Positions 1-64,000 of a stretch of DNA of 64,000 nucleotides are shown here, one piece after another. The position numbers and the translations under genes are program-made. Position 1 is the stretch's first letter; every line of letters starts with the position of its first letter. The stretch comes from Bacteroidales bacterium (GTDB lineage: Bacteria; Bacteroidota; Bacteroidia; Bacteroidales; Bacteroidaceae): contig JAQXZK010000012.1 of assembly GCA_029227175.1 (NCBI GenBank), positions 35,090 to 99,089 of the forward strand, in the 5' to 3' direction. The notes beneath the pieces were generated by a model. The model searched no databases and was not told the DNA's origin. It saw nothing but the letters and a program-made list of their open reading frames with translations.

Positions 1-2646
1 ACCTGTGACGGAGAATGGGGACTCTCCATGAGACTGAAAGACGCCCCCACATTCCCCAAGAATCTGGCATTGGGCTGTATCATCGACGACTCTCTGATGT
101 ATGAATATGGGCAGGAGGTGGCGCGACAATGCCATGAGATGGGGATTCATGTCAACTTCGCTCCGGTAGCCGATGTAAACATCAACCCCAAGAATCCGGT
201 CATCAACACGCGCTCGTTCGGCGAGAATCCCACGAACGTAGCCAAGAAAATGTCACTCTATGCCCGAGGATTGGAAGACAACAACATCCTGTCTGTCTGC
301 AAGCACTTTCCCGGACACGGAGATACCGAGACCGACTCGCACAAGTCCTTGCCGAAACTCAACTTCAGCCGTGAGCGATTAGACAGCATAGAACTGTACC
401 CTTTCAAGAAAGCCATTTACGAGGGGCTGAGCGGAATTATGGTGGGACATCTCTATGTACCGGCTTTGGCTGCCGAAGACTCGTTGCCCGCTTCACTCTC
501 GCACAGAATCAGTCACGATGTGCTACAGGAGAGAATGAAATTCAACGGACTGGTATTTACCGATGCGCTGAACATGAAAGGCGTTGCAGGACATGACGAC
601 CTCTGTCTGAAAGCGTTGCTGGCCGGCAACGACATTTTGCTTGTCCCATCCAAATTCAAACCCGAGATGGAATCGCTCACCAAAGCCATGGAGAAAGGTA
701 TCCTCACGGAAGAATTCATCAACGAGAAGTGTCGGAAGGTGCTGACCTACAAATATGCATTGGGACTATACCGGCGTTCTACCGTAAGAACGGCAGGACT
801 CATCCGTCGCATCAACAACAAATACAGCGAGGCCCTCTGTCAGCGGTTGGAATATGCCTCCATCACGGTATTGGGCAATCGGGACAGCCTGCTCCCACTC
901 AGTAAGGAGCAAGACAAAATTGCCCTGCTTAACGTAGGCTCCACGAAAGATATCCAGCCATTGGTCAAGGAGTTGAAGAGACACGCCACGGTGGAACTGA
1001 TAAACCTGCCGCCCCGAGCTTCCATGCACGTCAACAGACAAGTCCAAGAGAAACTTAACCGTTACCCATTGGTACTCGTAGCCATCAACGAGCGAAAACT
1101 TTCGCCTTATCATGCGTTCTTCACCGAGTTCGCCCCTACCCCACCCTGTGTTTTCCTCAGTTTCATCCACGGCCCTGACCTGCTCCAGATTTACCGGGGA
1201 CTATCACATGCCCAAGCCACCATCCTGGCCCACAGCAGTGGAGAGCACCTCATGAAACGGGTAGCCGGGGTGCTTTACGGAGAGGCACAAGCTAACGGAA
1301 GACTATCGGCCTCGATCGGCAGCCTTTATGCTGCCGGAGAAGGGCAATATATCGGGCCGGGCGATGAGCAGGACGAAGAATTGTCCAGGATGGGAATAGA
1401 CACCCGGAAGCTGTCACAGATAGACCGGATTGCCGAAGCAGGTATCCAAGCCGGAGCCTACCCGAGTTGTCAGATTGCCATCCTCAAGAATGGGCGTGAG
1501 ATATACAACAAGTCTTTTGGAACCCGGACCGGAGGAGCTCAGGCGGCAACCGTCCGAAATTCCGATGTCTACGACCTTGCATCGCTCTCTAAGACCACAG
1601 GTACACTCTTGGCCGTAATGAAACTCTACGACCAGGGGCATCTGTCGCTCAACGACAAGGCTTCCCATTTTCTTCCCTTCCTGCAAGGGACGGACAAAGA
1701 AGACATCACTATCCGTGAACTACTCTTCCACGAGTCGGGTCTTCCTGCCACCATCCTTTTCTACCGCGAGTGTATCCGGCCCGCCGACCGGAGAGTTTTA
1801 TTCAGCGGTAGGAAAGATGCTACCCATACTGTACATTTAGGAGGCTCGACATATGCCAATCCGTCGTTCAGCTTCCGCGACAGTCTCACCTCACCGGTCA
1901 GGACTACACAACACACGATTCAGGCGTGCGACAGCCTCTGGCTGCACGAGAGTTGGAAGGAAGAGTACCTGCGACTCATTGCCGAGGCTCGGCTTGGAGC
2001 GAAGAAGTACAATTACAGTTGTGTAGGCTTCATTGTGCTGCAACAGGTGGTCGAAGCCATTGCATCAGAACCGATGGACGAATTTCTTGACCGAGAGTTC
2101 TACCGGCCATTAGGACTGACTCATACTGGTTACCGTCCTCTACATTTTCTCTCCAAAGAAGAGATTGTGCCATCTGCTATCGACGCCTTCCTGCGGAAGA
2201 GCGAACTGTGTGGTTATGTCCACGATGAGTCTGCCGCCTTCCAAGGAGGAGTGAGCGGCAATGCGGGTCTCTTCTCCAATGCGAGCGAGACAGCCCGGAT
2301 TTATCAGATGATATTGAACGGAGGAATTTACAACGGACGGAGATTCCTCTCCCAGTCCACCTGCAGCCTATTCACCTCTGAAACATCTTCTAAAAGCAGA
2401 AGAGGGTTGGGATTTGACAGGCCCGACAAGCGCAACGCCAGACAGAGTCCCTGCTGCCAGCATGCTCCCGAGTCTGTATTCGGTCACACGGGATTCACCG
2501 GGACCTGTGCCTGGGCCGACCCGGATAACCGTCTGGTATACGTATTCCTCAGCAACAGGCTCTATCCCGGTTTAGGCAACACCAAGCTGAGCCGGCTCCA
2601 CATCAGGACCGACATTCAGGAGTGCATTTATAATAGTCTGCGGTAA
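1..2646 (+). CDS. Glycoside hydrolase family 3 (beta-N-acetylhexosaminidase-like) fused to a C-terminal beta-lactamase-type serine hydrolase domain; 5' end outside the window
   Basis: Frame is open to base 1 (TCDGEWGLSM...). GH3-like motifs KHFPGHGDTETDSH and NFAPVADVN; C-terminal SxxK motif DLASLSKTTGT and HTGFTGT. Confidence 0.88.
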   Translation, partial: TCDGEWGLSMRLKDAPTFPKNLALGCIIDDSLMYEYGQEVARQCHEMGIHVNFAPVADVNINPKNPVINTRSFGENPTNVAKKMSLYARGLEDNNILSVCKHFPGHGDTETDSHKSLPKLNFSRERLDSIELYPFKKAIYEGLSGIMVGHLYVPALAAEDSLPASLSHRISHDVLQERMKFNGLVFTDALNMKGVAGHDDLCLKALLAGNDILLVPSKFKPEMESLTKAMEKGILTEEFINEKCRKVLTYKYALGLYRRSTVRTAGLIRRINNKYSEALCQRLEYASITVLGNRDSLLPLSKEQDKIALLNVGSTKDIQPLVKELKRHATVELINLPPRASMHVNRQVQEKLNRYPLVLVAINERKLSPYHAFFTEFAPTPPCVFLSFIHGPDLLQIYRGLSHAQATILAHSSGEHLMKRVAGVLYGEAQANGRLSASIGSLYAAGEGQYIGPGDEQDEELSRMGIDTRKLSQIDRIAEAGIQAGAYPSCQIAILKNGREIYNKSFGTRTGGAQAATVRNSDVYDLASLSKTTGTLLAVMKLYDQGHLSLNDKASHFLPFLQGTDKEDITIRELLFHESGLPATILFYRECIRPADRRVLFSGRKDATHTVHLGGSTYANPSFSFRDSLTSPVRTTQHTIQACDSLWLHESWKEEYLRLIAEARLGAKKYNYSCVGFIVLQQVVEAIASEPMDEFLDREFYRPLGLTHTGYRPLHFLSKEEIVPSAIDAFLRKSELCGYVHDESAAFQGGVSGNAGLFSNASETARIYQMILNGGIYNGRRFLSQSTCSLFTSETSSKSRRGLGFDRPDKRNARQSPCCQHAPESVFGHTGFTGTCAWADPDNRLVYVFLSNRLYPGLGNTKLSRLHIRTDIQECIYNSLR

Positions 2647-2679
2647 ACCTGAATCAATGGGAGACGCAAACCTGCACGA

Positions 2680-3687
2680 TTACTTCAGGATGGCGTTAAT
2701 CTTCTCCATTTCTTCGCAGGAGAATGTAGTGTTCTCGATCGCCTTGATATTGTCAGCCAACTGTGAGACGGAGCTTGCACCCACTATGACACTGGTCACG
2801 AAGTCATTTCTCAACACCCAGGCTAAAGCCATCTCTGCCAGTGTCTGTCCCCGTTCGGCCGCCACAAAATTCAGTGCTCTAATCTTTTCAAGTACGTCAG
2901 GAGTCAGCATAGACTCCTTCAAAGCTCCTCCTCGTGCCACGCGCGAGTCGGACGGGATTCCGTGCAGATACCTGGCAGTCAGGAGCCCCTGTTGCAAGGG
3001 CGAGAAGGAGATGAACCCTGCTCCGTTCTCCTTGGCCTGTGTCAGGATGCCTTCTGTTTCCGGTTCACGTGCGAGAAGATTATATTTACCCTGATAAATC
3101 AGACAGGGGACATCGCGTTGACGCAAGTATTCGTATGCGGCAGCAGCAGCCTCGGACGGATAGCGCGAGATGCCCACATAAAGTGCCTTTCCCTGGCGTA
3201 CGATGTCGACCAACGCCTGCAATGTTTCCTCTAACGGGGTTTCCGGGTCAAAGCGGTGTGTATAGAACAGGTCCACGTAGTCCAGGTTCATGCGTTTCAG
3301 GCTCTGGTCGAGACTGCTCATCAGATATTTTCTCGAGCCCCAGTTGCCATACGGTCCGGGCCACATGTCATAACCGGCCTTGGACGAGATAAACAACTCG
3401 TCCCGATAAGGAGCCAATGATTTCTTCATGATGGTGCCGAAGGTCTCCTCAGCCGACCCGGCCGATGGGCCGTAGTTATTGGCCAGGTCAAAGTGCGTGA
3501 TGCCATGGTCGAAAGCATAATGAACCATGTCCAGCGAGCGCGACAGTGGGTCTACGTCACCGAAGTTATGCCACAATCCCAGTGAGATCTCAGGCAACAG
3601 GATGCCACTCTTGCCACAACGGCGGTACTTCATCGTGCCCATGTATCTGGTCTCAGAGGGCGAGTAAAGCGGTTTGATGAAAGGCAT
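2680..3687 (-). CDS. Aldo/keto reductase (YghZ/Gpr-like)
   Basis: 335 aa; MKYRRCGKSGILLPEISLGLWHNFGD, HFDLANNYGPSAGSAEE, SSKAGYDMWPGPYGNWGSRKYL. Confidence 0.9.
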   Translation of the reverse strand: MPFIKPLYSPSETRYMGTMKYRRCGKSGILLPEISLGLWHNFGDVDPLSRSLDMVHYAFDHGITHFDLANNYGPSAGSAEETFGTIMKKSLAPYRDELFISSKAGYDMWPGPYGNWGSRKYLMSSLDQSLKRMNLDYVDLFYTHRFDPETPLEETLQALVDIVRQGKALYVGISRYPSEAAAAAYEYLRQRDVPCLIYQGKYNLLAREPETEGILTQAKENGAGFISFSPLQQGLLTARYLHGIPSDSRVARGGALKESMLTPDVLEKIRALNFVAAERGQTLAEMALAWVLRNDFVTSVIVGASSVSQLADNIKAIENTTFSCEEMEKINAILK

Positions 3688-3701
3688 GTCAGTTCTCCTT
3701 G

Positions 3702-4544
3702 TTATTTTTTTCGGGTTAATTCCATTCCATTTTCCGTTATTACAATCAGGCGCTGCTTATACAAATCGCCGGCCGCCTTCTTGAACGTCTTCTTGCTGAC
3801 CCCAAATTCGGCGTACACTTCATCTGCCGCACTGTGGTCGCAGAAGTGTGTCTTTCCGCCATGTGCCTTGAGATAATCCAGCAGGACAGCGGCAAAGTCC
3901 CTCACCTTGGCAACCCCCGGACGTTGCATCATCAGGTCTATCTTTCCGTCCTCTCTCACCTGCTTGACATAGGCCTTGACCTTGTCGCCCGTGTGCAGGG
4001 AGATAAAAATCTCGTCATCGTAGAGTAGTCCGGCAAAGCGGTTTTCGATGATTGCCTTGAATCCCAGTTCGGTTTTCTGCCAAATCAGGACATCGACTTC
4101 CTGACCTGGTGCATACGGCGGGAATTCCTGACTCAGGTACTTGTCGACCTTGGCCGTAGCCATGATGCGGAAGCTCTCTTCGTCCACCTGCACGTAAACT
4201 ACATAGCGATGTCCCTGCTGCATGCGCTTCTTCTGCTCGCGGAACGGGCAGAAGAGGTCTTTCATCAATCCCCAGTTCAAGAATGCACCGTATTTGTTTA
4301 CCCACGCCACTTCCAGACAGGCAAATTCGCCCACCTGCACCAACGGCCGCTGCGTGGTAGCCACCAGACGTTCCTCGCTGTCAAGATAAAGAAATACTTC
4401 CAGTTCATCGCCCGGCTTGCAGTCTTCCGGGACGTAACGCGCGGGGAGCAGAATCTCTCCCTCCTCACCTCCATCAAGGTACATGCCGAAATCAAGTTGC
4501 TTTACAACCTTCAGCCTGTTATATCTACCTAATTCAATTGGCAT
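3702..4544 (-). CDS. S1 RNA-binding domain protein, CvfB-like
   Basis: Start placed at internal ATG (MPIELGRYNRLKVVKQLDFGMYLDGG), downstream of a minus-strand TACCTTTG box at 4564-4571. S1-type repeats and C-terminal winged-helix-like region. Confidence 0.82.
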   Translation of the reverse strand: MPIELGRYNRLKVVKQLDFGMYLDGGEEGEILLPARYVPEDCKPGDELEVFLYLDSEERLVATTQRPLVQVGEFACLEVAWVNKYGAFLNWGLMKDLFCPFREQKKRMQQGHRYVVYVQVDEESFRIMATAKVDKYLSQEFPPYAPGQEVDVLIWQKTELGFKAIIENRFAGLLYDDEIFISLHTGDKVKAYVKQVREDGKIDLMMQRPGVAKVRDFAAVLLDYLKAHGGKTHFCDHSAADEVYAEFGVSKKTFKKAAGDLYKQRLIVITENGMELTRKK

Positions 4545-4563
4545 ATCAATATTACATTTTTCG

Positions 4564-4644
4564 CAAAGGTAAAAATAAAAGCATTTACGCATCAAAGAAA
4601 AAGGAATAATTATAAACAAGAGATACAAAAATCTCATACCTTTG
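4564..4644. promoter_or_regulatory. Divergent Bacteroidetes-type promoters for the cvfB-like gene (-) and mdh (+)
   Basis: CAAAGGTA (reverse of TACCTTTG) at 4564-4571 and TACCTTTG at 4637-4644. A GAGAT/ATCTC inverted repeat (4620-4635) lies in the mdh promoter spacer. Confidence 0.7.
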
Positions 4645-4682
4645 CGCCACAATTAAAGGAACAAATCATAAACCGATACATT

Positions 4683-5675
4683 ATGGAATTTCTGACAAAC
4701 GAGAAGCTCACCATCGTAGGTGCAGCAGGTATGATTGGCTCAAACATGGCTCAATCAGCTTTAATGATGAAACTTTCCTCTAACATCTGTCTGTATGACG
4801 TTTTCTCTCCTGAAGGCGTTGCAGAGGAAATGCGCCAAAGTGGTTTCTGCGACGCGACAATCGTCGCTACAACAAGTGCAGAAGAAGCGTTCAAGGACGC
4901 TAAATACATCATATCAAGTGGCGGTGCACCACGTAAAGCCGGTATGACCCGCGAAGACCTTCTGGCTGGCAACTGCAAGATTGCCGAAGAACTCGGTATC
5001 AACATCAAGACATACTGCCCGGACTGCAAGCACGTAGTGGTTATCTTCAACCCGGCTGACCTGACAGGTCTTGTAACCCTTCTCTATTCCGGATTGAAAC
5101 CGGGTCAGGTTACCACGCTGGCAGGCCTTGACTCAACACGTCTGCAGAGCGCACTCGCCAAGAAATTCAACGTAATGCAGAACCAGATAACCGGCTGCGC
5201 TACTTACGGTGGCCACGGAGAACAGATGGCCGTATTCGGCAGCAATGTCAAGGTTGCGGGCAAGCCATTGAACGACATTATCGGTACAGCCGAGTTCCCA
5301 GAGTCTGAATGGGAAGACATGAAAGTAGCCGTTACCAAGGGGGGCGCAAAGATTATCGAACTTCGCGGACGCAGTTCATTCCAGAGTCCTGCACTCCTTT
5401 CTGTACAAATGATTGCATCCGTAATGGGTGGCGAGAAATTCGCTTATCCTGCAGGTACCTACGTACAGACAGAGAAGTACAACCACATCATGATGGCGAT
5501 GGATACAACGCTCGACAAGAACGGATGTACCTTCAAGGTTCCGACAGGGACGCCGGAAGAGGTTGCCAAGCTCGACGCTTCTTACGAACACCTCTGCAAG
5601 ATGCGTGACGAATTGGTTACTCTCAACATCGTTCCGCCTATCAGCGAATGGAGCAAAATCAATCCTAACCTTTGA
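4683..5675 (+). CDS. mdh: Malate dehydrogenase
   Basis: 330 aa; VGAAGMIGSNMAQSALMM, SSGGAPRKAGMTREDLL, CATYGGHGEQMAVFGS. Confidence 0.92.
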   Translation: MEFLTNEKLTIVGAAGMIGSNMAQSALMMKLSSNICLYDVFSPEGVAEEMRQSGFCDATIVATTSAEEAFKDAKYIISSGGAPRKAGMTREDLLAGNCKIAEELGINIKTYCPDCKHVVVIFNPADLTGLVTLLYSGLKPGQVTTLAGLDSTRLQSALAKKFNVMQNQITGCATYGGHGEQMAVFGSNVKVAGKPLNDIIGTAEFPESEWEDMKVAVTKGGAKIIELRGRSSFQSPALLSVQMIASVMGGEKFAYPAGTYVQTEKYNHIMMAMDTTLDKNGCTFKVPTGTPEEVAKLDASYEHLCKMRDELVTLNIVPPISEWSKINPNL

Positions 5676-5709
5676 TTTCACCCGGAGAAAACCTCCGCTA
5701 TACAGGTTG

Positions 5710-5745
5710 AAAAAGAGAATAGTTCGCACTATTCTCTTTTTTTTT
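5710..5745 (+). terminator. Rho-independent terminator after mdh
   Basis: AAAAAGAGAATAGT-tcgc-ACTATTCTCTTTTTTTTT. Confidence 0.85.
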
Positions 5746-5797
5746 GCCTTTCCTTGCACGTCGTGTGCAAAATATTACTATCTTTGCAGCGGAAAAA

Positions 5798-5870
5798 CGG
5801 AAAGTAGCGCAGTTGGTAGCGCACTACGTTCGGGACGTAGGGGTCGGGCGTTCGAATCGCCTCTTTCCGA
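5798..5870 (+). tRNA. tRNA-Pro(CGG)
   Basis: Acceptor CGGAAAG/CTTTCCG, anticodon arm CTACG-TTCGGGA-CGTAG (anticodon CGG), T-arm GGGCG-TTCGAAT-CGCCT. Confidence 0.93.
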
Positions 5871-5872
5871 CA

Positions 5873-5909
5873 AAACTACTCGGGATTCATCTCGGGTAGT
5901 TTTTTTTTG
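5873..5909 (+). terminator. Terminator after tRNA-Pro
   Basis: AAACTACTCG...CGGGTAGTTT followed by a T run. Confidence 0.75.
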
Positions 5910-6068
5910 CTGCAAACACAGGCAATTAGGCAGTCGAGCAGAGAGATATATATAATGTACGCGCGCGAGGGAGCAATGGCAGGGCGAGACAAGTTGTCGG
6001 GGCATGGAGAGAGACGTTTCCTGGTATTTTACTTTTTGAAAATAGTAGCCTGCACATGGTGAAGAGTC

Positions 6069-6640
6069 TTTGCCTGCGTGACAAAGTGAGGGGTGCAGCC
6101 GTTTCGCTGACTTTGTCAGGGTGACAAAGTGAGGGTGTAGCCGTTTCGGTGGCTTTGTCAGCATGGCAAAGTGCCTTATCCGCTGTTTTGGTGACTTTGT
6201 CAGCGTGGCAAAGTGCCTTATACGCTGTTTCGGTGGCTTTGTCAGCGTGGCAAAGTGCCTTATACGATGTTTTGGTGGCTTTGTCAAGGTGGCAAAGTGT
6301 CTTATCCGCTGTTTCGGTGACTTTGTCAGGGTGGCAAAGTGTCCGGGACACTGTCTCGGAGGCTTTGTCAGCGTGACAAAGTGTGAAAAAAAGGGTCTTT
6401 TGAGGTTTGCCGGGTTGACAAAGGTGGGGGTGCAGGCTTTTCGCGGGGTTTGTCAGGCTGACAAAGTGGGGGGTGCAACGTTTTCGGAGGTCTTGTCAAG
6501 TGACAAAGTGGGGGGTGCAGCCTTTCGGAGGCTTTGCCAAGGTGACAAAGTGGGGGGTGCAGGCTTTTTGGAGGCTTTGCCAAGGTGACAAAGTGCCCGG
6601 AGACATCGCTAAGAGAGTTTGTCAAGCGAGCAAGACACGC
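6069..6640. repeat. Type A minisatellite array, ~13 degenerate units of 42 (41-43) bp
   Basis: Unit TTTGTCAGCGTGGCAAAGTGCCTTATACGCTGTTTCGGTGGC. Each unit carries a dyad TTTGYCA-N3-TGRCAAA. Terminal unit ...CTAAGAGAGTTTGTCAAGCGAGCAA. Confidence 0.9.
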
Positions 6641-6775
6641 TCCGCATGGTAGGTCGCGCCAAAAACAGGGGAACAGTTCTTTATATAGAGGAGATGACGG
6701 CCATCTGTACGAGCAAAATGGTGAAACCTTTCATCGGATATAAGGTCGGATAGAGAGATTGTTGAAGAAGTTGTG

Positions 6776-6783
6776 TACATTTG
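6776..6783 (+). promoter_or_regulatory. Bacteroidetes -7 box for the MFS gene
   Basis: TACATTTG matches TAnnTTTG, 24 bp before ATG 6808; argues against the TTG start at 6781. Confidence 0.65.
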
Positions 6784-6807
6784 CACAATCTCTTCAACAA
6801 TTTCACG

Positions 6808-7998
6808 ATGAGCAAACTCTTGACTCGGGACTTTCTGTTGGTGTCGGCAGGGAATTTCTTCCTGTTCCTCAGTTTCTATGCCCTGATGCCCCTGCTTCCC
6901 TTCTTTCTGAAGGAGGAGTACGGAACCAGCGGCTCGGTTGTAGGCCTCATCCTCGGGAGCTACATGATAGCCTGCATTGCCATACGGCCCATAGCCGGTT
7001 ACCTGCTCGACGCCTTCAGCCGCCGACCGACTTATCTCCTGGCCTACAGCCTCTTTGCCGTCATCTTCTGCGGCTACAATATGGCAACACTGCTGAGCCT
7101 GTTTGTCGCTTTTCGAATCATGCACGGAGCATCATTCGGGATGGCGACAGTCTGCGGAAGCACCCTGGTCAGCCAAATCACCCCACGCGAGCGGCTCGGT
7201 GAGGGACTGGGAGTCTACGGCCTGGCCAACACACTCTCCATGTGCCTGGGCCCCATGATCGCGATATGGTGCTACGGACGGTTCTCGTTCAGCATCATCT
7301 TCATCGCACTGTTCCTGATTGCCTTAGCGGGAGTGTGTATGGCCTCTCTGGTGCGGATTCCACCACGACGCACGCAAGCAGCCAGAAGACTGACGCGCGA
7401 GGCGTTCATCCTGTCAGACGGATGGTGGATGTCGCTGACCCAACTGCTCGCCTACGTCCCCTACGGAGCATCCATGGCATACGTTGCTGTCTATGCCCAA
7501 GAGCTGGGACTGGCTTCGTACGGAGGACTGTATTTCACCCTCATCGCTATCGGACTCGGCATCGCACGGCCAATTTCGGGCAAGCAAGCCGACCACGGAC
7601 ACATGCTGTCGCTGAATGCCGCAGGCATCACGCTCTGCATCCTCACCTTTGCCCTGTTAGGAGCCATCCGTTTCGTCGAGAAACCTCCCGTCATGCTATT
7701 CCTGCTCATCGGAGGCATGCAAGGCATCACCTACGGCATCCTGCACCCCACATTCAACACTCTTTTTGTAAAACTGGCACCGGAAGAGCGGCGGGGAGCT
7801 GCCAACTCAATGTGCCAGACGAGCAACGACTGCGGAAACGGCCTGGGAATGCTCATCGGCAGCGGAATTGCGACCTATTGGGGTGGCTACCACGTTGTCT
7901 TCCTGCTCGGCTCGCTACTCGCCACAGCGTCCCTGTTCATCTTCCTCACACACACGGTACCACTCTGCAAACGAAGGTTTGCACAAACAGACTGCTAA
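6808..7998 (+). CDS. MFS transporter
   Basis: ~395 aa, multiple hydrophobic helices; MSKLLTRDFLLVSAGNFFLFLSFYALMPLLPFFLKEEYG. Confidence 0.9.
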   Translation: MSKLLTRDFLLVSAGNFFLFLSFYALMPLLPFFLKEEYGTSGSVVGLILGSYMIACIAIRPIAGYLLDAFSRRPTYLLAYSLFAVIFCGYNMATLLSLFVAFRIMHGASFGMATVCGSTLVSQITPRERLGEGLGVYGLANTLSMCLGPMIAIWCYGRFSFSIIFIALFLIALAGVCMASLVRIPPRRTQAARRLTREAFILSDGWWMSLTQLLAYVPYGASMAYVAVYAQELGLASYGGLYFTLIAIGLGIARPISGKQADHGHMLSLNAAGITLCILTFALLGAIRFVEKPPVMLFLLIGGMQGITYGILHPTFNTLFVKLAPEERRGAANSMCQTSNDCGNGLGMLIGSGIATYWGGYHVVFLLGSLLATASLFIFLTHTVPLCKRRFAQTDC

Positions 7999-8102
7999 AC
8001 CCGAATCGAGCCATTTTAGAATTGGACGAAATCCAAGCAGGCTTGGACAGCAGTTTTTTCGGGCACAGATCATGATTAGTTCAAAGTTTTTACCTAATTT
8101 TG
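7900..8102 (+). repeat. Left copy of a ~203 bp direct repeat (MFS 3' end plus downstream promoter region)
   Basis: Matches 11076-11278 with three visible mismatches (ccctg/ccttg, ggtacc/ggtgcc, taatttt/tattttt). Confidence 0.95.
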
Positions 8103-8310
8103 GAATAACTTTCTTAGTTCCTTATAATAAGGACTTTGGGAGGATTACCCGATTTTTAGGTAATGATTTGGCAACTGTGCTATTTGCAGCGTTCTGCTAT
8201 GAATTGCGTTCAAATAACTCTTTATGATACAAAGGTAATATAATTGTTTAATATGCCATTACTATCCCCCTCAAAAAAATACTTATTCGCTACTCGTGTT
8301 TTATATACGA

Positions 8311-9030
8311 CTAATCTATTCTCATTGAGTTAATAAATGAAACCGGAATATCATCCTCCTTATAGTAGATACCTCTTAATATGTGACCATCTCTAAGTAA
8401 TGATTTAGCTTCGTAACAATTCCCTTTCTCTTTAATGAAATCCTCAGAGTAGAAATTTAAGATTATATGCCGATATATTTCTGAAAACGTCTCTACAATG
8501 AATTCTTTATTATTGCTCGAAATAGTATTATAACCTTCAGGAGTAAAGTGCTTAAATACATGGAAAATTCCCCCTTGGAAAACATTACCTGAGTTAATGT
8601 TACGACAAAGGTCTAATCGCAAAATTCGGTTTGAGATAGTCTCATCATCTTCAATTTTGAAAACATAAGCCATTGTTTCTCCGCGAATATAATCAAAGAA
8701 TTCTCTATCTGAATATTCTCTTAATAAATGATTCTTATCATACTCTTTTATAGCACGAATAATATTCCAATCATTCCCCGTACCAAAATATTCAGGGAAT
8801 CTATCAACTATTTTGGGATATTCACGTTGTATAATAAGGCGTTCAAATGCAGGACTTGGTACTAGAATGAATCTATATTCCTTATGATTATTACTATATG
8901 ACAATAGTCGCCAACTGTTTGGATGAACTTTAGCTAGACAAAAATCCTTATTCTCATGTCGCATAAGAATAAGTGAAATTTCTTCCATCCGTTCTTGAAC
9001 TTCCAATGTTACTTTGTCAAATACAGCCAT
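8311..9030 (-). CDS. Hypothetical protein (cargo gene 3)
   Basis: 239 aa ORF with ATG (MAVFDKVTLEVQERMEEISLILMRHENKDFCLAKVHPNSW); no family recognised. Confidence 0.7.
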   Translation of the reverse strand: MAVFDKVTLEVQERMEEISLILMRHENKDFCLAKVHPNSWRLLSYSNNHKEYRFILVPSPAFERLIIQREYPKIVDRFPEYFGTGNDWNIIRAIKEYDKNHLLREYSDREFFDYIRGETMAYVFKIEDDETISNRILRLDLCRNINSGNVFQGGIFHVFKHFTPEGYNTISSNNKEFIVETFSEIYRHIILNFYSEDFIKEKGNCYEAKSLLRDGHILRGIYYKEDDIPVSFINSMRID

Positions 9031-9062
9031 GTCTATAGATTGCTTATTGATTCTATACGTTA

Positions 9063-9854
9063 TTAGTCAGTATTCCACAATGCATCATAATCGCCCTCGT
9101 ATGCATCCATTTTATCATATACTGGATGATAATTGCTATCTTCATAAGAACGAGGAGCTTCTACTGATTCAATTGATGGAGATTGCCATCTGCTTGGAAT
9201 TTCCTTTGACAATGAAAGATAGTGTATTTGCCTATAACCTCTTTCATCCTTTCCCTCCTTTTGCGTTTCCACTAAAATACAATCGGATTTTGTTCCATAA
9301 AAAGGGTAAATTTTATAGTAGCTTTCAGTTCCTCTTACTATATTTCCTTTTACATCTATAATTGCCCTATATGTTTTACTCCAAGAGTTTTCATATTTCG
9401 TACAAACTAATGCATGATGGGTGTCATATCCCCATATTTTTAGATATTTCCCAAACGGAACTATTGTTTCGTTTGTAATAATATTGATAACGCCCCATTT
9501 ATTTTCGGTATTCTTAACCACAAAAACAGCATCATTTGCATTTGTTGGAGGTATTATCTCTTTATAATCAATCGGAAGCAACACTTTACAATCTTCATCC
9601 ACAACTCCTACTAAATTATTTACTCTTACCAAAAAGAAATGTGTTGTTACTAATGCACCACTTTTATTAAATCTTTCATGTGCTCCTGCATATGCAAAAT
9701 CATCTATTTTTTCATAAAATAAAGATGCTTTATCTGTCTTTTGTCTGTTGAATATGCAATCAAAAATCAATTGATAAATATTCAAGTCTTTATGAGTATA
9801 ATGAGAATATACACTACCAGTAAAACTACCTATGAACTTTTTAACTTCAATCAT
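9063..9854 (-). CDS. WG-repeat-like protein (cargo gene 2)
   Basis: 263 aa; repeat-like segments VNNLVGVVDEDCKVLLPIDYKEI and TENKWGVINIITNETIVPFGKY resemble WG beta repeats. Confidence 0.65.
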   Translation of the reverse strand: MIEVKKFIGSFTGSVYSHYTHKDLNIYQLIFDCIFNRQKTDKASLFYEKIDDFAYAGAHERFNKSGALVTTHFFLVRVNNLVGVVDEDCKVLLPIDYKEIIPPTNANDAVFVVKNTENKWGVINIITNETIVPFGKYLKIWGYDTHHALVCTKYENSWSKTYRAIIDVKGNIVRGTESYYKIYPFYGTKSDCILVETQKEGKDERGYRQIHYLSLSKEIPSRWQSPSIESVEAPRSYEDSNYHPVYDKMDAYEGDYDALWNTD

Positions 9855-9932
9855 AATACAGAGGTTTATCTTCCAAACAATAGTAAAAAGTATAACTCAT
9901 CAACATCCAACAAAACATATCTAATTAACTAT

Positions 9933-10412
9933 TTAGATATAATCAAGCGGCTCTATTGCATTATTTTTTACGGCGTTTTCAAAATCAACATCATAAATAG
10001 TCTTGTCCAAAATCCAATTTAATACACCTATACCTAAAAGCACTAAAAAATATAGCAAAACAAGAAATCCTAAAAATCCGAGAATAGAGCCATCAAGATT
10101 TCCAAAATAATGGATTCCATACAAGATGGTAGATAAGGCTAATATAGAACTGTACAATATCGTTTTAGTTCTTTTTTTACGTTTATAGCATTTAGCGCAA
10201 AATCTCACTTTATAGTAAGAATCTTGATAGGTGCGAGTGACTATTCGACCACTAATTTTTGTACTAACATGTTTAGACGATGCTAAAATTTTCTCAACCT
10301 TAGCATCTGTTATATTATGTTCTTTGCCACAATAAGGACATATAAATGTTGTAGGAGGTAATTTGATGTTGGCAAAAGCCTCGGATAATCTTGACAAACT
10401 TTCCAAATCCAT
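9933..10412 (-). CDS. Zinc-ribbon membrane protein (cargo gene 1)
   Basis: 159 aa; CPYCGK...CAKC followed by two hydrophobic segments. Own -7 box TAATTTTG (reverse of CAAAATTA at 10431-10438). Confidence 0.7.
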   Translation of the reverse strand: MDLESLSRLSEAFANIKLPPTTFICPYCGKEHNITDAKVEKILASSKHVSTKISGRIVTRTYQDSYYKVRFCAKCYKRKKRTKTILYSSILALSTILYGIHYFGNLDGSILGFLGFLVLLYFLVLLGIGVLNWILDKTIYDVDFENAVKNNAIEPLDYI

Positions 10413-10485
10413 AATACTTAATTTATTTGCAAAATTACAAAAAATCCGTGATACGGCATACCATTATCACGGACTTTATTTTGAT

Positions 10486-11077
10486 TTACAGCCTAATACC
10501 TTTATCTTGTTTCCTTGTAGGTACTCCCAATGCTTTCATAAACTCGTCTTTCTTTCGTCTGAACCAACTGACATGCGAAACACCATCTATCTTGAAATCA
10601 AACTTTCCTTCTGTGTCCTGTTTGATGGAGCAAACAGCACCATCTGTCCTAAAGTATTGGTTAAACTCACGTGAATACAATTCGCCTTTAATGGGAACAT
10701 CCTTGAAAGTGCATAGTTTTCTAATAACGGCATCGCCAAAGTTCAGCGTATCACGCAAGAACTTAATTGTCGGCATCAGCTTTTCCACATGGGGGAAGTA
10801 ACGTTTGACAAAATCCACAAATTCGGACAGCTTGCTGTTCTGCTGCTCATAAGCGGTTTTTATCTCCTGTATCTGCTTGGTTTGTTGCTGTTCCCTCTGT
10901 CGGGCTTCTTCTTCAAGTTCAAGGATGCGGTCTTGCAAATCATCGTTTCTGCGCTCCAATGCTTTCATTTTTCCGCCCCCGAAAAAAAACCGACACTTTC
11001 AGCTATGTTGGTCGCTGCGGTCGTGGCTGCGCCTTTCAGTTTCTCGGTCTGTACCTCTTTCTTGGCTCGTTTGAGTT
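10486..11077 (-). pseudogene. Truncated, frameshifted C-terminal part of a MobV/Pre-type relaxase
   Basis: RYFPHVEKLMPTIKFLRDTLNFGDAVIRKLCTFKDVPIKGELYSREFNQYF...VSWFRRKKDEFMKALG resembles Bacteroides mobilization protein C-termini. The upstream coiled coil ELKRAKKEVQTEKLKGAATTAATNIAESVGFF is offset by one base at an 8-A run. N-terminal catalytic domain absent. Confidence 0.7.
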
Positions 11078-11278
11078 CCTGCTCGGCTCGCTACTCGCCA
11101 CAGCGTCCTTGTTCATCTTCCTCACACACACGGTGCCACTCTGCAAACGAAGGTTTGCACAAACAGACTGCTAAACCCGAATCGAGCCATTTTAGAATTG
11201 GACGAAATCCAAGCAGGCTTGGACAGCAGTTTTTTCGGGCACAGATCATGATTAGTTCAAAGTTTTTACCTATTTTTG
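11076..11278 (+). repeat. Right copy of the ~203 bp direct repeat
   Basis: See 7900-8102. Ends at the metF -7 box TATTTTTG. Confidence 0.95.
11271..11278 (+). promoter_or_regulatory. -7 box of metF
   Basis: TATTTTTG matches TAnnTTTG, 37 bp before ATG. Confidence 0.6.
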
Positions 11279-11314
11279 TGCGATTAGTGTGTATTGAACT
11301 AAATTATTCACCCC

Positions 11315-12268
11315 ATGACTATTGTCGACCTCATCCATAAACAAGAGAAGACAGCCTTCTCCTTCGAAATACTCCCTCCACTGAAAGGAACCGGTATCGG
11401 CAAAGTGTACGAAACCATTGACGCCCTCAGGGAATTTGACCCGCAATATATAAACATCACCACCCATCGCAGCGAATACGTCTACAAAGACCTGGGCAAC
11501 GGACTCTTCCAGCGCAACCGACTAAGAAGACGTCCCGGTACCGTAGCGGTAGCTGCCGCCATCCATAACAAATACGGAATCAAAGTGGTGCCACACGTAT
11601 TGTGCAGCGGATATACCCGCGAAGAAACAGAATACACGCTGCTCGACCTGCAGTTTCTCGGTATCACCGACCTGCTTGTCCTGCGTGGAGACAAAGCCAA
11701 GCACGAAGCAACCTTCACGCCGGAAGAAGGCGGAAACGCACATGCCGTAGACCTGGAATGGCAGATACAGAACTTCAACAAAGGTATCTTTGTCGACGGC
11801 TCCGAGATGAAAGTGCCGGCACAGCCCTTCAGTTACGGCGTAGCCTGCTATCCCGAAAAACACGAAGAGGCACCCAACATGGAAACGGACATCTACTGGC
11901 TGAAGAAAAAAGTAGAAGCCGGTGCAGAATACGCAGTGACACAACTCTTCTTCGACAACAAGAAATACTTCGACTTCGTGGAACGTGCACGCCAGGAAGG
12001 CATTACCGTACCCATCATTCCGGGAATCAAACCCTTCAAGAGACTCTCACACCTGACAGTCCTGCCCAAGACATTCAAGATAGACCTGCCCGAGGCACTC
12101 GCCAGCGAAGCAATGAAGTGCAAGACAGACGCCGACTGTGCCCAACTGGGCATCGAATGGTGCAAGACCCAATGCAAGGAACTCATCGCACACGGAGTAC
12201 CAAGCATTCACTTCTATAGCGTCGGAGCCACAGACTCCATCAAGGCCGTGGCCAAAGACATCTACTAA
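11315..12268 (+). CDS. metF: Methylenetetrahydrofolate reductase
   Basis: 317 aa; FSFEILPPLKG, NITTHRSEYVYKD, LVLRGDKAKHE, VTQLFFDNKKYFDFV. Confidence 0.93.
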   Translation: MTIVDLIHKQEKTAFSFEILPPLKGTGIGKVYETIDALREFDPQYINITTHRSEYVYKDLGNGLFQRNRLRRRPGTVAVAAAIHNKYGIKVVPHVLCSGYTREETEYTLLDLQFLGITDLLVLRGDKAKHEATFTPEEGGNAHAVDLEWQIQNFNKGIFVDGSEMKVPAQPFSYGVACYPEKHEEAPNMETDIYWLKKKVEAGAEYAVTQLFFDNKKYFDFVERARQEGITVPIIPGIKPFKRLSHLTVLPKTFKIDLPEALASEAMKCKTDADCAQLGIEWCKTQCKELIAHGVPSIHFYSVGATDSIKAVAKDIY

Positions 12269-12307
12269 TAAAAAACAGCACAAACAAACCAACAGGAAAG
12301 GAAGACA

Positions 12308-13444
12308 GTGTACACGTTCAAGGACGTCATAGGACAAGAAGCCATCAAGCAGAAACTGATGGAAGACGTGGCCGAGGGGCGCATTGCCCACGCCATACTC
12401 CTTGCCGGACCGGAAGGAAGCGGCAAACTGCCGCTGGCCATCGCCTACGCACACTATCTGACCTGCAAACACCGGAGCAACGACGCCTGCGGGAACTGCC
12501 CCTCATGCAAGCAATGGGAGAGCCTGCAGCAACCCGACATACACTTTGTGTACCCCATCTGCAAAAAGAAAGGAACACCGGCCGGCAAGACTCCAGAGTG
12601 CTCGGAATACATTGGAAACTGGCGCAACCTGCTGAAAGGAGGTTCCTACGTCAGCTTCTCAGACTGGCAACAGGAACTCAACTCGGAAAACGCCCAGCTG
12701 ACCATCTACGAGCGTGAAGCAGCCGTACTCCTGCGCAAGGCAAGTCTCCGAGCCGCACCCGGATGCTACAAAATCTGCCTCATCTGGATGCCCGAACGCA
12801 TGAACGAAGTCTGTGCAAACAAAATCCTGAAGCTGCTGGAAGAACCGCCTCTGCAGACCGTCTTCATCCTCGTAAGCGAACATCCTGAACGCCTCTTGGC
12901 AACAATCACCAGCCGCACCCAACGCATCAACGTACCAAGACTGAAAGACAGCGAGATAGCGGCTGCCCTGAGAGAAAAATACGGCATCGGCGAGGCTGAC
13001 AGCAACCGCATTGCACACCTCTCAAACGGCAACATGCTGAAGGCCATGGAACAACTGTCGACCAACAAGGAAACCGACGAATTTCTACAACTCTTCATGA
13101 GACTCATGAGAAGTTCGTACGCCCGCAAAATACGCGACATGAAAACATGGAGCGAGGAAGTAGCAGCCATGGGACGCGAACGACAGAAACACTTCCTCGA
13201 ATACTGCCAGCACATGATACGCGAGAACTTCATCTACAACTTCCACCGGGCAGAAATGAACTACATGACCACGGAAGAAGAACAGTTCTCGGCACGCTTC
13301 TCCCCCTTCGTCAACGAAAGAAACGTCATAGGCATCATGGAAGAAATGGCGAAAGCGCAAACCCATGTAGAGGGAAACGTAAATGCCAAAATCATCTTCT
13401 TTGACTTCGCCCTGAAAATGATTGTGCTACTCAAACAACCCTAA
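12308..13444 (+). CDS. holB: DNA polymerase III subunit delta'
   Basis: GTG start; DVIGQEAIKQKL, AILLAGPEGSGKLPLA, Cys4 zinc module CKHRSNDACGNCPSC, LLEEPPLQTVFILVSE. Confidence 0.85.
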   Translation: MYTFKDVIGQEAIKQKLMEDVAEGRIAHAILLAGPEGSGKLPLAIAYAHYLTCKHRSNDACGNCPSCKQWESLQQPDIHFVYPICKKKGTPAGKTPECSEYIGNWRNLLKGGSYVSFSDWQQELNSENAQLTIYEREAAVLLRKASLRAAPGCYKICLIWMPERMNEVCANKILKLLEEPPLQTVFILVSEHPERLLATITSRTQRINVPRLKDSEIAAALREKYGIGEADSNRIAHLSNGNMLKAMEQLSTNKETDEFLQLFMRLMRSSYARKIRDMKTWSEEVAAMGRERQKHFLEYCQHMIRENFIYNFHRAEMNYMTTEEEQFSARFSPFVNERNVIGIMEEMAKAQTHVEGNVNAKIIFFDFALKMIVLLKQP

Positions 13445-13487
13445 GAAAAACAAACTCAAAAAAACATCCGAAAGGAAAACAGACTAT

Positions 13488-14825
13488 ATGGAATACTCAT
13501 TCAAACTACATAACGGAAGCGGATGCCTCTGCCGAAAAGGATGCGGCAGACAAGACAAGCAACTGAACACCTACGACTGGCTGGCCGACGTACCGGGTAA
13601 CGAAAAGGAAAGCGACCTCGTCGAGGTGCAATTCAAAAACACCCGCAAAGGCTATTTCAAAAACAGCTACAACCTGACACTCAACAAAGGAGACATCGTC
13701 GCGGTAGAGGCAACACCCGGCCACGACATAGGCGTCGTTACACTGACCGGAGGATTGGTCCCCCTGCAAATCAAAAAAACCAACCTGAAACCAGACACGG
13801 AGTTTAAGCGCATCTACCGCATTGCCAAACCCATCGACCTGGAAAAGTACGAAGAAGCCAAGGCACGCGAACACAAAACAATGATTCGCTCGCGCCAGAT
13901 AGCTAAAGACCTGAACCTGGAGATGAAAATCGGCGACGTAGAGTTTCAAGGAGACGGTAACAAGGCCATCTTCTACTACATCGCCGAAGGACGCGTAGAC
14001 TTCAGACAACTCATCAAGGTACTGGCAGAAGAATTTCACGTAAGAATTGAAATGAAACAAATCGGTGCCCGACAGGAAGCCGGACGCATCGGAGGAATCG
14101 GGCCATGCGGCAGAGAACTCTGCTGCGCGACATGGATGACCTCATTCGTCTCCGTATCCACCTCAGCGGCAAGACTTCAGGACATCTCGCCCAACCCCCA
14201 GAAACTGGCCGGACAATGCGCCAAACTGAAGTGTTGCATGAACTACGAAGTAAACTGCTATGTCGAAGCACAGAAACAACTCCCCTCCCGAGAAATCACA
14301 CTGGAGACTAAAGACGGAGAGTTCTACTACTTCAAGGCCGACATCTTAGCCAACCTCATCACCTACTCGACAGACAAGAGCATCCCGGCCAACCTGGTCA
14401 CCATCACCGGCAAGAGGGCCTTTGAAATAATCAGCCTGAACAAAAAAGGCATCAAGCCAGACTCCTTGGAAGAGAACGGAAGCGAACAGAACGACCGCTC
14501 ATCCAACGACCTGGTTGAACAGGAAAGCCTGACCCGATTTGACAAGAGCAAGAAAAAGAAAAAAAAGAATCGCTCACAAGAACCCAAAGAAAAGAAGAAC
14601 GAAGAAGGCAAACAGCAACAACAGACCGAACCAAAAGACAACGTACAGCAACAGCCCAACCAACAAGAAGCTCCCGAGCAACAAAAAGGTGAAAAACAGC
14701 GCGAAGGCGAGCCAAGACGAAACAACGAACGTCGCAGGCACAACCCACGCAACGGCAATCGCCCAGGCAACCGAGACAGGAGAAATAACCCTCCACAGCC
14801 TCAACAACAACCCCAAGGAGAATGA
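13488..14825 (+). CDS. PSP1 domain (RicT/YaaT-like) protein with long Gln/Lys/Asn-rich tail
   Basis: GRIGGIGPCGRELCCATWM and NPQKLAGQCAKLKCCMNYE signatures; start at MEYSFKLHNGSG. Confidence 0.87.
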   Translation: MEYSFKLHNGSGCLCRKGCGRQDKQLNTYDWLADVPGNEKESDLVEVQFKNTRKGYFKNSYNLTLNKGDIVAVEATPGHDIGVVTLTGGLVPLQIKKTNLKPDTEFKRIYRIAKPIDLEKYEEAKAREHKTMIRSRQIAKDLNLEMKIGDVEFQGDGNKAIFYYIAEGRVDFRQLIKVLAEEFHVRIEMKQIGARQEAGRIGGIGPCGRELCCATWMTSFVSVSTSAARLQDISPNPQKLAGQCAKLKCCMNYEVNCYVEAQKQLPSREITLETKDGEFYYFKADILANLITYSTDKSIPANLVTITGKRAFEIISLNKKGIKPDSLEENGSEQNDRSSNDLVEQESLTRFDKSKKKKKKNRSQEPKEKKNEEGKQQQQTEPKDNVQQQPNQQEAPEQQKGEKQREGEPRRNNERRRHNPRNGNRPGNRDRRNNPPQPQQQPQGE

Positions 14826-15340
14826 GACATCTACTCTCATTGCTGATTGCCCTCGCCTGTAGTTTGTCGGCCTGCCACGAAAACGTTCCCAAAACCATCT
14901 ACCACCAAAGCCGAGTCCTTCCCCCACAGGGATGGACTCGGGAAGATGCGCTCTCCTTCGAAGTGACAATCCAGGACTCGACCCAGCAAGCCTACGACAT
15001 CGCGGTGGAATGGCGTCTGGAAGATAATTACGTCTTCAGTGACATCAACCTGCTGTTCGAGGCAGATATAGACAGTACAGGGAAACAAGATACCCTGACC
15101 GTACACACGCACGTGCTCGACCAGCACAACGTCTGGAAAGGCAAGAAAGGCTCCAGCGGACTGCACCAACAAAGGATGTTTCTAAAGACTATACACTTCC
15201 CCCAAACAGGTACATACACCCTAAGAATCAGACAGCAGATGACTCACGACAAACCTCTGAAAGGTATTCACGACGTAGGGATTATTGTCAGTTACCCCGA
15301 CGACCGGCATCCAGACGCAGGAAAACAAACAGTAAAATAG
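14822..15340 (+). CDS. gldH: Gliding motility lipoprotein GldH
   Basis: Lipoprotein signal MRHLLSLLIALACSLSAC; 172 aa; ATGA overlap with preceding gene. Confidence 0.82.
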   Translation: MRHLLSLLIALACSLSACHENVPKTIYHQSRVLPPQGWTREDALSFEVTIQDSTQQAYDIAVEWRLEDNYVFSDINLLFEADIDSTGKQDTLTVHTHVLDQHNVWKGKKGSSGLHQQRMFLKTIHFPQTGTYTLRIRQQMTHDKPLKGIHDVGIIVSYPDDRHPDAGKQTVK

Positions 15341-16739
15341 AGAAGCCCCACAGCGAAGAACCTCCGTAACTGAAAAAAGGCAACGGAATACCAATCACCG
15401 GCGTAAGTCCCAACACCATGCCTACATTGATGAACAAGTGGAAGAGAAACACACTTAAGGTACAATACCCATAGACACGAGCAAAAGTAGTATCCTGACG
15501 TTCAGACAAATAAATGAGTCGCAGGATAAGTGCGAGGAAAAGCACCAGCACCACTGAAGAACCGACAAAGCCCTGTTCCTCGCCAATCGTACAAAAGATA
15601 AAGTCGGTATCTTGCTCGGGCACATACTTCAGCTTGGTCTGCGTTCCACGCAAAAATCCCTTACCCACCAGTCCTCCGGAGCCGATGGCTATCTTGGACT
15701 GATTGACATTATACCCGGCACCAGCCAGGTCATCCTCCATACCAAGTACGACCTTGATGCGCACCTGTTGGTGCGGCTCCAGGATGTCGGTAAAAACATA
15801 GTTGCAGGAAAACAGAAAAGCGACAGAGCAGAGCGTAAAAAGAGCGATGAAAAAATACTGGATTTTACGTAAGTCTATGGCACAATAAATCAGATAAAGG
15901 GCAAGCGACAAACACAGGAACAGACATACCCCGACAAGATTGAACGGATACAGCCACAGAGAGAAGCACAAGGAAGGAAGCAGAACCGCAGCACCCACAG
16001 AGATGAGGCGTCGCACCTGGTCCACACGCTTTAAGTAGACATAAATCATGCCCACCGAAAAGAGCATGACAAGAATCAGTACCAGGAAAGGACCGACAGG
16101 CGTAACCTGCCCTTCCTCAAGCATCACCTCTCCATAACGGAGGCCTACGACAAAATATACCACGGCAGCAATGCCCGAAAAGATGACAGCACCCGACATT
16201 CCCTCCCGATAAAGCATCAGGAAGAACGCAAAATAAGCCAACGCCGAACCGGTCTCTCGCTGGGCGATAATCAGCAGCATGGGCAGAAATATAATGACCA
16301 ATGCCCCCAAAAAATTGGACATCTTCGCGAGCGTGAAGTTATAAGAGCCGATGAACCGGGCCAAAGCCAGTGCTGTCGCAAACTTGGCAAACTCGGCAGG
16401 CTGTAGGCTGACTGGGCCAAAGACCAGCCACGAGTGGGAACCCTTGATGTCCTTGGCAACAAAGATGGTGACGACCAGCAATGCTAACATTCCTATATAT
16501 ATGATATAAGAAAAGACCTCATACAGACCATCATCCAGCATCAGCAACACAAAGCCAAGACCGAAGGAACAAAGAATCCACACCATCTGCTTGCCGGCAC
16601 GCGTCGAGAAGTCCAGAAAATCGCGGTCGCTATAATCATAACTCGCGCCACAGACACTGAACCACCCGAAAATGACCAGCAACAGATAGATGCCCACCGT
16701 AATCCAGTCAATAGATTTCAACAAACTATCTCGTCTCAT
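15288..16739 (-). CDS. rodA: Rod shape-determining protein RodA (SEDS family)
   Basis: Ten-TM SEDS protein; GSHSWLVFGPVSLQPAEFAKFA, RETGSALAYFAFF, GIPLPFFSYGGSS. Start at MRRDSLLKSIDW. Confidence 0.93.
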   Translation of the reverse strand: MRRDSLLKSIDWITVGIYLLLVIFGWFSVCGASYDYSDRDFLDFSTRAGKQMVWILCSFGLGFVLLMLDDGLYEVFSYIIYIGMLALLVVTIFVAKDIKGSHSWLVFGPVSLQPAEFAKFATALALARFIGSYNFTLAKMSNFLGALVIIFLPMLLIIAQRETGSALAYFAFFLMLYREGMSGAVIFSGIAAVVYFVVGLRYGEVMLEEGQVTPVGPFLVLILVMLFSVGMIYVYLKRVDQVRRLISVGAAVLLPSLCFSLWLYPFNLVGVCLFLCLSLALYLIYCAIDLRKIQYFFIALFTLCSVAFLFSCNYVFTDILEPHQQVRIKVVLGMEDDLAGAGYNVNQSKIAIGSGGLVGKGFLRGTQTKLKYVPEQDTDFIFCTIGEEQGFVGSSVVLVLFLALILRLIYLSERQDTTFARVYGYCTLSVFLFHLFINVGMVLGLTPVIGIPLPFFSYGGSSLWGFSILLFVFLRLDAGRRGN

Positions 16740-18582
16740 CGCTATAATAAATTTCACGATTACTGAATTCCTCGGCCAATATCTCATTCGTTGGCGACAA
16801 CTTCCCGTTCAGGAACTGGTCCATCATCAATGCACCAATAGGCACACCATACACCGCGCCAAAACCGCCATTCTCCACATAAACAGCAACGGCAATCTTG
16901 GGGTCGTCCATAGGAGCAAAGCCCATAAAGACAGAATGGTCCTTTCCACGGTTCTGCGCCGTTCCTGTCTTGCCGCAGGCAGGAATTCCCGGCAAGATAC
17001 TATTCACCCACCGGCAAGTTCCACCCGTTACAGCAGCACGCATTCCCTGAACCACTGCCTCGTAATGGCTTCGCGCGATGGTCGGGTAACGCGGTGTCAC
17101 ATATAGGCTGTCAATACGGTTGTCTTCGATTTCCTTCACGACATGAGGAGTAATAAAAGAGCCCCTATTCGCTATGGTCGCACAGAGATTGGCTATCTGC
17201 AACGGAGTTGCAAGGATTTCTCCCTGCCCGATGGAGATGGAAATAACCGTCAAGCCATTCCACGAACCACGGTAAGCCTTGTCATAATAACCCGCATTAG
17301 GAATAAAACCACGCCCCTCTCCCGGGATGTCCACACCCAGTTTATAACCAAAGCCCTGAGAAACCATGTGGTCTTTCCAGACAGTGATGGCCTGTTGGGA
17401 AGAGCCGTACTTCTTGTCACCAAACATCTTGAATAAACCCCAGCAGAAGTAACTGTTGCAAGATGTTGCCAAAGCAGGAACCAACGGAAGGGGTGACGGA
17501 TGTCCGTGACAACCCACATGAAGTCCTTTGAAAGAAAAGCCATGACTGCAGGGATAAGCCGGAGACAGAACATCGATAATATCCTCTTCAAGGAAGGTAA
17601 GTGCTTGAGCCGGTTTAAACGTCGAACCGGGAGGATAGTTCCCCATAATAGCCCGGTTCAACAACGGTTTCCGATGGTCAAGCGTCAATTCACGATGACT
17701 TTTGCCTCGCTGCCGGCCAATCATAAGATGAGGGTCAAATGTAGGAGACGAGACCATGGCCAATATCTCTCCGGTCTTGGGCTCTATGGCTACAATCGCT
17801 CCAATCTTATGCTGCATCAACCGTTCGCCTAACATCTGCAGATCTATATCTATGCCCAGCGTCAGATTCTTTCCCGGTATGGCCGGACGATCGTGAGTCC
17901 CGTCCATGTAATGTCCCTGAATACGGCCGTGAGCATCACGCAGCAATACCTCGACACCTTTCTCTCCCCGCAAGTATTTCTCGTAACTCTTCTCTATACC
18001 CTGTCGACCGGCATAGTCTCCACGCGTGTAATAGTCGTCATTTTCTATGTCATACACAGAGACCTCACCGATATCGCCCAATACGTGTGCGGCAGCATTG
18101 TAGGTGTACTGCCTAATCGTTCTTCGCTGGACATAAAAACCGGGGAACTTGAATAATTTCTCCTGAAAAACGCCACACTCTCCGGCTGACAACTGGGTCA
18201 TGAATACCTGATGAGTATACCTTGAGTAACCTGGATTCAACCTTCGGTTAGACACATCACGCATTTTCCGTTCGAACTGCCCTCGGGTAATGCCCAGTGT
18301 CTGACAGAAGTCAAGTGTGTCCAAGTCTTTTACCTCTCGGGGGACAAAGGTAATATCATAAGCCGGCTGATTGAAGACAAGCAACTTACCGTTTCTATCA
18401 TAGATGGCTCCGCGAGAGGGGAACTGCACCTTATTGAGGAATGCATTGTTAGCTGCATTCCGCTTGTAATCATCAGTCATCAACTGCAACTGTGCCAGAC
18501 GTGCAATATAAATAAGCACAATCATCAAGGTACAAACCCCTATTACCCATTTTCTTCCTTCGTAGGTATAATCCTTAGGCAT
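16726..18582 (-). CDS. mrdA: Penicillin-binding protein 2
   Basis: 618 aa; YPPGSTFKPAQAL (SxxK), KTGTAQN, RGAIYDRNGKLL. Confidence 0.94.
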   Translation of the reverse strand: MPKDYTYEGRKWVIGVCTLMIVLIYIARLAQLQLMTDDYKRNAANNAFLNKVQFPSRGAIYDRNGKLLVFNQPAYDITFVPREVKDLDTLDFCQTLGITRGQFERKMRDVSNRRLNPGYSRYTHQVFMTQLSAGECGVFQEKLFKFPGFYVQRRTIRQYTYNAAAHVLGDIGEVSVYDIENDDYYTRGDYAGRQGIEKSYEKYLRGEKGVEVLLRDAHGRIQGHYMDGTHDRPAIPGKNLTLGIDIDLQMLGERLMQHKIGAIVAIEPKTGEILAMVSSPTFDPHLMIGRQRGKSHRELTLDHRKPLLNRAIMGNYPPGSTFKPAQALTFLEEDIIDVLSPAYPCSHGFSFKGLHVGCHGHPSPLPLVPALATSCNSYFCWGLFKMFGDKKYGSSQQAITVWKDHMVSQGFGYKLGVDIPGEGRGFIPNAGYYDKAYRGSWNGLTVISISIGQGEILATPLQIANLCATIANRGSFITPHVVKEIEDNRIDSLYVTPRYPTIARSHYEAVVQGMRAAVTGGTCRWVNSILPGIPACGKTGTAQNRGKDHSVFMGFAPMDDPKIAVAVYVENGGFGAVYGVPIGALMMDQFLNGKLSPTNEILAEEFSNREIYYSDETR

Positions 18583-18603
18583 AAATCTCTCCCCCTACTG
18601 TCC

Positions 18604-19104
18604 TTAACTCTTGCGAAATCCTTCCAAAGCAAACACAAGCAATGACGTGAGCAATGTACTACATACAATCTTAGTGAGAATCAGGCCCAAATGAACCAAA
18701 GAGAAATACTCCAGACAAACCACAAGCACCGCATGAATCAATAGCATACACATGACATATCGGATAAAAGACGCAATACCCATCACCCGGAAAGAGGGCG
18801 TGAAAGAACCCTGCATATCACGTGTCATGAAAAGCGACAACAGAGAAGGACGTACCATGGCGACAAAGACAGATGCAGCAGCATTGACACCCGGAACATC
18901 GAGAAACATATCGACAAGTAAACCCATGACAAATGCCCACAACAATAACTGATTGCGACCCACCGCTGTGTCCTGCTTCAGAATGAAGTATACATAGAAG
19001 AAGGGGGTGGCAAAACCTCCAAGGTGTATTTGGTTCAATAACAGCACCTGAAAGAGTAACAACCCCACGAACCACAACAGTTTCCTCACTATATCAGGCA
19101 TCAT
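18604..19104 (-). CDS. mreD: Rod shape-determining protein MreD
   Basis: Small hydrophobic protein in the mre operon. Confidence 0.85.
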   Translation of the reverse strand: MMPDIVRKLLWFVGLLLFQVLLLNQIHLGGFATPFFYVYFILKQDTAVGRNQLLLWAFVMGLLVDMFLDVPGVNAAASVFVAMVRPSLLSLFMTRDMQGSFTPSFRVMGIASFIRYVMCMLLIHAVLVVCLEYFSLVHLGLILTKIVCSTLLTSLLVFALEGFRKS

Positions 19105-19116
19105 AATACTACCTTC

Positions 19117-19953
19117 CTATATCTTTTTCTCAAGTTCATTTTGTTCCATCCGTTCTTTCCGCTCGATAACTCTCACACTTCCAATCTTTCCAAAATCTGT
19201 CGACAAACGAACCTTTAGTAGATAGGAAAGACCATCATGAGAGTCAGAGACAGACTCAACGCGCCCAATCATGATTCCCTCCGGAAAGACGGCAGAGTAA
19301 CCGCTTGTTACTACCGTATCGCCTATATTAAAGTCTACATGACGAGGCAGGTCCTTCAGATAGGCATAACGGGAATCTCCCTGGTCCCATCTCATATAGC
19401 CAAAGTACTCACTCCCCGCAATCTTGCAGCTGACAGCACTCTTGGAGTTTAAAAGTGAGATGACCAAAGCATAGTGCGCTGACGTCTTATAAACAATACC
19501 CACAACCCCCTTTGCATCGATTACGCCCATCTCCGGACGAATACCGTCGGCAGAGCCTTTATCAAGCGTAATGTAATTATCTGCCTGATTGATGCTGTTC
19601 TTAACAACATTCGCCTTCCGTATAATCATTTTCGCGGAGTCGACCCTGTCCAGGCTTTCCAGCTCTGTCTCATCCGCCTGCTTCTCTGACAGTTGTCTCT
19701 TAAGAAAAGCAACCTGCCGTTCCAGTTGGGTATTCCTGTCCAACAGACTTTCATTGACAGTGCGCAACTGAAAATAAGAGTTGGCAATGCCTATCTCTTC
19801 ATAAATCTTTCCCATAACAGCATTGGAGGAAGTAAAGAAAACGCCCTGCTGATAGTTATTATAGCGAAACAATAAAACAAAACTGGTTACCTCCAACAAT
19901 AGAAAGAGGAACCAGTAATTGTATTTTATGAAGAAATTTATAAGATTTCTCAT
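19117..19953 (-). CDS. mreC: Rod shape-determining protein MreC
   Basis: N-terminal TM plus coiled coil plus GVVGIVYKTSAHYALVISLLNSKSAVSCKI. Confidence 0.92.
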   Translation of the reverse strand: MRNLINFFIKYNYWFLFLLLEVTSFVLLFRYNNYQQGVFFTSSNAVMGKIYEEIGIANSYFQLRTVNESLLDRNTQLERQVAFLKRQLSEKQADETELESLDRVDSAKMIIRKANVVKNSINQADNYITLDKGSADGIRPEMGVIDAKGVVGIVYKTSAHYALVISLLNSKSAVSCKIAGSEYFGYMRWDQGDSRYAYLKDLPRHVDFNIGDTVVTSGYSAVFPEGIMIGRVESVSDSHDGLSYLLKVRLSTDFGKIGSVRVIERKERMEQNELEKKI

Positions 19954-20972
19954 CTCATAAGGAACTGGAACCGGTTGACGTTCTTCAATGCCACACCGGT
20001 ACCTTTTGCAACAGCCAGCAATGGGTCTTCTGCTACATGGAACGGAATGTTGATTTTGTCAGTCAGACGTTTGTCAAGGCCACGCAACAAAGCACCACCT
20101 CCGGCCAGATAAATACCATTATGAACAATATCTGCGTACAGTTCAGGCGGCGTGTGCTCCAATGCGTTTAAGATGGCAGCCTCAATGCGAGCCACCGACT
20201 TGTCCAGACAGTGGGCAATCTCCTGATAGCATACAGGTACCTGCATCGGCAAGGCAGTGATGCGGTTCGGACCATAGACAACATAGTCTTCCGGAGCATC
20301 CTCTCCAAGGTCTGTCAAGGCAGAGCCTACACTGATTTTGATACGCTCGGCCATACGTTCGCTGACCTTCACGTTATGCTGTCGGCTCATGTATTCCTGT
20401 ATATCGGCAATCAAGTCATCACCGGCCACTTTGATGGAGCTGTTCGTCACAATGCCACCCATGGATATTACAGCGATTTCTGTGGTACCACCACCTATGT
20501 CGACAATCATATTTCCCTCTGGGGCTTCTACGTCAATACCAACTCCTATGGCAGCTGCCATAGGTTCGTAAATCAGATAGACATCACGTCCACCCGCATG
20601 CTCGGCACTATCACGCACGGCACGCTTCTCCACTTCTGTTGAACCAGAGGGGACACCGATGACCATACGCAGAGAGGGTGTAAAAATCCGGTTTCTATTG
20701 CTCACCTTCTTTATCAGACCACGAATCATCGCCTCACAAGCGTCAAAGTCGGCGATGACACCATCACGCAGCGGGCGGATAGTGCTTATCTGGTCGTTCG
20801 TCTTCTCGTACATGCACTTTGCCTGCTCGCCAACCGCAATCGTTTTCTTGGTGACGCGGTCGAGGGCAACTACAGAAGGCTCGTTGACAACAATCTTACC
20901 ATTAGAAGTAATGATGGTGTTGGCAGTGCCAAGGTCCATCGCTATTTCTTGCGTAAAGGAAAAAAGTCCCAT
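19950..20972 (-). CDS. mreB: Actin-like protein MreB
   Basis: 340 aa; AMDLGTANTIITSNGKIVVNEPSVVALD, DIGGGTTEIAVIS, LAGGGALLRGLD. Confidence 0.96.
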   Translation of the reverse strand: MGLFSFTQEIAMDLGTANTIITSNGKIVVNEPSVVALDRVTKKTIAVGEQAKCMYEKTNDQISTIRPLRDGVIADFDACEAMIRGLIKKVSNRNRIFTPSLRMVIGVPSGSTEVEKRAVRDSAEHAGGRDVYLIYEPMAAAIGVGIDVEAPEGNMIVDIGGGTTEIAVISMGGIVTNSSIKVAGDDLIADIQEYMSRQHNVKVSERMAERIKISVGSALTDLGEDAPEDYVVYGPNRITALPMQVPVCYQEIAHCLDKSVARIEAAILNALEHTPPELYADIVHNGIYLAGGGALLRGLDKRLTDKINIPFHVAEDPLLAVAKGTGVALKNVNRFQFLMR

Positions 20973-20984
20973 TCGATTTTGTTA

Positions 20985-22514
20985 TTAGTGTTTAAAATGA
21001 CGGAAACCTGTTGTTACCATGGCAATGCCGTGCTCGTTGCAATAGTCAAACGACAACTGATCCTTGACACTTCCACCTGGCTGGATAACCGCTGTAACGC
21101 CTTCGTTCCCGGCTATCTCCACACAGTCAGGGAATGGGAAGAAAGCATCACTGGCCATTACTGCTCCCTGAAGGCTGAAGCCAAAGTTCTTTGCCTTCTC
21201 AATAGCCTGCTTCAAGGCGTCTACGCGACTTGTCTGTCCTACGCCACTCGCAATCAACTGTCCGTTTTTGGCCAACACAATTGAGTTAGACTTTGAGTTC
21301 TTCACAATCTTGTTGGCAAACAGCATGTCGGCAACTTCAGACTCGGTCGGAGCCTTTTCTGTAACGACCTTCAAATCTTCCGGAGTTTCTATCTTCAAGT
21401 CACGTTCCTGTACAAGTACACCGTTCAGCACCGTGCGATACTGCATCTTCGGCAACTCAAGAGGCTTGCGGACCAAGATGATGCGGTTCTTCTTTGTCTG
21501 GAGAATCTCCAATGCATCTGCATCATAACCCGGAGCGATAGACACCTCGAAGAAAATTTTATTCATTTCCTCGGCTGTAGCCTTATCTATCACCTTATTT
21601 GTGACTAACACGCCACCGAAAGCAGACACAGGGTCACCGGCAAGTGCGTCCTTCCAGGCTTCTACCAATGTGGGGCGTGTAGCCAGACCACAGGCATTGT
21701 TATGCTTCAGGATGGCAAATGTAGTATCACTGCCAAACTCGTCAATCAAATCAACAGCGGCGTTGATGTCCAACAGGTTATTGTAAGAGATTTCCTTGCC
21801 ATGGAGCTGTTCAAACAATGCATCAAAGTCGCCAAGGAAGTAACCCTTCTGGTGCGGGTTTTCGCCATAGCGCATAGGCTTGGGTGTATTCACCGCTGCA
21901 CGGAAAGAAGAAATCTCTCCACCGTCGAAGTAGTTGAAGATGGCTGAATCATAATGTGAAGACTCTGCAAACGCCTCACGAGCGAAGAAACGGCGCTGTT
22001 CGAGGGTCGTCTCAGCACCCTGGGTTTTCAAGATGCCGGCCAAGGGCGCGTACTGCGCTTTGGAAGCTACAATGACTACATCCTTGAAATTCTTGGCTGC
22101 CGCACGAATCAAAGAGATACCGCCTATGTCAATCTTCTCGATAATGTCAGCTTCAGGAGCACCACTTGCCACTGTTGCCTCGAAAGGATAGAGGTCTACA
22201 ATCACCAGGTCAATCTCCGGAATCTCATATTGAGCAATCTGACTCTGGTCACCGGCCTCGTCACGACGGCAAAGAATGCCACCGAATACTTTCGGATGGA
22301 GAGTCTTGACACGACCACCCAAGATTGAAGGATAACTGGTCAGGTCTTCGACAGCCTTGCAAGGAACGCCAAGAGACTCGATGAAACTGCGTGTACCGCC
22401 TGTTGAAAGAAGTTCAACACCCTCTGCATGAAGACTCTTGATTATCTCGTCCAAACCACCGTCTTTATAGAAAACGGACACTAAAGCTCTCTTTATTCGT
22501 TTTGTTTCTGCCAT
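20985..22514 (-). CDS. purH: Bifunctional AICAR formyltransferase/IMP cyclohydrolase
   Basis: Start MAETKRIKRALVSVFYKDGG; LSTGGTRSF, GGRVKTLHPKVFGGIL, RYGENPHQ. TATCTTTG -7 box (reverse) at 22553-22560 supports this start. Confidence 0.95.
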   Translation of the reverse strand: MAETKRIKRALVSVFYKDGGLDEIIKSLHAEGVELLSTGGTRSFIESLGVPCKAVEDLTSYPSILGGRVKTLHPKVFGGILCRRDEAGDQSQIAQYEIPEIDLVIVDLYPFEATVASGAPEADIIEKIDIGGISLIRAAAKNFKDVVIVASKAQYAPLAGILKTQGAETTLEQRRFFAREAFAESSHYDSAIFNYFDGGEISSFRAAVNTPKPMRYGENPHQKGYFLGDFDALFEQLHGKEISYNNLLDINAAVDLIDEFGSDTTFAILKHNNACGLATRPTLVEAWKDALAGDPVSAFGGVLVTNKVIDKATAEEMNKIFFEVSIAPGYDADALEILQTKKNRIILVRKPLELPKMQYRTVLNGVLVQERDLKIETPEDLKVVTEKAPTESEVADMLFANKIVKNSKSNSIVLAKNGQLIASGVGQTSRVDALKQAIEKAKNFGFSLQGAVMASDAFFPFPDCVEIAGNEGVTAVIQPGGSVKDQLSFDYCNEHGIAMVTTGFRHFKH

Positions 22515-22633
22515 GATATTTTGTTTTGTTATTTGTTTTTGAAAATTGCGTCGCAAAGATAATTGTTTTTGCACATTTTTCCCAGCTAAAACAAATAGAA
22601 ATATCCGCTACGAACCATTTTATATTTTGATTC

Positions 22634-22933
22634 TTAGGCGAATTCGGTTAAACGTGAATTCGACGAATGATCATACAAGCAACAATCGCTATGAACACCG
22701 AAGACAGAATTACCTGGAGAAGGACTGCAAAATATCTGCGCCATCTTCTGCTGGGTAGCGAAATCCTTCATCTGTGTTACCTGTAGCTCGGTGGCAGGAC
22801 CGGTAGGCTTGTTCAGATACTTCTCCAGGTGGATGCGGTTTGAACTGGAGTTGACGGTGAAGTATTCGTTGCTGCCGCTGCCATACTTGCCTGAGTTGCC
22901 CTTTATGCTGTCGATTGGCGTAATACGTGCCAT
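22634..22933 (-). CDS. Small hypothetical protein, possibly truncated
   Basis: MARITPIDSIKGNSGKYGSGSNEYFTVNSSSNRIHLEKYLNKPTGPATELQVTQ looks like genuine coding; C-terminus is compositionally different and may be a decayed end. Confidence 0.45.
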   Translation of the reverse strand: MARITPIDSIKGNSGKYGSGSNEYFTVNSSSNRIHLEKYLNKPTGPATELQVTQMKDFATQQKMAQIFCSPSPGNSVFGVHSDCCLYDHSSNSRLTEFA

Positions 22934-23312
22934 GGTTGTTTTTCCTCAAAGCCAGGGCAGAGGTAGAGTCTGCCGACCATTTGTATCCCGTTGAGGACGG
23001 TTTTAGAAAACAGTACGCTGATTTCGGGGGAGAGTCAAAGAGACAAAGAGTCAAAGCGACTAAGAGACAAAGAGACAAAGAGTCAACAAGTCGAAGAGCG
23101 TTGGCGTTGGCTTACGCTATCGTTATCGCTATCGCTTACAAGCCTCCTCAATGAGTCCTCATCGCTCCTCATCGCGTGCGATGGATCTCCTAAGAAATCA
23201 TGCTGCAAATTTACTGCCTTTCCGGCACGTATGGAATAGTTGTCCCGAGAGTTGAAGACATTCTGTCCCGGATGTTGTACATTCAAAATGTAGAGCAGTG
23301 AAAATGTGAAAT

Positions 23313-23594
23313 TGTTAATTTGTTAATTTCACTTTTCGTTGATTGAAGCAGGCGGTAACCACGGAAATTCCTTCTCCTTAGGGACTTTCTTTTATTTTTT
23401 TTCTTATCTATTCTATCTTATAAAATAAAAAATATTATATATCGCGCGAGCGCGTATTATATTAGTGTATGAACTTCAAGATTAGTGCAAAAGCTTCAGA
23501 AGATAAAGCACGATTATCTGAGGGCTAAATCAGCATGCTGCTGTGTGCGCCACAGATTTCACCGATTAACAAATTAACAAATTAACAAATTAAC
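23313..23594. repeat. 8-bp microsatellites in opposite orientation flanking an AT-rich spacer
   Basis: GTTAATTTGTTAATTT at 23314-23329 and ATTAACAAATTAACAAATTAACAAATTAAC at about 23565-23594 are reverse complements in their shared part. Confidence 0.75.
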
Positions 23595-23711
23595 TTTTTG
23601 CCCTCTTTGTCTCAAACAAAATCGGACAATCTTTTGCAGACTGGAAGAAAATTCGTATCTTCGCTATGTGATTTCGAATTTGAGTATGGACAAACATTTT
23701 TTTATAAAATC

Positions 23712-25535
23712 ATGATTCCGAAAATATTGACTGCTTTGCTTTCTATTGCGTTCATGGTGTCCTGCAACCCTGCTTCTGAGGTGGCAGCTCCTGAGCCTAT
23801 TGGACCGGTGCCAACGACTTATCAGGTAGAATGGCAGAAACTGGAAACCTATGCATTTATTCATTTGGGTTTAAACACCTTTGCTGACCGCGAATGGGGG
23901 TATGGCGACACCGAACTATCTGTGTTCAATCCGGAGCGTTTGGATTGCGAGCAGTGGGTTCGCATCTTCAAAGAAGCCGGTTTGAAGGCCGTGGTGCTGA
24001 CAGCCAAGCATCATGATGGATTTTGCCTTTGGCAGACGGATTTGACAGATTACAGTATCAAGAATACGCCTTATCTGGATGGCAAGGGAGATATCCTGGC
24101 AGCTTTGCGCAAGGCATGCGACAAATATGGATTGAAGATGGGTTTATATCTCTCTCCGTGGGACAGGAATCAAAGCACGTACGGAACCCCTGAATATGTA
24201 GCCTATTATCACAAGCAGATTGAGGAATTGACAACGCGTTATGGCGAGTTGTTTGAGTTCTGGCTGGATGGAGCCAATGGGGGAGACGGGTATTATGGTG
24301 GCGCACGTGAGACGCGTCAGATAGATAGGCGTACTTACTATAATTTCCCGGAAATCTATGCACATATTCTGAAAAACCAGCCTCAGGCAATCATTTTTTC
24401 TGACGGAGGACCCGGTTGCCGCTGGGTGGGCAATGAGAAGGGATATGCGAGTGCGACCAACTGGTCGTTCCTGCGCTTTGAGGATGTCTATCCGGGCTAT
24501 GCTCATGGCAAGGAACTGCAATACGGTCATGCAGACGGCACGAAATGGATAGCCGCAGAATGTGATGTCTCCATACGTCCGGGGTGGTTCTATCACGATA
24601 GTCAGAACGACAAGGTGAAGACCCCGGAGGAATTGGCCGACCTTTATTATCGCAATGTGGGGCATAATGCAACGTTCATCTTGAATATTCCGCCCGACAA
24701 ACGAGGCCTGATTCATCCGACCGATTCAGCCAGTCTGGTAGGTTTCCGTCAGATTATCCAGCGGGAATTGGCTCATAACATCTTGAAGGGTATAGTCCCG
24801 GAGGTGAGCAACGAGCGGGGTGGTAGATACACGGCATCCCATCTGACAGACGACAATTACGACACCTATTGGGCAACAGCCGATTCGGTACGTACTGCCT
24901 CTATAGCGTTCAGATTTAAATCTCAGCCGGTAAACCGACTCATGTTGCAGGAGTATATTCCTCTCGGGCAGCGCGTGAAATCGTTCCATGTGGAATATCT
25001 GGAGAATGGCGCGTGGAAACCGGTAACCCTCAACGAAGAGACCACCACGATCGGGTACAAGCGAATCTTGCGCTTCCTGACAGTCAATGCCGAGGGCTTG
25101 CGCATAAGCATTGACGATGCTCGTGCTTGCCTATGCTTTAACAACATAGAAGCCTTCTATGCGGGAGAGGGCAGTGACAGAGTCATAGAAGCACAAAGAG
25201 AGAATTTCCCGTCTGTAGCGTTCGAACAGGAGAATACCGGGGATTCCTTCGTGCTGAATCTGGGTGCTGACCGTCACGTGTGTGCCTTCCATTACCTCCC
25301 GGACAGTGAAGGAAAAGGACTCATTGCAACTTACGAATTATATGCAGGAGACACGCCCGAAACGGCTACTACACTCGTTCAGAAAGGAGAGTTCTCGAAT
25401 ATAGAAAACAACCCGATACTCCAGACGATCCGCTTCTCTCCGGTTAAGGCAAAAGTCATTGTGCTGAAGGCAACCCGTATGATTCATGACGGTGAGACCG
25501 TTCAAGCAGAGAGACTGGGAGTGGAACAGGTATAA
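23712..25535 (+). CDS. Alpha-L-fucosidase (GH29-like) lipoprotein
   Basis: Lipoprotein signal MIPKILTALLSIAFMVSCNP; FIHLGLNTFADREWGYGD, LTAKHHDGFCLWQT, FWLDGANGGDGYYGG. Confidence 0.87.
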   Translation: MIPKILTALLSIAFMVSCNPASEVAAPEPIGPVPTTYQVEWQKLETYAFIHLGLNTFADREWGYGDTELSVFNPERLDCEQWVRIFKEAGLKAVVLTAKHHDGFCLWQTDLTDYSIKNTPYLDGKGDILAALRKACDKYGLKMGLYLSPWDRNQSTYGTPEYVAYYHKQIEELTTRYGELFEFWLDGANGGDGYYGGARETRQIDRRTYYNFPEIYAHILKNQPQAIIFSDGGPGCRWVGNEKGYASATNWSFLRFEDVYPGYAHGKELQYGHADGTKWIAAECDVSIRPGWFYHDSQNDKVKTPEELADLYYRNVGHNATFILNIPPDKRGLIHPTDSASLVGFRQIIQRELAHNILKGIVPEVSNERGGRYTASHLTDDNYDTYWATADSVRTASIAFRFKSQPVNRLMLQEYIPLGQRVKSFHVEYLENGAWKPVTLNEETTTIGYKRILRFLTVNAEGLRISIDDARACLCFNNIEAFYAGEGSDRVIEAQRENFPSVAFEQENTGDSFVLNLGADRHVCAFHYLPDSEGKGLIATYELYAGDTPETATTLVQKGEFSNIENNPILQTIRFSPVKAKVIVLKATRMIHDGETVQAERLGVEQV

Positions 25536-25661
25536 TACCAGCCATTCCCGGGCCAATCGGAGGCACAGACAATGAAAGAAAATACCTAATCCAACAGCGT
25601 AAATTTGTCAGACAGCAAATAATGTAGTTTCTTTGCACCGAATTAGTGACTAATCCGAATT

Positions 25662-28001
25662 ATGTTGAAGAAAATAATAATCTTTTCGTGGGCATTGGTG
25701 TTCTTGACGGTTATCGGTGCCATATTCATGTTTACGGCCATATCAAACGGATGGGTGGGGTATATGCCTCCTCTTGAAGACCTGGAAAACCCTGATTACA
25801 AATTTGCCACTGAGGTATTTGCAGAAGATAGAATTGACGGTAAGCAGGTCGTGCTGGGAACATATTCTTACAGCAAGGAAAACCGTGTCTATGTCCAGTA
25901 TAATGACCTTTCCAAGAATCTCATCAATGCTTTGATAGCAACCGAAGACGCGCGCTTTGCCAATCACTCGGGCATAGACGCCAAAGCCATTGTGAGAGCC
26001 GTCATCAAGCGTGGTATTCTCATGCAGAAGAGTGCAGGTGGCGGCAGTACCATAACCCAGCAACTCAGCAAGCAATTATATTCTCCCAGTGCGGGCAACT
26101 CCCTGGAACGTCTCTTGCAGAAACCTATCGAGTGGGTCATTGCCGTAAAGTTGGAGCGTTATTATACCAAGGAGGAAATCCTTTCCATGTACCTGAATAA
26201 ATTTGACTTCCTCAACAATGCTGTGGGCATCAAGACAGCATCCTACACCTATTTCGGATGCCAGCCCAAGGAATTGAAGGTGGAAGAGGCTGCTACACTG
26301 GTGGGCATGTGCAAGAATCCATCCCTCTACAATCCTGTCCGTTTCAATGAGCGCTCGCGCGGTCGCCGCAATGTAGTGCTCGGACAAATGTACAAGGAAG
26401 GCTATATCACGAAAGCCGAGTGTGACTCGTTGAGAGCCTTGCCGTTGACCTTGTCTTATCATCGGGTTGACCATAAGGAAGGTCTTGCCACTTATTTCCG
26501 TGAATACCTGCGCGGTGTTCTCACGGCCAAGAAGCCGGACAAGAGCAAGTATCGTGGATGGCAAAAACAGAAATATTACGAGGACTCGCTGGACTGGGAA
26601 ACAAACCCTCTTTTCGGATGGTGCGAAAAGAATACCAAAAAAGATGGGTCCAAATATAATCTATACACCGATGGCCTGAAAATCTACACCACGATCAATA
26701 GCCGCATGCAGCAATATGCCGAAGAGGCTGTTGTCGAGCACCTGAAGGAACTCCAGGCACAATTCTTTAGGGAAAAAAGAAACTCGAAGACGGCTCCTTA
26801 TACACGGAATCTCTCAACGGAAGAGGTCAATGCCATTCTCATGAGGGCTGTCAAGCAGAGTGACCGTTATCGCGAGATGAAGAAAAGCGGAAATACCGAG
26901 GCTGAAATCATGAAGGCGTTCAATACGCCACAGGAAATGTCAGTCTTCAGTTGGAGTGGCGAGCGCGATACAGTGATGACTCCGCTGGACTCCATCCGCT
27001 ATTACAAATTCTTCTTGCGTTCGGGACTGATGTCTATGGACCCTCGCAATGGTCACGTGAAGGCTTATGTCGGTGGTCCTAATTACCACTATTTCCAATA
27101 CGACATGGCCATGACAGGTCGCCGTCAGGTCGGTTCAACCATCAAGCCTTATGTCTACACATTGGCCATGGAAAACGGCATATCTCCCTGCGACCAGGTG
27201 CGTCATGTGGAATACACCTTGATAGACGAAAACGGTATTCCATGGACTCCTCGCAATGCCAATAACAAACACTATGGCGAGATGGTCAGTGTCAAGTGGG
27301 GATTGGCCAACTCTGATAACTGGGTGACAACATATCTCATGGGTAAACTGAACCCTTATCAACTCAAAGGCCTAATCGAGACATTTGGCGTACGGAACAA
27401 AGAAATAACCCCTTCCGTCTCCTTGTGTCTGGGCCCTTGCGAGATCTCAGTAGGCGAGATGGTCAGTGCATATACCGCCTTTGCCAACCGAGGGCTGCGC
27501 GTCAGTCCGTTATTCGTTACCCGCATCGAAGACAGTGATGGCAATGTGCTTGACACCTTCCTGCCCACCATGAACGAGGTAATTTCTGAGCAAAGCACCT
27601 ATAAGATGCTTTCTATGCTCCGTGCCGTCATCAACGAAGGCACGGGAGGAAGAGTACGCCGTTTGGGATTCAAGGCTGATATGGGCGGAAAAACGGGCAC
27701 AACCAACTCCAATTCTGACGGATGGTTTATGGGCTTCACCCCAAGTCTGGTGAGTGGTTGCTGGGTAGGCGGTGAAGATCGTGACATCCACTTTGATAAT
27801 ATGGCATTTGGACAGGGAGCCTCTATGGCACTTCCCGTATGGACAAAATACATGTTGAAGGTATATGCTGACCCTACATTAGGCTATGACGAAACAGAAA
27901 CCTTCCAATTCCCGGAGGACTATAACCCCTGTTCGGAAGAGGTATTCACGACCGAGGGGGTAACTCGTACAACAGAAGGTCTTGACGATTTCTTCAACTA
28001 A
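25662..28001 (+). CDS. Penicillin-binding protein 1A (transglycosylase/transpeptidase)
   Basis: 779 aa; EDARFANHSGIDAKAIVRA, GGSTITQQLSKQLY, GSTIKPYVYTLAM, GKTGTTNSNSDGWFMGF. Confidence 0.93.
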   Translation: MLKKIIIFSWALVFLTVIGAIFMFTAISNGWVGYMPPLEDLENPDYKFATEVFAEDRIDGKQVVLGTYSYSKENRVYVQYNDLSKNLINALIATEDARFANHSGIDAKAIVRAVIKRGILMQKSAGGGSTITQQLSKQLYSPSAGNSLERLLQKPIEWVIAVKLERYYTKEEILSMYLNKFDFLNNAVGIKTASYTYFGCQPKELKVEEAATLVGMCKNPSLYNPVRFNERSRGRRNVVLGQMYKEGYITKAECDSLRALPLTLSYHRVDHKEGLATYFREYLRGVLTAKKPDKSKYRGWQKQKYYEDSLDWETNPLFGWCEKNTKKDGSKYNLYTDGLKIYTTINSRMQQYAEEAVVEHLKELQAQFFREKRNSKTAPYTRNLSTEEVNAILMRAVKQSDRYREMKKSGNTEAEIMKAFNTPQEMSVFSWSGERDTVMTPLDSIRYYKFFLRSGLMSMDPRNGHVKAYVGGPNYHYFQYDMAMTGRRQVGSTIKPYVYTLAMENGISPCDQVRHVEYTLIDENGIPWTPRNANNKHYGEMVSVKWGLANSDNWVTTYLMGKLNPYQLKGLIETFGVRNKEITPSVSLCLGPCEISVGEMVSAYTAFANRGLRVSPLFVTRIEDSDGNVLDTFLPTMNEVISEQSTYKMLSMLRAVINEGTGGRVRRLGFKADMGGKTGTTNSNSDGWFMGFTPSLVSGCWVGGEDRDIHFDNMAFGQGASMALPVWTKYMLKVYADPTLGYDETETFQFPEDYNPCSEEVFTTEGVTRTTEGLDDFFN

Positions 28002-28006
28002 AAAGT

Positions 28007-28405
28007 ATGAGATACATCATCAGCATAGGAAGTAATGAGGACAGACAACACAACATGACGATTGTCCACGAGCATCTGGACGCACGCTTCGGCACTGTTC
28101 ATTACTCTTCTATCATCGAGACAACACCACTTGGAGGCATCTCACGTCCGGTCAATTTCCTCAATCAACTGGCTTGTTTTGAAACTCAACTCTCACCGGA
28201 AGAGGTCAACCTTCAACTGAAGGAAATAGAAACAAAAATGGGGCGCACGCAAGAGGAACGCAAGCAGGAAATAATCCGCATAGACCTCGACTTGTTGACT
28301 TGTGATGGCACACCCCTGCGTCCCGAACAAGAAATCAACCGCCCCTATATCCGTCAATGTCTGCAACAGATGGGGTTAAACAAAGAATTCACAGGGAAAA
28401 CATGA
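28007..28405 (+). CDS. folK: 2-amino-4-hydroxy-6-hydroxymethyldihydropteridine diphosphokinase (HPPK)
   Basis: 132 aa; ISIGSNEDRQHNM, FLNQLACFET, IRIDLDLL. Confidence 0.85.
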   Translation: MRYIISIGSNEDRQHNMTIVHEHLDARFGTVHYSSIIETTPLGGISRPVNFLNQLACFETQLSPEEVNLQLKEIETKMGRTQEERKQEIIRIDLDLLTCDGTPLRPEQEINRPYIRQCLQQMGLNKEFTGKT

Positions 28406-28486
28406 ACTCATGAACATGACTTTGCATTGTTTTTCATTTCTACTCTTTCCCTGAAAAAAAAATAAAAATACAGTCCTCCCCCAAGC

Positions 28487-29776
28487 ATGTTAAACCGCAC
28501 AGAACAGCCGTTGTTTCGTCCTCTGACCGACATCCACATACCTGAGCCATCTCTGGTAAGGCTTAATGACAGAATGCCGTTATACGTCCTACATAACAGC
28601 GAACAAGGTGTCATCCGTATAGATTTCATGATCAGGGGCGGTATATGGCAGCAGGCACAACCATTGCTTGCTCTGTTCACAGTCCGAATGTTGCGTGAGG
28701 GAACAAAGCGCTTGTCCTCACTCGACATTGCGACCAAACTGGATTTCTATGGAGCTTGGTTAGAGCAAACGTGCATGTCAGACTATGTCGTGCTGACCTT
28801 ATACACGCTCAGTAAATACCTTGGTCAGACCTTGCCCATTGTAGTCTCCATGTTGCGTGAGGCTACATTTCCTGAGGAGGAGTTCCGAGTCTGCATAGAA
28901 AATAACATACAGCACTTTCGCGTTTCCCAATCGAAGGTGCGCAATGTGGCGCATCGGCATTTCATGAATCTTCTCTTTGGCGATAACCACCCTTCAGGAC
29001 ACCTACTTGTTGAGGATGATTATCGCAATCTCACGACAGAGAAACTTCGTCAACATTATGAAAAGTATTATCAGGCTGGCCATACAGTGATGTATGTGTC
29101 CGGATGCGTGAGAGCGGAGGTAATCAGTCAGATAAGCGAGATAGTCAAGGATTATACGGATACATCAACTCTTCAGGAACAGTTGTCCGAGGTAAAACCT
29201 CAGCGACAACTCTCTCCGGAAAAACGCCACTTTCAGGAACTGAGCGGAAGCGTACAGTGTGGCATTGGCATGGGAATGTTGACAATCCCCCCCACACATC
29301 CGGATTATACCTCTTTGCGCTTTGTCACCACCCTTTTAGGCGGTTATTATGGTAGTCGGCTGATGTCGAATATCCGCGAGGAAAAAGGCTATACCTATGG
29401 CATCTCAGCCTCCGTATTACCTTATGCTGATTGCTCCGTGCTGGCCATAACCACAGAAACGGCAAATGCTCATGTAGAACCACTCATCGGGGAAGTCTAT
29501 CGGGAGATAGAAAGATTGAAGGCTGAACCAGTCTCTGCGGAGGAACTCCAGATGGTGAAAAATTATCTGATAGCAGATGTATGCCGAAGTTATGAATCGG
29601 TACTCTCAATGACTGATGCGTGGATATATGTGCACACCAATCACCTGTCAAATAAATATTACGAGACACTGGCTCAGGAAATCATGCGCCTGACTCCCGA
29701 GGACATCAAGAACATCTCGCGCAAGTATCTGGATGTTTCCCTGTTCCGTGAATCAGTGGCAGGTGCTTTGGGTTAG
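28487..29776 (+). CDS. M16 family (pitrilysin-like) peptidase
   Basis: 429 aa; VRMLREGTKRLSSLDIATKLDFYGA, GGYYGSRLMSNIREEKGYTYGISA; the HxxEH motif is not evident. Confidence 0.85.
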   Translation: MLNRTEQPLFRPLTDIHIPEPSLVRLNDRMPLYVLHNSEQGVIRIDFMIRGGIWQQAQPLLALFTVRMLREGTKRLSSLDIATKLDFYGAWLEQTCMSDYVVLTLYTLSKYLGQTLPIVVSMLREATFPEEEFRVCIENNIQHFRVSQSKVRNVAHRHFMNLLFGDNHPSGHLLVEDDYRNLTTEKLRQHYEKYYQAGHTVMYVSGCVRAEVISQISEIVKDYTDTSTLQEQLSEVKPQRQLSPEKRHFQELSGSVQCGIGMGMLTIPPTHPDYTSLRFVTTLLGGYYGSRLMSNIREEKGYTYGISASVLPYADCSVLAITTETANAHVEPLIGEVYREIERLKAEPVSAEELQMVKNYLIADVCRSYESVLSMTDAWIYVHTNHLSNKYYETLAQEIMRLTPEDIKNISRKYLDVSLFRESVAGALG

Positions 29777-29947
29777 TTGAAGTCCTTACCGGGAGAAGAC
29801 TTCAACTCATTAACGCTAACTTTGCATTGTTTTCATTTTCCCAATTCGGTCCATGGAACACAGATATAGAAAAAACGCACACGAATCTAAATGACCAAAT
29901 TGAACTTAAAAATTTTAAACGTCTTTTCATGTTTGGTTCAAATGTTC

Positions 29948-29955
29948 TATCTTTG
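29948..29955 (+). promoter_or_regulatory. -7 box upstream of the MORN gene
   Basis: TATCTTTG matches TAnnTTTG. Confidence 0.55.
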
Positions 29956-29972
29956 TCAACGAAGAAAAAACA

Positions 29973-31157
29973 ATGACAATGAAAGGCACTTGCTTTATCC
30001 GATACATATTTCCTCTATTTATTATACTGATTGAATCTTCTTTGGTCATGAGGGCACAAGAGAAGAACTCTTCTTTGCTTTCTCGTGTAAAAGGACGCCT
30101 GTCAACAGAAATAGTTGTTGGCTCCTATACGTTTAAAGATGGCTCCATCTATACCGGAGAGTTGCGTGGACGTAAACCTTATGGTTACGGCAAAACGGTT
30201 TTCCCCAACGGAGACGTGTATGAGGGGGACTATGTCAAGGGTAAGCGTGAGGGACATGGGACCTATACCTTTCATGATGGAGAGCGTTATGAGGGTCAAT
30301 GGTTCCAGGACCAGCAACATGGACGAGGCATCTATCATTTTATAAATAACAACAGGTATGAAGGTGACTGGTATCGCGATTATCAGCACGGGGAAGGAAC
30401 AATGTATTACCATAATGGCGATGTGTATGTCGGTGAGTGGAAAAATGACAAGCGTGAAGGTCAAGGCACTTATACCTGGCATAATGGCTCGCGTTATGTG
30501 GGCGGTTGGCTCAATGACAAGAAACACGGGAAGGGAACCATTACGTGGAATGACAGCAACCGATATGAGGGAGAGTGGAAGAATGATGTCTTTGACGGCC
30601 AAGGCACTTATGATTATGCAAATGGAGACAGGTATATAGGCCAGTGGAAGGATAATCTGATGCATGGTCAGGGTTCCTATGTCTCACATACCGGAGACAG
30701 TTATGTCGGTGCCTATGTAGAGGGTGAACGCACTGGACAAGGAACCATCCAATATGCTGACGGAAACAAATATGTAGGAAACTTTAAAGATGGCTATCGG
30801 GACGGTTATGGCGTCTTTACCTGGACCGGTGGAGCAGTCTATGAAGGTCATTGGAAAGCGAATAATCGGGAGGGCCATGGGGTCTACAAATGGAGCGTTG
30901 GTGATGTCTATGATGGTGAGTGGCACAACAACACCTTTCATGGCAACGGAGAGCTTACGCGTCAGAATGGAGAGAAATATAAGGGCGCATTTGTGAATGG
31001 AAAGAAAGAAGGAAAAGGCGTCCTTGAAACACCGGACGGAACCCGCTTTGACGGATTCTTCAAGCAGGACCAGAAAAACGGTCCTTTCGTAGAGACAGAT
31101 TCCAATGGTACAGTTGTACGTCGCGGAACCTACAAGATGGGAAAACTACAGCAATAA
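29973..31157 (+). CDS. Exported MORN-repeat protein
   Basis: Signal-like N-terminus, then many repeats of YxGxWxxxxxHGxGxYxxxxG type. Confidence 0.88.
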   Translation: MTMKGTCFIRYIFPLFIILIESSLVMRAQEKNSSLLSRVKGRLSTEIVVGSYTFKDGSIYTGELRGRKPYGYGKTVFPNGDVYEGDYVKGKREGHGTYTFHDGERYEGQWFQDQQHGRGIYHFINNNRYEGDWYRDYQHGEGTMYYHNGDVYVGEWKNDKREGQGTYTWHNGSRYVGGWLNDKKHGKGTITWNDSNRYEGEWKNDVFDGQGTYDYANGDRYIGQWKDNLMHGQGSYVSHTGDSYVGAYVEGERTGQGTIQYADGNKYVGNFKDGYRDGYGVFTWTGGAVYEGHWKANNREGHGVYKWSVGDVYDGEWHNNTFHGNGELTRQNGEKYKGAFVNGKKEGKGVLETPDGTRFDGFFKQDQKNGPFVETDSNGTVVRRGTYKMGKLQQ

Positions 31158-31169
31158 ATCGGGAAAAAT

Positions 31170-31958
31170 ATGAGTACGAGAGAAGAGCAGATGCAGGCAT
31201 TCGGACGTTTGCTTGACATCATGGACGAACTGCGAGAGAAATGTCCTTGGGACAGGAAGCAAACGTATGAGAGCCTACGCCCAAACACCATAGAAGAAAC
31301 CTATGAACTTTGTGAAGCATTGCTACGTGGCGACAATCACAATATCTGTAAAGAGTTGGGGGATGTCTTGTTGCATATCGTATTTTATGCCAAGATAGGA
31401 AGCGAACAAGGAGCTTTTGACATCAAGGATGTACTTGACAAATTGTGCGAGAAACTGATTTTTAGACATCCTCACGTGTTTGGAGAAGAAAAGGCAGAAA
31501 CGGCAGGACAAGTGAGCATGTTGTGGGAACAGGTGAAACTAAAGGAAAAAGATGGAAACAAATCTGTATTAGGTGGTGTGCCGTCTGCCTTGCCGTCCTT
31601 GGTCAAGGCCTATCGCATACAGGATAAAGCCCGAAACGTGGGTTTTGACTGGGAGAAGCGAGAAGATGTCTGGGAGAAGGTAAAGGAGGAAATCTCAGAG
31701 TTTGAAACAGAGGTGGAAAAGATGGATCAGGCTAAGGCAACATCCGAATTGGGCGATGTGCTTTTCAGCTTGATCAATGTAGCGCGTCTCTATAAGATAA
31801 ATCCCGATAATGCGTTGGAAATGACAAACCAGAAGTTTATCCGCCGTTTTAACTATGTAGAAGAACACAGCCTCAAACAAGGCCTTGACATGAAGCAGAT
31901 GACGATTGACAAATTGGAATCTCTTTGGCAACAGGCAAAGCAGGAAGAAAAACACTAA
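31170..31958 (+). CDS. mazG: Nucleoside triphosphate pyrophosphohydrolase MazG
   Basis: 262 aa; LREKCPWDRKQTYESLRPNTIEETYEL, ELGDVLLHIVFYAKI. Confidence 0.94.
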   Translation: MSTREEQMQAFGRLLDIMDELREKCPWDRKQTYESLRPNTIEETYELCEALLRGDNHNICKELGDVLLHIVFYAKIGSEQGAFDIKDVLDKLCEKLIFRHPHVFGEEKAETAGQVSMLWEQVKLKEKDGNKSVLGGVPSALPSLVKAYRIQDKARNVGFDWEKREDVWEKVKEEISEFETEVEKMDQAKATSELGDVLFSLINVARLYKINPDNALEMTNQKFIRRFNYVEEHSLKQGLDMKQMTIDKLESLWQQAKQEEKH

Positions 31959-31971
31959 GCATATATAATAT

Positions 31972-32343
31972 ATGTTGAAATCAATGTTTTTGGCCGGAAT
32001 GGGAGGTTTTGTGGGCACCTGCCTCCGATTTCTGGTTGGCCGTTTGTGTGCGACTTATTTCCCCTCGTTTTGGCCTACGGGAACTATGATTGCCAATCTG
32101 GCCGGTTGCTTGATTATCGGTATATTGTGCGGATTGGCACAACGAACCAACCTCATCTCAACAGAACTGAATGTCTTGTTGATTGCCGGTTTCTGTGGCG
32201 GATTTACTACTTTCTCTTCATTTTCAAACGAAACTTTCCAAATGATACAGAGCCGTGGGGTTTCCACGGCTCTGCTCTATGTGCTACTCAGCGTAGTGCT
32301 GGGTATTGGTTTCGTTTGGTTAGGTCGATGGCTGACCGAATAA
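31972..32343 (+). CDS. crcB: Fluoride exporter CrcB/Fluc
   Basis: 123 aa; GGFVGTCLRFLVGR, GTMIANLAGCLIIG, GFCGGFTTFSSFSNE. Confidence 0.94.
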   Translation: MLKSMFLAGMGGFVGTCLRFLVGRLCATYFPSFWPTGTMIANLAGCLIIGILCGLAQRTNLISTELNVLLIAGFCGGFTTFSSFSNETFQMIQSRGVSTALLYVLLSVVLGIGFVWLGRWLTE

Positions 32344-32349
32344 AATCCC

Positions 32350-35061
32350 TTACTTCTTCAGGGCAGCGATGCTTTCGGTCAGTGCTGCAATCTTTGTTTC
32401 TGCGTCAGCTTGCTTTTTCTTCTCAAGTTCTACAACCTGAGCAGGAGCATTGGCAACGAAACGCTCGTTGCTAAGTTTCTTCTGTACACCTATCAAGAAT
32501 CCCTGTAGACGCTTTACTTCAGCTTCCATCTTGGCAATTTCAGCTTCCGTGTCGACAAGGTCGCCCAAAGGTACAGCAAACTCGGTGGTGCCTACCATGA
32601 ATGCACTTGCTGTATCATCCTTTGTTGATACGGATTCAACACCGGATAGATTAGCCATTTTTTGCATGAGGTCAGAAAGTGCTGCTACCGGAATCTCACC
32701 TACAACCTGAAGTGTAAGCGGCTCCTTGGGTGCAATATTCTTCTGATTGCGAACAGCCCGCACACCGGCTACAATCTGCTTCATGACTTCAATATCTGCC
32801 AAAACCTTAGCATCATCGGCTGTAGGAGCATCGATAACGAGTGGATCAATCATGATTGATTCACCATCCTTGCGTTCTGCGATATGCTGATAGAGCTCCT
32901 CTGTGATGAATGGCATGAATGGGTGGATAATCTTCATCAACTGCTCAAAGAAACGGAGTGTCGCTTCATATGTGACCTTGTCGATAGGCATTGCACAGTT
33001 CTGCTCACGATTATACTCAGGCTTAATCATCTCCAGATACCAACCAGAGAACTCATCCGTGAAGAGCTTGAAGATAGCCATAAGGGCTTCGTTCAGACGA
33101 TACTTGGAGTAAAGGTCATTGATTTCGACAACGGCAGTCTTTATCATAGCGTCCATCCAGATAGTCGCTTTCTTGTTGCCTTCGGGCTGAGCGATATCTG
33201 TAGTCTGCCATCCGGAAACAAGACGGAATGCGTTCCATATCTTGTTGCAGAAGGCTGCACCTTGTTGACAAAGGCTTTCGTCAAAGAGAATGTCATTACC
33301 GGCAGGAGCAGCAAGCAACATACCCATGCGAACACCATCTGCACCATATTTATCAATGAGGCCAATGGGGTCCGGTGAGTTGCCAAGTTGCTTAGACATC
33401 TTACGGCCAAGGTTATCGCGCACGATACCTGTAAAGTAAACATTGCGGAAGGGTACGTCATGGAGATATTCTTCACCGGCCATAATCATACGGGCTACCC
33501 AGAAGAAGATGATGTCCGGACCTGTAACGAGGTCGGCAGTGGGGTAATAGTATTTGATTTCTTCATTACCTGGGTTGTTGATGCCGTCAAAGAGTGAAAC
33601 CGGCCAGAGCCATGATGAGAACCATGTATCAAGCGCATCTTCATCGTGGCGCAAGTCATCGGCTGTCAGATTGTCAATACCGAACTTTGCCTTTGCTTTC
33701 TCTACAGCTTCGTCTATGGTCATGGCCACCACGAACTTCTCCTCTGCATCGTTCTTCAGGTAGTAAGCCGGGATGCGATGTCCCCACCACAACTGACGGC
33801 TGATACACCAGTCATCAATACTTTCCAACCAGTTGCGGTATGTCGTTACATACTTCTGCGGGTAGAACTTAATCTTGCCTTCAAGTACCGGAGGAAGGGC
33901 AATATCAGCAAAGTGCTGCATAGAGAGATACCACTGCATACAGAGACGTGGCTCAACGGCTGTATCGGGATTTCGTTCGGAGTAACCTACCTTATTTTCA
34001 TAATCTTCAACCTTTTCCAGCAGAGCAGCCTGTTCCAGGTCTTTGGCAATCTGCTTACGAACGTCCATACGATCCTGACCAACATACATACCACCTGCTT
34101 CAGAGATGGTTCCGTCCGGATTGAAGATATCAATAGTATCGAGATTATGTGTCTTACCGAGGTTATAGTCGTTTACATCGTGAGCAGGAGTTACTTTCAA
34201 GCAACCGGTACCGAACTCGATTTCTACATAACGGTCTTCGATAACGGGAATAACTCTACCTACGAGGGGAACAATGACTTTATGTCCTTTCAGCCACTGA
34301 TTCTTTGGATCTTTAGGGTTGATACACATGGCGGTATCGCCCATGATGGTTTCTGGACGTGTAGTGGCAACCACTGCATAGTAACCCTTTTCATCCTTGT
34401 GTAGTACTTCGCCATCTTCGCCGGTAGGCTTTACATTTTCCTGGTCTGCCAGATAGTACTTCAGGTAATAAAGCTTAGATTTCTCTTCGCGATAGATTAC
34501 CTCGATGTTTGAGAGTGCAGTCTGTGCCTTGGGGTCCCAGTTTACCATGCGAAGGCCACGGTAGATGAGACCTTTGTCATAAAGGTCACAGAAGACACGA
34601 AGCACTGATTCTGAACGCTTCTCGTCCATCGTGAATGCCGTACGATCCCAGTCACATGATGCACCAAGGCGTCGTAACTGCTTCAGGATGATGCCTCCGT
34701 GTTCGTTGGTCCAATCCCACGCATGTTTTAGAAACTCCTCGCGTGTAAGGTCGAGTTTCTTGATGCCTTGACTGGCCAGTCGATTTACCACTTTTGCTTC
34801 GGTAGCGATAGAAGCGTGGTCGGTACCGGGAACCCAACACGCGTTTTTGCCATCTATACGTGCCTTACGGATAAGGATGTCTTGGATGGTGTTGTTGAGC
34901 ATGTGTCCCATGTGGAGCACACCTGTTACGTTTGGTGGTGGAATAACGATTGTGTATGGTTCTCTGCTATCTGGTTTACTTGCAAAGAGCTTATTGTCAA
35001 GCCAGTATTGATACCATTTCCCCTCAACGTCTGCTGGATTATATTTACTTGCTAATTCCAT
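32350..35061 (-). CDS. valS: Valine--tRNA ligase
   Basis: 903 aa; [36 protein letters not shown]. Minus-strand TATCTTTG box at 35106-35113. Confidence 0.96.
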
Positions 35062-35132
35062 GAATGTTTAAGAATATTCTAAGTTTATTTTACGTAAAAG
35101 CGGTGCAAAGATAGTCATTTTTACTGTTTTGC

Positions 35133-35174
35133 TTTTTATATGCCTACAATAATTGAGTTATAGGCATATAAAAA
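35133..35174. other. Perfect 14-bp inverted repeat (stem-loop) upstream of valS
   Basis: TTTTTATATGCCTA - 14 nt - TAGGCATATAAAAA. Confidence 0.85.
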
Positions 35175-35203
35175 AGGAGGCACGTCAATGTACCTCCTTT
35201 TAA
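35172..35203 (-). terminator. Terminator of the acyl-CoA dehydrogenase unit
   Basis: AAAAGGAGGCAC...GTACCTCCTTTT between ACAD (ends 35223, -) and valS. Confidence 0.7.
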
Positions 35204-35222
35204 AACCTAATCCGGTAGGATG

Positions 35223-36932
35223 TTATTTTCTGTATGCATCAAGTTGGGAAGCATCCATACGAGCGATGAAGTTATGATGCTTTTCCACTTCACTTTCAGC
35301 AAGATTCATGTATACATTCATGCTCTTTGCAAAGAGTTCGGGAGCCTTGTTCGCGTTCTGCAACAGAAGGTGAGCCATAATCAGGTTTCCGGCTTCTTCG
35401 TAGAGATGACGTGCACAGATGTCAAGGAGGTCTTGGTCACCGGCAGCTTTTACAGCTTCGATATCAGCATTGAATTTGGCTGCCATAACTTTCAGACGAT
35501 CCATGTATGGACACAAGTCTTCGCTCACGGTCTGCTGTTCGAAGTCGCTGATTACTTGGCTATACATACCTGTCGTGACATAGCGGATAGCAGCAACAAC
35601 CTGCAACTGTGTGGTACCTTCGTAGATAGAGGTGATACGTGCATCGCGATAGATGCGCTGGCAAGCGTATTCCAGCATGAATCCGGAACCACCATGAACC
35701 TGGATACAGTCGTAACCGTTCTGGTTCGCATATTCTGAGTTCATACCCTTTGCCAAAGGAGTGAATGCATCAGCCAGTTTTGCATATTTCTTCTGCTCAG
35801 CGCGTTCTTCCGGGGTAAGTTTACGTTCGCGTGCAATGTCATCCAGTGCTTTGTAGATATCAACGTAGCGTGATGTCTGGTAGAGCAGTGCGCGGCCGGC
35901 ATCCAACTTTGCCTTGATGTTTGAAATCATTTCATATACGGCAGGGAAGTTGATGATGGCTTTGCCAAACTGCTGGCGATCGTTTGCGTATGCTACCGCT
36001 TCGTTATAAGCAGCCTGTGAGAGACCTACAGACTGAGCAGCAATACCCAGACGTGCACCGTTCATCAATGCCATGACGTATTTGATGAGGCCCAGTTTGC
36101 GGCTACCGCAAATCTCTGCCTTTGCGTTTTTGTAGACGAGTTCGCACGTAGGGGAACCATGGATACCCAATTTGTTCTCGATACGTCGTACGTCAACACC
36201 TCCGTCACGCTTGTCGTAGATGAACATTGACAGGCCACGTCCATCCTTTGTTCCGGCTTCAGAGCGTGCCAATACGAGGTGGATATCTGAGTCTCCGTTG
36301 GTGATGAAACGTTTGCTTCCGTTCAGGCGCCAGCAGTTGTTCTCTTCGTCAAATGTAGCTTTGAGCATGACGCTTTGCAAGTCGGAACCTGCGTCCGGTT
36401 CTGTCAAGTCCATGGACATTGTCTCGCCGTTGCAGACACGTGGAATGAAGCGTGCCAATTGGTCTTCGCTACCAAATTCGTAGAGTGTCTCTACGCAGTC
36501 CTGCAATGACCAGATGTTTTCAAAGCTTGCGTCGGCACATGAAACCATTTCGTTTGCTGCAGAGTATACGGTCATCGGGAAGTTCAGACCGTTGTATTTG
36601 CGAGGCATGGTTACACCGTTCATGCCGGCCTTAATCAGTGCTTCAAGGTTTTCATAGGTCTTGCTTGCGTATCTTACACGCCCGTTCTCGCAGTGAGGAC
36701 CTTCCGCGTCTACAGACTCTGCATTCGGAGCAATGATGTTTGCTGCAATGTCGCCAACAATTTCGAGAGTGTTCTCGTAATTCTCCATGGCGTCTGCATA
36801 GTCCTGTGGAGCTTCTTCGTATTCGTCTTTATCTCTGTATTCGCGCTCTTTCAGTTCAACGATGCGAGGCATCAAAGGGCTGTTTTCCAGTTCGAATTTA
36901 ATTTCCGGATTGTCTGTATAGAAATTTGCCAT
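35223..36932 (-). CDS. Acyl-CoA dehydrogenase family protein
   Basis: 569 aa; MDLTEPDAGSDLQSVMLKA, RFITNGDSDIHLV, DCIQVHGGSGFMLEY. Confidence 0.92.
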   Translation of the reverse strand: MANFYTDNPEIKFELENSPLMPRIVELKEREYRDKDEYEEAPQDYADAMENYENTLEIVGDIAANIIAPNAESVDAEGPHCENGRVRYASKTYENLEALIKAGMNGVTMPRKYNGLNFPMTVYSAANEMVSCADASFENIWSLQDCVETLYEFGSEDQLARFIPRVCNGETMSMDLTEPDAGSDLQSVMLKATFDEENNCWRLNGSKRFITNGDSDIHLVLARSEAGTKDGRGLSMFIYDKRDGGVDVRRIENKLGIHGSPTCELVYKNAKAEICGSRKLGLIKYVMALMNGARLGIAAQSVGLSQAAYNEAVAYANDRQQFGKAIINFPAVYEMISNIKAKLDAGRALLYQTSRYVDIYKALDDIARERKLTPEERAEQKKYAKLADAFTPLAKGMNSEYANQNGYDCIQVHGGSGFMLEYACQRIYRDARITSIYEGTTQLQVVAAIRYVTTGMYSQVISDFEQQTVSEDLCPYMDRLKVMAAKFNADIEAVKAAGDQDLLDICARHLYEEAGNLIMAHLLLQNANKAPELFAKSMNVYMNLAESEVEKHHNFIARMDASQLDAYRK

Positions 36933-36957
36933 TATTCTTCAAGTTAAGCGTGATTGA

Positions 36958-37983
36958 TTATTTAGAGTTCTGCTTGTAATATTTAATCAACTTCGGAACA
37001 ACTTCTTCCACTGTTCCGTTGATTACGTAGTCAGCGATGGTGTTGATAGGTGCGTTTTCATCACTGTTTATAGAGATGATGATGCCGCTTTCCTTCATAC
37101 CTGCAACGTGCTGGATAGCACCACTGATACCGCAAGCAATATATACCTTTGGACGAACCGTTACACCGGTCTGTCCAATCTGAAGGTCATGGTCACAGAA
37201 ACCGGCGTCAACAGCAGCACGACTTGCGCCTACTTCTGCATGGATAGCCTTGGCCAGTTCGTACAACATGTCGAAGCCTTCCTTAGAACCTACGCCATAG
37301 CCGCCTGCTACAATGATGGGAGCGCCTTTGAGGTTGTTTTTGGCTGCCTCTACATGGCGGTCGAGTACTTTGGTCACATATTCTGTTTCGGGAACGAACT
37401 TGGCAACGTCTTCAATGATTACCTTACCGTTGTAGTTCGGGTCAAGTATTTCTGCCTTCATGACTCCACTACGTACGGTGGCCATCTGTGGTCGGTTGTC
37501 CGGATTGACGATGGTGGCAACGATGTTTCCACCGAATGCCGGACGGATTTGGTAAAGCAGTTCATCGTAGTGCTTACCGGTCTTCTTGTCATCGTGCGGG
37601 CCGATTTCAAGAGATGTGCAATCGGCGGTAAGGCCTTATTTTAAAGCGGATGAGACACGTGGACCGAGGTCGCGGCCTACTACGTCGGCACCCATGAGGC
37701 AGATTTGTGGCTTTTCCTGCTTGAAGAGGTTCACCAGTACTGCGGTATGGGGTTTTGAAGTATAGGGAGACAGGCCTTCTGCGTCAAAGATGTGTAGCTT
37801 GTCTACGCCATAGGGCAGAATCTGTGATTCAACGTTTCCTGTGATGTTGTGTCCGGCTGCAATTGCTTCCAATTCTACACCTAAGGTGTTTGCTAATTTA
37901 CGGCCTTTTGTCAAAAGCTCCTGGCTTACTTCGGCAACTTTAGTGCCTTCAAGCTCGCAATATACAAATACGCTGTTTGCCAT
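36958..37983 (-). pseudogene. etfA: Electron transfer flavoprotein alpha subunit interrupted by one in-frame TAA
   Basis: ORFs 37636-37983 (N-term) and 36958-37485 (C-term) are in the same frame. Translation through 37636-37638 reads ...[64 protein letters not shown]..., i.e. a single TAA in an otherwise intact 341-codon etfA. Confidence 0.88.
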
Positions 37984-37989
37984 GATGTT

Positions 37990-38877
37990 TTATCCGATTG
38001 TATGGTTAGCCAAAAGTTCTTGAATGAGACCGTTGATGTCTTCATCTGAACCTGTCAATACTTTGCTTTCTTTTGCTTTGAACACGATGTTCTCCACGTT
38101 CTTTACCTTTGTCGGTGAGCCGGCGAGACCGCACTGTGAGAGGTCGGCATTTACGTCTGCACAACTTAACTGACCTAACTTCAGGTAAGGTTTCTTCTCA
38201 TATTGTTCTGCGTATGGAAGGTCGGCGAATGTGGTGTCTTTGGCCAATTCCATCGGTGCTTTTGCACGCTTGTACTTCATGACAAGTTTGGCATTACGCG
38301 GGCGGCAAGGTGCAGCAGAACCGTTTACTGTCAGGACGAGTGGAAGGGCGGCTTCTACTGTTTCAACGCCACCGTCAATGTGACGTTTGACAACAATCTT
38401 ACCGTCTTTGCAACTGAGAATTTCTTCCGTATAGGTGATTTGGTTCAATCCGAGTTTTTCTGCTACCTGCGGACCGACCTGAGCAGTGTCTCCGTCAATA
38501 GCCTGACGACCGCCAATGATGAGGTCTACATCCGGGCATACATGTTTGATTGCTGTAGAAAGGGCGTAAGAGGTTGCTAATGTGTCAGCTCCTGCAAATG
38601 CGCGATCGGTCAACAGATAACCGCCATCGGCACCACGGAACATGGCTTCACGAATTACATCTGCTGCACGTCCGGGACCCATAGTCACGATTTGAACGGT
38701 GGTTCCGGGGTTTTGGTCTTTCAAACGAAGAGCCTGTTCAAGAGCGTTCAGGTCTTCCGGGTTGAAGATGGCAGGCAACGCAGCGCGGTTTACTGTGCCT
38801 TCCGGTGTCATGGCATCAGGGCCTACATTGCGTGTGTCAGGTACTTGCTTGGCAAGCACAACGATTTTCAAACTCAT
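37990..38877 (-). CDS. etfB: Electron transfer flavoprotein beta subunit
   Basis: 295 aa; KIVVLAKQVPDTRNVG, DLIIGGRQAIDGDTAQVGPQVAEKLG. Confidence 0.93.
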   Translation of the reverse strand: MSLKIVVLAKQVPDTRNVGPDAMTPEGTVNRAALPAIFNPEDLNALEQALRLKDQNPGTTVQIVTMGPGRAADVIREAMFRGADGGYLLTDRAFAGADTLATSYALSTAIKHVCPDVDLIIGGRQAIDGDTAQVGPQVAEKLGLNQITYTEEILSCKDGKIVVKRHIDGGVETVEAALPLVLTVNGSAAPCRPRNAKLVMKYKRAKAPMELAKDTTFADLPYAEQYEKKPYLKLGQLSCADVNADLSQCGLAGSPTKVKNVENIVFKAKESKVLTGSDEDINGLIQELLANHTIG

Positions 38878-39247
38878 TTTAGTCTTTTTATTAGGTTTTG
38901 AATACTATTCCATAAAACTGCGCAAATTTACAAATTTACTTTCTATCAACAACTAAAATCACTATAAAAACCGCTCATTTTTGCACAAAAATGCAAAAAA
39001 TGAGCAATGTATTAGCTTAAAGCAAGCTTTGAGTCCGGTGCGTGTTACACGTTGATAGATGGTTTTGATACGGAGGAAGTAGCGGGAGTGTTTGCTCAGA
39101 CTTGCTTTGATGCAGGTTGGTAGAAGGGGGGTGATATATATAGTATATAAGGTATAAAATCCCGAACAGGGGAAAGGATTTTTACCTGATGGCCGTCCTT
39201 CATTCAAAATTATATGCATAGGAAAGACGTTTTAATATTTTAAATAT

Positions 39248-39255
39248 TTATTTTT
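39248..39255 (+). promoter_or_regulatory. -7 box for the Fe-S protein operon
   Basis: TATTTTTG matches TAnnTTTG. Confidence 0.5.
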
Positions 39256-39294
39256 GCATCATGTTTTGACAATTCAAACCTAAATCATAACAAC

Positions 39295-40818
39295 ATGTTA
39301 CGTAAAATTCGTATAGCATTGGCGGCTGTCTTTTATGTGCTGATTACGCTCTTATTCCTTGATTTCACGGGAGTCCTGCATCAGTGGTTCGGGTGGCTTG
39401 CCAAGATTCAGTTCTTGCCGGCACTTCTTGCCTTGAATGTAGCAGCAATCATCGGACTCATTGTCTTGACATTGATTTTCGGGCGTGTTTATTGCTCTGT
39501 CATTTGTCCGTTGGGTGTCTTTCAGGATGTGGTGGCATGGATTGGCCATCGTGGAAAGAGATTACCTTACACTTTTTCCAAACCCAAGAACTGGTTGCGC
39601 TGGAGCGTGTTCGCTGTTTTTGTCGTGATATCTCTCCTGGGCTTTGTATCGTTTCTTGACCCTTATGGCGTGTATGGGCGTTTTGTTCATTCTGTCCTGC
39701 AGCCGGCTTACATGAGTGTCAATAATGTGCTGGCTACATGGGCCGAACGTACCGACAGTTATGCTTTCTACAATGTGGATGTATGGTTGAAGAGTCTTCC
39801 TACGCTTATCGTAGCCGTTCTCTGCATTGTAATTGTGACGGTACTGGCTTTCCGTGGCGGTCGCACTTATTGCAACTCCATTTGTCCGGTGGGAACTTTT
39901 TTAGGTTTTCTGGCACGTTTCTCTTGGCTGAAGCCGGTCATTGACACTTCTGTCTGTGTCAACTGTGGCATCTGTGCCCGTAAGTGCAAGGCTTCGTGTA
40001 TTGATGCCAAGGAGCACAAGATTGACTATTCGCGTTGTGTGGGTTGTATGGATTGTCTGTATAATTGTCACAGTGACGCCATTGCATTCTGTCATCCTTA
40101 CAAGCAGCCGCTTCCTTCCTTAAAGAAAGAGACGGCGGCTCCCGAGGCAAAGGCTGCTTCTGCGTCCGAAACCAATAACAACCGTCGTAGTTTCCTGATT
40201 GGTGTCGCATTGGCTTCGACTGCTGTACTGAATGCTCAGGTGAAGCGAAAGAGTGCGAAGTTGAAGATGGATGGCGGTCTGGCCGAAATCACTCCTAAGC
40301 AGGCTCCTCAACGCCAGACTCCGATAACTCCGGCCGGCTCTATCAGTGCCAAGAACATGGAGTCGCATTGTGTGGCTTGTCAGTTGTGTGTATCGGCTTG
40401 TCCGAATGACGTACTTCGTCCGTCTACCAAGCTCAATACCTTTATGCATCCGGAGATGAGTTACGAACGTGGATTCTGTCGTCCGGAGTGTACCAAGTGT
40501 GCCGACGTTTGTCCTGCCGGAGCCATTCACCGGTTGACGGTAGAGGAGAAGGCTTCCACGCAGATTGGCCATGCTGTTTTCGTACGCGAACGCTGTGTGG
40601 CTATTACCGATGGTCAGCCTTGCGGGAACTGTGCCCGCCGTTGCCCCAATGGCGCGATTCTCATGGTGCCTTCCGACCCTAACGATAAGAAATCCATTAA
40701 GATTCCGGCCGTAGACGAGACGCGTTGCATTGGCTGTGGAGCTTGTGAGAACCTTTGTCCCTCACGTCCGCTCAGTGCCATTTATGTCGAGGGTCTTGAA
40801 GTTCATCACAAAATTTAA
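39295..40818 (+). CDS. NapH/RdxA-like polyferredoxin membrane protein
   Basis: 507 aa; N-terminal TM helices, several CxxCxxCxxxC clusters (CVNCGICARKCKASC, CVGCMDCLYNCHSD, CVACQLCVSACP, CIGCGACENLCP). Confidence 0.88.
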   Translation: MLRKIRIALAAVFYVLITLLFLDFTGVLHQWFGWLAKIQFLPALLALNVAAIIGLIVLTLIFGRVYCSVICPLGVFQDVVAWIGHRGKRLPYTFSKPKNWLRWSVFAVFVVISLLGFVSFLDPYGVYGRFVHSVLQPAYMSVNNVLATWAERTDSYAFYNVDVWLKSLPTLIVAVLCIVIVTVLAFRGGRTYCNSICPVGTFLGFLARFSWLKPVIDTSVCVNCGICARKCKASCIDAKEHKIDYSRCVGCMDCLYNCHSDAIAFCHPYKQPLPSLKKETAAPEAKAASASETNNNRRSFLIGVALASTAVLNAQVKRKSAKLKMDGGLAEITPKQAPQRQTPITPAGSISAKNMESHCVACQLCVSACPNDVLRPSTKLNTFMHPEMSYERGFCRPECTKCADVCPAGAIHRLTVEEKASTQIGHAVFVRERCVAITDGQPCGNCARRCPNGAILMVPSDPNDKKSIKIPAVDETRCIGCGACENLCPSRPLSAIYVEGLEVHHKI

Positions 40819-40836
40819 AAAGAGAGGAGACAACCT

Positions 40837-42291
40837 ATGAATAATCAATCTATCAATCGTCGTGACTTCCTAAAGTTGGCCGGTGCTACGGCCGTAACCG
40901 CCACAGCGGCTCTCAGTGGGTGTGCTCCCTCTAAGGACGGTCAGCAGGGTGGGGCTTTGAATCCGGGCAGTACCTTGACAGGTCCTATTCCCACCGACAA
41001 GATGACCATGCGTGTAAACCCCAATACCAACGATAAGGTTTCCATCTTAGGATATGGCTGTATGCGTTGGCCGCAGAAGGCTGACCCGAACGACCCGACC
41101 GGCAAGAAGCAGATTCTGGACCAGGAGCAGGTTAACCGGCTGGTGGACTTCGCTTTCGAGCATGGCGTCAATTACTTCGATACGGCACCGGTTTACTGCC
41201 AGGGGATGTCCGAGCGCGTTACAGGTAACGCGCTCAAGCGCCTTCCGCGTGAGAAGTTCTATGTGGCTACCAAGATGAGTAATTTCTCTTATGCCAGCGC
41301 CAAGGATGCAACGCCCGAGAGCATCTTCCAGAACTCTGTGGCCATGTATCATAACAGTTTCAAGGAGTTGCAGGTAGACTACATTGATTATTACCTCCTT
41401 CACTCGATAGGCGGAGGTGGTGACAAGAGTCTGGAGGAACTCGACCGCAGGTTCTTCTCTTCCGGTCTGCTCGATTTCCTGGTGGAGGAGAAGAAGAAAG
41501 GGAAGATTCGTAACTTAGGGTTCTCCTTCCACGGCGATGTGCGTGTCTATGACTATATGATGCAGTTGCATGATGAGGGAAAGTATCATTGGGATTTCGT
41601 GCAGATTCAGATGAACTACCTGGACTGGCAGCATGCGGCGTCAACCAATGCGCGTAATGTCAATGCCGAATACCTTTACAACGAACTGCACAAGCGAGGC
41701 ATCCCGGCCATCATCATGGAGCCTCTCCTGGGTGGGCGTCTGTCAAAAGTGCCGATGCATGTCGTTTCCCGCCTGAAGGAGCGTAAGCCGGAGAACAGTG
41801 TCGCTTCGTGGGCCTTCCGCTTCTGTGGCACTTATGAAGGCGTTCTGACTGTCTTGAGCGGTATGACTTATATGGAACATCTTGAAGACAACCTCCGTTC
41901 GTACTCTCCGTTGGAGCCTCTCACGCAGGAAGACCTCGAGTATCTGGACGGTACATCGGCCATCATTGCCTCTTACCCGACCATTCCGTGTAATGACTGC
42001 AAATACTGTATGCCATGTCCTTATGGCATAGACATTCCGGCCATTCTGTTGCACTATAATAAGTGTGTCAATGAAGGTTCTGTCCCGGAAAGCACGCAAG
42101 ACCCCAACTATCGCAAACTTCGTCAGGCATATCTCATCGGGTATGACCGCAGTGTGCCCAAGCTTCGTCAGGCCGACCATTGCATCCAGTGCAATGAGTG
42201 TAGCCCTCACTGCCCGCAGCAGATTCGCATCCCTTACCAGCTGCAACGCATCAGTGTCTTTGTGGAAAAGCTCAAGCAGAACAAATTGTAG
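40837..42291 (+). CDS. Tat-exported aldo/keto reductase with C-terminal 4Fe-4S domain
   Basis: RRDFLKLAGATAVTATAALSGC; LGYGCMRWP; CNDCKYCMPCPYGIDIP and CIQCNECSPHCPQQIRIP. Confidence 0.9.
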   Translation: MNNQSINRRDFLKLAGATAVTATAALSGCAPSKDGQQGGALNPGSTLTGPIPTDKMTMRVNPNTNDKVSILGYGCMRWPQKADPNDPTGKKQILDQEQVNRLVDFAFEHGVNYFDTAPVYCQGMSERVTGNALKRLPREKFYVATKMSNFSYASAKDATPESIFQNSVAMYHNSFKELQVDYIDYYLLHSIGGGGDKSLEELDRRFFSSGLLDFLVEEKKKGKIRNLGFSFHGDVRVYDYMMQLHDEGKYHWDFVQIQMNYLDWQHAASTNARNVNAEYLYNELHKRGIPAIIMEPLLGGRLSKVPMHVVSRLKERKPENSVASWAFRFCGTYEGVLTVLSGMTYMEHLEDNLRSYSPLEPLTQEDLEYLDGTSAIIASYPTIPCNDCKYCMPCPYGIDIPAILLHYNKCVNEGSVPESTQDPNYRKLRQAYLIGYDRSVPKLRQADHCIQCNECSPHCPQQIRIPYQLQRISVFVEKLKQNKL

Positions 42292-42471
42292 GCGCAGTTT
42301 TGCTTACTAACCTTGGCTGCACTCGGTAAACTTCAAACAAGTTTGACTCTGCTATCGTTTGCACAAGCTCTCCGAGTAAAGATTGATTAAGCAGATATTT
42401 TTCATTTTAGTTTTTTTGAAGTTTTTACGTCCTGTTCGTTTCTTCTGTTTAATTTTCGGTTTTTGGAAAGT

Positions 42472-42786
42472 TCTACACAATTGAAGTGATACGAAGGAAG
42501 CGGCGATTGTACTTTTACACAATTGAAGTGACACGAAGGAAGCGGCGGAAGTACTTTTACACAATTGAAGTGTTATGAAGGAAGCGGCGATTGTACTTTT
42601 ACACAATTGAAGTGATACGAAGGAAGCGGCGAATGTACTTTTACACAATTGAAGTGACATGAAGGAAGCGGCGAATGTACTTTTACACAATTGAAGTGAT
42701 ACGAAGGAAGCGGCGATTGTACTTTTACACAATTGAAGTGATACGATGGAAGCGGCGAATGTACTTTTACACAGTTGAAGTGATAC
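42472..42786. repeat. Type B minisatellite array, ~7.5 units of 42 bp
   Basis: Unit TTTACACAATTGAAGTGATACGAAGGAAGCGGCGATTGTACT with point variation; open on the minus strand as a 14-aa repeat (LQLCKSTFAASFVS). Confidence 0.93.
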
Positions 42787-42849
42787 TGCTATGCCTTCGA
42801 TGAAGTGGTCGATGGCCTGACACAGATATAGGTAAAACCGGATCAGAAA

Positions 42850-43080
42850 TTCTATTGACCGATTGAGGATAAATGGGTGTTGCCACAACGACTATGCAAC
42901 AAAAGGGTTTAGGAAAAGACCTTTTTAAGAAATAATCACCATCTTTGTACACACAAACCTTGCGCGCCAGACAAGGAATCTTCGCCAGCATGACACGACG
43001 TTCTGTCTACAATTTTTGCCATGTTTTGCATCTTTCCTTGCCGGTGTGTGCTTGAACCATTAAAACAAATACTTATGAAG
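42850..43080 (+). promoter_or_regulatory. Copy 1 of duplicated promoter/5' leader
   Basis: Near-match to 44133-44366, containing CATCTTTG (-7-like) and ~125 nt of leader before ATG 43075. Confidence 0.8.
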
Positions 43081-44124
43081 AAGTTTAATATCCTGTTATG
43101 TTTATTGTTTTTACTGGGATTTTTTGTTTTCTGCGCTCAGAGACAAACAGTCCGGTTGAAGGTCCTTCAGCTGAACCTATGGATTCAGGGGAGAATTGTT
43201 CCGGGCGGTGTTGGCGGAATCATTGATATTATCGACCAAACTAATCCGGATATCGTTTTCTTGTGTGAAATTCGAAAGGAGGAAAACAATCCTTTTATCG
43301 ATAACCTGAAAGAAGAGCTAAAGAAAAGGAATAAGGAATATTGCGGAAGATATATGGATCAGGGTGTGACCGTCTTATCTAAATACCAGCTCACGAATGT
43401 TGGTTCCCCCTTCACGCTTGAAAACGGTTCCCGTCCTGTTTGCAAAGCAACACTCGAGATAGGGGAAAAGACCCTAACTGTTTATTCTGTTCATTGGGAT
43501 TACACTCATTATGAATGTTATATGCCTCGAGGATACAGCGGGACAACCTGGAAAAAAATAGAGGCACCGGCAGACAATGCTGATTCCGTTCTGATAGCCA
43601 ATCGGATATCATACCGAGATGAAGGTGTCTCGGCCCTGCTTAAAGATGCCAAGCAAGAAACCGAACAAGGGCATATCGTCATTTTAGGTGGTGATTTCAA
43701 CGAGCCTTCACACTTGGATTGGCAGGCTGATACGAAAGACCTGAGAAACCATAACGGATTAGTAATCAATTGGGATTGTTCCGTCATGTTGCATGAAGCC
43801 GGATATAAGGATGTTTACCGGGAATTATATCCCAATGCAGTAACGCATCCCGGATTCAGCTGGCCTGCCGGAAATCAGGCGGCTCCAATGGAGAAGTTAA
43901 TGTGGGTGCCAGATGCAGACGACCGTGACCGCATTGACTTCATATATTATTATCCGGACAAATCGTTGACCTTGAAAGAGGCGGCTCTTGTCGGCCCCAA
44001 AGAGGATCTTTGTTCAGGAGAAATAGTGGATGGCAAAACACAGGACCATTTTGTCGAGCCACAAGGGATCTGGCCGTCAGATCATAAAGGGGTATTGGCC
44101 ACCTTTGAACTTTGTACGGAATAA
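43075..44124 (+). CDS. Exported endonuclease/exonuclease/phosphatase family protein
   Basis: Signal peptide MKKFNILLCLLFLLGFFVFCAQ; LKVLQLNLWIQG, FLCEIRKEE, GGDFNEPSHLDW, SDHKGVLATFEL. Confidence 0.88.
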   Translation: MKKFNILLCLLFLLGFFVFCAQRQTVRLKVLQLNLWIQGRIVPGGVGGIIDIIDQTNPDIVFLCEIRKEENNPFIDNLKEELKKRNKEYCGRYMDQGVTVLSKYQLTNVGSPFTLENGSRPVCKATLEIGEKTLTVYSVHWDYTHYECYMPRGYSGTTWKKIEAPADNADSVLIANRISYRDEGVSALLKDAKQETEQGHIVILGGDFNEPSHLDWQADTKDLRNHNGLVINWDCSVMLHEAGYKDVYRELYPNAVTHPGFSWPAGNQAAPMEKLMWVPDADDRDRIDFIYYYPDKSLTLKEAALVGPKEDLCSGEIVDGKTQDHFVEPQGIWPSDHKGVLATFELCTE

Positions 44125-44132
44125 CCCCAAAT

Positions 44133-44366
44133 CCTATTGACCGATTTTTGAAAAAAAAGATGCTGCCGCAACGGTCATGCAACAAAAAGGTGTTTTATAA
44201 AGTCCTTTTTTAAGAAATAATCACCATCTTTGTATACACAAACCTTGCACGCCGGACAAGGAATCTTCGCCAGCATGACACGACATTCTCTCTACAATGT
44301 TTGCCATGTATTACATCTTTCATTGCCGGTGTGTGCCTTAACCATTAAAAACAAATACTTATGAAA
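44133..44366 (+). promoter_or_regulatory. Copy 2 of duplicated promoter/5' leader
   Basis: See 42850-43080; precedes ATG 44361. Confidence 0.8.
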
Positions 44367-45905
44367 AAGCTTAGTAAGAAAATCTTGTTGCTTATTGCAT
44401 GTGCGGTAGTTGCCTCTTTGCAATGCCGTGCCGAATCGGAAGAACAAAAGTATGTAACCTATGAAGAGTATGGTGCCAAGGGAGATGGCGTGCATGATGA
44501 CCTTGCAGCTATTGTGGCAGCACATAATGCCGCCAACGAGAAGCACCTGCCTGTCAAAGCTGCCGATGGCAAGACCTACTTCATCGGCAAGGGTTCTGCC
44601 ACTGCGATAATCAAGACCGACGTCGACTTCGGTACGGCCAGATTCATTATCAACGATATCGAGACGGAAAACTACAAAAGCAATATCTTCCGGGTAGAGT
44701 CATACTTGCAGCCGTTTGATGTGCAGGGCGTTCGGAAAATCAAGCGAGGACAACGTAATCTGGGCGTGAAGTTGCCTCATAACTGCCTGATTGAGGTGGT
44801 CGACGACCAGAAGAGAGTATACATCCGTTACGGGTTGAACCAGAACAATGGTACGGCTGCCCAGGAGGTCTTTATAGCTGATAAAGAGGGTAGGGTGAGA
44901 GACAGTGCACCAATCGTATGGGATTATGACCACATCTCTGAAATCAAGGCCTATCCGATGGATGAAGAAACGCTAACCATCAAAGGCGGTATCTTTACCA
45001 CAGTGGCCAATCAGGCTCCTTCCACCTATGCCTATCGCGGACGTGGCATTGTCATCAACCGCTCTAATGTCCGGGTGGAGGGCGTGAAGCATTACGTCAT
45101 TGGCGAACTGGATCATGGTGCACCTTATTCCGGCTTTTTGTCTATGACTTATTGCGCAGACGTAGTCTTGAGCAACTGTCTGTTTACAGGTCATAAGACC
45201 TACGTCACCATCGGTTCTGCCAAGAAACCGGTCAGCATGGGTTCATACGACATCAGTGCGCGTTCGGCAATCAATGTACTGTTTGAACATTGCAGCCAGA
45301 CCACAAGCATTGACGACAGTAAGTACTGGGGCATCTTCGGCTCGAACTTCTGCAAAGACCTGCGCATGGACCATTGTAGTTTCTCTCGTTTCGATGCTCA
45401 TCAGGGTGTGGCCAATGTCACGTTGACAAACTGCAAGTTTGGCTACATGGGTGTGCGCATGGTAGGGTTTGGCACCATACGCATGGAAAACTGTGAGGTG
45501 CGCTACAACACACTGATTGCCTTGCGCGATGATTACGGAAGCTCATGGGACGGCGATATCATCATCAAGAACTGCACCTTGCGCCCTGTGAATCCCAACT
45601 ACCGCTCCTTGACACTGCTTTCAGGAACCAACACTGGCAAGCATGACTTCGGATACACCTGTTCGCTCCCCAAGATGATGCTCATCGAAGGGTTGACCAT
45701 CGACGACACGGCCATAAAGTCACCACAATACCAGAATCCCGCCATCTTCGGTACCTTTAACCGGAAGGCCGATGACAAAGACCTCTTGCCGTTTGTCATC
45801 AAGGGAAAAGTGATTCTGAAGGATGTCAAGGTGACCAGTGGAAAGGAATTTGTGAAGAGTGCCAATCCGGATATATTCAAGAAAATGAAAATTGTCAATC
45901 AGTAA
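44361..45905 (+). CDS. Exported right-handed beta-helix (pectate lyase superfamily-like) protein, paralog 1
   Basis: 514 aa; YVTYEEYGAKGDGVHDDLAAIVAAHNAANEKHLPV motif typical of the pectate-lyase-3 fold. Confidence 0.82.
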   Translation: MKKLSKKILLLIACAVVASLQCRAESEEQKYVTYEEYGAKGDGVHDDLAAIVAAHNAANEKHLPVKAADGKTYFIGKGSATAIIKTDVDFGTARFIINDIETENYKSNIFRVESYLQPFDVQGVRKIKRGQRNLGVKLPHNCLIEVVDDQKRVYIRYGLNQNNGTAAQEVFIADKEGRVRDSAPIVWDYDHISEIKAYPMDEETLTIKGGIFTTVANQAPSTYAYRGRGIVINRSNVRVEGVKHYVIGELDHGAPYSGFLSMTYCADVVLSNCLFTGHKTYVTIGSAKKPVSMGSYDISARSAINVLFEHCSQTTSIDDSKYWGIFGSNFCKDLRMDHCSFSRFDAHQGVANVTLTNCKFGYMGVRMVGFGTIRMENCEVRYNTLIALRDDYGSSWDGDIIIKNCTLRPVNPNYRSLTLLSGTNTGKHDFGYTCSLPKMMLIEGLTIDDTAIKSPQYQNPAIFGTFNRKADDKDLLPFVIKGKVILKDVKVTSGKEFVKSANPDIFKKMKIVNQ

Positions 45906-45923
45906 AGAAAAGGAAATACGGTA

Positions 45924-47459
45924 ATGAAAACAAACGCCTTGAGAGGCATCTTCTTGATAGCCTGCGTACTGACTGCTTCATGCCATTTGTGGGCAATGCC
46001 TCAGAAATACATCACATACGAACAGTTTGGTGCCAAGGGAGACGGGGTGCACGACGATTTGGAAGCAATTGCTGCGGCACACCGTGCCGCCAACGAACAG
46101 CATCTTCCGGTCAGGGCTGCTGACGACAAGACTTACCTCATAGGAAAAGGAGCCACTACGGTAGTAATCAAGACCGATGTGGACTTTGGCAAAGCCAAGT
46201 TCATCATCAACGATGTGGAGACGGACAACTATAAGAGCTGGGTGTTCCGGGTCGAGTCATACCTGAAGCCTTACGATGTCGAAGGCGTGACGAGCCTGAA
46301 ACGTGGGCAGCAGAATATCGGGGTGAAATTTCCACAAAACAGTCTGATAGAGGTCATCAACGACCGGAAAAAGGTCTACATCCGCTACGGACTTAACCAA
46401 AACAGTGGAACTCCCGCCCGTGAGGTGTTCGTCGTCGACAAGAAGGGCAATGTCAGGGACAAGTCACAGATTGTATGGGATTATGATCACATCTCCCAAA
46501 TCAAAGCTTACCCGATGGACAAGGAAACACTGACCATCATGGGCGGTATTTTTACCACAGTGGCCAATCAGGCTCCTTCCACTTACGCATATCGCTCAAG
46601 GGGATTTATCATCAACCGCTCCAATGTGCGGGTGGAGGGTGTTACCCATTACGTCACCGGAGAATTAGACCATGGCGCACCTTATCGCGGATTCCTTTAT
46701 GTAGACCATTGTGCGGATGTGGTCCTGAGCAACTGCCTGTTTACGGCCCATAAGACTTATGTCACCATCGGTTCCGCCAAGAAGCCCGTCAGCATGGGCT
46801 CATACGACACAGGTGCCATGTCGGCCGTGAACGTGCTGTTCGAACATTGCCGGCAGACGACAGATATCGACGACAACAAATACTGGGGACTCTATGCCTC
46901 CAACTTCTGCAAAGACCTGCGCATGGACGACTGTCACTTCTCCCGTTTCGATGCTCACATGGGTGTGGCTAACGTCACATTGACAAACTGTAAGTTTGGC
47001 TATATGGGGGTGCGCATGGTAGGGTTTGGCACTATACGCATGGAAAACTGTGAGGTGCGCTACAACACACTGATTGCCTTGCGCGATGATTACGGAAGCT
47101 CATGGGACGGTGATATCATCATCAAGAACTGCACCTTGCGTCCCGTGAATCCCAACTACCGCTCCTTGACTATACTCTCGGGCACAAACACCGGCAAGCA
47201 TGATTTCGGCTATCTCTGCCGCTTGCCCTATAAGATGGTTATTGACGGATTGACCGTTGACGATAGTGCGCTCAATCCGGACAAATACGAACACCTGGCC
47301 ATCTTTGCCACCTTCAACCGTGATGCACACGACACCGGTCTGCTTCCTTTCCCGATAGAGGGACAGGTTATCTTGAAAAACGTCAAGGTGCAGAGTGGCA
47401 GAGAGTGTATTGTCAGTGCCAATCCGGATTTGTATAGGAATGTAGAGGTTATCCGCTAA
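45924..47459 (+). CDS. Exported right-handed beta-helix protein, paralog 2
   Basis: 511 aa, strongly similar along the full length to the preceding ORF. Confidence 0.82.
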   Translation: MKTNALRGIFLIACVLTASCHLWAMPQKYITYEQFGAKGDGVHDDLEAIAAAHRAANEQHLPVRAADDKTYLIGKGATTVVIKTDVDFGKAKFIINDVETDNYKSWVFRVESYLKPYDVEGVTSLKRGQQNIGVKFPQNSLIEVINDRKKVYIRYGLNQNSGTPAREVFVVDKKGNVRDKSQIVWDYDHISQIKAYPMDKETLTIMGGIFTTVANQAPSTYAYRSRGFIINRSNVRVEGVTHYVTGELDHGAPYRGFLYVDHCADVVLSNCLFTAHKTYVTIGSAKKPVSMGSYDTGAMSAVNVLFEHCRQTTDIDDNKYWGLYASNFCKDLRMDDCHFSRFDAHMGVANVTLTNCKFGYMGVRMVGFGTIRMENCEVRYNTLIALRDDYGSSWDGDIIIKNCTLRPVNPNYRSLTILSGTNTGKHDFGYLCRLPYKMVIDGLTVDDSALNPDKYEHLAIFATFNRDAHDTGLLPFPIEGQVILKNVKVQSGRECIVSANPDLYRNVEVIR

Positions 47460-47508
47460 CCAGACTTGTAAATAAAGTCCGGAGTTTATGTAAAAATAAA
47501 TGCGAATA

Positions 47509-47540
47509 TTTGTGTTTTTGTAGAAGAAGATATAAATTTG
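47509..47540 (+). promoter_or_regulatory. leu operon promoter
   Basis: TTTG (47509-47512) - 20 bp - TAAATTTG (47533-47540), the Bacteroidetes -33/-7 pattern. Confidence 0.75.
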
Positions 47541-47559
47541 CGACCGTTTTAATAGCAAA

Positions 47560-47622
47560 ATGATGAACATTCAACTACATATTGGTCTACTGATTCTTCG
47601 ATTGCATGCTGTAATTGGATAG
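47560..47622 (+). CDS. Putative leu leader peptide (attenuator)
   Basis: ATGATGAAC...GGATAG encodes MMNIQLHIGLLILRLHAVIG*: 5 Leu, 4 Ile, 1 Val in 20 residues, immediately downstream of the promoter. Confidence 0.75.
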   Translation: MMNIQLHIGLLILRLHAVIG

Positions 47623-47685
47623 TGAGTGGTATACATATGTATGATATACAAGATACAAATAAATTGAAAGCCTTTCTCACTATCC
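47617..47685 (+). promoter_or_regulatory. Predicted antiterminator pairing of the leu attenuator
   Basis: GGATAGTGAG (47617-47626) is perfectly complementary to CTCACTATCC (47676-47685) in the terminator. Confidence 0.7.
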
Positions 47686-47707
47686 TGTGTGAAAGGCTTT
47701 TGATTTT
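47667..47707 (+). terminator. Intrinsic terminator of the leu attenuator
   Basis: AAAGCCTTTC - 14 nt - GAAAGGCTTT TGATTTT, upstream of leuA ATG 47734. Confidence 0.82.
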
Positions 47708-47733
47708 AATTGACAATTCAAACAAATAGATAA

Positions 47734-49233
47734 ATGAGCGACAGACTTTTTATTTTCGACACGACGTTGCGCGATGGCGAACAGGTGCCTGGTTGCCAGT
47801 TGAACACCATCGAGAAGATTCAAGTGGCCAGGCAGTTGGAAATGCTGGGTGTAGATGTCATTGAGGCTGGTTTCCCGATCTCCAGCCCGGGTGATTTTAA
47901 TTCTGTAATAGAGATTTCAAAGGCAGTGACATGGCCCACGATATGTGCCTTGACACGTGCGGTGGAGAAGGATATCAATGTGGCTGTAGACGCATTGCAA
48001 TATGCCAAACATAAGCGTATTCATACCGGTATCGGAACATCCGATTCGCATATCAAGTATAAGTTCAACTCTACCCGTGAGGAAATTATAGAACGTGCCG
48101 TTGCTGCGGTGAAGTATGCCAAGCGCTTTGTGGAAGACGTAGAGTTTTATGCGGAGGATGCAGGCCGTACGGACAACGAATACCTGGCTCGCGTAGTGGA
48201 TGCTGTTGTGAAGGCCGGTGCTACGGTTGTAAATATCCCTGACACGACCGGTTTCAGACTCCCGATGGAGTATGGCGAGAAAATCAAGTACCTGATGGAA
48301 CATGTAGACGGATTGAGTGCCGGTAAGGCCATTCTCTCAACCCATTGCCACAACGATCTGGGTATGGCTACCGCAAATACCTTGTCAGGTGTCATCAATG
48401 GCGCCCGTCAGGTAGAGGTGACTATCAACGGCATTGGCGAACGTGCCGGTAACACTTCGTTAGAAGAGGTGGTCATGGCCTTGAAAACCCATCCGTACTT
48501 GGACATTGACACGAATATCAACACAACGAAGATTTATCCGACGAGCCGTATGGTTTCATCGTTGATGAATATGCCTGTCCAACCCAACAAAGCCATAGTG
48601 GGTAAGAATGCCTTTGCCCATTCTTCCGGTATCCATCAGGACGGTGTGCTGAAGAATGTCGGGACATACGAGATTATGGACCCCAAGGAGGTCGGTATTG
48701 ATGATAATAGTATCGTATTGACCGCCCGGAGCGGACGAGCAGCCCTGAAGCATCGTCTGCACGTGAACGGCGTAGATATCGACGGTGAGAAACTGGACAA
48801 AGTATATGAGGAATTCCTCGCATTAGCCGACAAAAAGAAAGAAGTTACGGATGACGATGTGCTGGTACTTGCCGGTGCCAATAGGGCTGAAACACATAGC
48901 GTGAAGCTTGATTATCTGCAGGTGACTACAGGCAAGGGTGTTCGTTCGGTAGCAAGTATCGGTCTTGCCATTGCCAACGAGCATTTCGAAGCCGCAGCAT
49001 CAGGTAATGGTCCGGTCGATGCTGCCATCAAGGCTCTGAAAACAATCATCAAGCGTGAGATGACTTTGAAGGAGTTTACCATTCAGGCCATCAGCAAGGG
49101 TTCGGACGATATGGGTAAGGTACACATGCAGGTTGAGTATAACGGTAGTGTGTATTATGGCTTTGGTGCCAATACCGATATTGTCACGGCTTCTGTCGAG
49201 GCATATATTGATTGTATCAACAAATTCAGATGA
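47734..49233 (+). CDS. leuA: 2-isopropylmalate synthase
   Basis: 499 aa; [50 protein letters not shown]. Confidence 0.94.
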
Positions 49234-49263
49234 AAAACTAATAACCAAACATAAATTACCGCT

Positions 49264-50727
49264 ATGGGTACATATAATAATGTATGCACTACGGGTGCAG
49301 GTCCTCTCTCGGCAGGAGAGATGTCTGAGGGGCAGAAGGGGTTATCCCTGTTTGACAAGATATGGAATTCCCATGTTGTGCAGGTCGTTAAGGACGGACC
49401 TACACAGTTGTATATAGATCGTTTGTATTGCCACGAGGTGACATCGCCGCAGGCATTTGACACATTGCGCGACAAGGGCATAAAAGTGTTCCGTCCGGAC
49501 CATGTATACGCAATGCCCGATCATAACCCCCCTTCGGACCAGCAGGAGGTGATAAACGACCCGGTGGGGCGTAATCAGGTAGACACTCTGGCCAGGAACT
49601 GTGCAGAGTTCGGCATCAAGCACTTTGCAATGGGAACAAAGGACAATGGAATCATCCATGTGGTAGGTCCGGAAAAGGGTTTGTCACTGCCGGGTATGAC
49701 CATTGTGTGTGGCGACTCTCATACCTCAACGCATGGCGCCGTAGGAGCATTGGCGATGGGTATCGGTACCAGTGAGGTGGCCGAAGTGCTGGCAAGTCAG
49801 TGTATCTTGCAGCAGAAGCCGAAGTCTATGCGTATCAACGTAGAGGGCAAGTTGCAACCGGGTGTGACCGCAAAGGACATTGCCCTGTACATTATGGCTC
49901 AGCTGACAACAAGCGGTGCAACAGGATATGCCGTGGAATATGCCGGTTCGACAATTCGCGACCTCTCCATGGAGGGACGTCTGACGCTCTCAAACCTCTC
50001 TATTGAAATGGGAAGCCGTGCTGGTATCATTGCACCTGACGAAAAAACCTTTGAATACCTGAAGGGAAGAGAATATGCCCCGAAGGGTGAGGACTGGGAT
50101 AAGGCTGTTGCCTATTGGAAGACCTTGAAGAGTGATGAGGACGTAGTGTTTGACAAGGAAGTGACTTTCCGAGCTGAGGATATTGCTCCGCGTATTACTT
50201 ATGGAACCAATCCGGGTGCCGGTATTGCGGTTGACGGAACCATCCCTACGCTGGAGAGTATTCCGGAAGAACAGCAGAGCGGATTCCTTGCCCAGTTGAA
50301 GTATATGCAGTTCAATCCCGGAGAGAAACTGGAAGGACATCCGGTGGATTATGTTTTCCTGGGTGCATGTACCAATGGCCGTATTGAGGACTTCCGTGCC
50401 TTTGCCGGCGTGGTAAAGGGAAAGAAGAAGGCTGCGAACGTGGTGGCTTGGTTGGTTCCCGGTAGTTGGAAGGTGCGTCAGCAGATTGTTGATGAGGGCA
50501 TAGACAAGATACTTGAAGAAGCAGGATTTGAACTTCGACTTCCTTCATGCTCCTCATGTCTGGCCATGAATCCGGATAAGGTTCCGGCAGGCAAGTTGTC
50601 TATTTCTACAAGTAACCGCAACTTCGTGGGGCGTCAGGGACCAGGTGCACGCACTGTGTTGTGCTCTCCTCTGACAGCTGCTGCAAGTGCCATTACAGGT
50701 GTAATTACTGACCCAAGAAAAATCTAA
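49264..50727 (+). CDS. leuC: 3-isopropylmalate dehydratase large subunit
   Basis: 487 aa; [57 protein letters not shown]. Confidence 0.95.
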
Positions 50728-50731
50728 GAAG

Positions 50732-51343
50732 ATGAAAGCTAAATTCAATATCATTCAATCTACATGTATACCGATTGTCATTGACAACTGTAATACAGAC
50801 CTTATTATTCCTGCACGTTATCTGGCTTCAACCACGCGTGACCCGAAGTTTTTTGGAGACGCTTTCATGCACGACTTGCGCTATGATGCAGATGGTAAAC
50901 CGGTTGCCGACTTTGTGCTGAATCGTCCTGATTATTCAGAATTGCCACGTGAGGGTGTGCACGAGATTATTGTAGCCGGACAGAACTGGGGCTCGGGAAG
51001 TTCTCGCGAGCACGCAGCCTGGGCAATCGCCGGTTATGGAGTCAGAGTTGTCGTGTCTTCCTCATTTGCCGATATTCATAAGAATAATCTGTACAACTGC
51101 TTTGTCTTGCCTGTTGTTGTCAGCAAGGCTTTCCAGGAGGAGTTGTTTGCAAGCATAGCTGCTAATCCCAAGATGGAGGTGAAGGTAGACCTTCCCAACC
51201 AGACAATAACGAATATGGCTACCGGCCACTCGGAGTCATTCGACATCAACGGCTATAAGAAGTATTGCCTGATGAACGCCTTGGACGACATTGACTTCCT
51301 GTTGGAAAACAAGGAGAAGATAGAAGCATACGAAAACAAGTAA
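50732..51343 (+). CDS. leuD: 3-isopropylmalate dehydratase small subunit
   Basis: 203 aa; DLIIPARYLASTTRDPKFFGD, NWGSGSSREHAAWAIAGYGVRVVVSSSFADI. Confidence 0.95.
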   Translation: MKAKFNIIQSTCIPIVIDNCNTDLIIPARYLASTTRDPKFFGDAFMHDLRYDADGKPVADFVLNRPDYSELPREGVHEIIVAGQNWGSGSSREHAAWAIAGYGVRVVVSSSFADIHKNNLYNCFVLPVVVSKAFQEELFASIAANPKMEVKVDLPNQTITNMATGHSESFDINGYKKYCLMNALDDIDFLLENKEKIEAYENK

Positions 51344-52906
51344 ATGTATCAGTCAAGAGAAATATTCCGGCAGGCACAAGTCCATGTAGAGATTATGGAC
51401 ACGACCTTGCGCGATGGCGAACAGACCAGCGGCGTGTCGTTTCTACCCTACGAAAAACTTGTGATAGCCAAGGCTCTGTTGGAAGACTTGAGGGTGGATC
51501 GCATCGAGATTGCTTCGGCACGTGTATCCGATGGAGAATTGGAGGCAGCCAAAGGAATCTGCAGATGGGCTCGGCGCAAGGGACACATAGACAAGGTTGA
51601 GATTCTGGGATTTGTCGACGACGGCAAGTCGCTGGACTGGATTGCCGAAGCCGGTGGACATGTGGTCAATCTGTTGGCCAAGGGTTCTTACAGGCATTGT
51701 GTCTGTCAGCTGAAGAAGACTCCGGACGAACATATCTCAGACATCCTGCGCAATGTACAGATGGCCCAGGATAGGGGATTTGACGTGAATGTTTATCTGG
51801 AAGACTGGAGCAACGGCATGAAGTCTTCTCCGGATTACGTATTCAGTCTGGTTGACGCCATGAAGGATGCGGGCATCAAGCGCTTTATGCTTCCCGACAC
51901 ACTGGGTGTGTTGAATCCGATGCTTGTTATTGACTACTTCAGGAAGATGAAGAGCCGTTACGAGAGTCTGCATTTTGACTTTCATGCACATAACGACTAC
52001 GACTTGGCGGTGAGCAATGTCTTGGCTGCCGTGTGGAGTGGTGCAAAGGGCTTGCATACGTCTATTAACGGTTTGGGCGAGCGTGCCGGCAATGCTCCGC
52101 TTGCCAGTGTGCAGGCTATCCTGAGGGATCATTTCGATGCAGTGACAGGCATTGACGAAGGAAAGCTCAATGAGGTGAGTCATCTGGTCGAGAGTTATTC
52201 GGGCATAGCCATTCCGCCCAATAAGCCTATTGTCGGCAGTAGCGTCTTTACGCAGGTAGCCGGTGTGCATGCAGATGGTGACAACAAGAACAATCTCTAC
52301 TGCAACGACTTGCTGCCTGAACGGTTCGGACGCAAGCGGGAATATGCTTTGGGAAAGGCCAGTGGCAAGGCTAACATTCGAAAGAATCTGGAGGAACTTG
52401 GACTCGAACTGAGCGAGGAAGCCATGAAGAAGGTGACACAGCGCATCATCGAGTTGGGTGACAAGAAGGAGCTCGTTACACAGGAGGACTTGCCTTATAT
52501 CGTGAGTGATGTGCTGAAGCATACGACGGTAGAAGAGAAGGTGGTGCTCAAAAGCTACATGGTGTCTACATCGTACGGCTTGAAGCCTTTGGCCGGTGCC
52601 AAGTTGGAGGTGAATGGTGTACTGTACGAAGAGAATGCGACGGGTGACGGACAGTTCGATGCTTTCGTACGCTGCATCCGCCATATCTACAAGGACAAAT
52701 TGCAACGTCAGTTCCCCTGGCTGTTGAATTATAACGTGACGATTCCTCCGGGTGGACGTACAGACGCCTTGGTGCAGACGACCATTGAGTGGGAGTTTGA
52801 AGGCAGAATCTATCGTACGCATGCCTTGGATGCTGATCAGACTGAGGCTGCCATCAAGGCCACTATCAAGATGCTGAACATGATTGAGCCCCTGTTTGAG
52901 GCTTGA
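51344..52906 (+). CDS. Isopropylmalate/citramalate synthase family paralog with C-terminal regulatory domain
   Basis: 520 aa; [50 protein letters not shown]. Confidence 0.87.
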   Translation: MYQSREIFRQAQVHVEIMDTTLRDGEQTSGVSFLPYEKLVIAKALLEDLRVDRIEIASARVSDGELEAAKGICRWARRKGHIDKVEILGFVDDGKSLDWIAEAGGHVVNLLAKGSYRHCVCQLKKTPDEHISDILRNVQMAQDRGFDVNVYLEDWSNGMKSSPDYVFSLVDAMKDAGIKRFMLPDTLGVLNPMLVIDYFRKMKSRYESLHFDFHAHNDYDLAVSNVLAAVWSGAKGLHTSINGLGERAGNAPLASVQAILRDHFDAVTGIDEGKLNEVSHLVESYSGIAIPPNKPIVGSSVFTQVAGVHADGDNKNNLYCNDLLPERFGRKREYALGKASGKANIRKNLEELGLELSEEAMKKVTQRIIELGDKKELVTQEDLPYIVSDVLKHTTVEEKVVLKSYMVSTSYGLKPLAGAKLEVNGVLYEENATGDGQFDAFVRCIRHIYKDKLQRQFPWLLNYNVTIPPGGRTDALVQTTIEWEFEGRIYRTHALDADQTEAAIKATIKMLNMIEPLFEA

Positions 52907-53041
52907 GGTCGGACCAGACGTGTGGCAACGGTGTATACCTCTGTGTGTGAAGGATTAAGGAATAAAGAGTAAACAATCAATAAACTACGACCCAGGTAGA
53001 GAAGAGCTCTTTCTCTTTCCGAGATAAAAGGAAGAGAGAGC

Positions 53042-54136
53042 ATGGGTGAAGATGTTATGAAATTAAAAATTGCAGTTCTGGCCGGTGATGGTATCGGTCC
53101 TGAGATTATGGAGCAAGGCGTGGCAGTGATGAGCGCTGTTGCTGAGAAATTCGGACATGACGTAAGTTATCAGGAAGCTCTTTGTGGCGCACATGCCATT
53201 GACGAGGTGGGTGACCCGTTCCCGGAAGAGACATTCCGTGTATGCGAGGATGCTGATGCTGTATTATTTGCCAGTGTCGGTGATCCGAAATTTGACAATA
53301 ACCCTACGGCTAAGGTCAGACCGGAGCAAGGTCTTCTGGCTATGCGTAAGAAACTGGGACTTTATGCCAACATCCGTCCGGTTACGACGTTCGATTGCCT
53401 GATTCACAAGTCTCCGTTGAAGGACGAGATTGTGAAGGGGGCAGACTTTATCTGTATCCGTGAATTGACGGGTGGCATGTATTTTGGTAAGAAACAGGAG
53501 CCGTCAATCAATGCTGAAGGCGTGGAGGAAGCTCTGGATACTAACTACTATACACGTCCGGAGGTGGAGCGCATCTTGAAGGTCGGTTATCAGTATGCCC
53601 GTCAGCGTCGCAAGCACCTGACGGTTGTAGACAAGGCCAACGTGCTTGCTTCAAGCCGCTTGTGGAGAAAGATTGCCCAGGAGATGGCTCCTCAATATCC
53701 TGATGTGGTAACTGATTTCATGTATGTGGACAACGCTGCCATGCGCATGATTCAGGAGCCTACATTCTTTGATGTTATGGTGACAGAGAATACTTTTGGT
53801 GATATCCTGACGGACGAGGGATCTGTCATTACTGGCTCAATGGGCCTTCTGCCTTCTGCTTCAACGGGTTCAAGTACGCCTGTATTCGAACCGATTCATG
53901 GCTCATGGCCTCAGGGCAAGGGACTGAATATTGCCAATCCGCTGGCTCAGATTCTCTCGGTTGCCATGTTGTACGAATACTTCGACCTGAAGGAAGAAGG
54001 CGCTTTGATACGCGAAGCCGTAAATGCTTCATTGGACGCCAATGTACGCACACCTGAAATTCAGGTAGCAGGTGCTGCTAAGTATGGTACCAAGGAGGTT
54101 GGTGCCTGGATTGTCGATTATATCAAGAATAAGTAA
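53042..54136 (+). CDS. leuB: 3-isopropylmalate dehydrogenase (alternative start ATG 53057)
   Basis: [54 protein letters not shown]. Confidence 0.94.
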
Positions 54137-54162
54137 TAACATCGCTCTGAGAAGAGCGTAAG

Positions 54163-54193
54163 GAAACACAGGGTTTATAATGCCCTGTGTTTC
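54163..54193 (+). terminator. Terminator of the leu operon
   Basis: GAAACACAGGG-tttataatg-CCCTGTGTTTC. Confidence 0.72.
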
Positions 54194-54216
54194 TGTTATG
54201 TAGCGTTGTGTTTCGT

Positions 54217-55068
54217 ATGAAGAATCTCTTGTTTTTGCTCTCATTGTGGGTGTCATGTCTGGAAGTGCATGCACAGAGTTATGCTGAATTGACTCAGAAA
54301 GCTTTTGATGCCTTGGAGCGTGACAGCCTGGCCGATGCAGAGAAATATCTGCTTCAGGCGTTGAAGGTTGACCCGGCCCATGTCCAGAACTCATTGCTGT
54401 TCTCCAATCTCGGTCTGATACAGCAACGGCAGGGAAAGTTGCACGAGGCGTTGGAGTCTTATAATTTGGCTTTGAACATTACCCCGAAGATGGTGCCCAT
54501 TCTCTTGAACCGCGCAGCTCTGTATCTGGAACTGGGAAAGAATGATTTGGCCCGAATAGACTATTCAATGGTGTTGGACATCGAGCCCAAGAATCTCGAG
54601 GCACTCCTGATGCGTGCCTATGCCTATAGTAATTTGAATGACTACAAGTCGGCACAGTCCGACTACGAGCGACTGCTGACCTTCTCTCCCATGAACTATA
54701 AGGGACGCTTGGGTCTGGCCCTGTCACTCAAACAATTGGGCATGAAGCAGGAGGCGTTGAATGAGCTTACGGCCATGATTGCCTCTAAGACGATGGAGGA
54801 TGACAAGGTGATGACCGACGAGAAACTGTCGGTGGTCTTCTCAACCCGCGCTAATATAGAGATAGAACAGGAACAAATAGACTTGGCCATTTTTGATTTG
54901 GGCGAGGCTATCCGACTTGACCCCGGGCAAACGGAGAACTACCTTGTACGTGGGCAGCTATATCTGATGCAAAAGAAAAAGGAACTTGCACGAAAGGACT
55001 TTGAAACGGCTGTGTCCTATGGCGTTCCCTCATCTATGGTTCATGATTTATTAAAAAGTACAAAGTAA
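54217..55068 (+). CDS. Exported TPR-repeat protein
   Basis: Signal MKNLLFLLSLWVSCLEVHAQ; repeated TPR-like helices. Confidence 0.87.
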   Translation: MKNLLFLLSLWVSCLEVHAQSYAELTQKAFDALERDSLADAEKYLLQALKVDPAHVQNSLLFSNLGLIQQRQGKLHEALESYNLALNITPKMVPILLNRAALYLELGKNDLARIDYSMVLDIEPKNLEALLMRAYAYSNLNDYKSAQSDYERLLTFSPMNYKGRLGLALSLKQLGMKQEALNELTAMIASKTMEDDKVMTDEKLSVVFSTRANIEIEQEQIDLAIFDLGEAIRLDPGQTENYLVRGQLYLMQKKKELARKDFETAVSYGVPSSMVHDLLKSTK

Positions 55069-55616
55069 TGGAAATAGAGTTTAGATTAGCTACAAAGAAT
55101 GATGCAGACTTCCTCACGTGGGGAGTCCCCGAAGCTTTGCATACCTCTCTGACACCTGAGCAGACAGAAGCGTTTTCAGCATTGCTGCTTCGGGAAGATG
55201 TATTGTATTCGTGGAAAAATGCAATCATCGCGCAGGACGCTGTCACCAAGCAACCATTGGGTATGGTCATAGGATATGACGGCGGCCGTTATCGAGACAT
55301 GCGTGCCGCGACATTTCCCACCATGCAAAAGATATTTAAAAGCGATTACTCGGCTATGGATGATGAATCAGTCGAAGGAGAGTTTTATATAGACTCGTTA
55401 GCTGTCAGACCGGAGGCTCGCTGTATGGGATTGGGCAAGCGACTGCTTCTGGAAGCAATGGAGCATGGTCGCCGATTGGGCTTGAAGAAGGCCGTGTTGG
55501 CAGTAGACCCGGAGAACGTGAACGCACAACGCTTATATAAGTCCTTGGGATTCGTCCCAGGAGGTGAACTGTTTATCTTCGGACAGACATTCTGGCGATG
55601 GGTTAAAGAGTTTTGA
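55068..55616 (+). CDS. GNAT family N-acetyltransferase
   Basis: 182 aa; YIDSLAVRPEARCMGLGKRLLLEAMEHGRRLGLKKAVLAVDPENVNAQRLYKSLGF. Confidence 0.92.
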   Translation: MEIEFRLATKNDADFLTWGVPEALHTSLTPEQTEAFSALLLREDVLYSWKNAIIAQDAVTKQPLGMVIGYDGGRYRDMRAATFPTMQKIFKSDYSAMDDESVEGEFYIDSLAVRPEARCMGLGKRLLLEAMEHGRRLGLKKAVLAVDPENVNAQRLYKSLGFVPGGELFIFGQTFWRWVKEF

Positions 55617-55715
55617 CGGCGTTATAATGACATTCGAACGCCGTATGAACGATGCCTGAACCCAAATCTATTGGCCGATTTGGGATAATATCAGCCAAGC
55701 CGGATAAAAAGAAAA

Positions 55716-55759
55716 CCGCCCGCACATATCCTGCATAGAGGCAGAGCATGTGCGGGCGG
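55716..55759 (-). terminator. Strong terminator of the DUF4270 gene (possibly bidirectional)
   Basis: CCGCCCGCACAT - 20 nt - ATGTGCGGGCGG, perfect 12-bp stem, A-run on the + strand left side. Confidence 0.85.
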
Positions 55760-55787
55760 CTATATAAACAAACGATACTCCTTGTTT

Positions 55788-57308
55788 TTATTTGAAGCGG
55801 GTATATGTTACTTCAATCTGCAATTTATCGCCGTCCGGCCCTCCCTTCAGCTTGCAATAAGAGGGTGAGAGGTCATGTTCGACGGCGGTAATAGTGCTCT
55901 GTGATTCGCTTGATGCGCCATAGCTGACAGAGACAGGCACGAGTACGATTTTGTTCCAGTCAGGATTCTTCTCCATCCATTGCTTTTCCCATGTTTTCTC
56001 GTTGAAAGCACTTCCTGCTTCCTTTTTAGCCTCTTCCATGGCGTACTTCTTTTCTTCTACACACTTGCTGACAAGGCGTGCAATGTTACTGAAGACATAT
56101 TCGTTGTTGGTAAGAGAAGCAATGAATGACTGGATATTGTCGTTGACTTGGTTATTCTCAAAAAAGTCTTTCATCTTCGTCTTGCGGATGAGCAGAATCT
56201 TTTGTGGCTGTGACATCTCAAAAGTGGTCTGATGTTCTTGGTGGTAACTGTTGAACGAAAGTTTAACCGCATTCAGAGTGTCGTTTCCGATGATGTTGTT
56301 GAGTTCATCAATCGGTAAGGTTGCCTGCGTAAAGATACCTGCAGGAGATTTGAGATAGGTGCAATTGCGTTCAGAGGCCTTCTCCTTTATCTTCTGTGAG
56401 TTGGCGAAGCGGTTTGATTGCAAGACTTCCTTGGTGGAAGCAAAAACAGTTTCCATGCTATAATAAAGGGAGTCTGTTCCGTCGGCGCATTTTAAGGCAA
56501 ATCCCAGACTGTCAACTGCATGAAAGCGGAATTGCATCTGGATATCCACGCGCTGTACATTGATGACTGTACCGTCACCTAAGTCGCTTTTGAGGTAGAT
56601 ACCCTTGAAGATGTTGTCTATAAAAGCGTCAGAATCCTTGAACTTCTCGGGGTGTTCTCTGGATTCCCTGAGAATTTCGTTACCTCGATCTTTAGATAAT
56701 GGGAAGATTACAACAGGATAGTAAAGTTTGTTACCGTTATCATCGGTTTCGGCTCTCTCTTCTTCGCTGACAGAAGTATCGTAGGCGGAGAAAGAACGTC
56801 GTCCGATCAGTGAGGCTGTGTTATTAGGGTCGTAATAGTCTTCTGGAACAATGTTGGTATTGTGGTTCAGGTCCATGCGCTTGTTGAGTTCGTACGCACT
56901 CATGCGGCAAACATTCAGAGAATCGCCGAACCAGGAGTTATAGTAGACAGCAATGCGGATTTTTGTGCAGCTGTCTCCAGCCATGATACCGCTTGCTTTA
57001 CCGTTAATAGGGTCATACTTGTAAACACTGGGGAATCTGAAATCGTTCACACAGTTGAGCTGTGTCATGAAACTGGCTTCGTAAGCGCCAAAGTCGGGGT
57101 CTGTAAATCTCCCGACATATCCGGTACTTGTGCGTGCATACACAGAGTCAACCAGAATGGATTCTGTAGTTACATCAAAACTCTTTGTAAAGACCTCAAT
57201 ATAGTCGTTCTCTGGCAACATGTCAATACCGAGTGAACCGGTATTATCATCGCACGCCAATAATACGGCAATGATGGTAAGCAGCGGTGCTATATGTTTA
57301 ATTCTCAT
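55788..57308 (-). CDS. DUF4270 domain lipoprotein
   Basis: 506 aa; MRIKHIAPLLTIIAVLLACDDNTGSLGIDMLPEND, YVGRFTDPDFGAYEASFMTQLN. Confidence 0.85.
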   Translation of the reverse strand: MRIKHIAPLLTIIAVLLACDDNTGSLGIDMLPENDYIEVFTKSFDVTTESILVDSVYARTSTGYVGRFTDPDFGAYEASFMTQLNCVNDFRFPSVYKYDPINGKASGIMAGDSCTKIRIAVYYNSWFGDSLNVCRMSAYELNKRMDLNHNTNIVPEDYYDPNNTASLIGRRSFSAYDTSVSEEERAETDDNGNKLYYPVVIFPLSKDRGNEILRESREHPEKFKDSDAFIDNIFKGIYLKSDLGDGTVINVQRVDIQMQFRFHAVDSLGFALKCADGTDSLYYSMETVFASTKEVLQSNRFANSQKIKEKASERNCTYLKSPAGIFTQATLPIDELNNIIGNDTLNAVKLSFNSYHQEHQTTFEMSQPQKILLIRKTKMKDFFENNQVNDNIQSFIASLTNNEYVFSNIARLVSKCVEEKKYAMEEAKKEAGSAFNEKTWEKQWMEKNPDWNKIVLVPVSVSYGASSESQSTITAVEHDLSPSYCKLKGGPDGDKLQIEVTYTRFK

Positions 57309-57351
57309 TTTTTTTCTGTGGATTGATGGACTTCGTCCCTATGTGTTGTTG

Positions 57352-58197
57352 TTATTTTGCTGTGTTGTTGTCGTTTTCTTCTTCTTGGCTCAGTACGGTG
57401 TCATAGAAGTTGTTGCATGCTTCATAGAGAACTTCCTTCTCCTGGTATGGGAGAATAAGTTTTCCGTTGTCTTTCGCATATTGGATAAGATTTTCGTTGA
57501 CGTGTTGTCCTTGAATGATAATACCGTCTGAAAAATCGATGGCCAGTTTCATTACTGTCTCATAGGTGAGGGGAGACTTCAAACCGGCAAGGTCTTTCTT
57601 GTATACACCTTTTAAAAGCAACTTGCTGGCAAAGTTCTCATTGAACGGGGTTTTAAACTCTTCGTCGTACAGTGAGAATACTACTTTAGTATTGCGGAAT
57701 GAAGGCTCGTCCTTATATGCTCGCTTGATATAAAGAGGCGCCAACGCACTAATCCATCCATGACAGTGGATGACTTCCGGGCACCAGCGAAGTTTCTTGA
57801 CAGTTTCCAATACACCGCGAGCATAGAAAATGACACGAGCATCGTTGTCTGTGTATTCAACGCCATTTGCATCGGTCAGCATCAGACGATTCTGGAAGAA
57901 GTCATCGTTATCAATAAAATAAACCTGCATACGTGCAGATTGTATGGATGCAACTTTGATGATGAGCGGATGGTCCGTATCGTCTATGATAAGATTCATA
58001 CCTGAAAGGCGGATAACCTCATGAAGCTGATTCCGTCTTTCGTTAATATGGCCCCACTTTGGCATGAATGTTCTAATCTCACGTTTGCTTTCTTGTACAG
58101 CTTGTGGCAAGTAGCGTCCAACTATTGAAATGTCTGATTCAGAAACGTAAGGTGTAATTTCCTGCGTAATAAATAAAATCCTTTTAGCTGTTGCCAT
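57352..58197 (-). CDS. Glycogen/starch synthase-like protein (GT5 N-terminal region only)
   Basis: MATAKRILFITQEITPYVSESDISIVGRYLPQAVQESKREIRTFMPKWGHINERRNQLHEVIRL...VIHCHGWISALAPLYIK. Confidence 0.82.
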   Translation of the reverse strand: MATAKRILFITQEITPYVSESDISIVGRYLPQAVQESKREIRTFMPKWGHINERRNQLHEVIRLSGMNLIIDDTDHPLIIKVASIQSARMQVYFIDNDDFFQNRLMLTDANGVEYTDNDARVIFYARGVLETVKKLRWCPEVIHCHGWISALAPLYIKRAYKDEPSFRNTKVVFSLYDEEFKTPFNENFASKLLLKGVYKKDLAGLKSPLTYETVMKLAIDFSDGIIIQGQHVNENLIQYAKDNGKLILPYQEKEVLYEACNNFYDTVLSQEEENDNNTAK

Positions 58198-58375
58198 ATA
58201 TTTTGGTGTATTCTTATGTTTATGCAACAAAGATAATGATTTTTGGCTTACGAAGCAGCACGGAAGTCCAAATTATAGGTTGTTTTTTAGAAACATTTTG
58301 AAAAAAGAGAGGTGTTTAATCATAATTTTATGACCAAACACCTCAATCGTGTAAGAGATATAAAATGGGTAAATA

Positions 58376-60733
58376 TTATGCTTTAGACAGGGTCTTGTCC
58401 ATTGCAGCAGCTGCGCGTCTACCGTCTCCCATAGCAAGGATGACAGTTGCACCGCCACGCACAATGTCACCACCGGCAAAAATGGTCGGGATATTACTCT
58501 GCATGTCATCATTGACTGCAATCGTGTTCTTGCGCCCCAATTCCAATCCTTCTACTGACTTGGGCACGATCGGATTAGGTGATACACCCACAGCAACAAC
58601 AGCAAAGTCAATGTCTAATGTGACGGTTGCTCCGGGGATTGCCACCGGTGAGCGGCGTCCACTTGCATCTGGTTCACCCAATTCCATCTTTTGCAGGATG
58701 ACTTGTTTTACAGCACCTTTCTCGTCTGCGATATACTCGATAGGATTGTGAAGGGTAAGGAATTCAATGCCTTCTTCCTTGGCGTGTTTTACTTCCTCTG
58801 CACGAGCAGGCATTTCCTTGTCGCTTCGGCGATATACAATCCAAACCTTTTCAGCTCCCAGACGCTTAGCAGTACGACAACTGTCCATGGCTGTATTTCC
58901 GCCTCCTACAACAATTACATGTTTACCCTTCATGATGGGAGTATCAAATGTCGGGTTAGAAGCATCCATGAGGTTGATGCGGGTGAGGTATTCATTGGAT
59001 GACATGATACCCGTACTGTTCTCGCCCGGAATACCCATGAAGTTGGGAAGTCCCGCACCGCTTGCAATGAAGATTCCTTTGTAACCATCTTTCTCCAGAT
59101 CAGCAATGCTGACCGTCTTTCCTATAACGCAATCTTTAATGAACTTTACACCCAGTTTTTCGAGATTCTGGATTTCTACGTCTACAATCTTATTTGGAAG
59201 GCGGAATTCGGGAATACCATATTTCAAGACACCGCCAATTTCATGTAAAGCCTCAAAAACAGTCACATCATATCCGTTTTTAATCATGTCTCCCGCAAAA
59301 CTCAAACCAGCAGGTCCGGAACCGACAACTGCGACTTTGATTCCCTTGGACGGAGCTTTTTCCGGTAAAGAAATATTACCGCTTTCACGTTCATAGTCGG
59401 CAACGAAACGCTCCAGGTTACCAATAGAAACTGCCGGCTCGTTCATCTTGAGGTGAATACACTGGCTTTCACATTGTTTCTCCTGCGGACATACACGGCC
59501 ACAAACAGCGGGCAGTGCAGAAGTGGATTTCAAGACCTTCGCTGCATCCAGGAAGTGGCCACGTTCTACGTTCTTGATGAAAGAAGGAATGTTGATGTTG
59601 ACCGGACATCCCTGCATACATGTCGGATTCTTACAGTCCAGACAACGTTTAGCTTCGGTAAGTGCCTGTTCTTCGGAGAGTCCGATGTTAACCTCTTCAG
59701 TTCGTGTTGTCGCACGGTAAATAGGGTCTAATTCACCCATGACACAACGCTTGATAGCTGTACGTTCCTTGGGCTTCATGCTCTTCTGGAGCTCTTTTCT
59801 CCATGCAGAGTCTCTGTCAATGAGCTCGCTGAGCGGAGCCTGGCCGTCTTCTGCCTTAGGTGCTTGCCATATCTTCTTCTCGATGTCCTGTTTGTTGGTC
59901 TCGGGGGCACAAACGTGGTTTTCAAGTTTTTTCATCTCTTCAATTTCGATTGGCTTGAAGGCTCCCATACGTTTGAACATCTCGTCGAAGTCTACCTGAT
60001 GACCGTCAAATTCCGGGCCGTCTACACAGACGAATTTCATTTTTCCACCCACAGTAATGCGACATGCACCACACATGCCGGTGCCGTCTACCATGATAGT
60101 ATTCAAAGATACATCGGTCGGGACATTGTATTTCTTTGTTAATAAGCAGCAGAATTTCATCATGATGGCTGGACCGATAGCGAAACACTTGTCGACCTTC
60201 TCTCGCAGGATGACTTCCTCGATACCGACAGTTACAACTCCCTTCTTTCCATAGGAGCCGTCATCTGTCATGATGATAACTTCATCAGAGTGTTTGCGTA
60301 CTTCATCTTCAAGAATGATAAGTTCTTTGCTACGTCCTGCCAGGATGCTGATAACCTTGTTCCCGGCATTTTTCAAGGCTTTGATAATAGGGAGCATCGG
60401 GGCAACTCCAACACCACCTCCGGCACAGATTACTGTGCCAAAGTTCTCGATGTGTGTTGCTTGACCGAGAGGACCTACCACGTCAAGGATAGAATCTCCT
60501 TCGTTGAGTTGACAGAGTTTGGTGGATGTCAAACCTACGGTTTGAACCACTAAGGTAATGGTACCTGTGTCTGTGCTTGAGTCGGCAATGGTCAACGGAA
60601 TTCTTTCACCTTTTTCATCTACGCGGATGATGACAAAGTGACCGGCACGGCGTGACTTGGCAATCAGAGGCGCTTCTACTTCCAGTAAAAATACTTTCTC
60701 TGAAAATTGCTGCTTACGTACAATTTTATTCAT
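58376..60733 (-). CDS. Fused dihydroorotate dehydrogenase electron-transfer-type subunit and GltD-like NAD(P)H oxidoreductase (NfnAB/SudAB-like)
   Basis: 785 aa; CAGGGVGVAPMLPIIKAL and CGACRITVGGKMKFVCVDGPEFDGHQVDFDEM, then CLDCKNPTCMQGCPVNINIPSFI, VAVVGSGPAGLSFAGDM, VVGGGNTAMDSCRTAKRLG. Confidence 0.9.
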   Translation of the reverse strand: MNKIVRKQQFSEKVFLLEVEAPLIAKSRRAGHFVIIRVDEKGERIPLTIADSSTDTGTITLVVQTVGLTSTKLCQLNEGDSILDVVGPLGQATHIENFGTVICAGGGVGVAPMLPIIKALKNAGNKVISILAGRSKELIILEDEVRKHSDEVIIMTDDGSYGKKGVVTVGIEEVILREKVDKCFAIGPAIMMKFCCLLTKKYNVPTDVSLNTIMVDGTGMCGACRITVGGKMKFVCVDGPEFDGHQVDFDEMFKRMGAFKPIEIEEMKKLENHVCAPETNKQDIEKKIWQAPKAEDGQAPLSELIDRDSAWRKELQKSMKPKERTAIKRCVMGELDPIYRATTRTEEVNIGLSEEQALTEAKRCLDCKNPTCMQGCPVNINIPSFIKNVERGHFLDAAKVLKSTSALPAVCGRVCPQEKQCESQCIHLKMNEPAVSIGNLERFVADYERESGNISLPEKAPSKGIKVAVVGSGPAGLSFAGDMIKNGYDVTVFEALHEIGGVLKYGIPEFRLPNKIVDVEIQNLEKLGVKFIKDCVIGKTVSIADLEKDGYKGIFIASGAGLPNFMGIPGENSTGIMSSNEYLTRINLMDASNPTFDTPIMKGKHVIVVGGGNTAMDSCRTAKRLGAEKVWIVYRRSDKEMPARAEEVKHAKEEGIEFLTLHNPIEYIADEKGAVKQVILQKMELGEPDASGRRSPVAIPGATVTLDIDFAVVAVGVSPNPIVPKSVEGLELGRKNTIAVNDDMQSNIPTIFAGGDIVRGGATVILAMGDGRRAAAAMDKTLSKA

Positions 60734-60843
60734 TTTCCTTGTTATGTATAAGGTTGAAAATAAGCAATGCGATGCCTTTCTTCAACCTCATGTTTTGTAT
60801 TGTGATTTGTATATTTTAGTTTATTCCCTGAGCAGTCAGAGAT

Positions 60844-62160
60844 TCAGTCAATCAACTCAAATCCGGTGTATGGAACCAATGCCTTAGGCATGCGTATGCC
60901 TTCCGGTGTTTGGTTGTTTTCCAACAAAGCTGCAAGGATGCGGGGTAATGCAAGTGCAGAGCCGTTCAGGGTGTGGCAGAGTTCTGTTTTTTTCTCGGCT
61001 GTGCGATAACGGCATTTGAGTCGGTTTGCCTGATAGGTGTCAAAGTTTGAAACAGAGCTTACTTCAAGCCAACGTTTCTGTGCTTCTGAATATACCTCAA
61101 AGTCGTAGCAAATAGCAGATGTGAAGCTTTGGTCACCACCACAGAGTCGGAGAATGCGGTAGGGGAGTTCTAATTTTTGTAATAAGCCCTCTACATGTGC
61201 AAGCATTTCCTTGTGGCTTTCTTTGGAGTGCGCAGGTGTGTCAATTCGCACAATTTCTATCTTTGAAAATTCGTGCAGTCGATTCAACCCACGCACGTCT
61301 TTTCCGTATGAGCCGGCCTCGCGGCGGAAACACTGTGTGTATGCGCAGTTCTTGATGGGGAGGTCTTTTTCGTCAAGAATAACGTCGCGGTAGATGTTCG
61401 TAACAGGCACTTCGGCAGTGGGAATGAGATAGAGGTCATCGAGATTACAGTGATACATCTGGCCTTCTTTGTCGGGAAGCTGGCCTGTACCATATCCTGA
61501 AGCAGCGTTGACTACTGTTGGCGGCATGATTTCAGTATAACCGGCATTACGAGCTTCGTCTAAGAAGAAGTTTATCAAGGCACGCTGTAGGCGAGCGCCT
61601 TTGCCAATATATACTGGGAAGCCTGCACCTGTGATTTTTACACCAAGGTCAAAATCTCTGAGAGTGTATTTCTTGGCCAATTCCCAATGAGGCATCTTGG
61701 CATCGTCGTTGGCTGGATTTGCATCCCAGTTTCCTACGGTGTCTTTGCCTTCAACACATTCCTTCAGATTACTCTTTACTACCCAATTGTCTTCGGCACA
61801 TGTGCCTTCAGGAACCTCGTCATAGGGGATATTTGGAATGGTACAGAGTAATGCCGTAAGCTCGTCTTGTGCTTGTTTCATTTGCTCTTCAAGTCCTTTG
61901 TTGGCATCTTTGAGCTCAGCTACACGGGCTTTAGCTTTATCTGCTTCGTCTTTACGGCCTTCTTTCATGAACATACCGATAGACTTTGCTAATTTGTTGG
62001 CTTCAGCTAGGTTGTTATCAAGTATTACCTGAGTACCTTTTCTTTTTTCGTTTAATTCGATAGCTTTCTCAATGGCTTCTTTCGCGCCTTTGAAATGCTT
62101 CTTCTCTAATCCACAGATAACCGTTTCTGTGCTTTCTGTGATTTGTTTGATTGTAAGCAT
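60844..62160 (-). CDS. serS: Serine--tRNA ligase
   Basis: 438 aa; MPPTVVNAASGYGTGQLPD, CFRREAGSYGKDVRGLNRLHEFSKIE, LNGSALALPRILAALLEN. Confidence 0.96.
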   Translation of the reverse strand: MLTIKQITESTETVICGLEKKHFKGAKEAIEKAIELNEKRKGTQVILDNNLAEANKLAKSIGMFMKEGRKDEADKAKARVAELKDANKGLEEQMKQAQDELTALLCTIPNIPYDEVPEGTCAEDNWVVKSNLKECVEGKDTVGNWDANPANDDAKMPHWELAKKYTLRDFDLGVKITGAGFPVYIGKGARLQRALINFFLDEARNAGYTEIMPPTVVNAASGYGTGQLPDKEGQMYHCNLDDLYLIPTAEVPVTNIYRDVILDEKDLPIKNCAYTQCFRREAGSYGKDVRGLNRLHEFSKIEIVRIDTPAHSKESHKEMLAHVEGLLQKLELPYRILRLCGGDQSFTSAICYDFEVYSEAQKRWLEVSSVSNFDTYQANRLKCRYRTAEKKTELCHTLNGSALALPRILAALLENNQTPEGIRMPKALVPYTGFELID

Positions 62161-62223
62161 ACTATATTTCTTAATAATATTGTTTTTCTTTTTATTTCAA
62201 ACTGATTTGTACGCTTGAAAAGC

Positions 62224-62270
62224 GAAAGGATGTGATGACACCCAGAAACAAGTGCGCATCACATCCTTTC
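62224..62270 (-). terminator. Terminator of rplU-rpmA
   Basis: GAAAGGATGTGATG - 19 nt - CATCACATCCTTTC, perfect 14-bp stem. Confidence 0.82.
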
Positions 62271-62296
62271 CTAATTCTTTTCCGTTTGTTAAGCCT

Positions 62297-62566
62297 TCAG
62301 GCTTCTGCAGCAGGAGCTGGAATAACAGAAACGTAGCGTCTGTCTTCGCGGGTTACCTTAAACTGTACAGTACCATCAACCAGTGCATACAGTGTGTGGT
62401 CACTACCCATACCAATGTTTTCACCGGGATGGAATTCAGTACCTCTTTGGCGTACAATGATGTTACCTGCCTTGCAGATTTCGCCACCATAAATCTTGAT
62501 GCCTAATCTTTTGCTTGCTGATTCGCGGCCGTTCTTAGAACTACCGACACCTTTTTTATGTGCCAT
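62297..62566 (-). CDS. rpmA: 50S ribosomal protein L27
   Basis: [29 protein letters not shown]. Confidence 0.97.
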
Positions 62567-62605
62567 TTCTTCTAACTGTTTTTAATTAGTGATTGATGAA
62601 TGAAT

Positions 62606-62923
62606 TTAAGCGATAACTTCAGAGATAGTCAACTCTGTGAACTGCTGGCGATGACCATTGAGTTTGCGGAAACCTTTTCTTCTCTTCTTGTGGAAAACAA
62701 GTACTTTGTCACCTTTTACCAATGGAGATTCAACCTTGCAAACAACTTTTGCGCCTTCTACGGTAGGAGTTCCTACTGTGATTGCATCGTCTGTTGCTAC
62801 AAGAAGTACCTTCTCAAATTCTACTGTTGCACCTGATTCAGCATTCTGAATGTGGTGAACAAACAATTTTTTGCCAGCTTCTGCTTTAAACTGCTGGCCG
62901 TTAATTTCTACAATTGCGTACAT
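62606..62923 (-). CDS. rplU: 50S ribosomal protein L21
   Basis: [49 protein letters not shown]. Confidence 0.97.
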
Positions 62924-62950
62924 TATTTGTATTGTAAAAAGTTAGATCCG

Positions 62951-62992
62951 CCGGGTGGTTGCTCTTTCTGATCAATCTCTTTTTATACCCGG
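62951..62992 (-). promoter_or_regulatory. Candidate structured 5' leader of rplU-rpmA
   Basis: CCGGGT (62951-62956) and ACCCGG (62987-62992) form a perfect stem between a minus-strand TAATTTTG -7-like box (~63010) and the rplU start. Confidence 0.45.
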
Positions 62993-63180
62993 TTAGGAAT
63001 AATCGGCTGCAAAATTAGCCTTTTTCTTCTAAACTGCAAAATATTTGTGTTTAAATATTTAACCCAATTCGGTCAATAGACCGCAGATAAGTTTTCTTGC
63101 CAATGTAGTCAGATGCTTTCTGGCCCTTTTTCACCTCTTTCCGTGCCATCTTGCTTCCCGCTTCATCTCGGCAGAGTCCG

Positions 63181-63228
63181 CTATGCCTTCGATGAAGTAG
63201 TCGAGGACCTGACACAGATAAATGTATA
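63181..63228. repeat. Block shared with 42789-42835 near the type B array
   Basis: ctatgccttcgatgaagtRgtcgaKgRcctgacacagata present at both sites; on the minus strand encodes YLCQxxDxFIEGIA. Confidence 0.8.
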
Positions 63229-63566
63229 TAAGGTTCCGACAGACAGCATAACGGTAAAAACAGAATGACGATATTCTATAAAAGGAGAAGGGGTTGTACT
63301 ATTACAGTTGCAGCCCCTTGTTGTGTTTATGAAAGTGAGGTGACCATTTTTTTTGATTTGCTCTATCTCGGCTTGAAGTTTGGCTATTTTCTGTCTCTTT
63401 TGCCATTTATCCCAAATCCTAATGACCGATTTGGGTTGAAGAGGGAGGTGAGTTTCTGCTGTATCCGTTTCTGCTGCTTTTCGCTCATTGCGAGGAAGAC
63501 TTCCTGCTGCCCGGCATCCGAGCCGAGTATCTCGCGGTAACGCTGGTGCAGCCCCAGGTAAGCTTT

Positions 63567-63796
63567 TGCCGGTGTGACAACGTGGGGGTGCAAGTTTTTC
63601 GCAGGTTTTGTCAACTGACAAAATGAGGGGTGCAGACTTTTGGGAGGCTTTGTCAAGGTGACAAAGTGGGGGATGTAGCCCTTCGGAGGCTTTGCAACTT
63701 GACAAAAGTGGGGGAGCTGTCCTTTCGGAGGCTTTGCCGGGCTGACAAAGTGACCGGAAAGCTCGCTAAGAGAATTTGTCAAGCGAGCAAAACCTA
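63567..63796. repeat. Type A minisatellite array, ~5 units of ~42 bp
   Basis: Same dyad (TTTGTCA/TGACAAA) and the same terminal unit (GCTCGCTAAGAGAATTTGTCAAGCGAGCAA) as 6069-6640. Confidence 0.9.
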
Positions 63797-63801
63797 AAAC
63801 C

Positions 63802-64000
63802 ATGTGGAACGGTTGTCCTGTCTGCCAGGAGATGATTCATATGCACCCCGTACGAGTTTCAACAGGTGGCCAAGGCATGGAACGCCAGCCTCGAGAGGCG
63901 GGAACGTACCTCGTGGGAACAGGTCTGGACGTCCTGCCTCTGCATGTTGCAGCCGCACAGTCGCCAACGACTCTCGCCCAGCGACATCATGGTCTTCCCC
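63802..64000 (+). pseudogene. Frameshifted small ORF running off the window, resembling a phage-like small protein
   Basis: MWNGCPVCQEMIHMHP then one-base shift into YEFQQVAKAWNASLERRERTSWEQVWTSCLCMLQPHSRQRLSPSDIMVFP. Confidence 0.4.

Follow-up and report, generated by a model that had tools for sequence, protein, structure and literature searches.

The region directly upstream of leuA in the window (the whole 64,000-nt stretch of Bacteroidaceae DNA analyzed here) very likely encodes a ribosome-mediated transcription attenuator that responds to charged tRNA-Leu, probably along with tRNA-Ile, and controls leuA-leuC-leuD-cimA-like-leuB. With such a device, the leu genes would very probably be on only when leucine is short, via stalling of a ribosome on the leader. 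The preliminary description of this DNA had read the leuA upstream region as an attenuator, and comparison with relatives supports this reading well: the layout recurs at 74 of 109 leuA loci, the leader peptide is under coding selection (pN/pS 0.03) and antiterminator strands fit the terminator arms of their own loci better than those of others (z = -9). From sequence, we infer all four of leader translation, ribosome stalling, termination at this site and the response to leucine.

Architecture of the leuA leader and operon

The elements of the locus are listed below; all peptides given in this text, except where parts of a leader are compared, end at a stop codon.

47509..47540, + strand: Bacteroidota-type promoter, identified from sequence, with -33 TTTG at 47509-47512, N20, and -7 TAAATTTG at 47533-47540
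47560..47622, + strand: leader peptide ORF MMNIQLHIGLLILRLHAVIG with Leu/Ile control codons, conserved in relatives
47617..47626, + strand: strand 2, the antiterminator 5' strand GGATAGTGAG, holding the leader stop TAG (47620-47622); canonical form in relatives GGAAGTGAG
47627..47666, + strand: A+T-rich linker, including the palindrome ATACATATGTAT at 47631-47642
47667..47707, + strand: intrinsic terminator, stem GCCTTTCTCAC (47670-47680) / GTGTGAAAGGC (47687-47697) with outer AAA/TTT pairs
47676..47685, + strand: strand 3, the antiterminator 3' strand CTCACTATCC in the terminator 5' arm and loop, co-varying with strand 2
47734..49233, + strand: leuA, 2-isopropylmalate synthase, first gene of the operon (NF002086, 733.9 bits, cut-off 532)
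49264..50727, + strand: leuC, 3-isopropylmalate dehydratase large subunit (TIGR00170, 612.8 bits, cut-off 560)
50732..51343, + strand: leuD, 3-isopropylmalate dehydratase small subunit (TIGR00171, 147.4 bits, cut-off 116)
51344..52906, + strand: LeuA-like protein, best match the (R)-citramalate synthase model NF042433 (620.5 bits, below the cut-off of 950)
53042..54136, + strand: leuB, 3-isopropylmalate dehydrogenase (TIGR00169, 437.3 bits, cut-off 353), 135 nt after the preceding gene

The TTTG-N20-TAAATTTG promoter and the 20-aa leader ORF reported in the preliminary description are both borne out by the sequence. The 20 codons include 5 Leu, 4 Ile and 1 Val (10 of 20 residues), and the Leu codon that is invariant among relatives is located at 47602-47604. 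A TAnnTTTG element precedes the leader ATG in 46 of 48 distinct relatives, mostly at a distance of 19-31 nt. Further upstream, positions 44361-45905 and 45924-47459 encode adjacent, very similar secreted-looking proteins that likely arose by tandem duplication; the model scan covered the second of the pair and found no NCBIfam match for it. On the - strand, an ORF at 42352-42888 carries a repeated SLQLCKSTxAASF, the product of a short tandem DNA repeat.

Distribution of the leader among relatives

Loci of leuA were collected from contigs of the genus and of named genomes, mostly Bacteroides, Phocaeicola, Prevotella and uncultured Bacteroidaceae, and the 109 loci with at least 100 nt of upstream sequence were counted. 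The complete order of TAnnTTTG promoter, short leader ORF, strand 2 at the ORF end, terminator and leuA was found at 74 of them, 68 by a script detecting a terminator plus a complementary upstream strand and six (L050, L056, L062, L098, L099, L106) by eye; leader and pairing are thus kept in relatives. Among the 35 loci without a leader, 29 have TAnnTTTG within 100 nt of leuA; the cassette is thus either there in full between promoter and gene or missing altogether. R1, a covariance model built on the leuA leader, places a site 5' of leuA in most genomes of the genus. No leader directly before leuA was recognized at 40 distant leuA loci outside the family, and in distant genomes R1 found only ilv-associated sites, in two genomes. 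One R1 match (L127), with neither a leader ORF nor an adjacent biosynthetic gene, was treated as a chance hit.

Antiterminator pairing and co-variation

According to the preliminary description, a 10-mer that holds the leader TAG is perfectly complementary to the terminator 5' arm and loop, and strands 2 and 3 indeed have this relationship at 47617-47626 and 47676-47685. A+T-rich DNA abounds in short ORFs, and brief stretches of complementarity arise randomly, so that a hydrophobic short ORF and complementary 10-mers could lie near leuA by coincidence. This is next to inconceivable, as it is refuted by the 74 of 109 loci with matched changes and by the finding that, when the upstream strand was shuffled, just 8 of 2000 sequences paired equally well with the terminator arm. 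The two strands differ between clades yet remain complementary, as in the pairs GGAAGTGAG/CTCACTTCC, TGAAGTGAG/CTCACTTCA, GTGAGAAAGGT/ACCTTTCTCAC, GCTCGGAGTGAGAGAGGC/GCCTTTCTTGCTCCGAGC and GAAATGGG/CCCATTTC. In a swap test, in which each upstream region was tried against the terminator arms of all other loci at equal search freedom, the arm of its own locus was better than the swapped partners, with z = -9, a value to be taken as a measure rather than a probability because related sequences are not independent. Co-variation of the pairing, which had been named as a check on the attenuator, is accordingly evident across clades.

Relative to the canonical pair GGAAGTGAG/CTCACTTCC, the window has one T inserted in strand 2 and a matching A in strand 3, such that GGATAGTGAG/CTCACTATCC amounts to one matched base pair gained; this natural matched insertion is evidence for the strand 2/3 pairing. 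The exact pair occurs in 0 of 300 other family genomes searched. The inserted T converts GGA AGT GAG to GGA TAG, and the window leader therefore ends five codons before a leader of the GSECCA type. In most relatives the leader stop lies ~15-20 nt further downstream than that of the window, so that the window genome has acquired its stop within the antiterminator strand secondarily. A TGA stop in strand 2 has arisen independently in two relatives, L007 and L015, in the latter with a matching change in the terminator.

Coding selection and control codons of the leader

When 48 distinct leaders were aligned on the antiterminator strand, with codons numbered back from GGA, a common pattern emerged. 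Bacteroides leaders end in ILLCGIIILLAKVS-GSECCA and Prevotella leaders in NLLNAIIIIRLRQVV-GSDRACL, each followed by the stop codon. Leu occupies position -5, the fifth codon before GGA, in 47 of the 48 leaders and is encoded by CTG, CTA, CTT or TTG; Ile is found at -7 in 46, at -8 in 42 and at -9 in 38. Among 27 Bacteroides-type leaders, pN/pS is 0.03 for codons -14 to -5, which indicates selection on the coding sequence. The ORF and its Leu codons, whose conservation was likewise proposed as a check at the outset, are thus kept in relatives. Leu -5 is 12 nt from strand 2, placing the control codons at stalling distance before this strand; given the usual ribosome footprint, Leu -5 is about the last stall codon that leaves strand 2 free.

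The same data bear on the idea that the terminated leader acts mainly as a small RNA, or serves to lower operon expression by constant partial termination, with no sensor function. Promoter and terminator do bound a short transcript of roughly 160 nt, and leuA is kept in the 35 relatives without the leader, but the idea leaves unexplained the pN/pS of 0.03, the invariant Leu with its synonymous changes and the joint changes of strand 2 and the terminator arm, and we consider it very unlikely.

Terminator and linker

An intrinsic terminator had been assigned before leuA, and one is present at 47667-47707, although with an interrupted T tract. Its arms are AAAGCCTTTC (47667-47676) and GAAAGGCTTT (47691-47700), with GCCTTTC/GAAAGGC followed by TTTTGATTTT at 47698-47707; there are 10 pairs, one T-T mismatch in the upper stem and 8 T in 10 nt. 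Owing to the interrupted T tract and the mismatch, a simple terminator scan makes no call here. The window terminator is weaker than those of relatives, which mostly have 5-8 consecutive T, while position and form are conserved.

The 12-bp palindrome ATACATATGTAT between the two arms, also part of the preliminary description, is real but unconserved in relatives. As a functional hairpin it was rejected, since 49 linkers of relatives contain no excess of structure over shuffled sequence (mean z 0.10), and we regard it as incidental on these comparative grounds. The linker also matters for the question of whether a metabolite-binding riboswitch or a T-box type tRNA-binding RNA, instead of a translated leader, might operate here. 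Such RNAs likewise use terminator/antiterminator pairs before amino acid operons. However, at this locus the linker is without conserved structure and the conserved part is coding sequence. Moreover, Rfam returned no leader family, Bacteroid-trp, T-box or riboswitch match in the window at gathering score, and for 47400-47800 none of the leader, T-box or riboswitch families even at E values as high as 10, the best matches (NrrF, RsaJ) being far below their gathering scores. All this renders a riboswitch or T-box extremely unlikely.

Predicted mechanism of the switch

Folding of the window RNA is consistent with a translated leader acting as a switch. The antiterminator and terminator folds are mutually exclusive, the antiterminator spanning only the upper part of the terminator and its loop and leaving GCCTTT free. 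Before strand 4 exists, the antiterminator forms with a probability of 0.97-1.0 (outermost pair 0.93); masking of strand 2, as by a ribosome that has reached the stop codon, brings the terminator probability close to 1. For a complete hairpin with the ribosome held at Leu -5, the values are 0.55 for the antiterminator and 0.45 for the terminator. As the two folds are nearly balanced at equilibrium when strand 2 is free, the switch must rely on the order of synthesis. Without translation the terminator is predicted to win, because strand 2 pairs with upstream RNA in the window fold.

The attenuator would then work as follows. Transcription would start a few nucleotides past 47540, and the leader ORF would be translated while emerging from RNA polymerase. 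If Leu-tRNA is plentiful, the ribosome would reach the stop codon in strand 2 and cover this strand, strands 3 and 4 would form the terminator, and RNA polymerase would stop near 47705. Under a shortage of Leu-tRNA, the ribosome would instead stall on the Leu codons up to 47604, no closer than 12 nt to strand 2, and GGATAGTGAG could pair with CTCACTATCC before strand 4 is made, allowing transcription to enter leuA.

Leucine and isoleucine as probable signals

Since leaders hold Ile and Leu codons family-wide (ILLCGIIILL / IIIIRL), the leader probably senses Ile as well as Leu, with Leu being the invariant one. It is conceivable, albeit the lesser expectation, that isoleucine is the main signal, or carries the same weight as leucine, instead of leucine being the only one. 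An Ile-rich block (ATT ATT ATT) precedes the invariant Leu in relatives, and the citramalate-synthase-like gene in the operon would feed isoleucine synthesis, a possible tie of the leu operon to isoleucine. On the other hand, Leu -5 is the most conserved residue and sits at about the last position where stalling would leave strand 2 free, the window leader has Leu in place of Ile at -7 and -9, the window genome also encodes a threonine deaminase, and the citramalate assignment stays below the model cut-off.

Leaders of other amino acid operons

A related leader is located 5' of ilvD-ilvB in many genomes of the genus (found with R1; L122-L141 except L127). It shares the promoter type of the leuA leader, has a leader ORF and carries CCTTTCTCA in the terminator. 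The leader peptides, for example INLAVLHIIRVVVVASRA and MNLHTSINLAVLHIIRVVVVASRA, contain Val/Ile/Leu codons, and codon content thus follows the operon. Strand 2 of the ilvD leader, GTGAGAAAGG, holds the stop TGA, pairs with CCTTTCTCA of the terminator and resembles strand 4; in this leader, strand 2 regularly contains a stop codon. No Rfam match was obtained for the two ilvD leaders scanned (L122, L131). A model of the ilvD leader, R2, has matches in nearly all genomes of the genus. In the window genome, R2 finds no leader before ilvD (L187), and the promoter is directly 5' of the gene. Leader-like sites also occur in two distant genomes of the phylum (L142, L143), with MLNNLLLINVILLVLISKPR before ilvD and the Ile-rich leader MYKTNSHIIISIIIIVIIGIIDG before an aminotransferase-like gene that is followed by ilvD.

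Further leaders were seen at other biosynthetic operons. The window genome encodes the His-rich leader MIVRNSHHRHHHPND before hisG (L209, contig C67), and the hisG leaders as a group (L202-L210) combine His-rich peptides (MIVRNSHHRHHHPND, MKYTLAHHHHHHPDE) with a terminator-like hairpin. It also has a Bacteroid-trp RNA (RF01692) at C158:3063-3214 (L196; 55.1 bits, gathering score 49), whose leader MMQYMMVNTHWWRLLQLPKS contains two Trp codons and lies 5' of trp genes.

We consider it reasonably likely that Bacteroidaceae control the majority of their amino acid operons (leu, ilv, his, trp and probably thr) by leader-peptide attenuators of their own that follow one plan, the leu and ilv leaders being related, with codons (Leu/Ile versus Val/Ile/Leu) that fit the operon, and having come and gone as whole units between promoter and first gene.

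As a separate observation, a Thr-containing leader-like ORF, such as MMKYYPHTVTSMCTMTLRG, precedes an aspartokinase (thrA-like) gene in several other members of the genus (L212-L216, L220) and is absent in the window genome.

Comparison with known systems

We found no paper on a leu or ilv leader of this kind; a comparative attenuation study of 2010 (doi 10.1134/S0026893310010164, cited in PMC4833913) might already predict it. Reports on the Bacteroides thetaiotaomicron transcriptome (PMC7366714) and on Flavobacterium psychrophilum (PMC9723704) mention in passing sORFs or structures suggestive of attenuation, and a leu leader is not described in their main texts. For Bacteroides and Prevotella, which are prominent in gut and rumen communities, little has been written on how amino acid synthesis is controlled. 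The leuA leader offers a specific, testable switch for leucine and isoleucine synthesis in many species, one that is missing from Rfam.

Leader-peptide attenuation is classical in enterobacteria, where leuL of E. coli and Salmonella encodes a Leu-rich leader with antiterminator/terminator alternatives directly before leuA. The window leader shares with leuL the Leu-rich peptide, the alternative folds and the place directly 5' of leuA. It differs in its Bacteroidota promoter, the mixture of Ile and Leu codons, the lack of a four-Leu run and of an Rfam leader match, and in an antiterminator that reaches over the loop and the upper half of the terminator. Attenuator-type leaders on branched-chain operons of other phyla are the leucine-rich attenuator of Staphylococcus aureus ilv-leu (PMC5794164) and the uORF of Corynebacterium ilvBNC (PMC10272879); both are reported to be leader ORFs controlling their operons, which differ from the one here, and the likeness is one of description only. 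Closer at hand, the ilvD leader of Bacteroidaceae is related to the leuA leader through R1, with other peptide codons and another strand 2. Bacteroid-trp (RF01692), named as a cis-regulatory motif of Bacteroidetes (PMC2864571), belongs to the same phylum and follows the same plan, the members examined having a leader with Trp codons, MRTMLVNTYWWWHPLQLRQS, between a TTTG promoter and a terminator upstream of trp genes, whereas its codons and genes are those of Trp and its sequence does not match the leu leader. The leuA leader is a conserved, uncatalogued member of the classical kind of switch, and Bacteroid-trp represents the same kind within the phylum.
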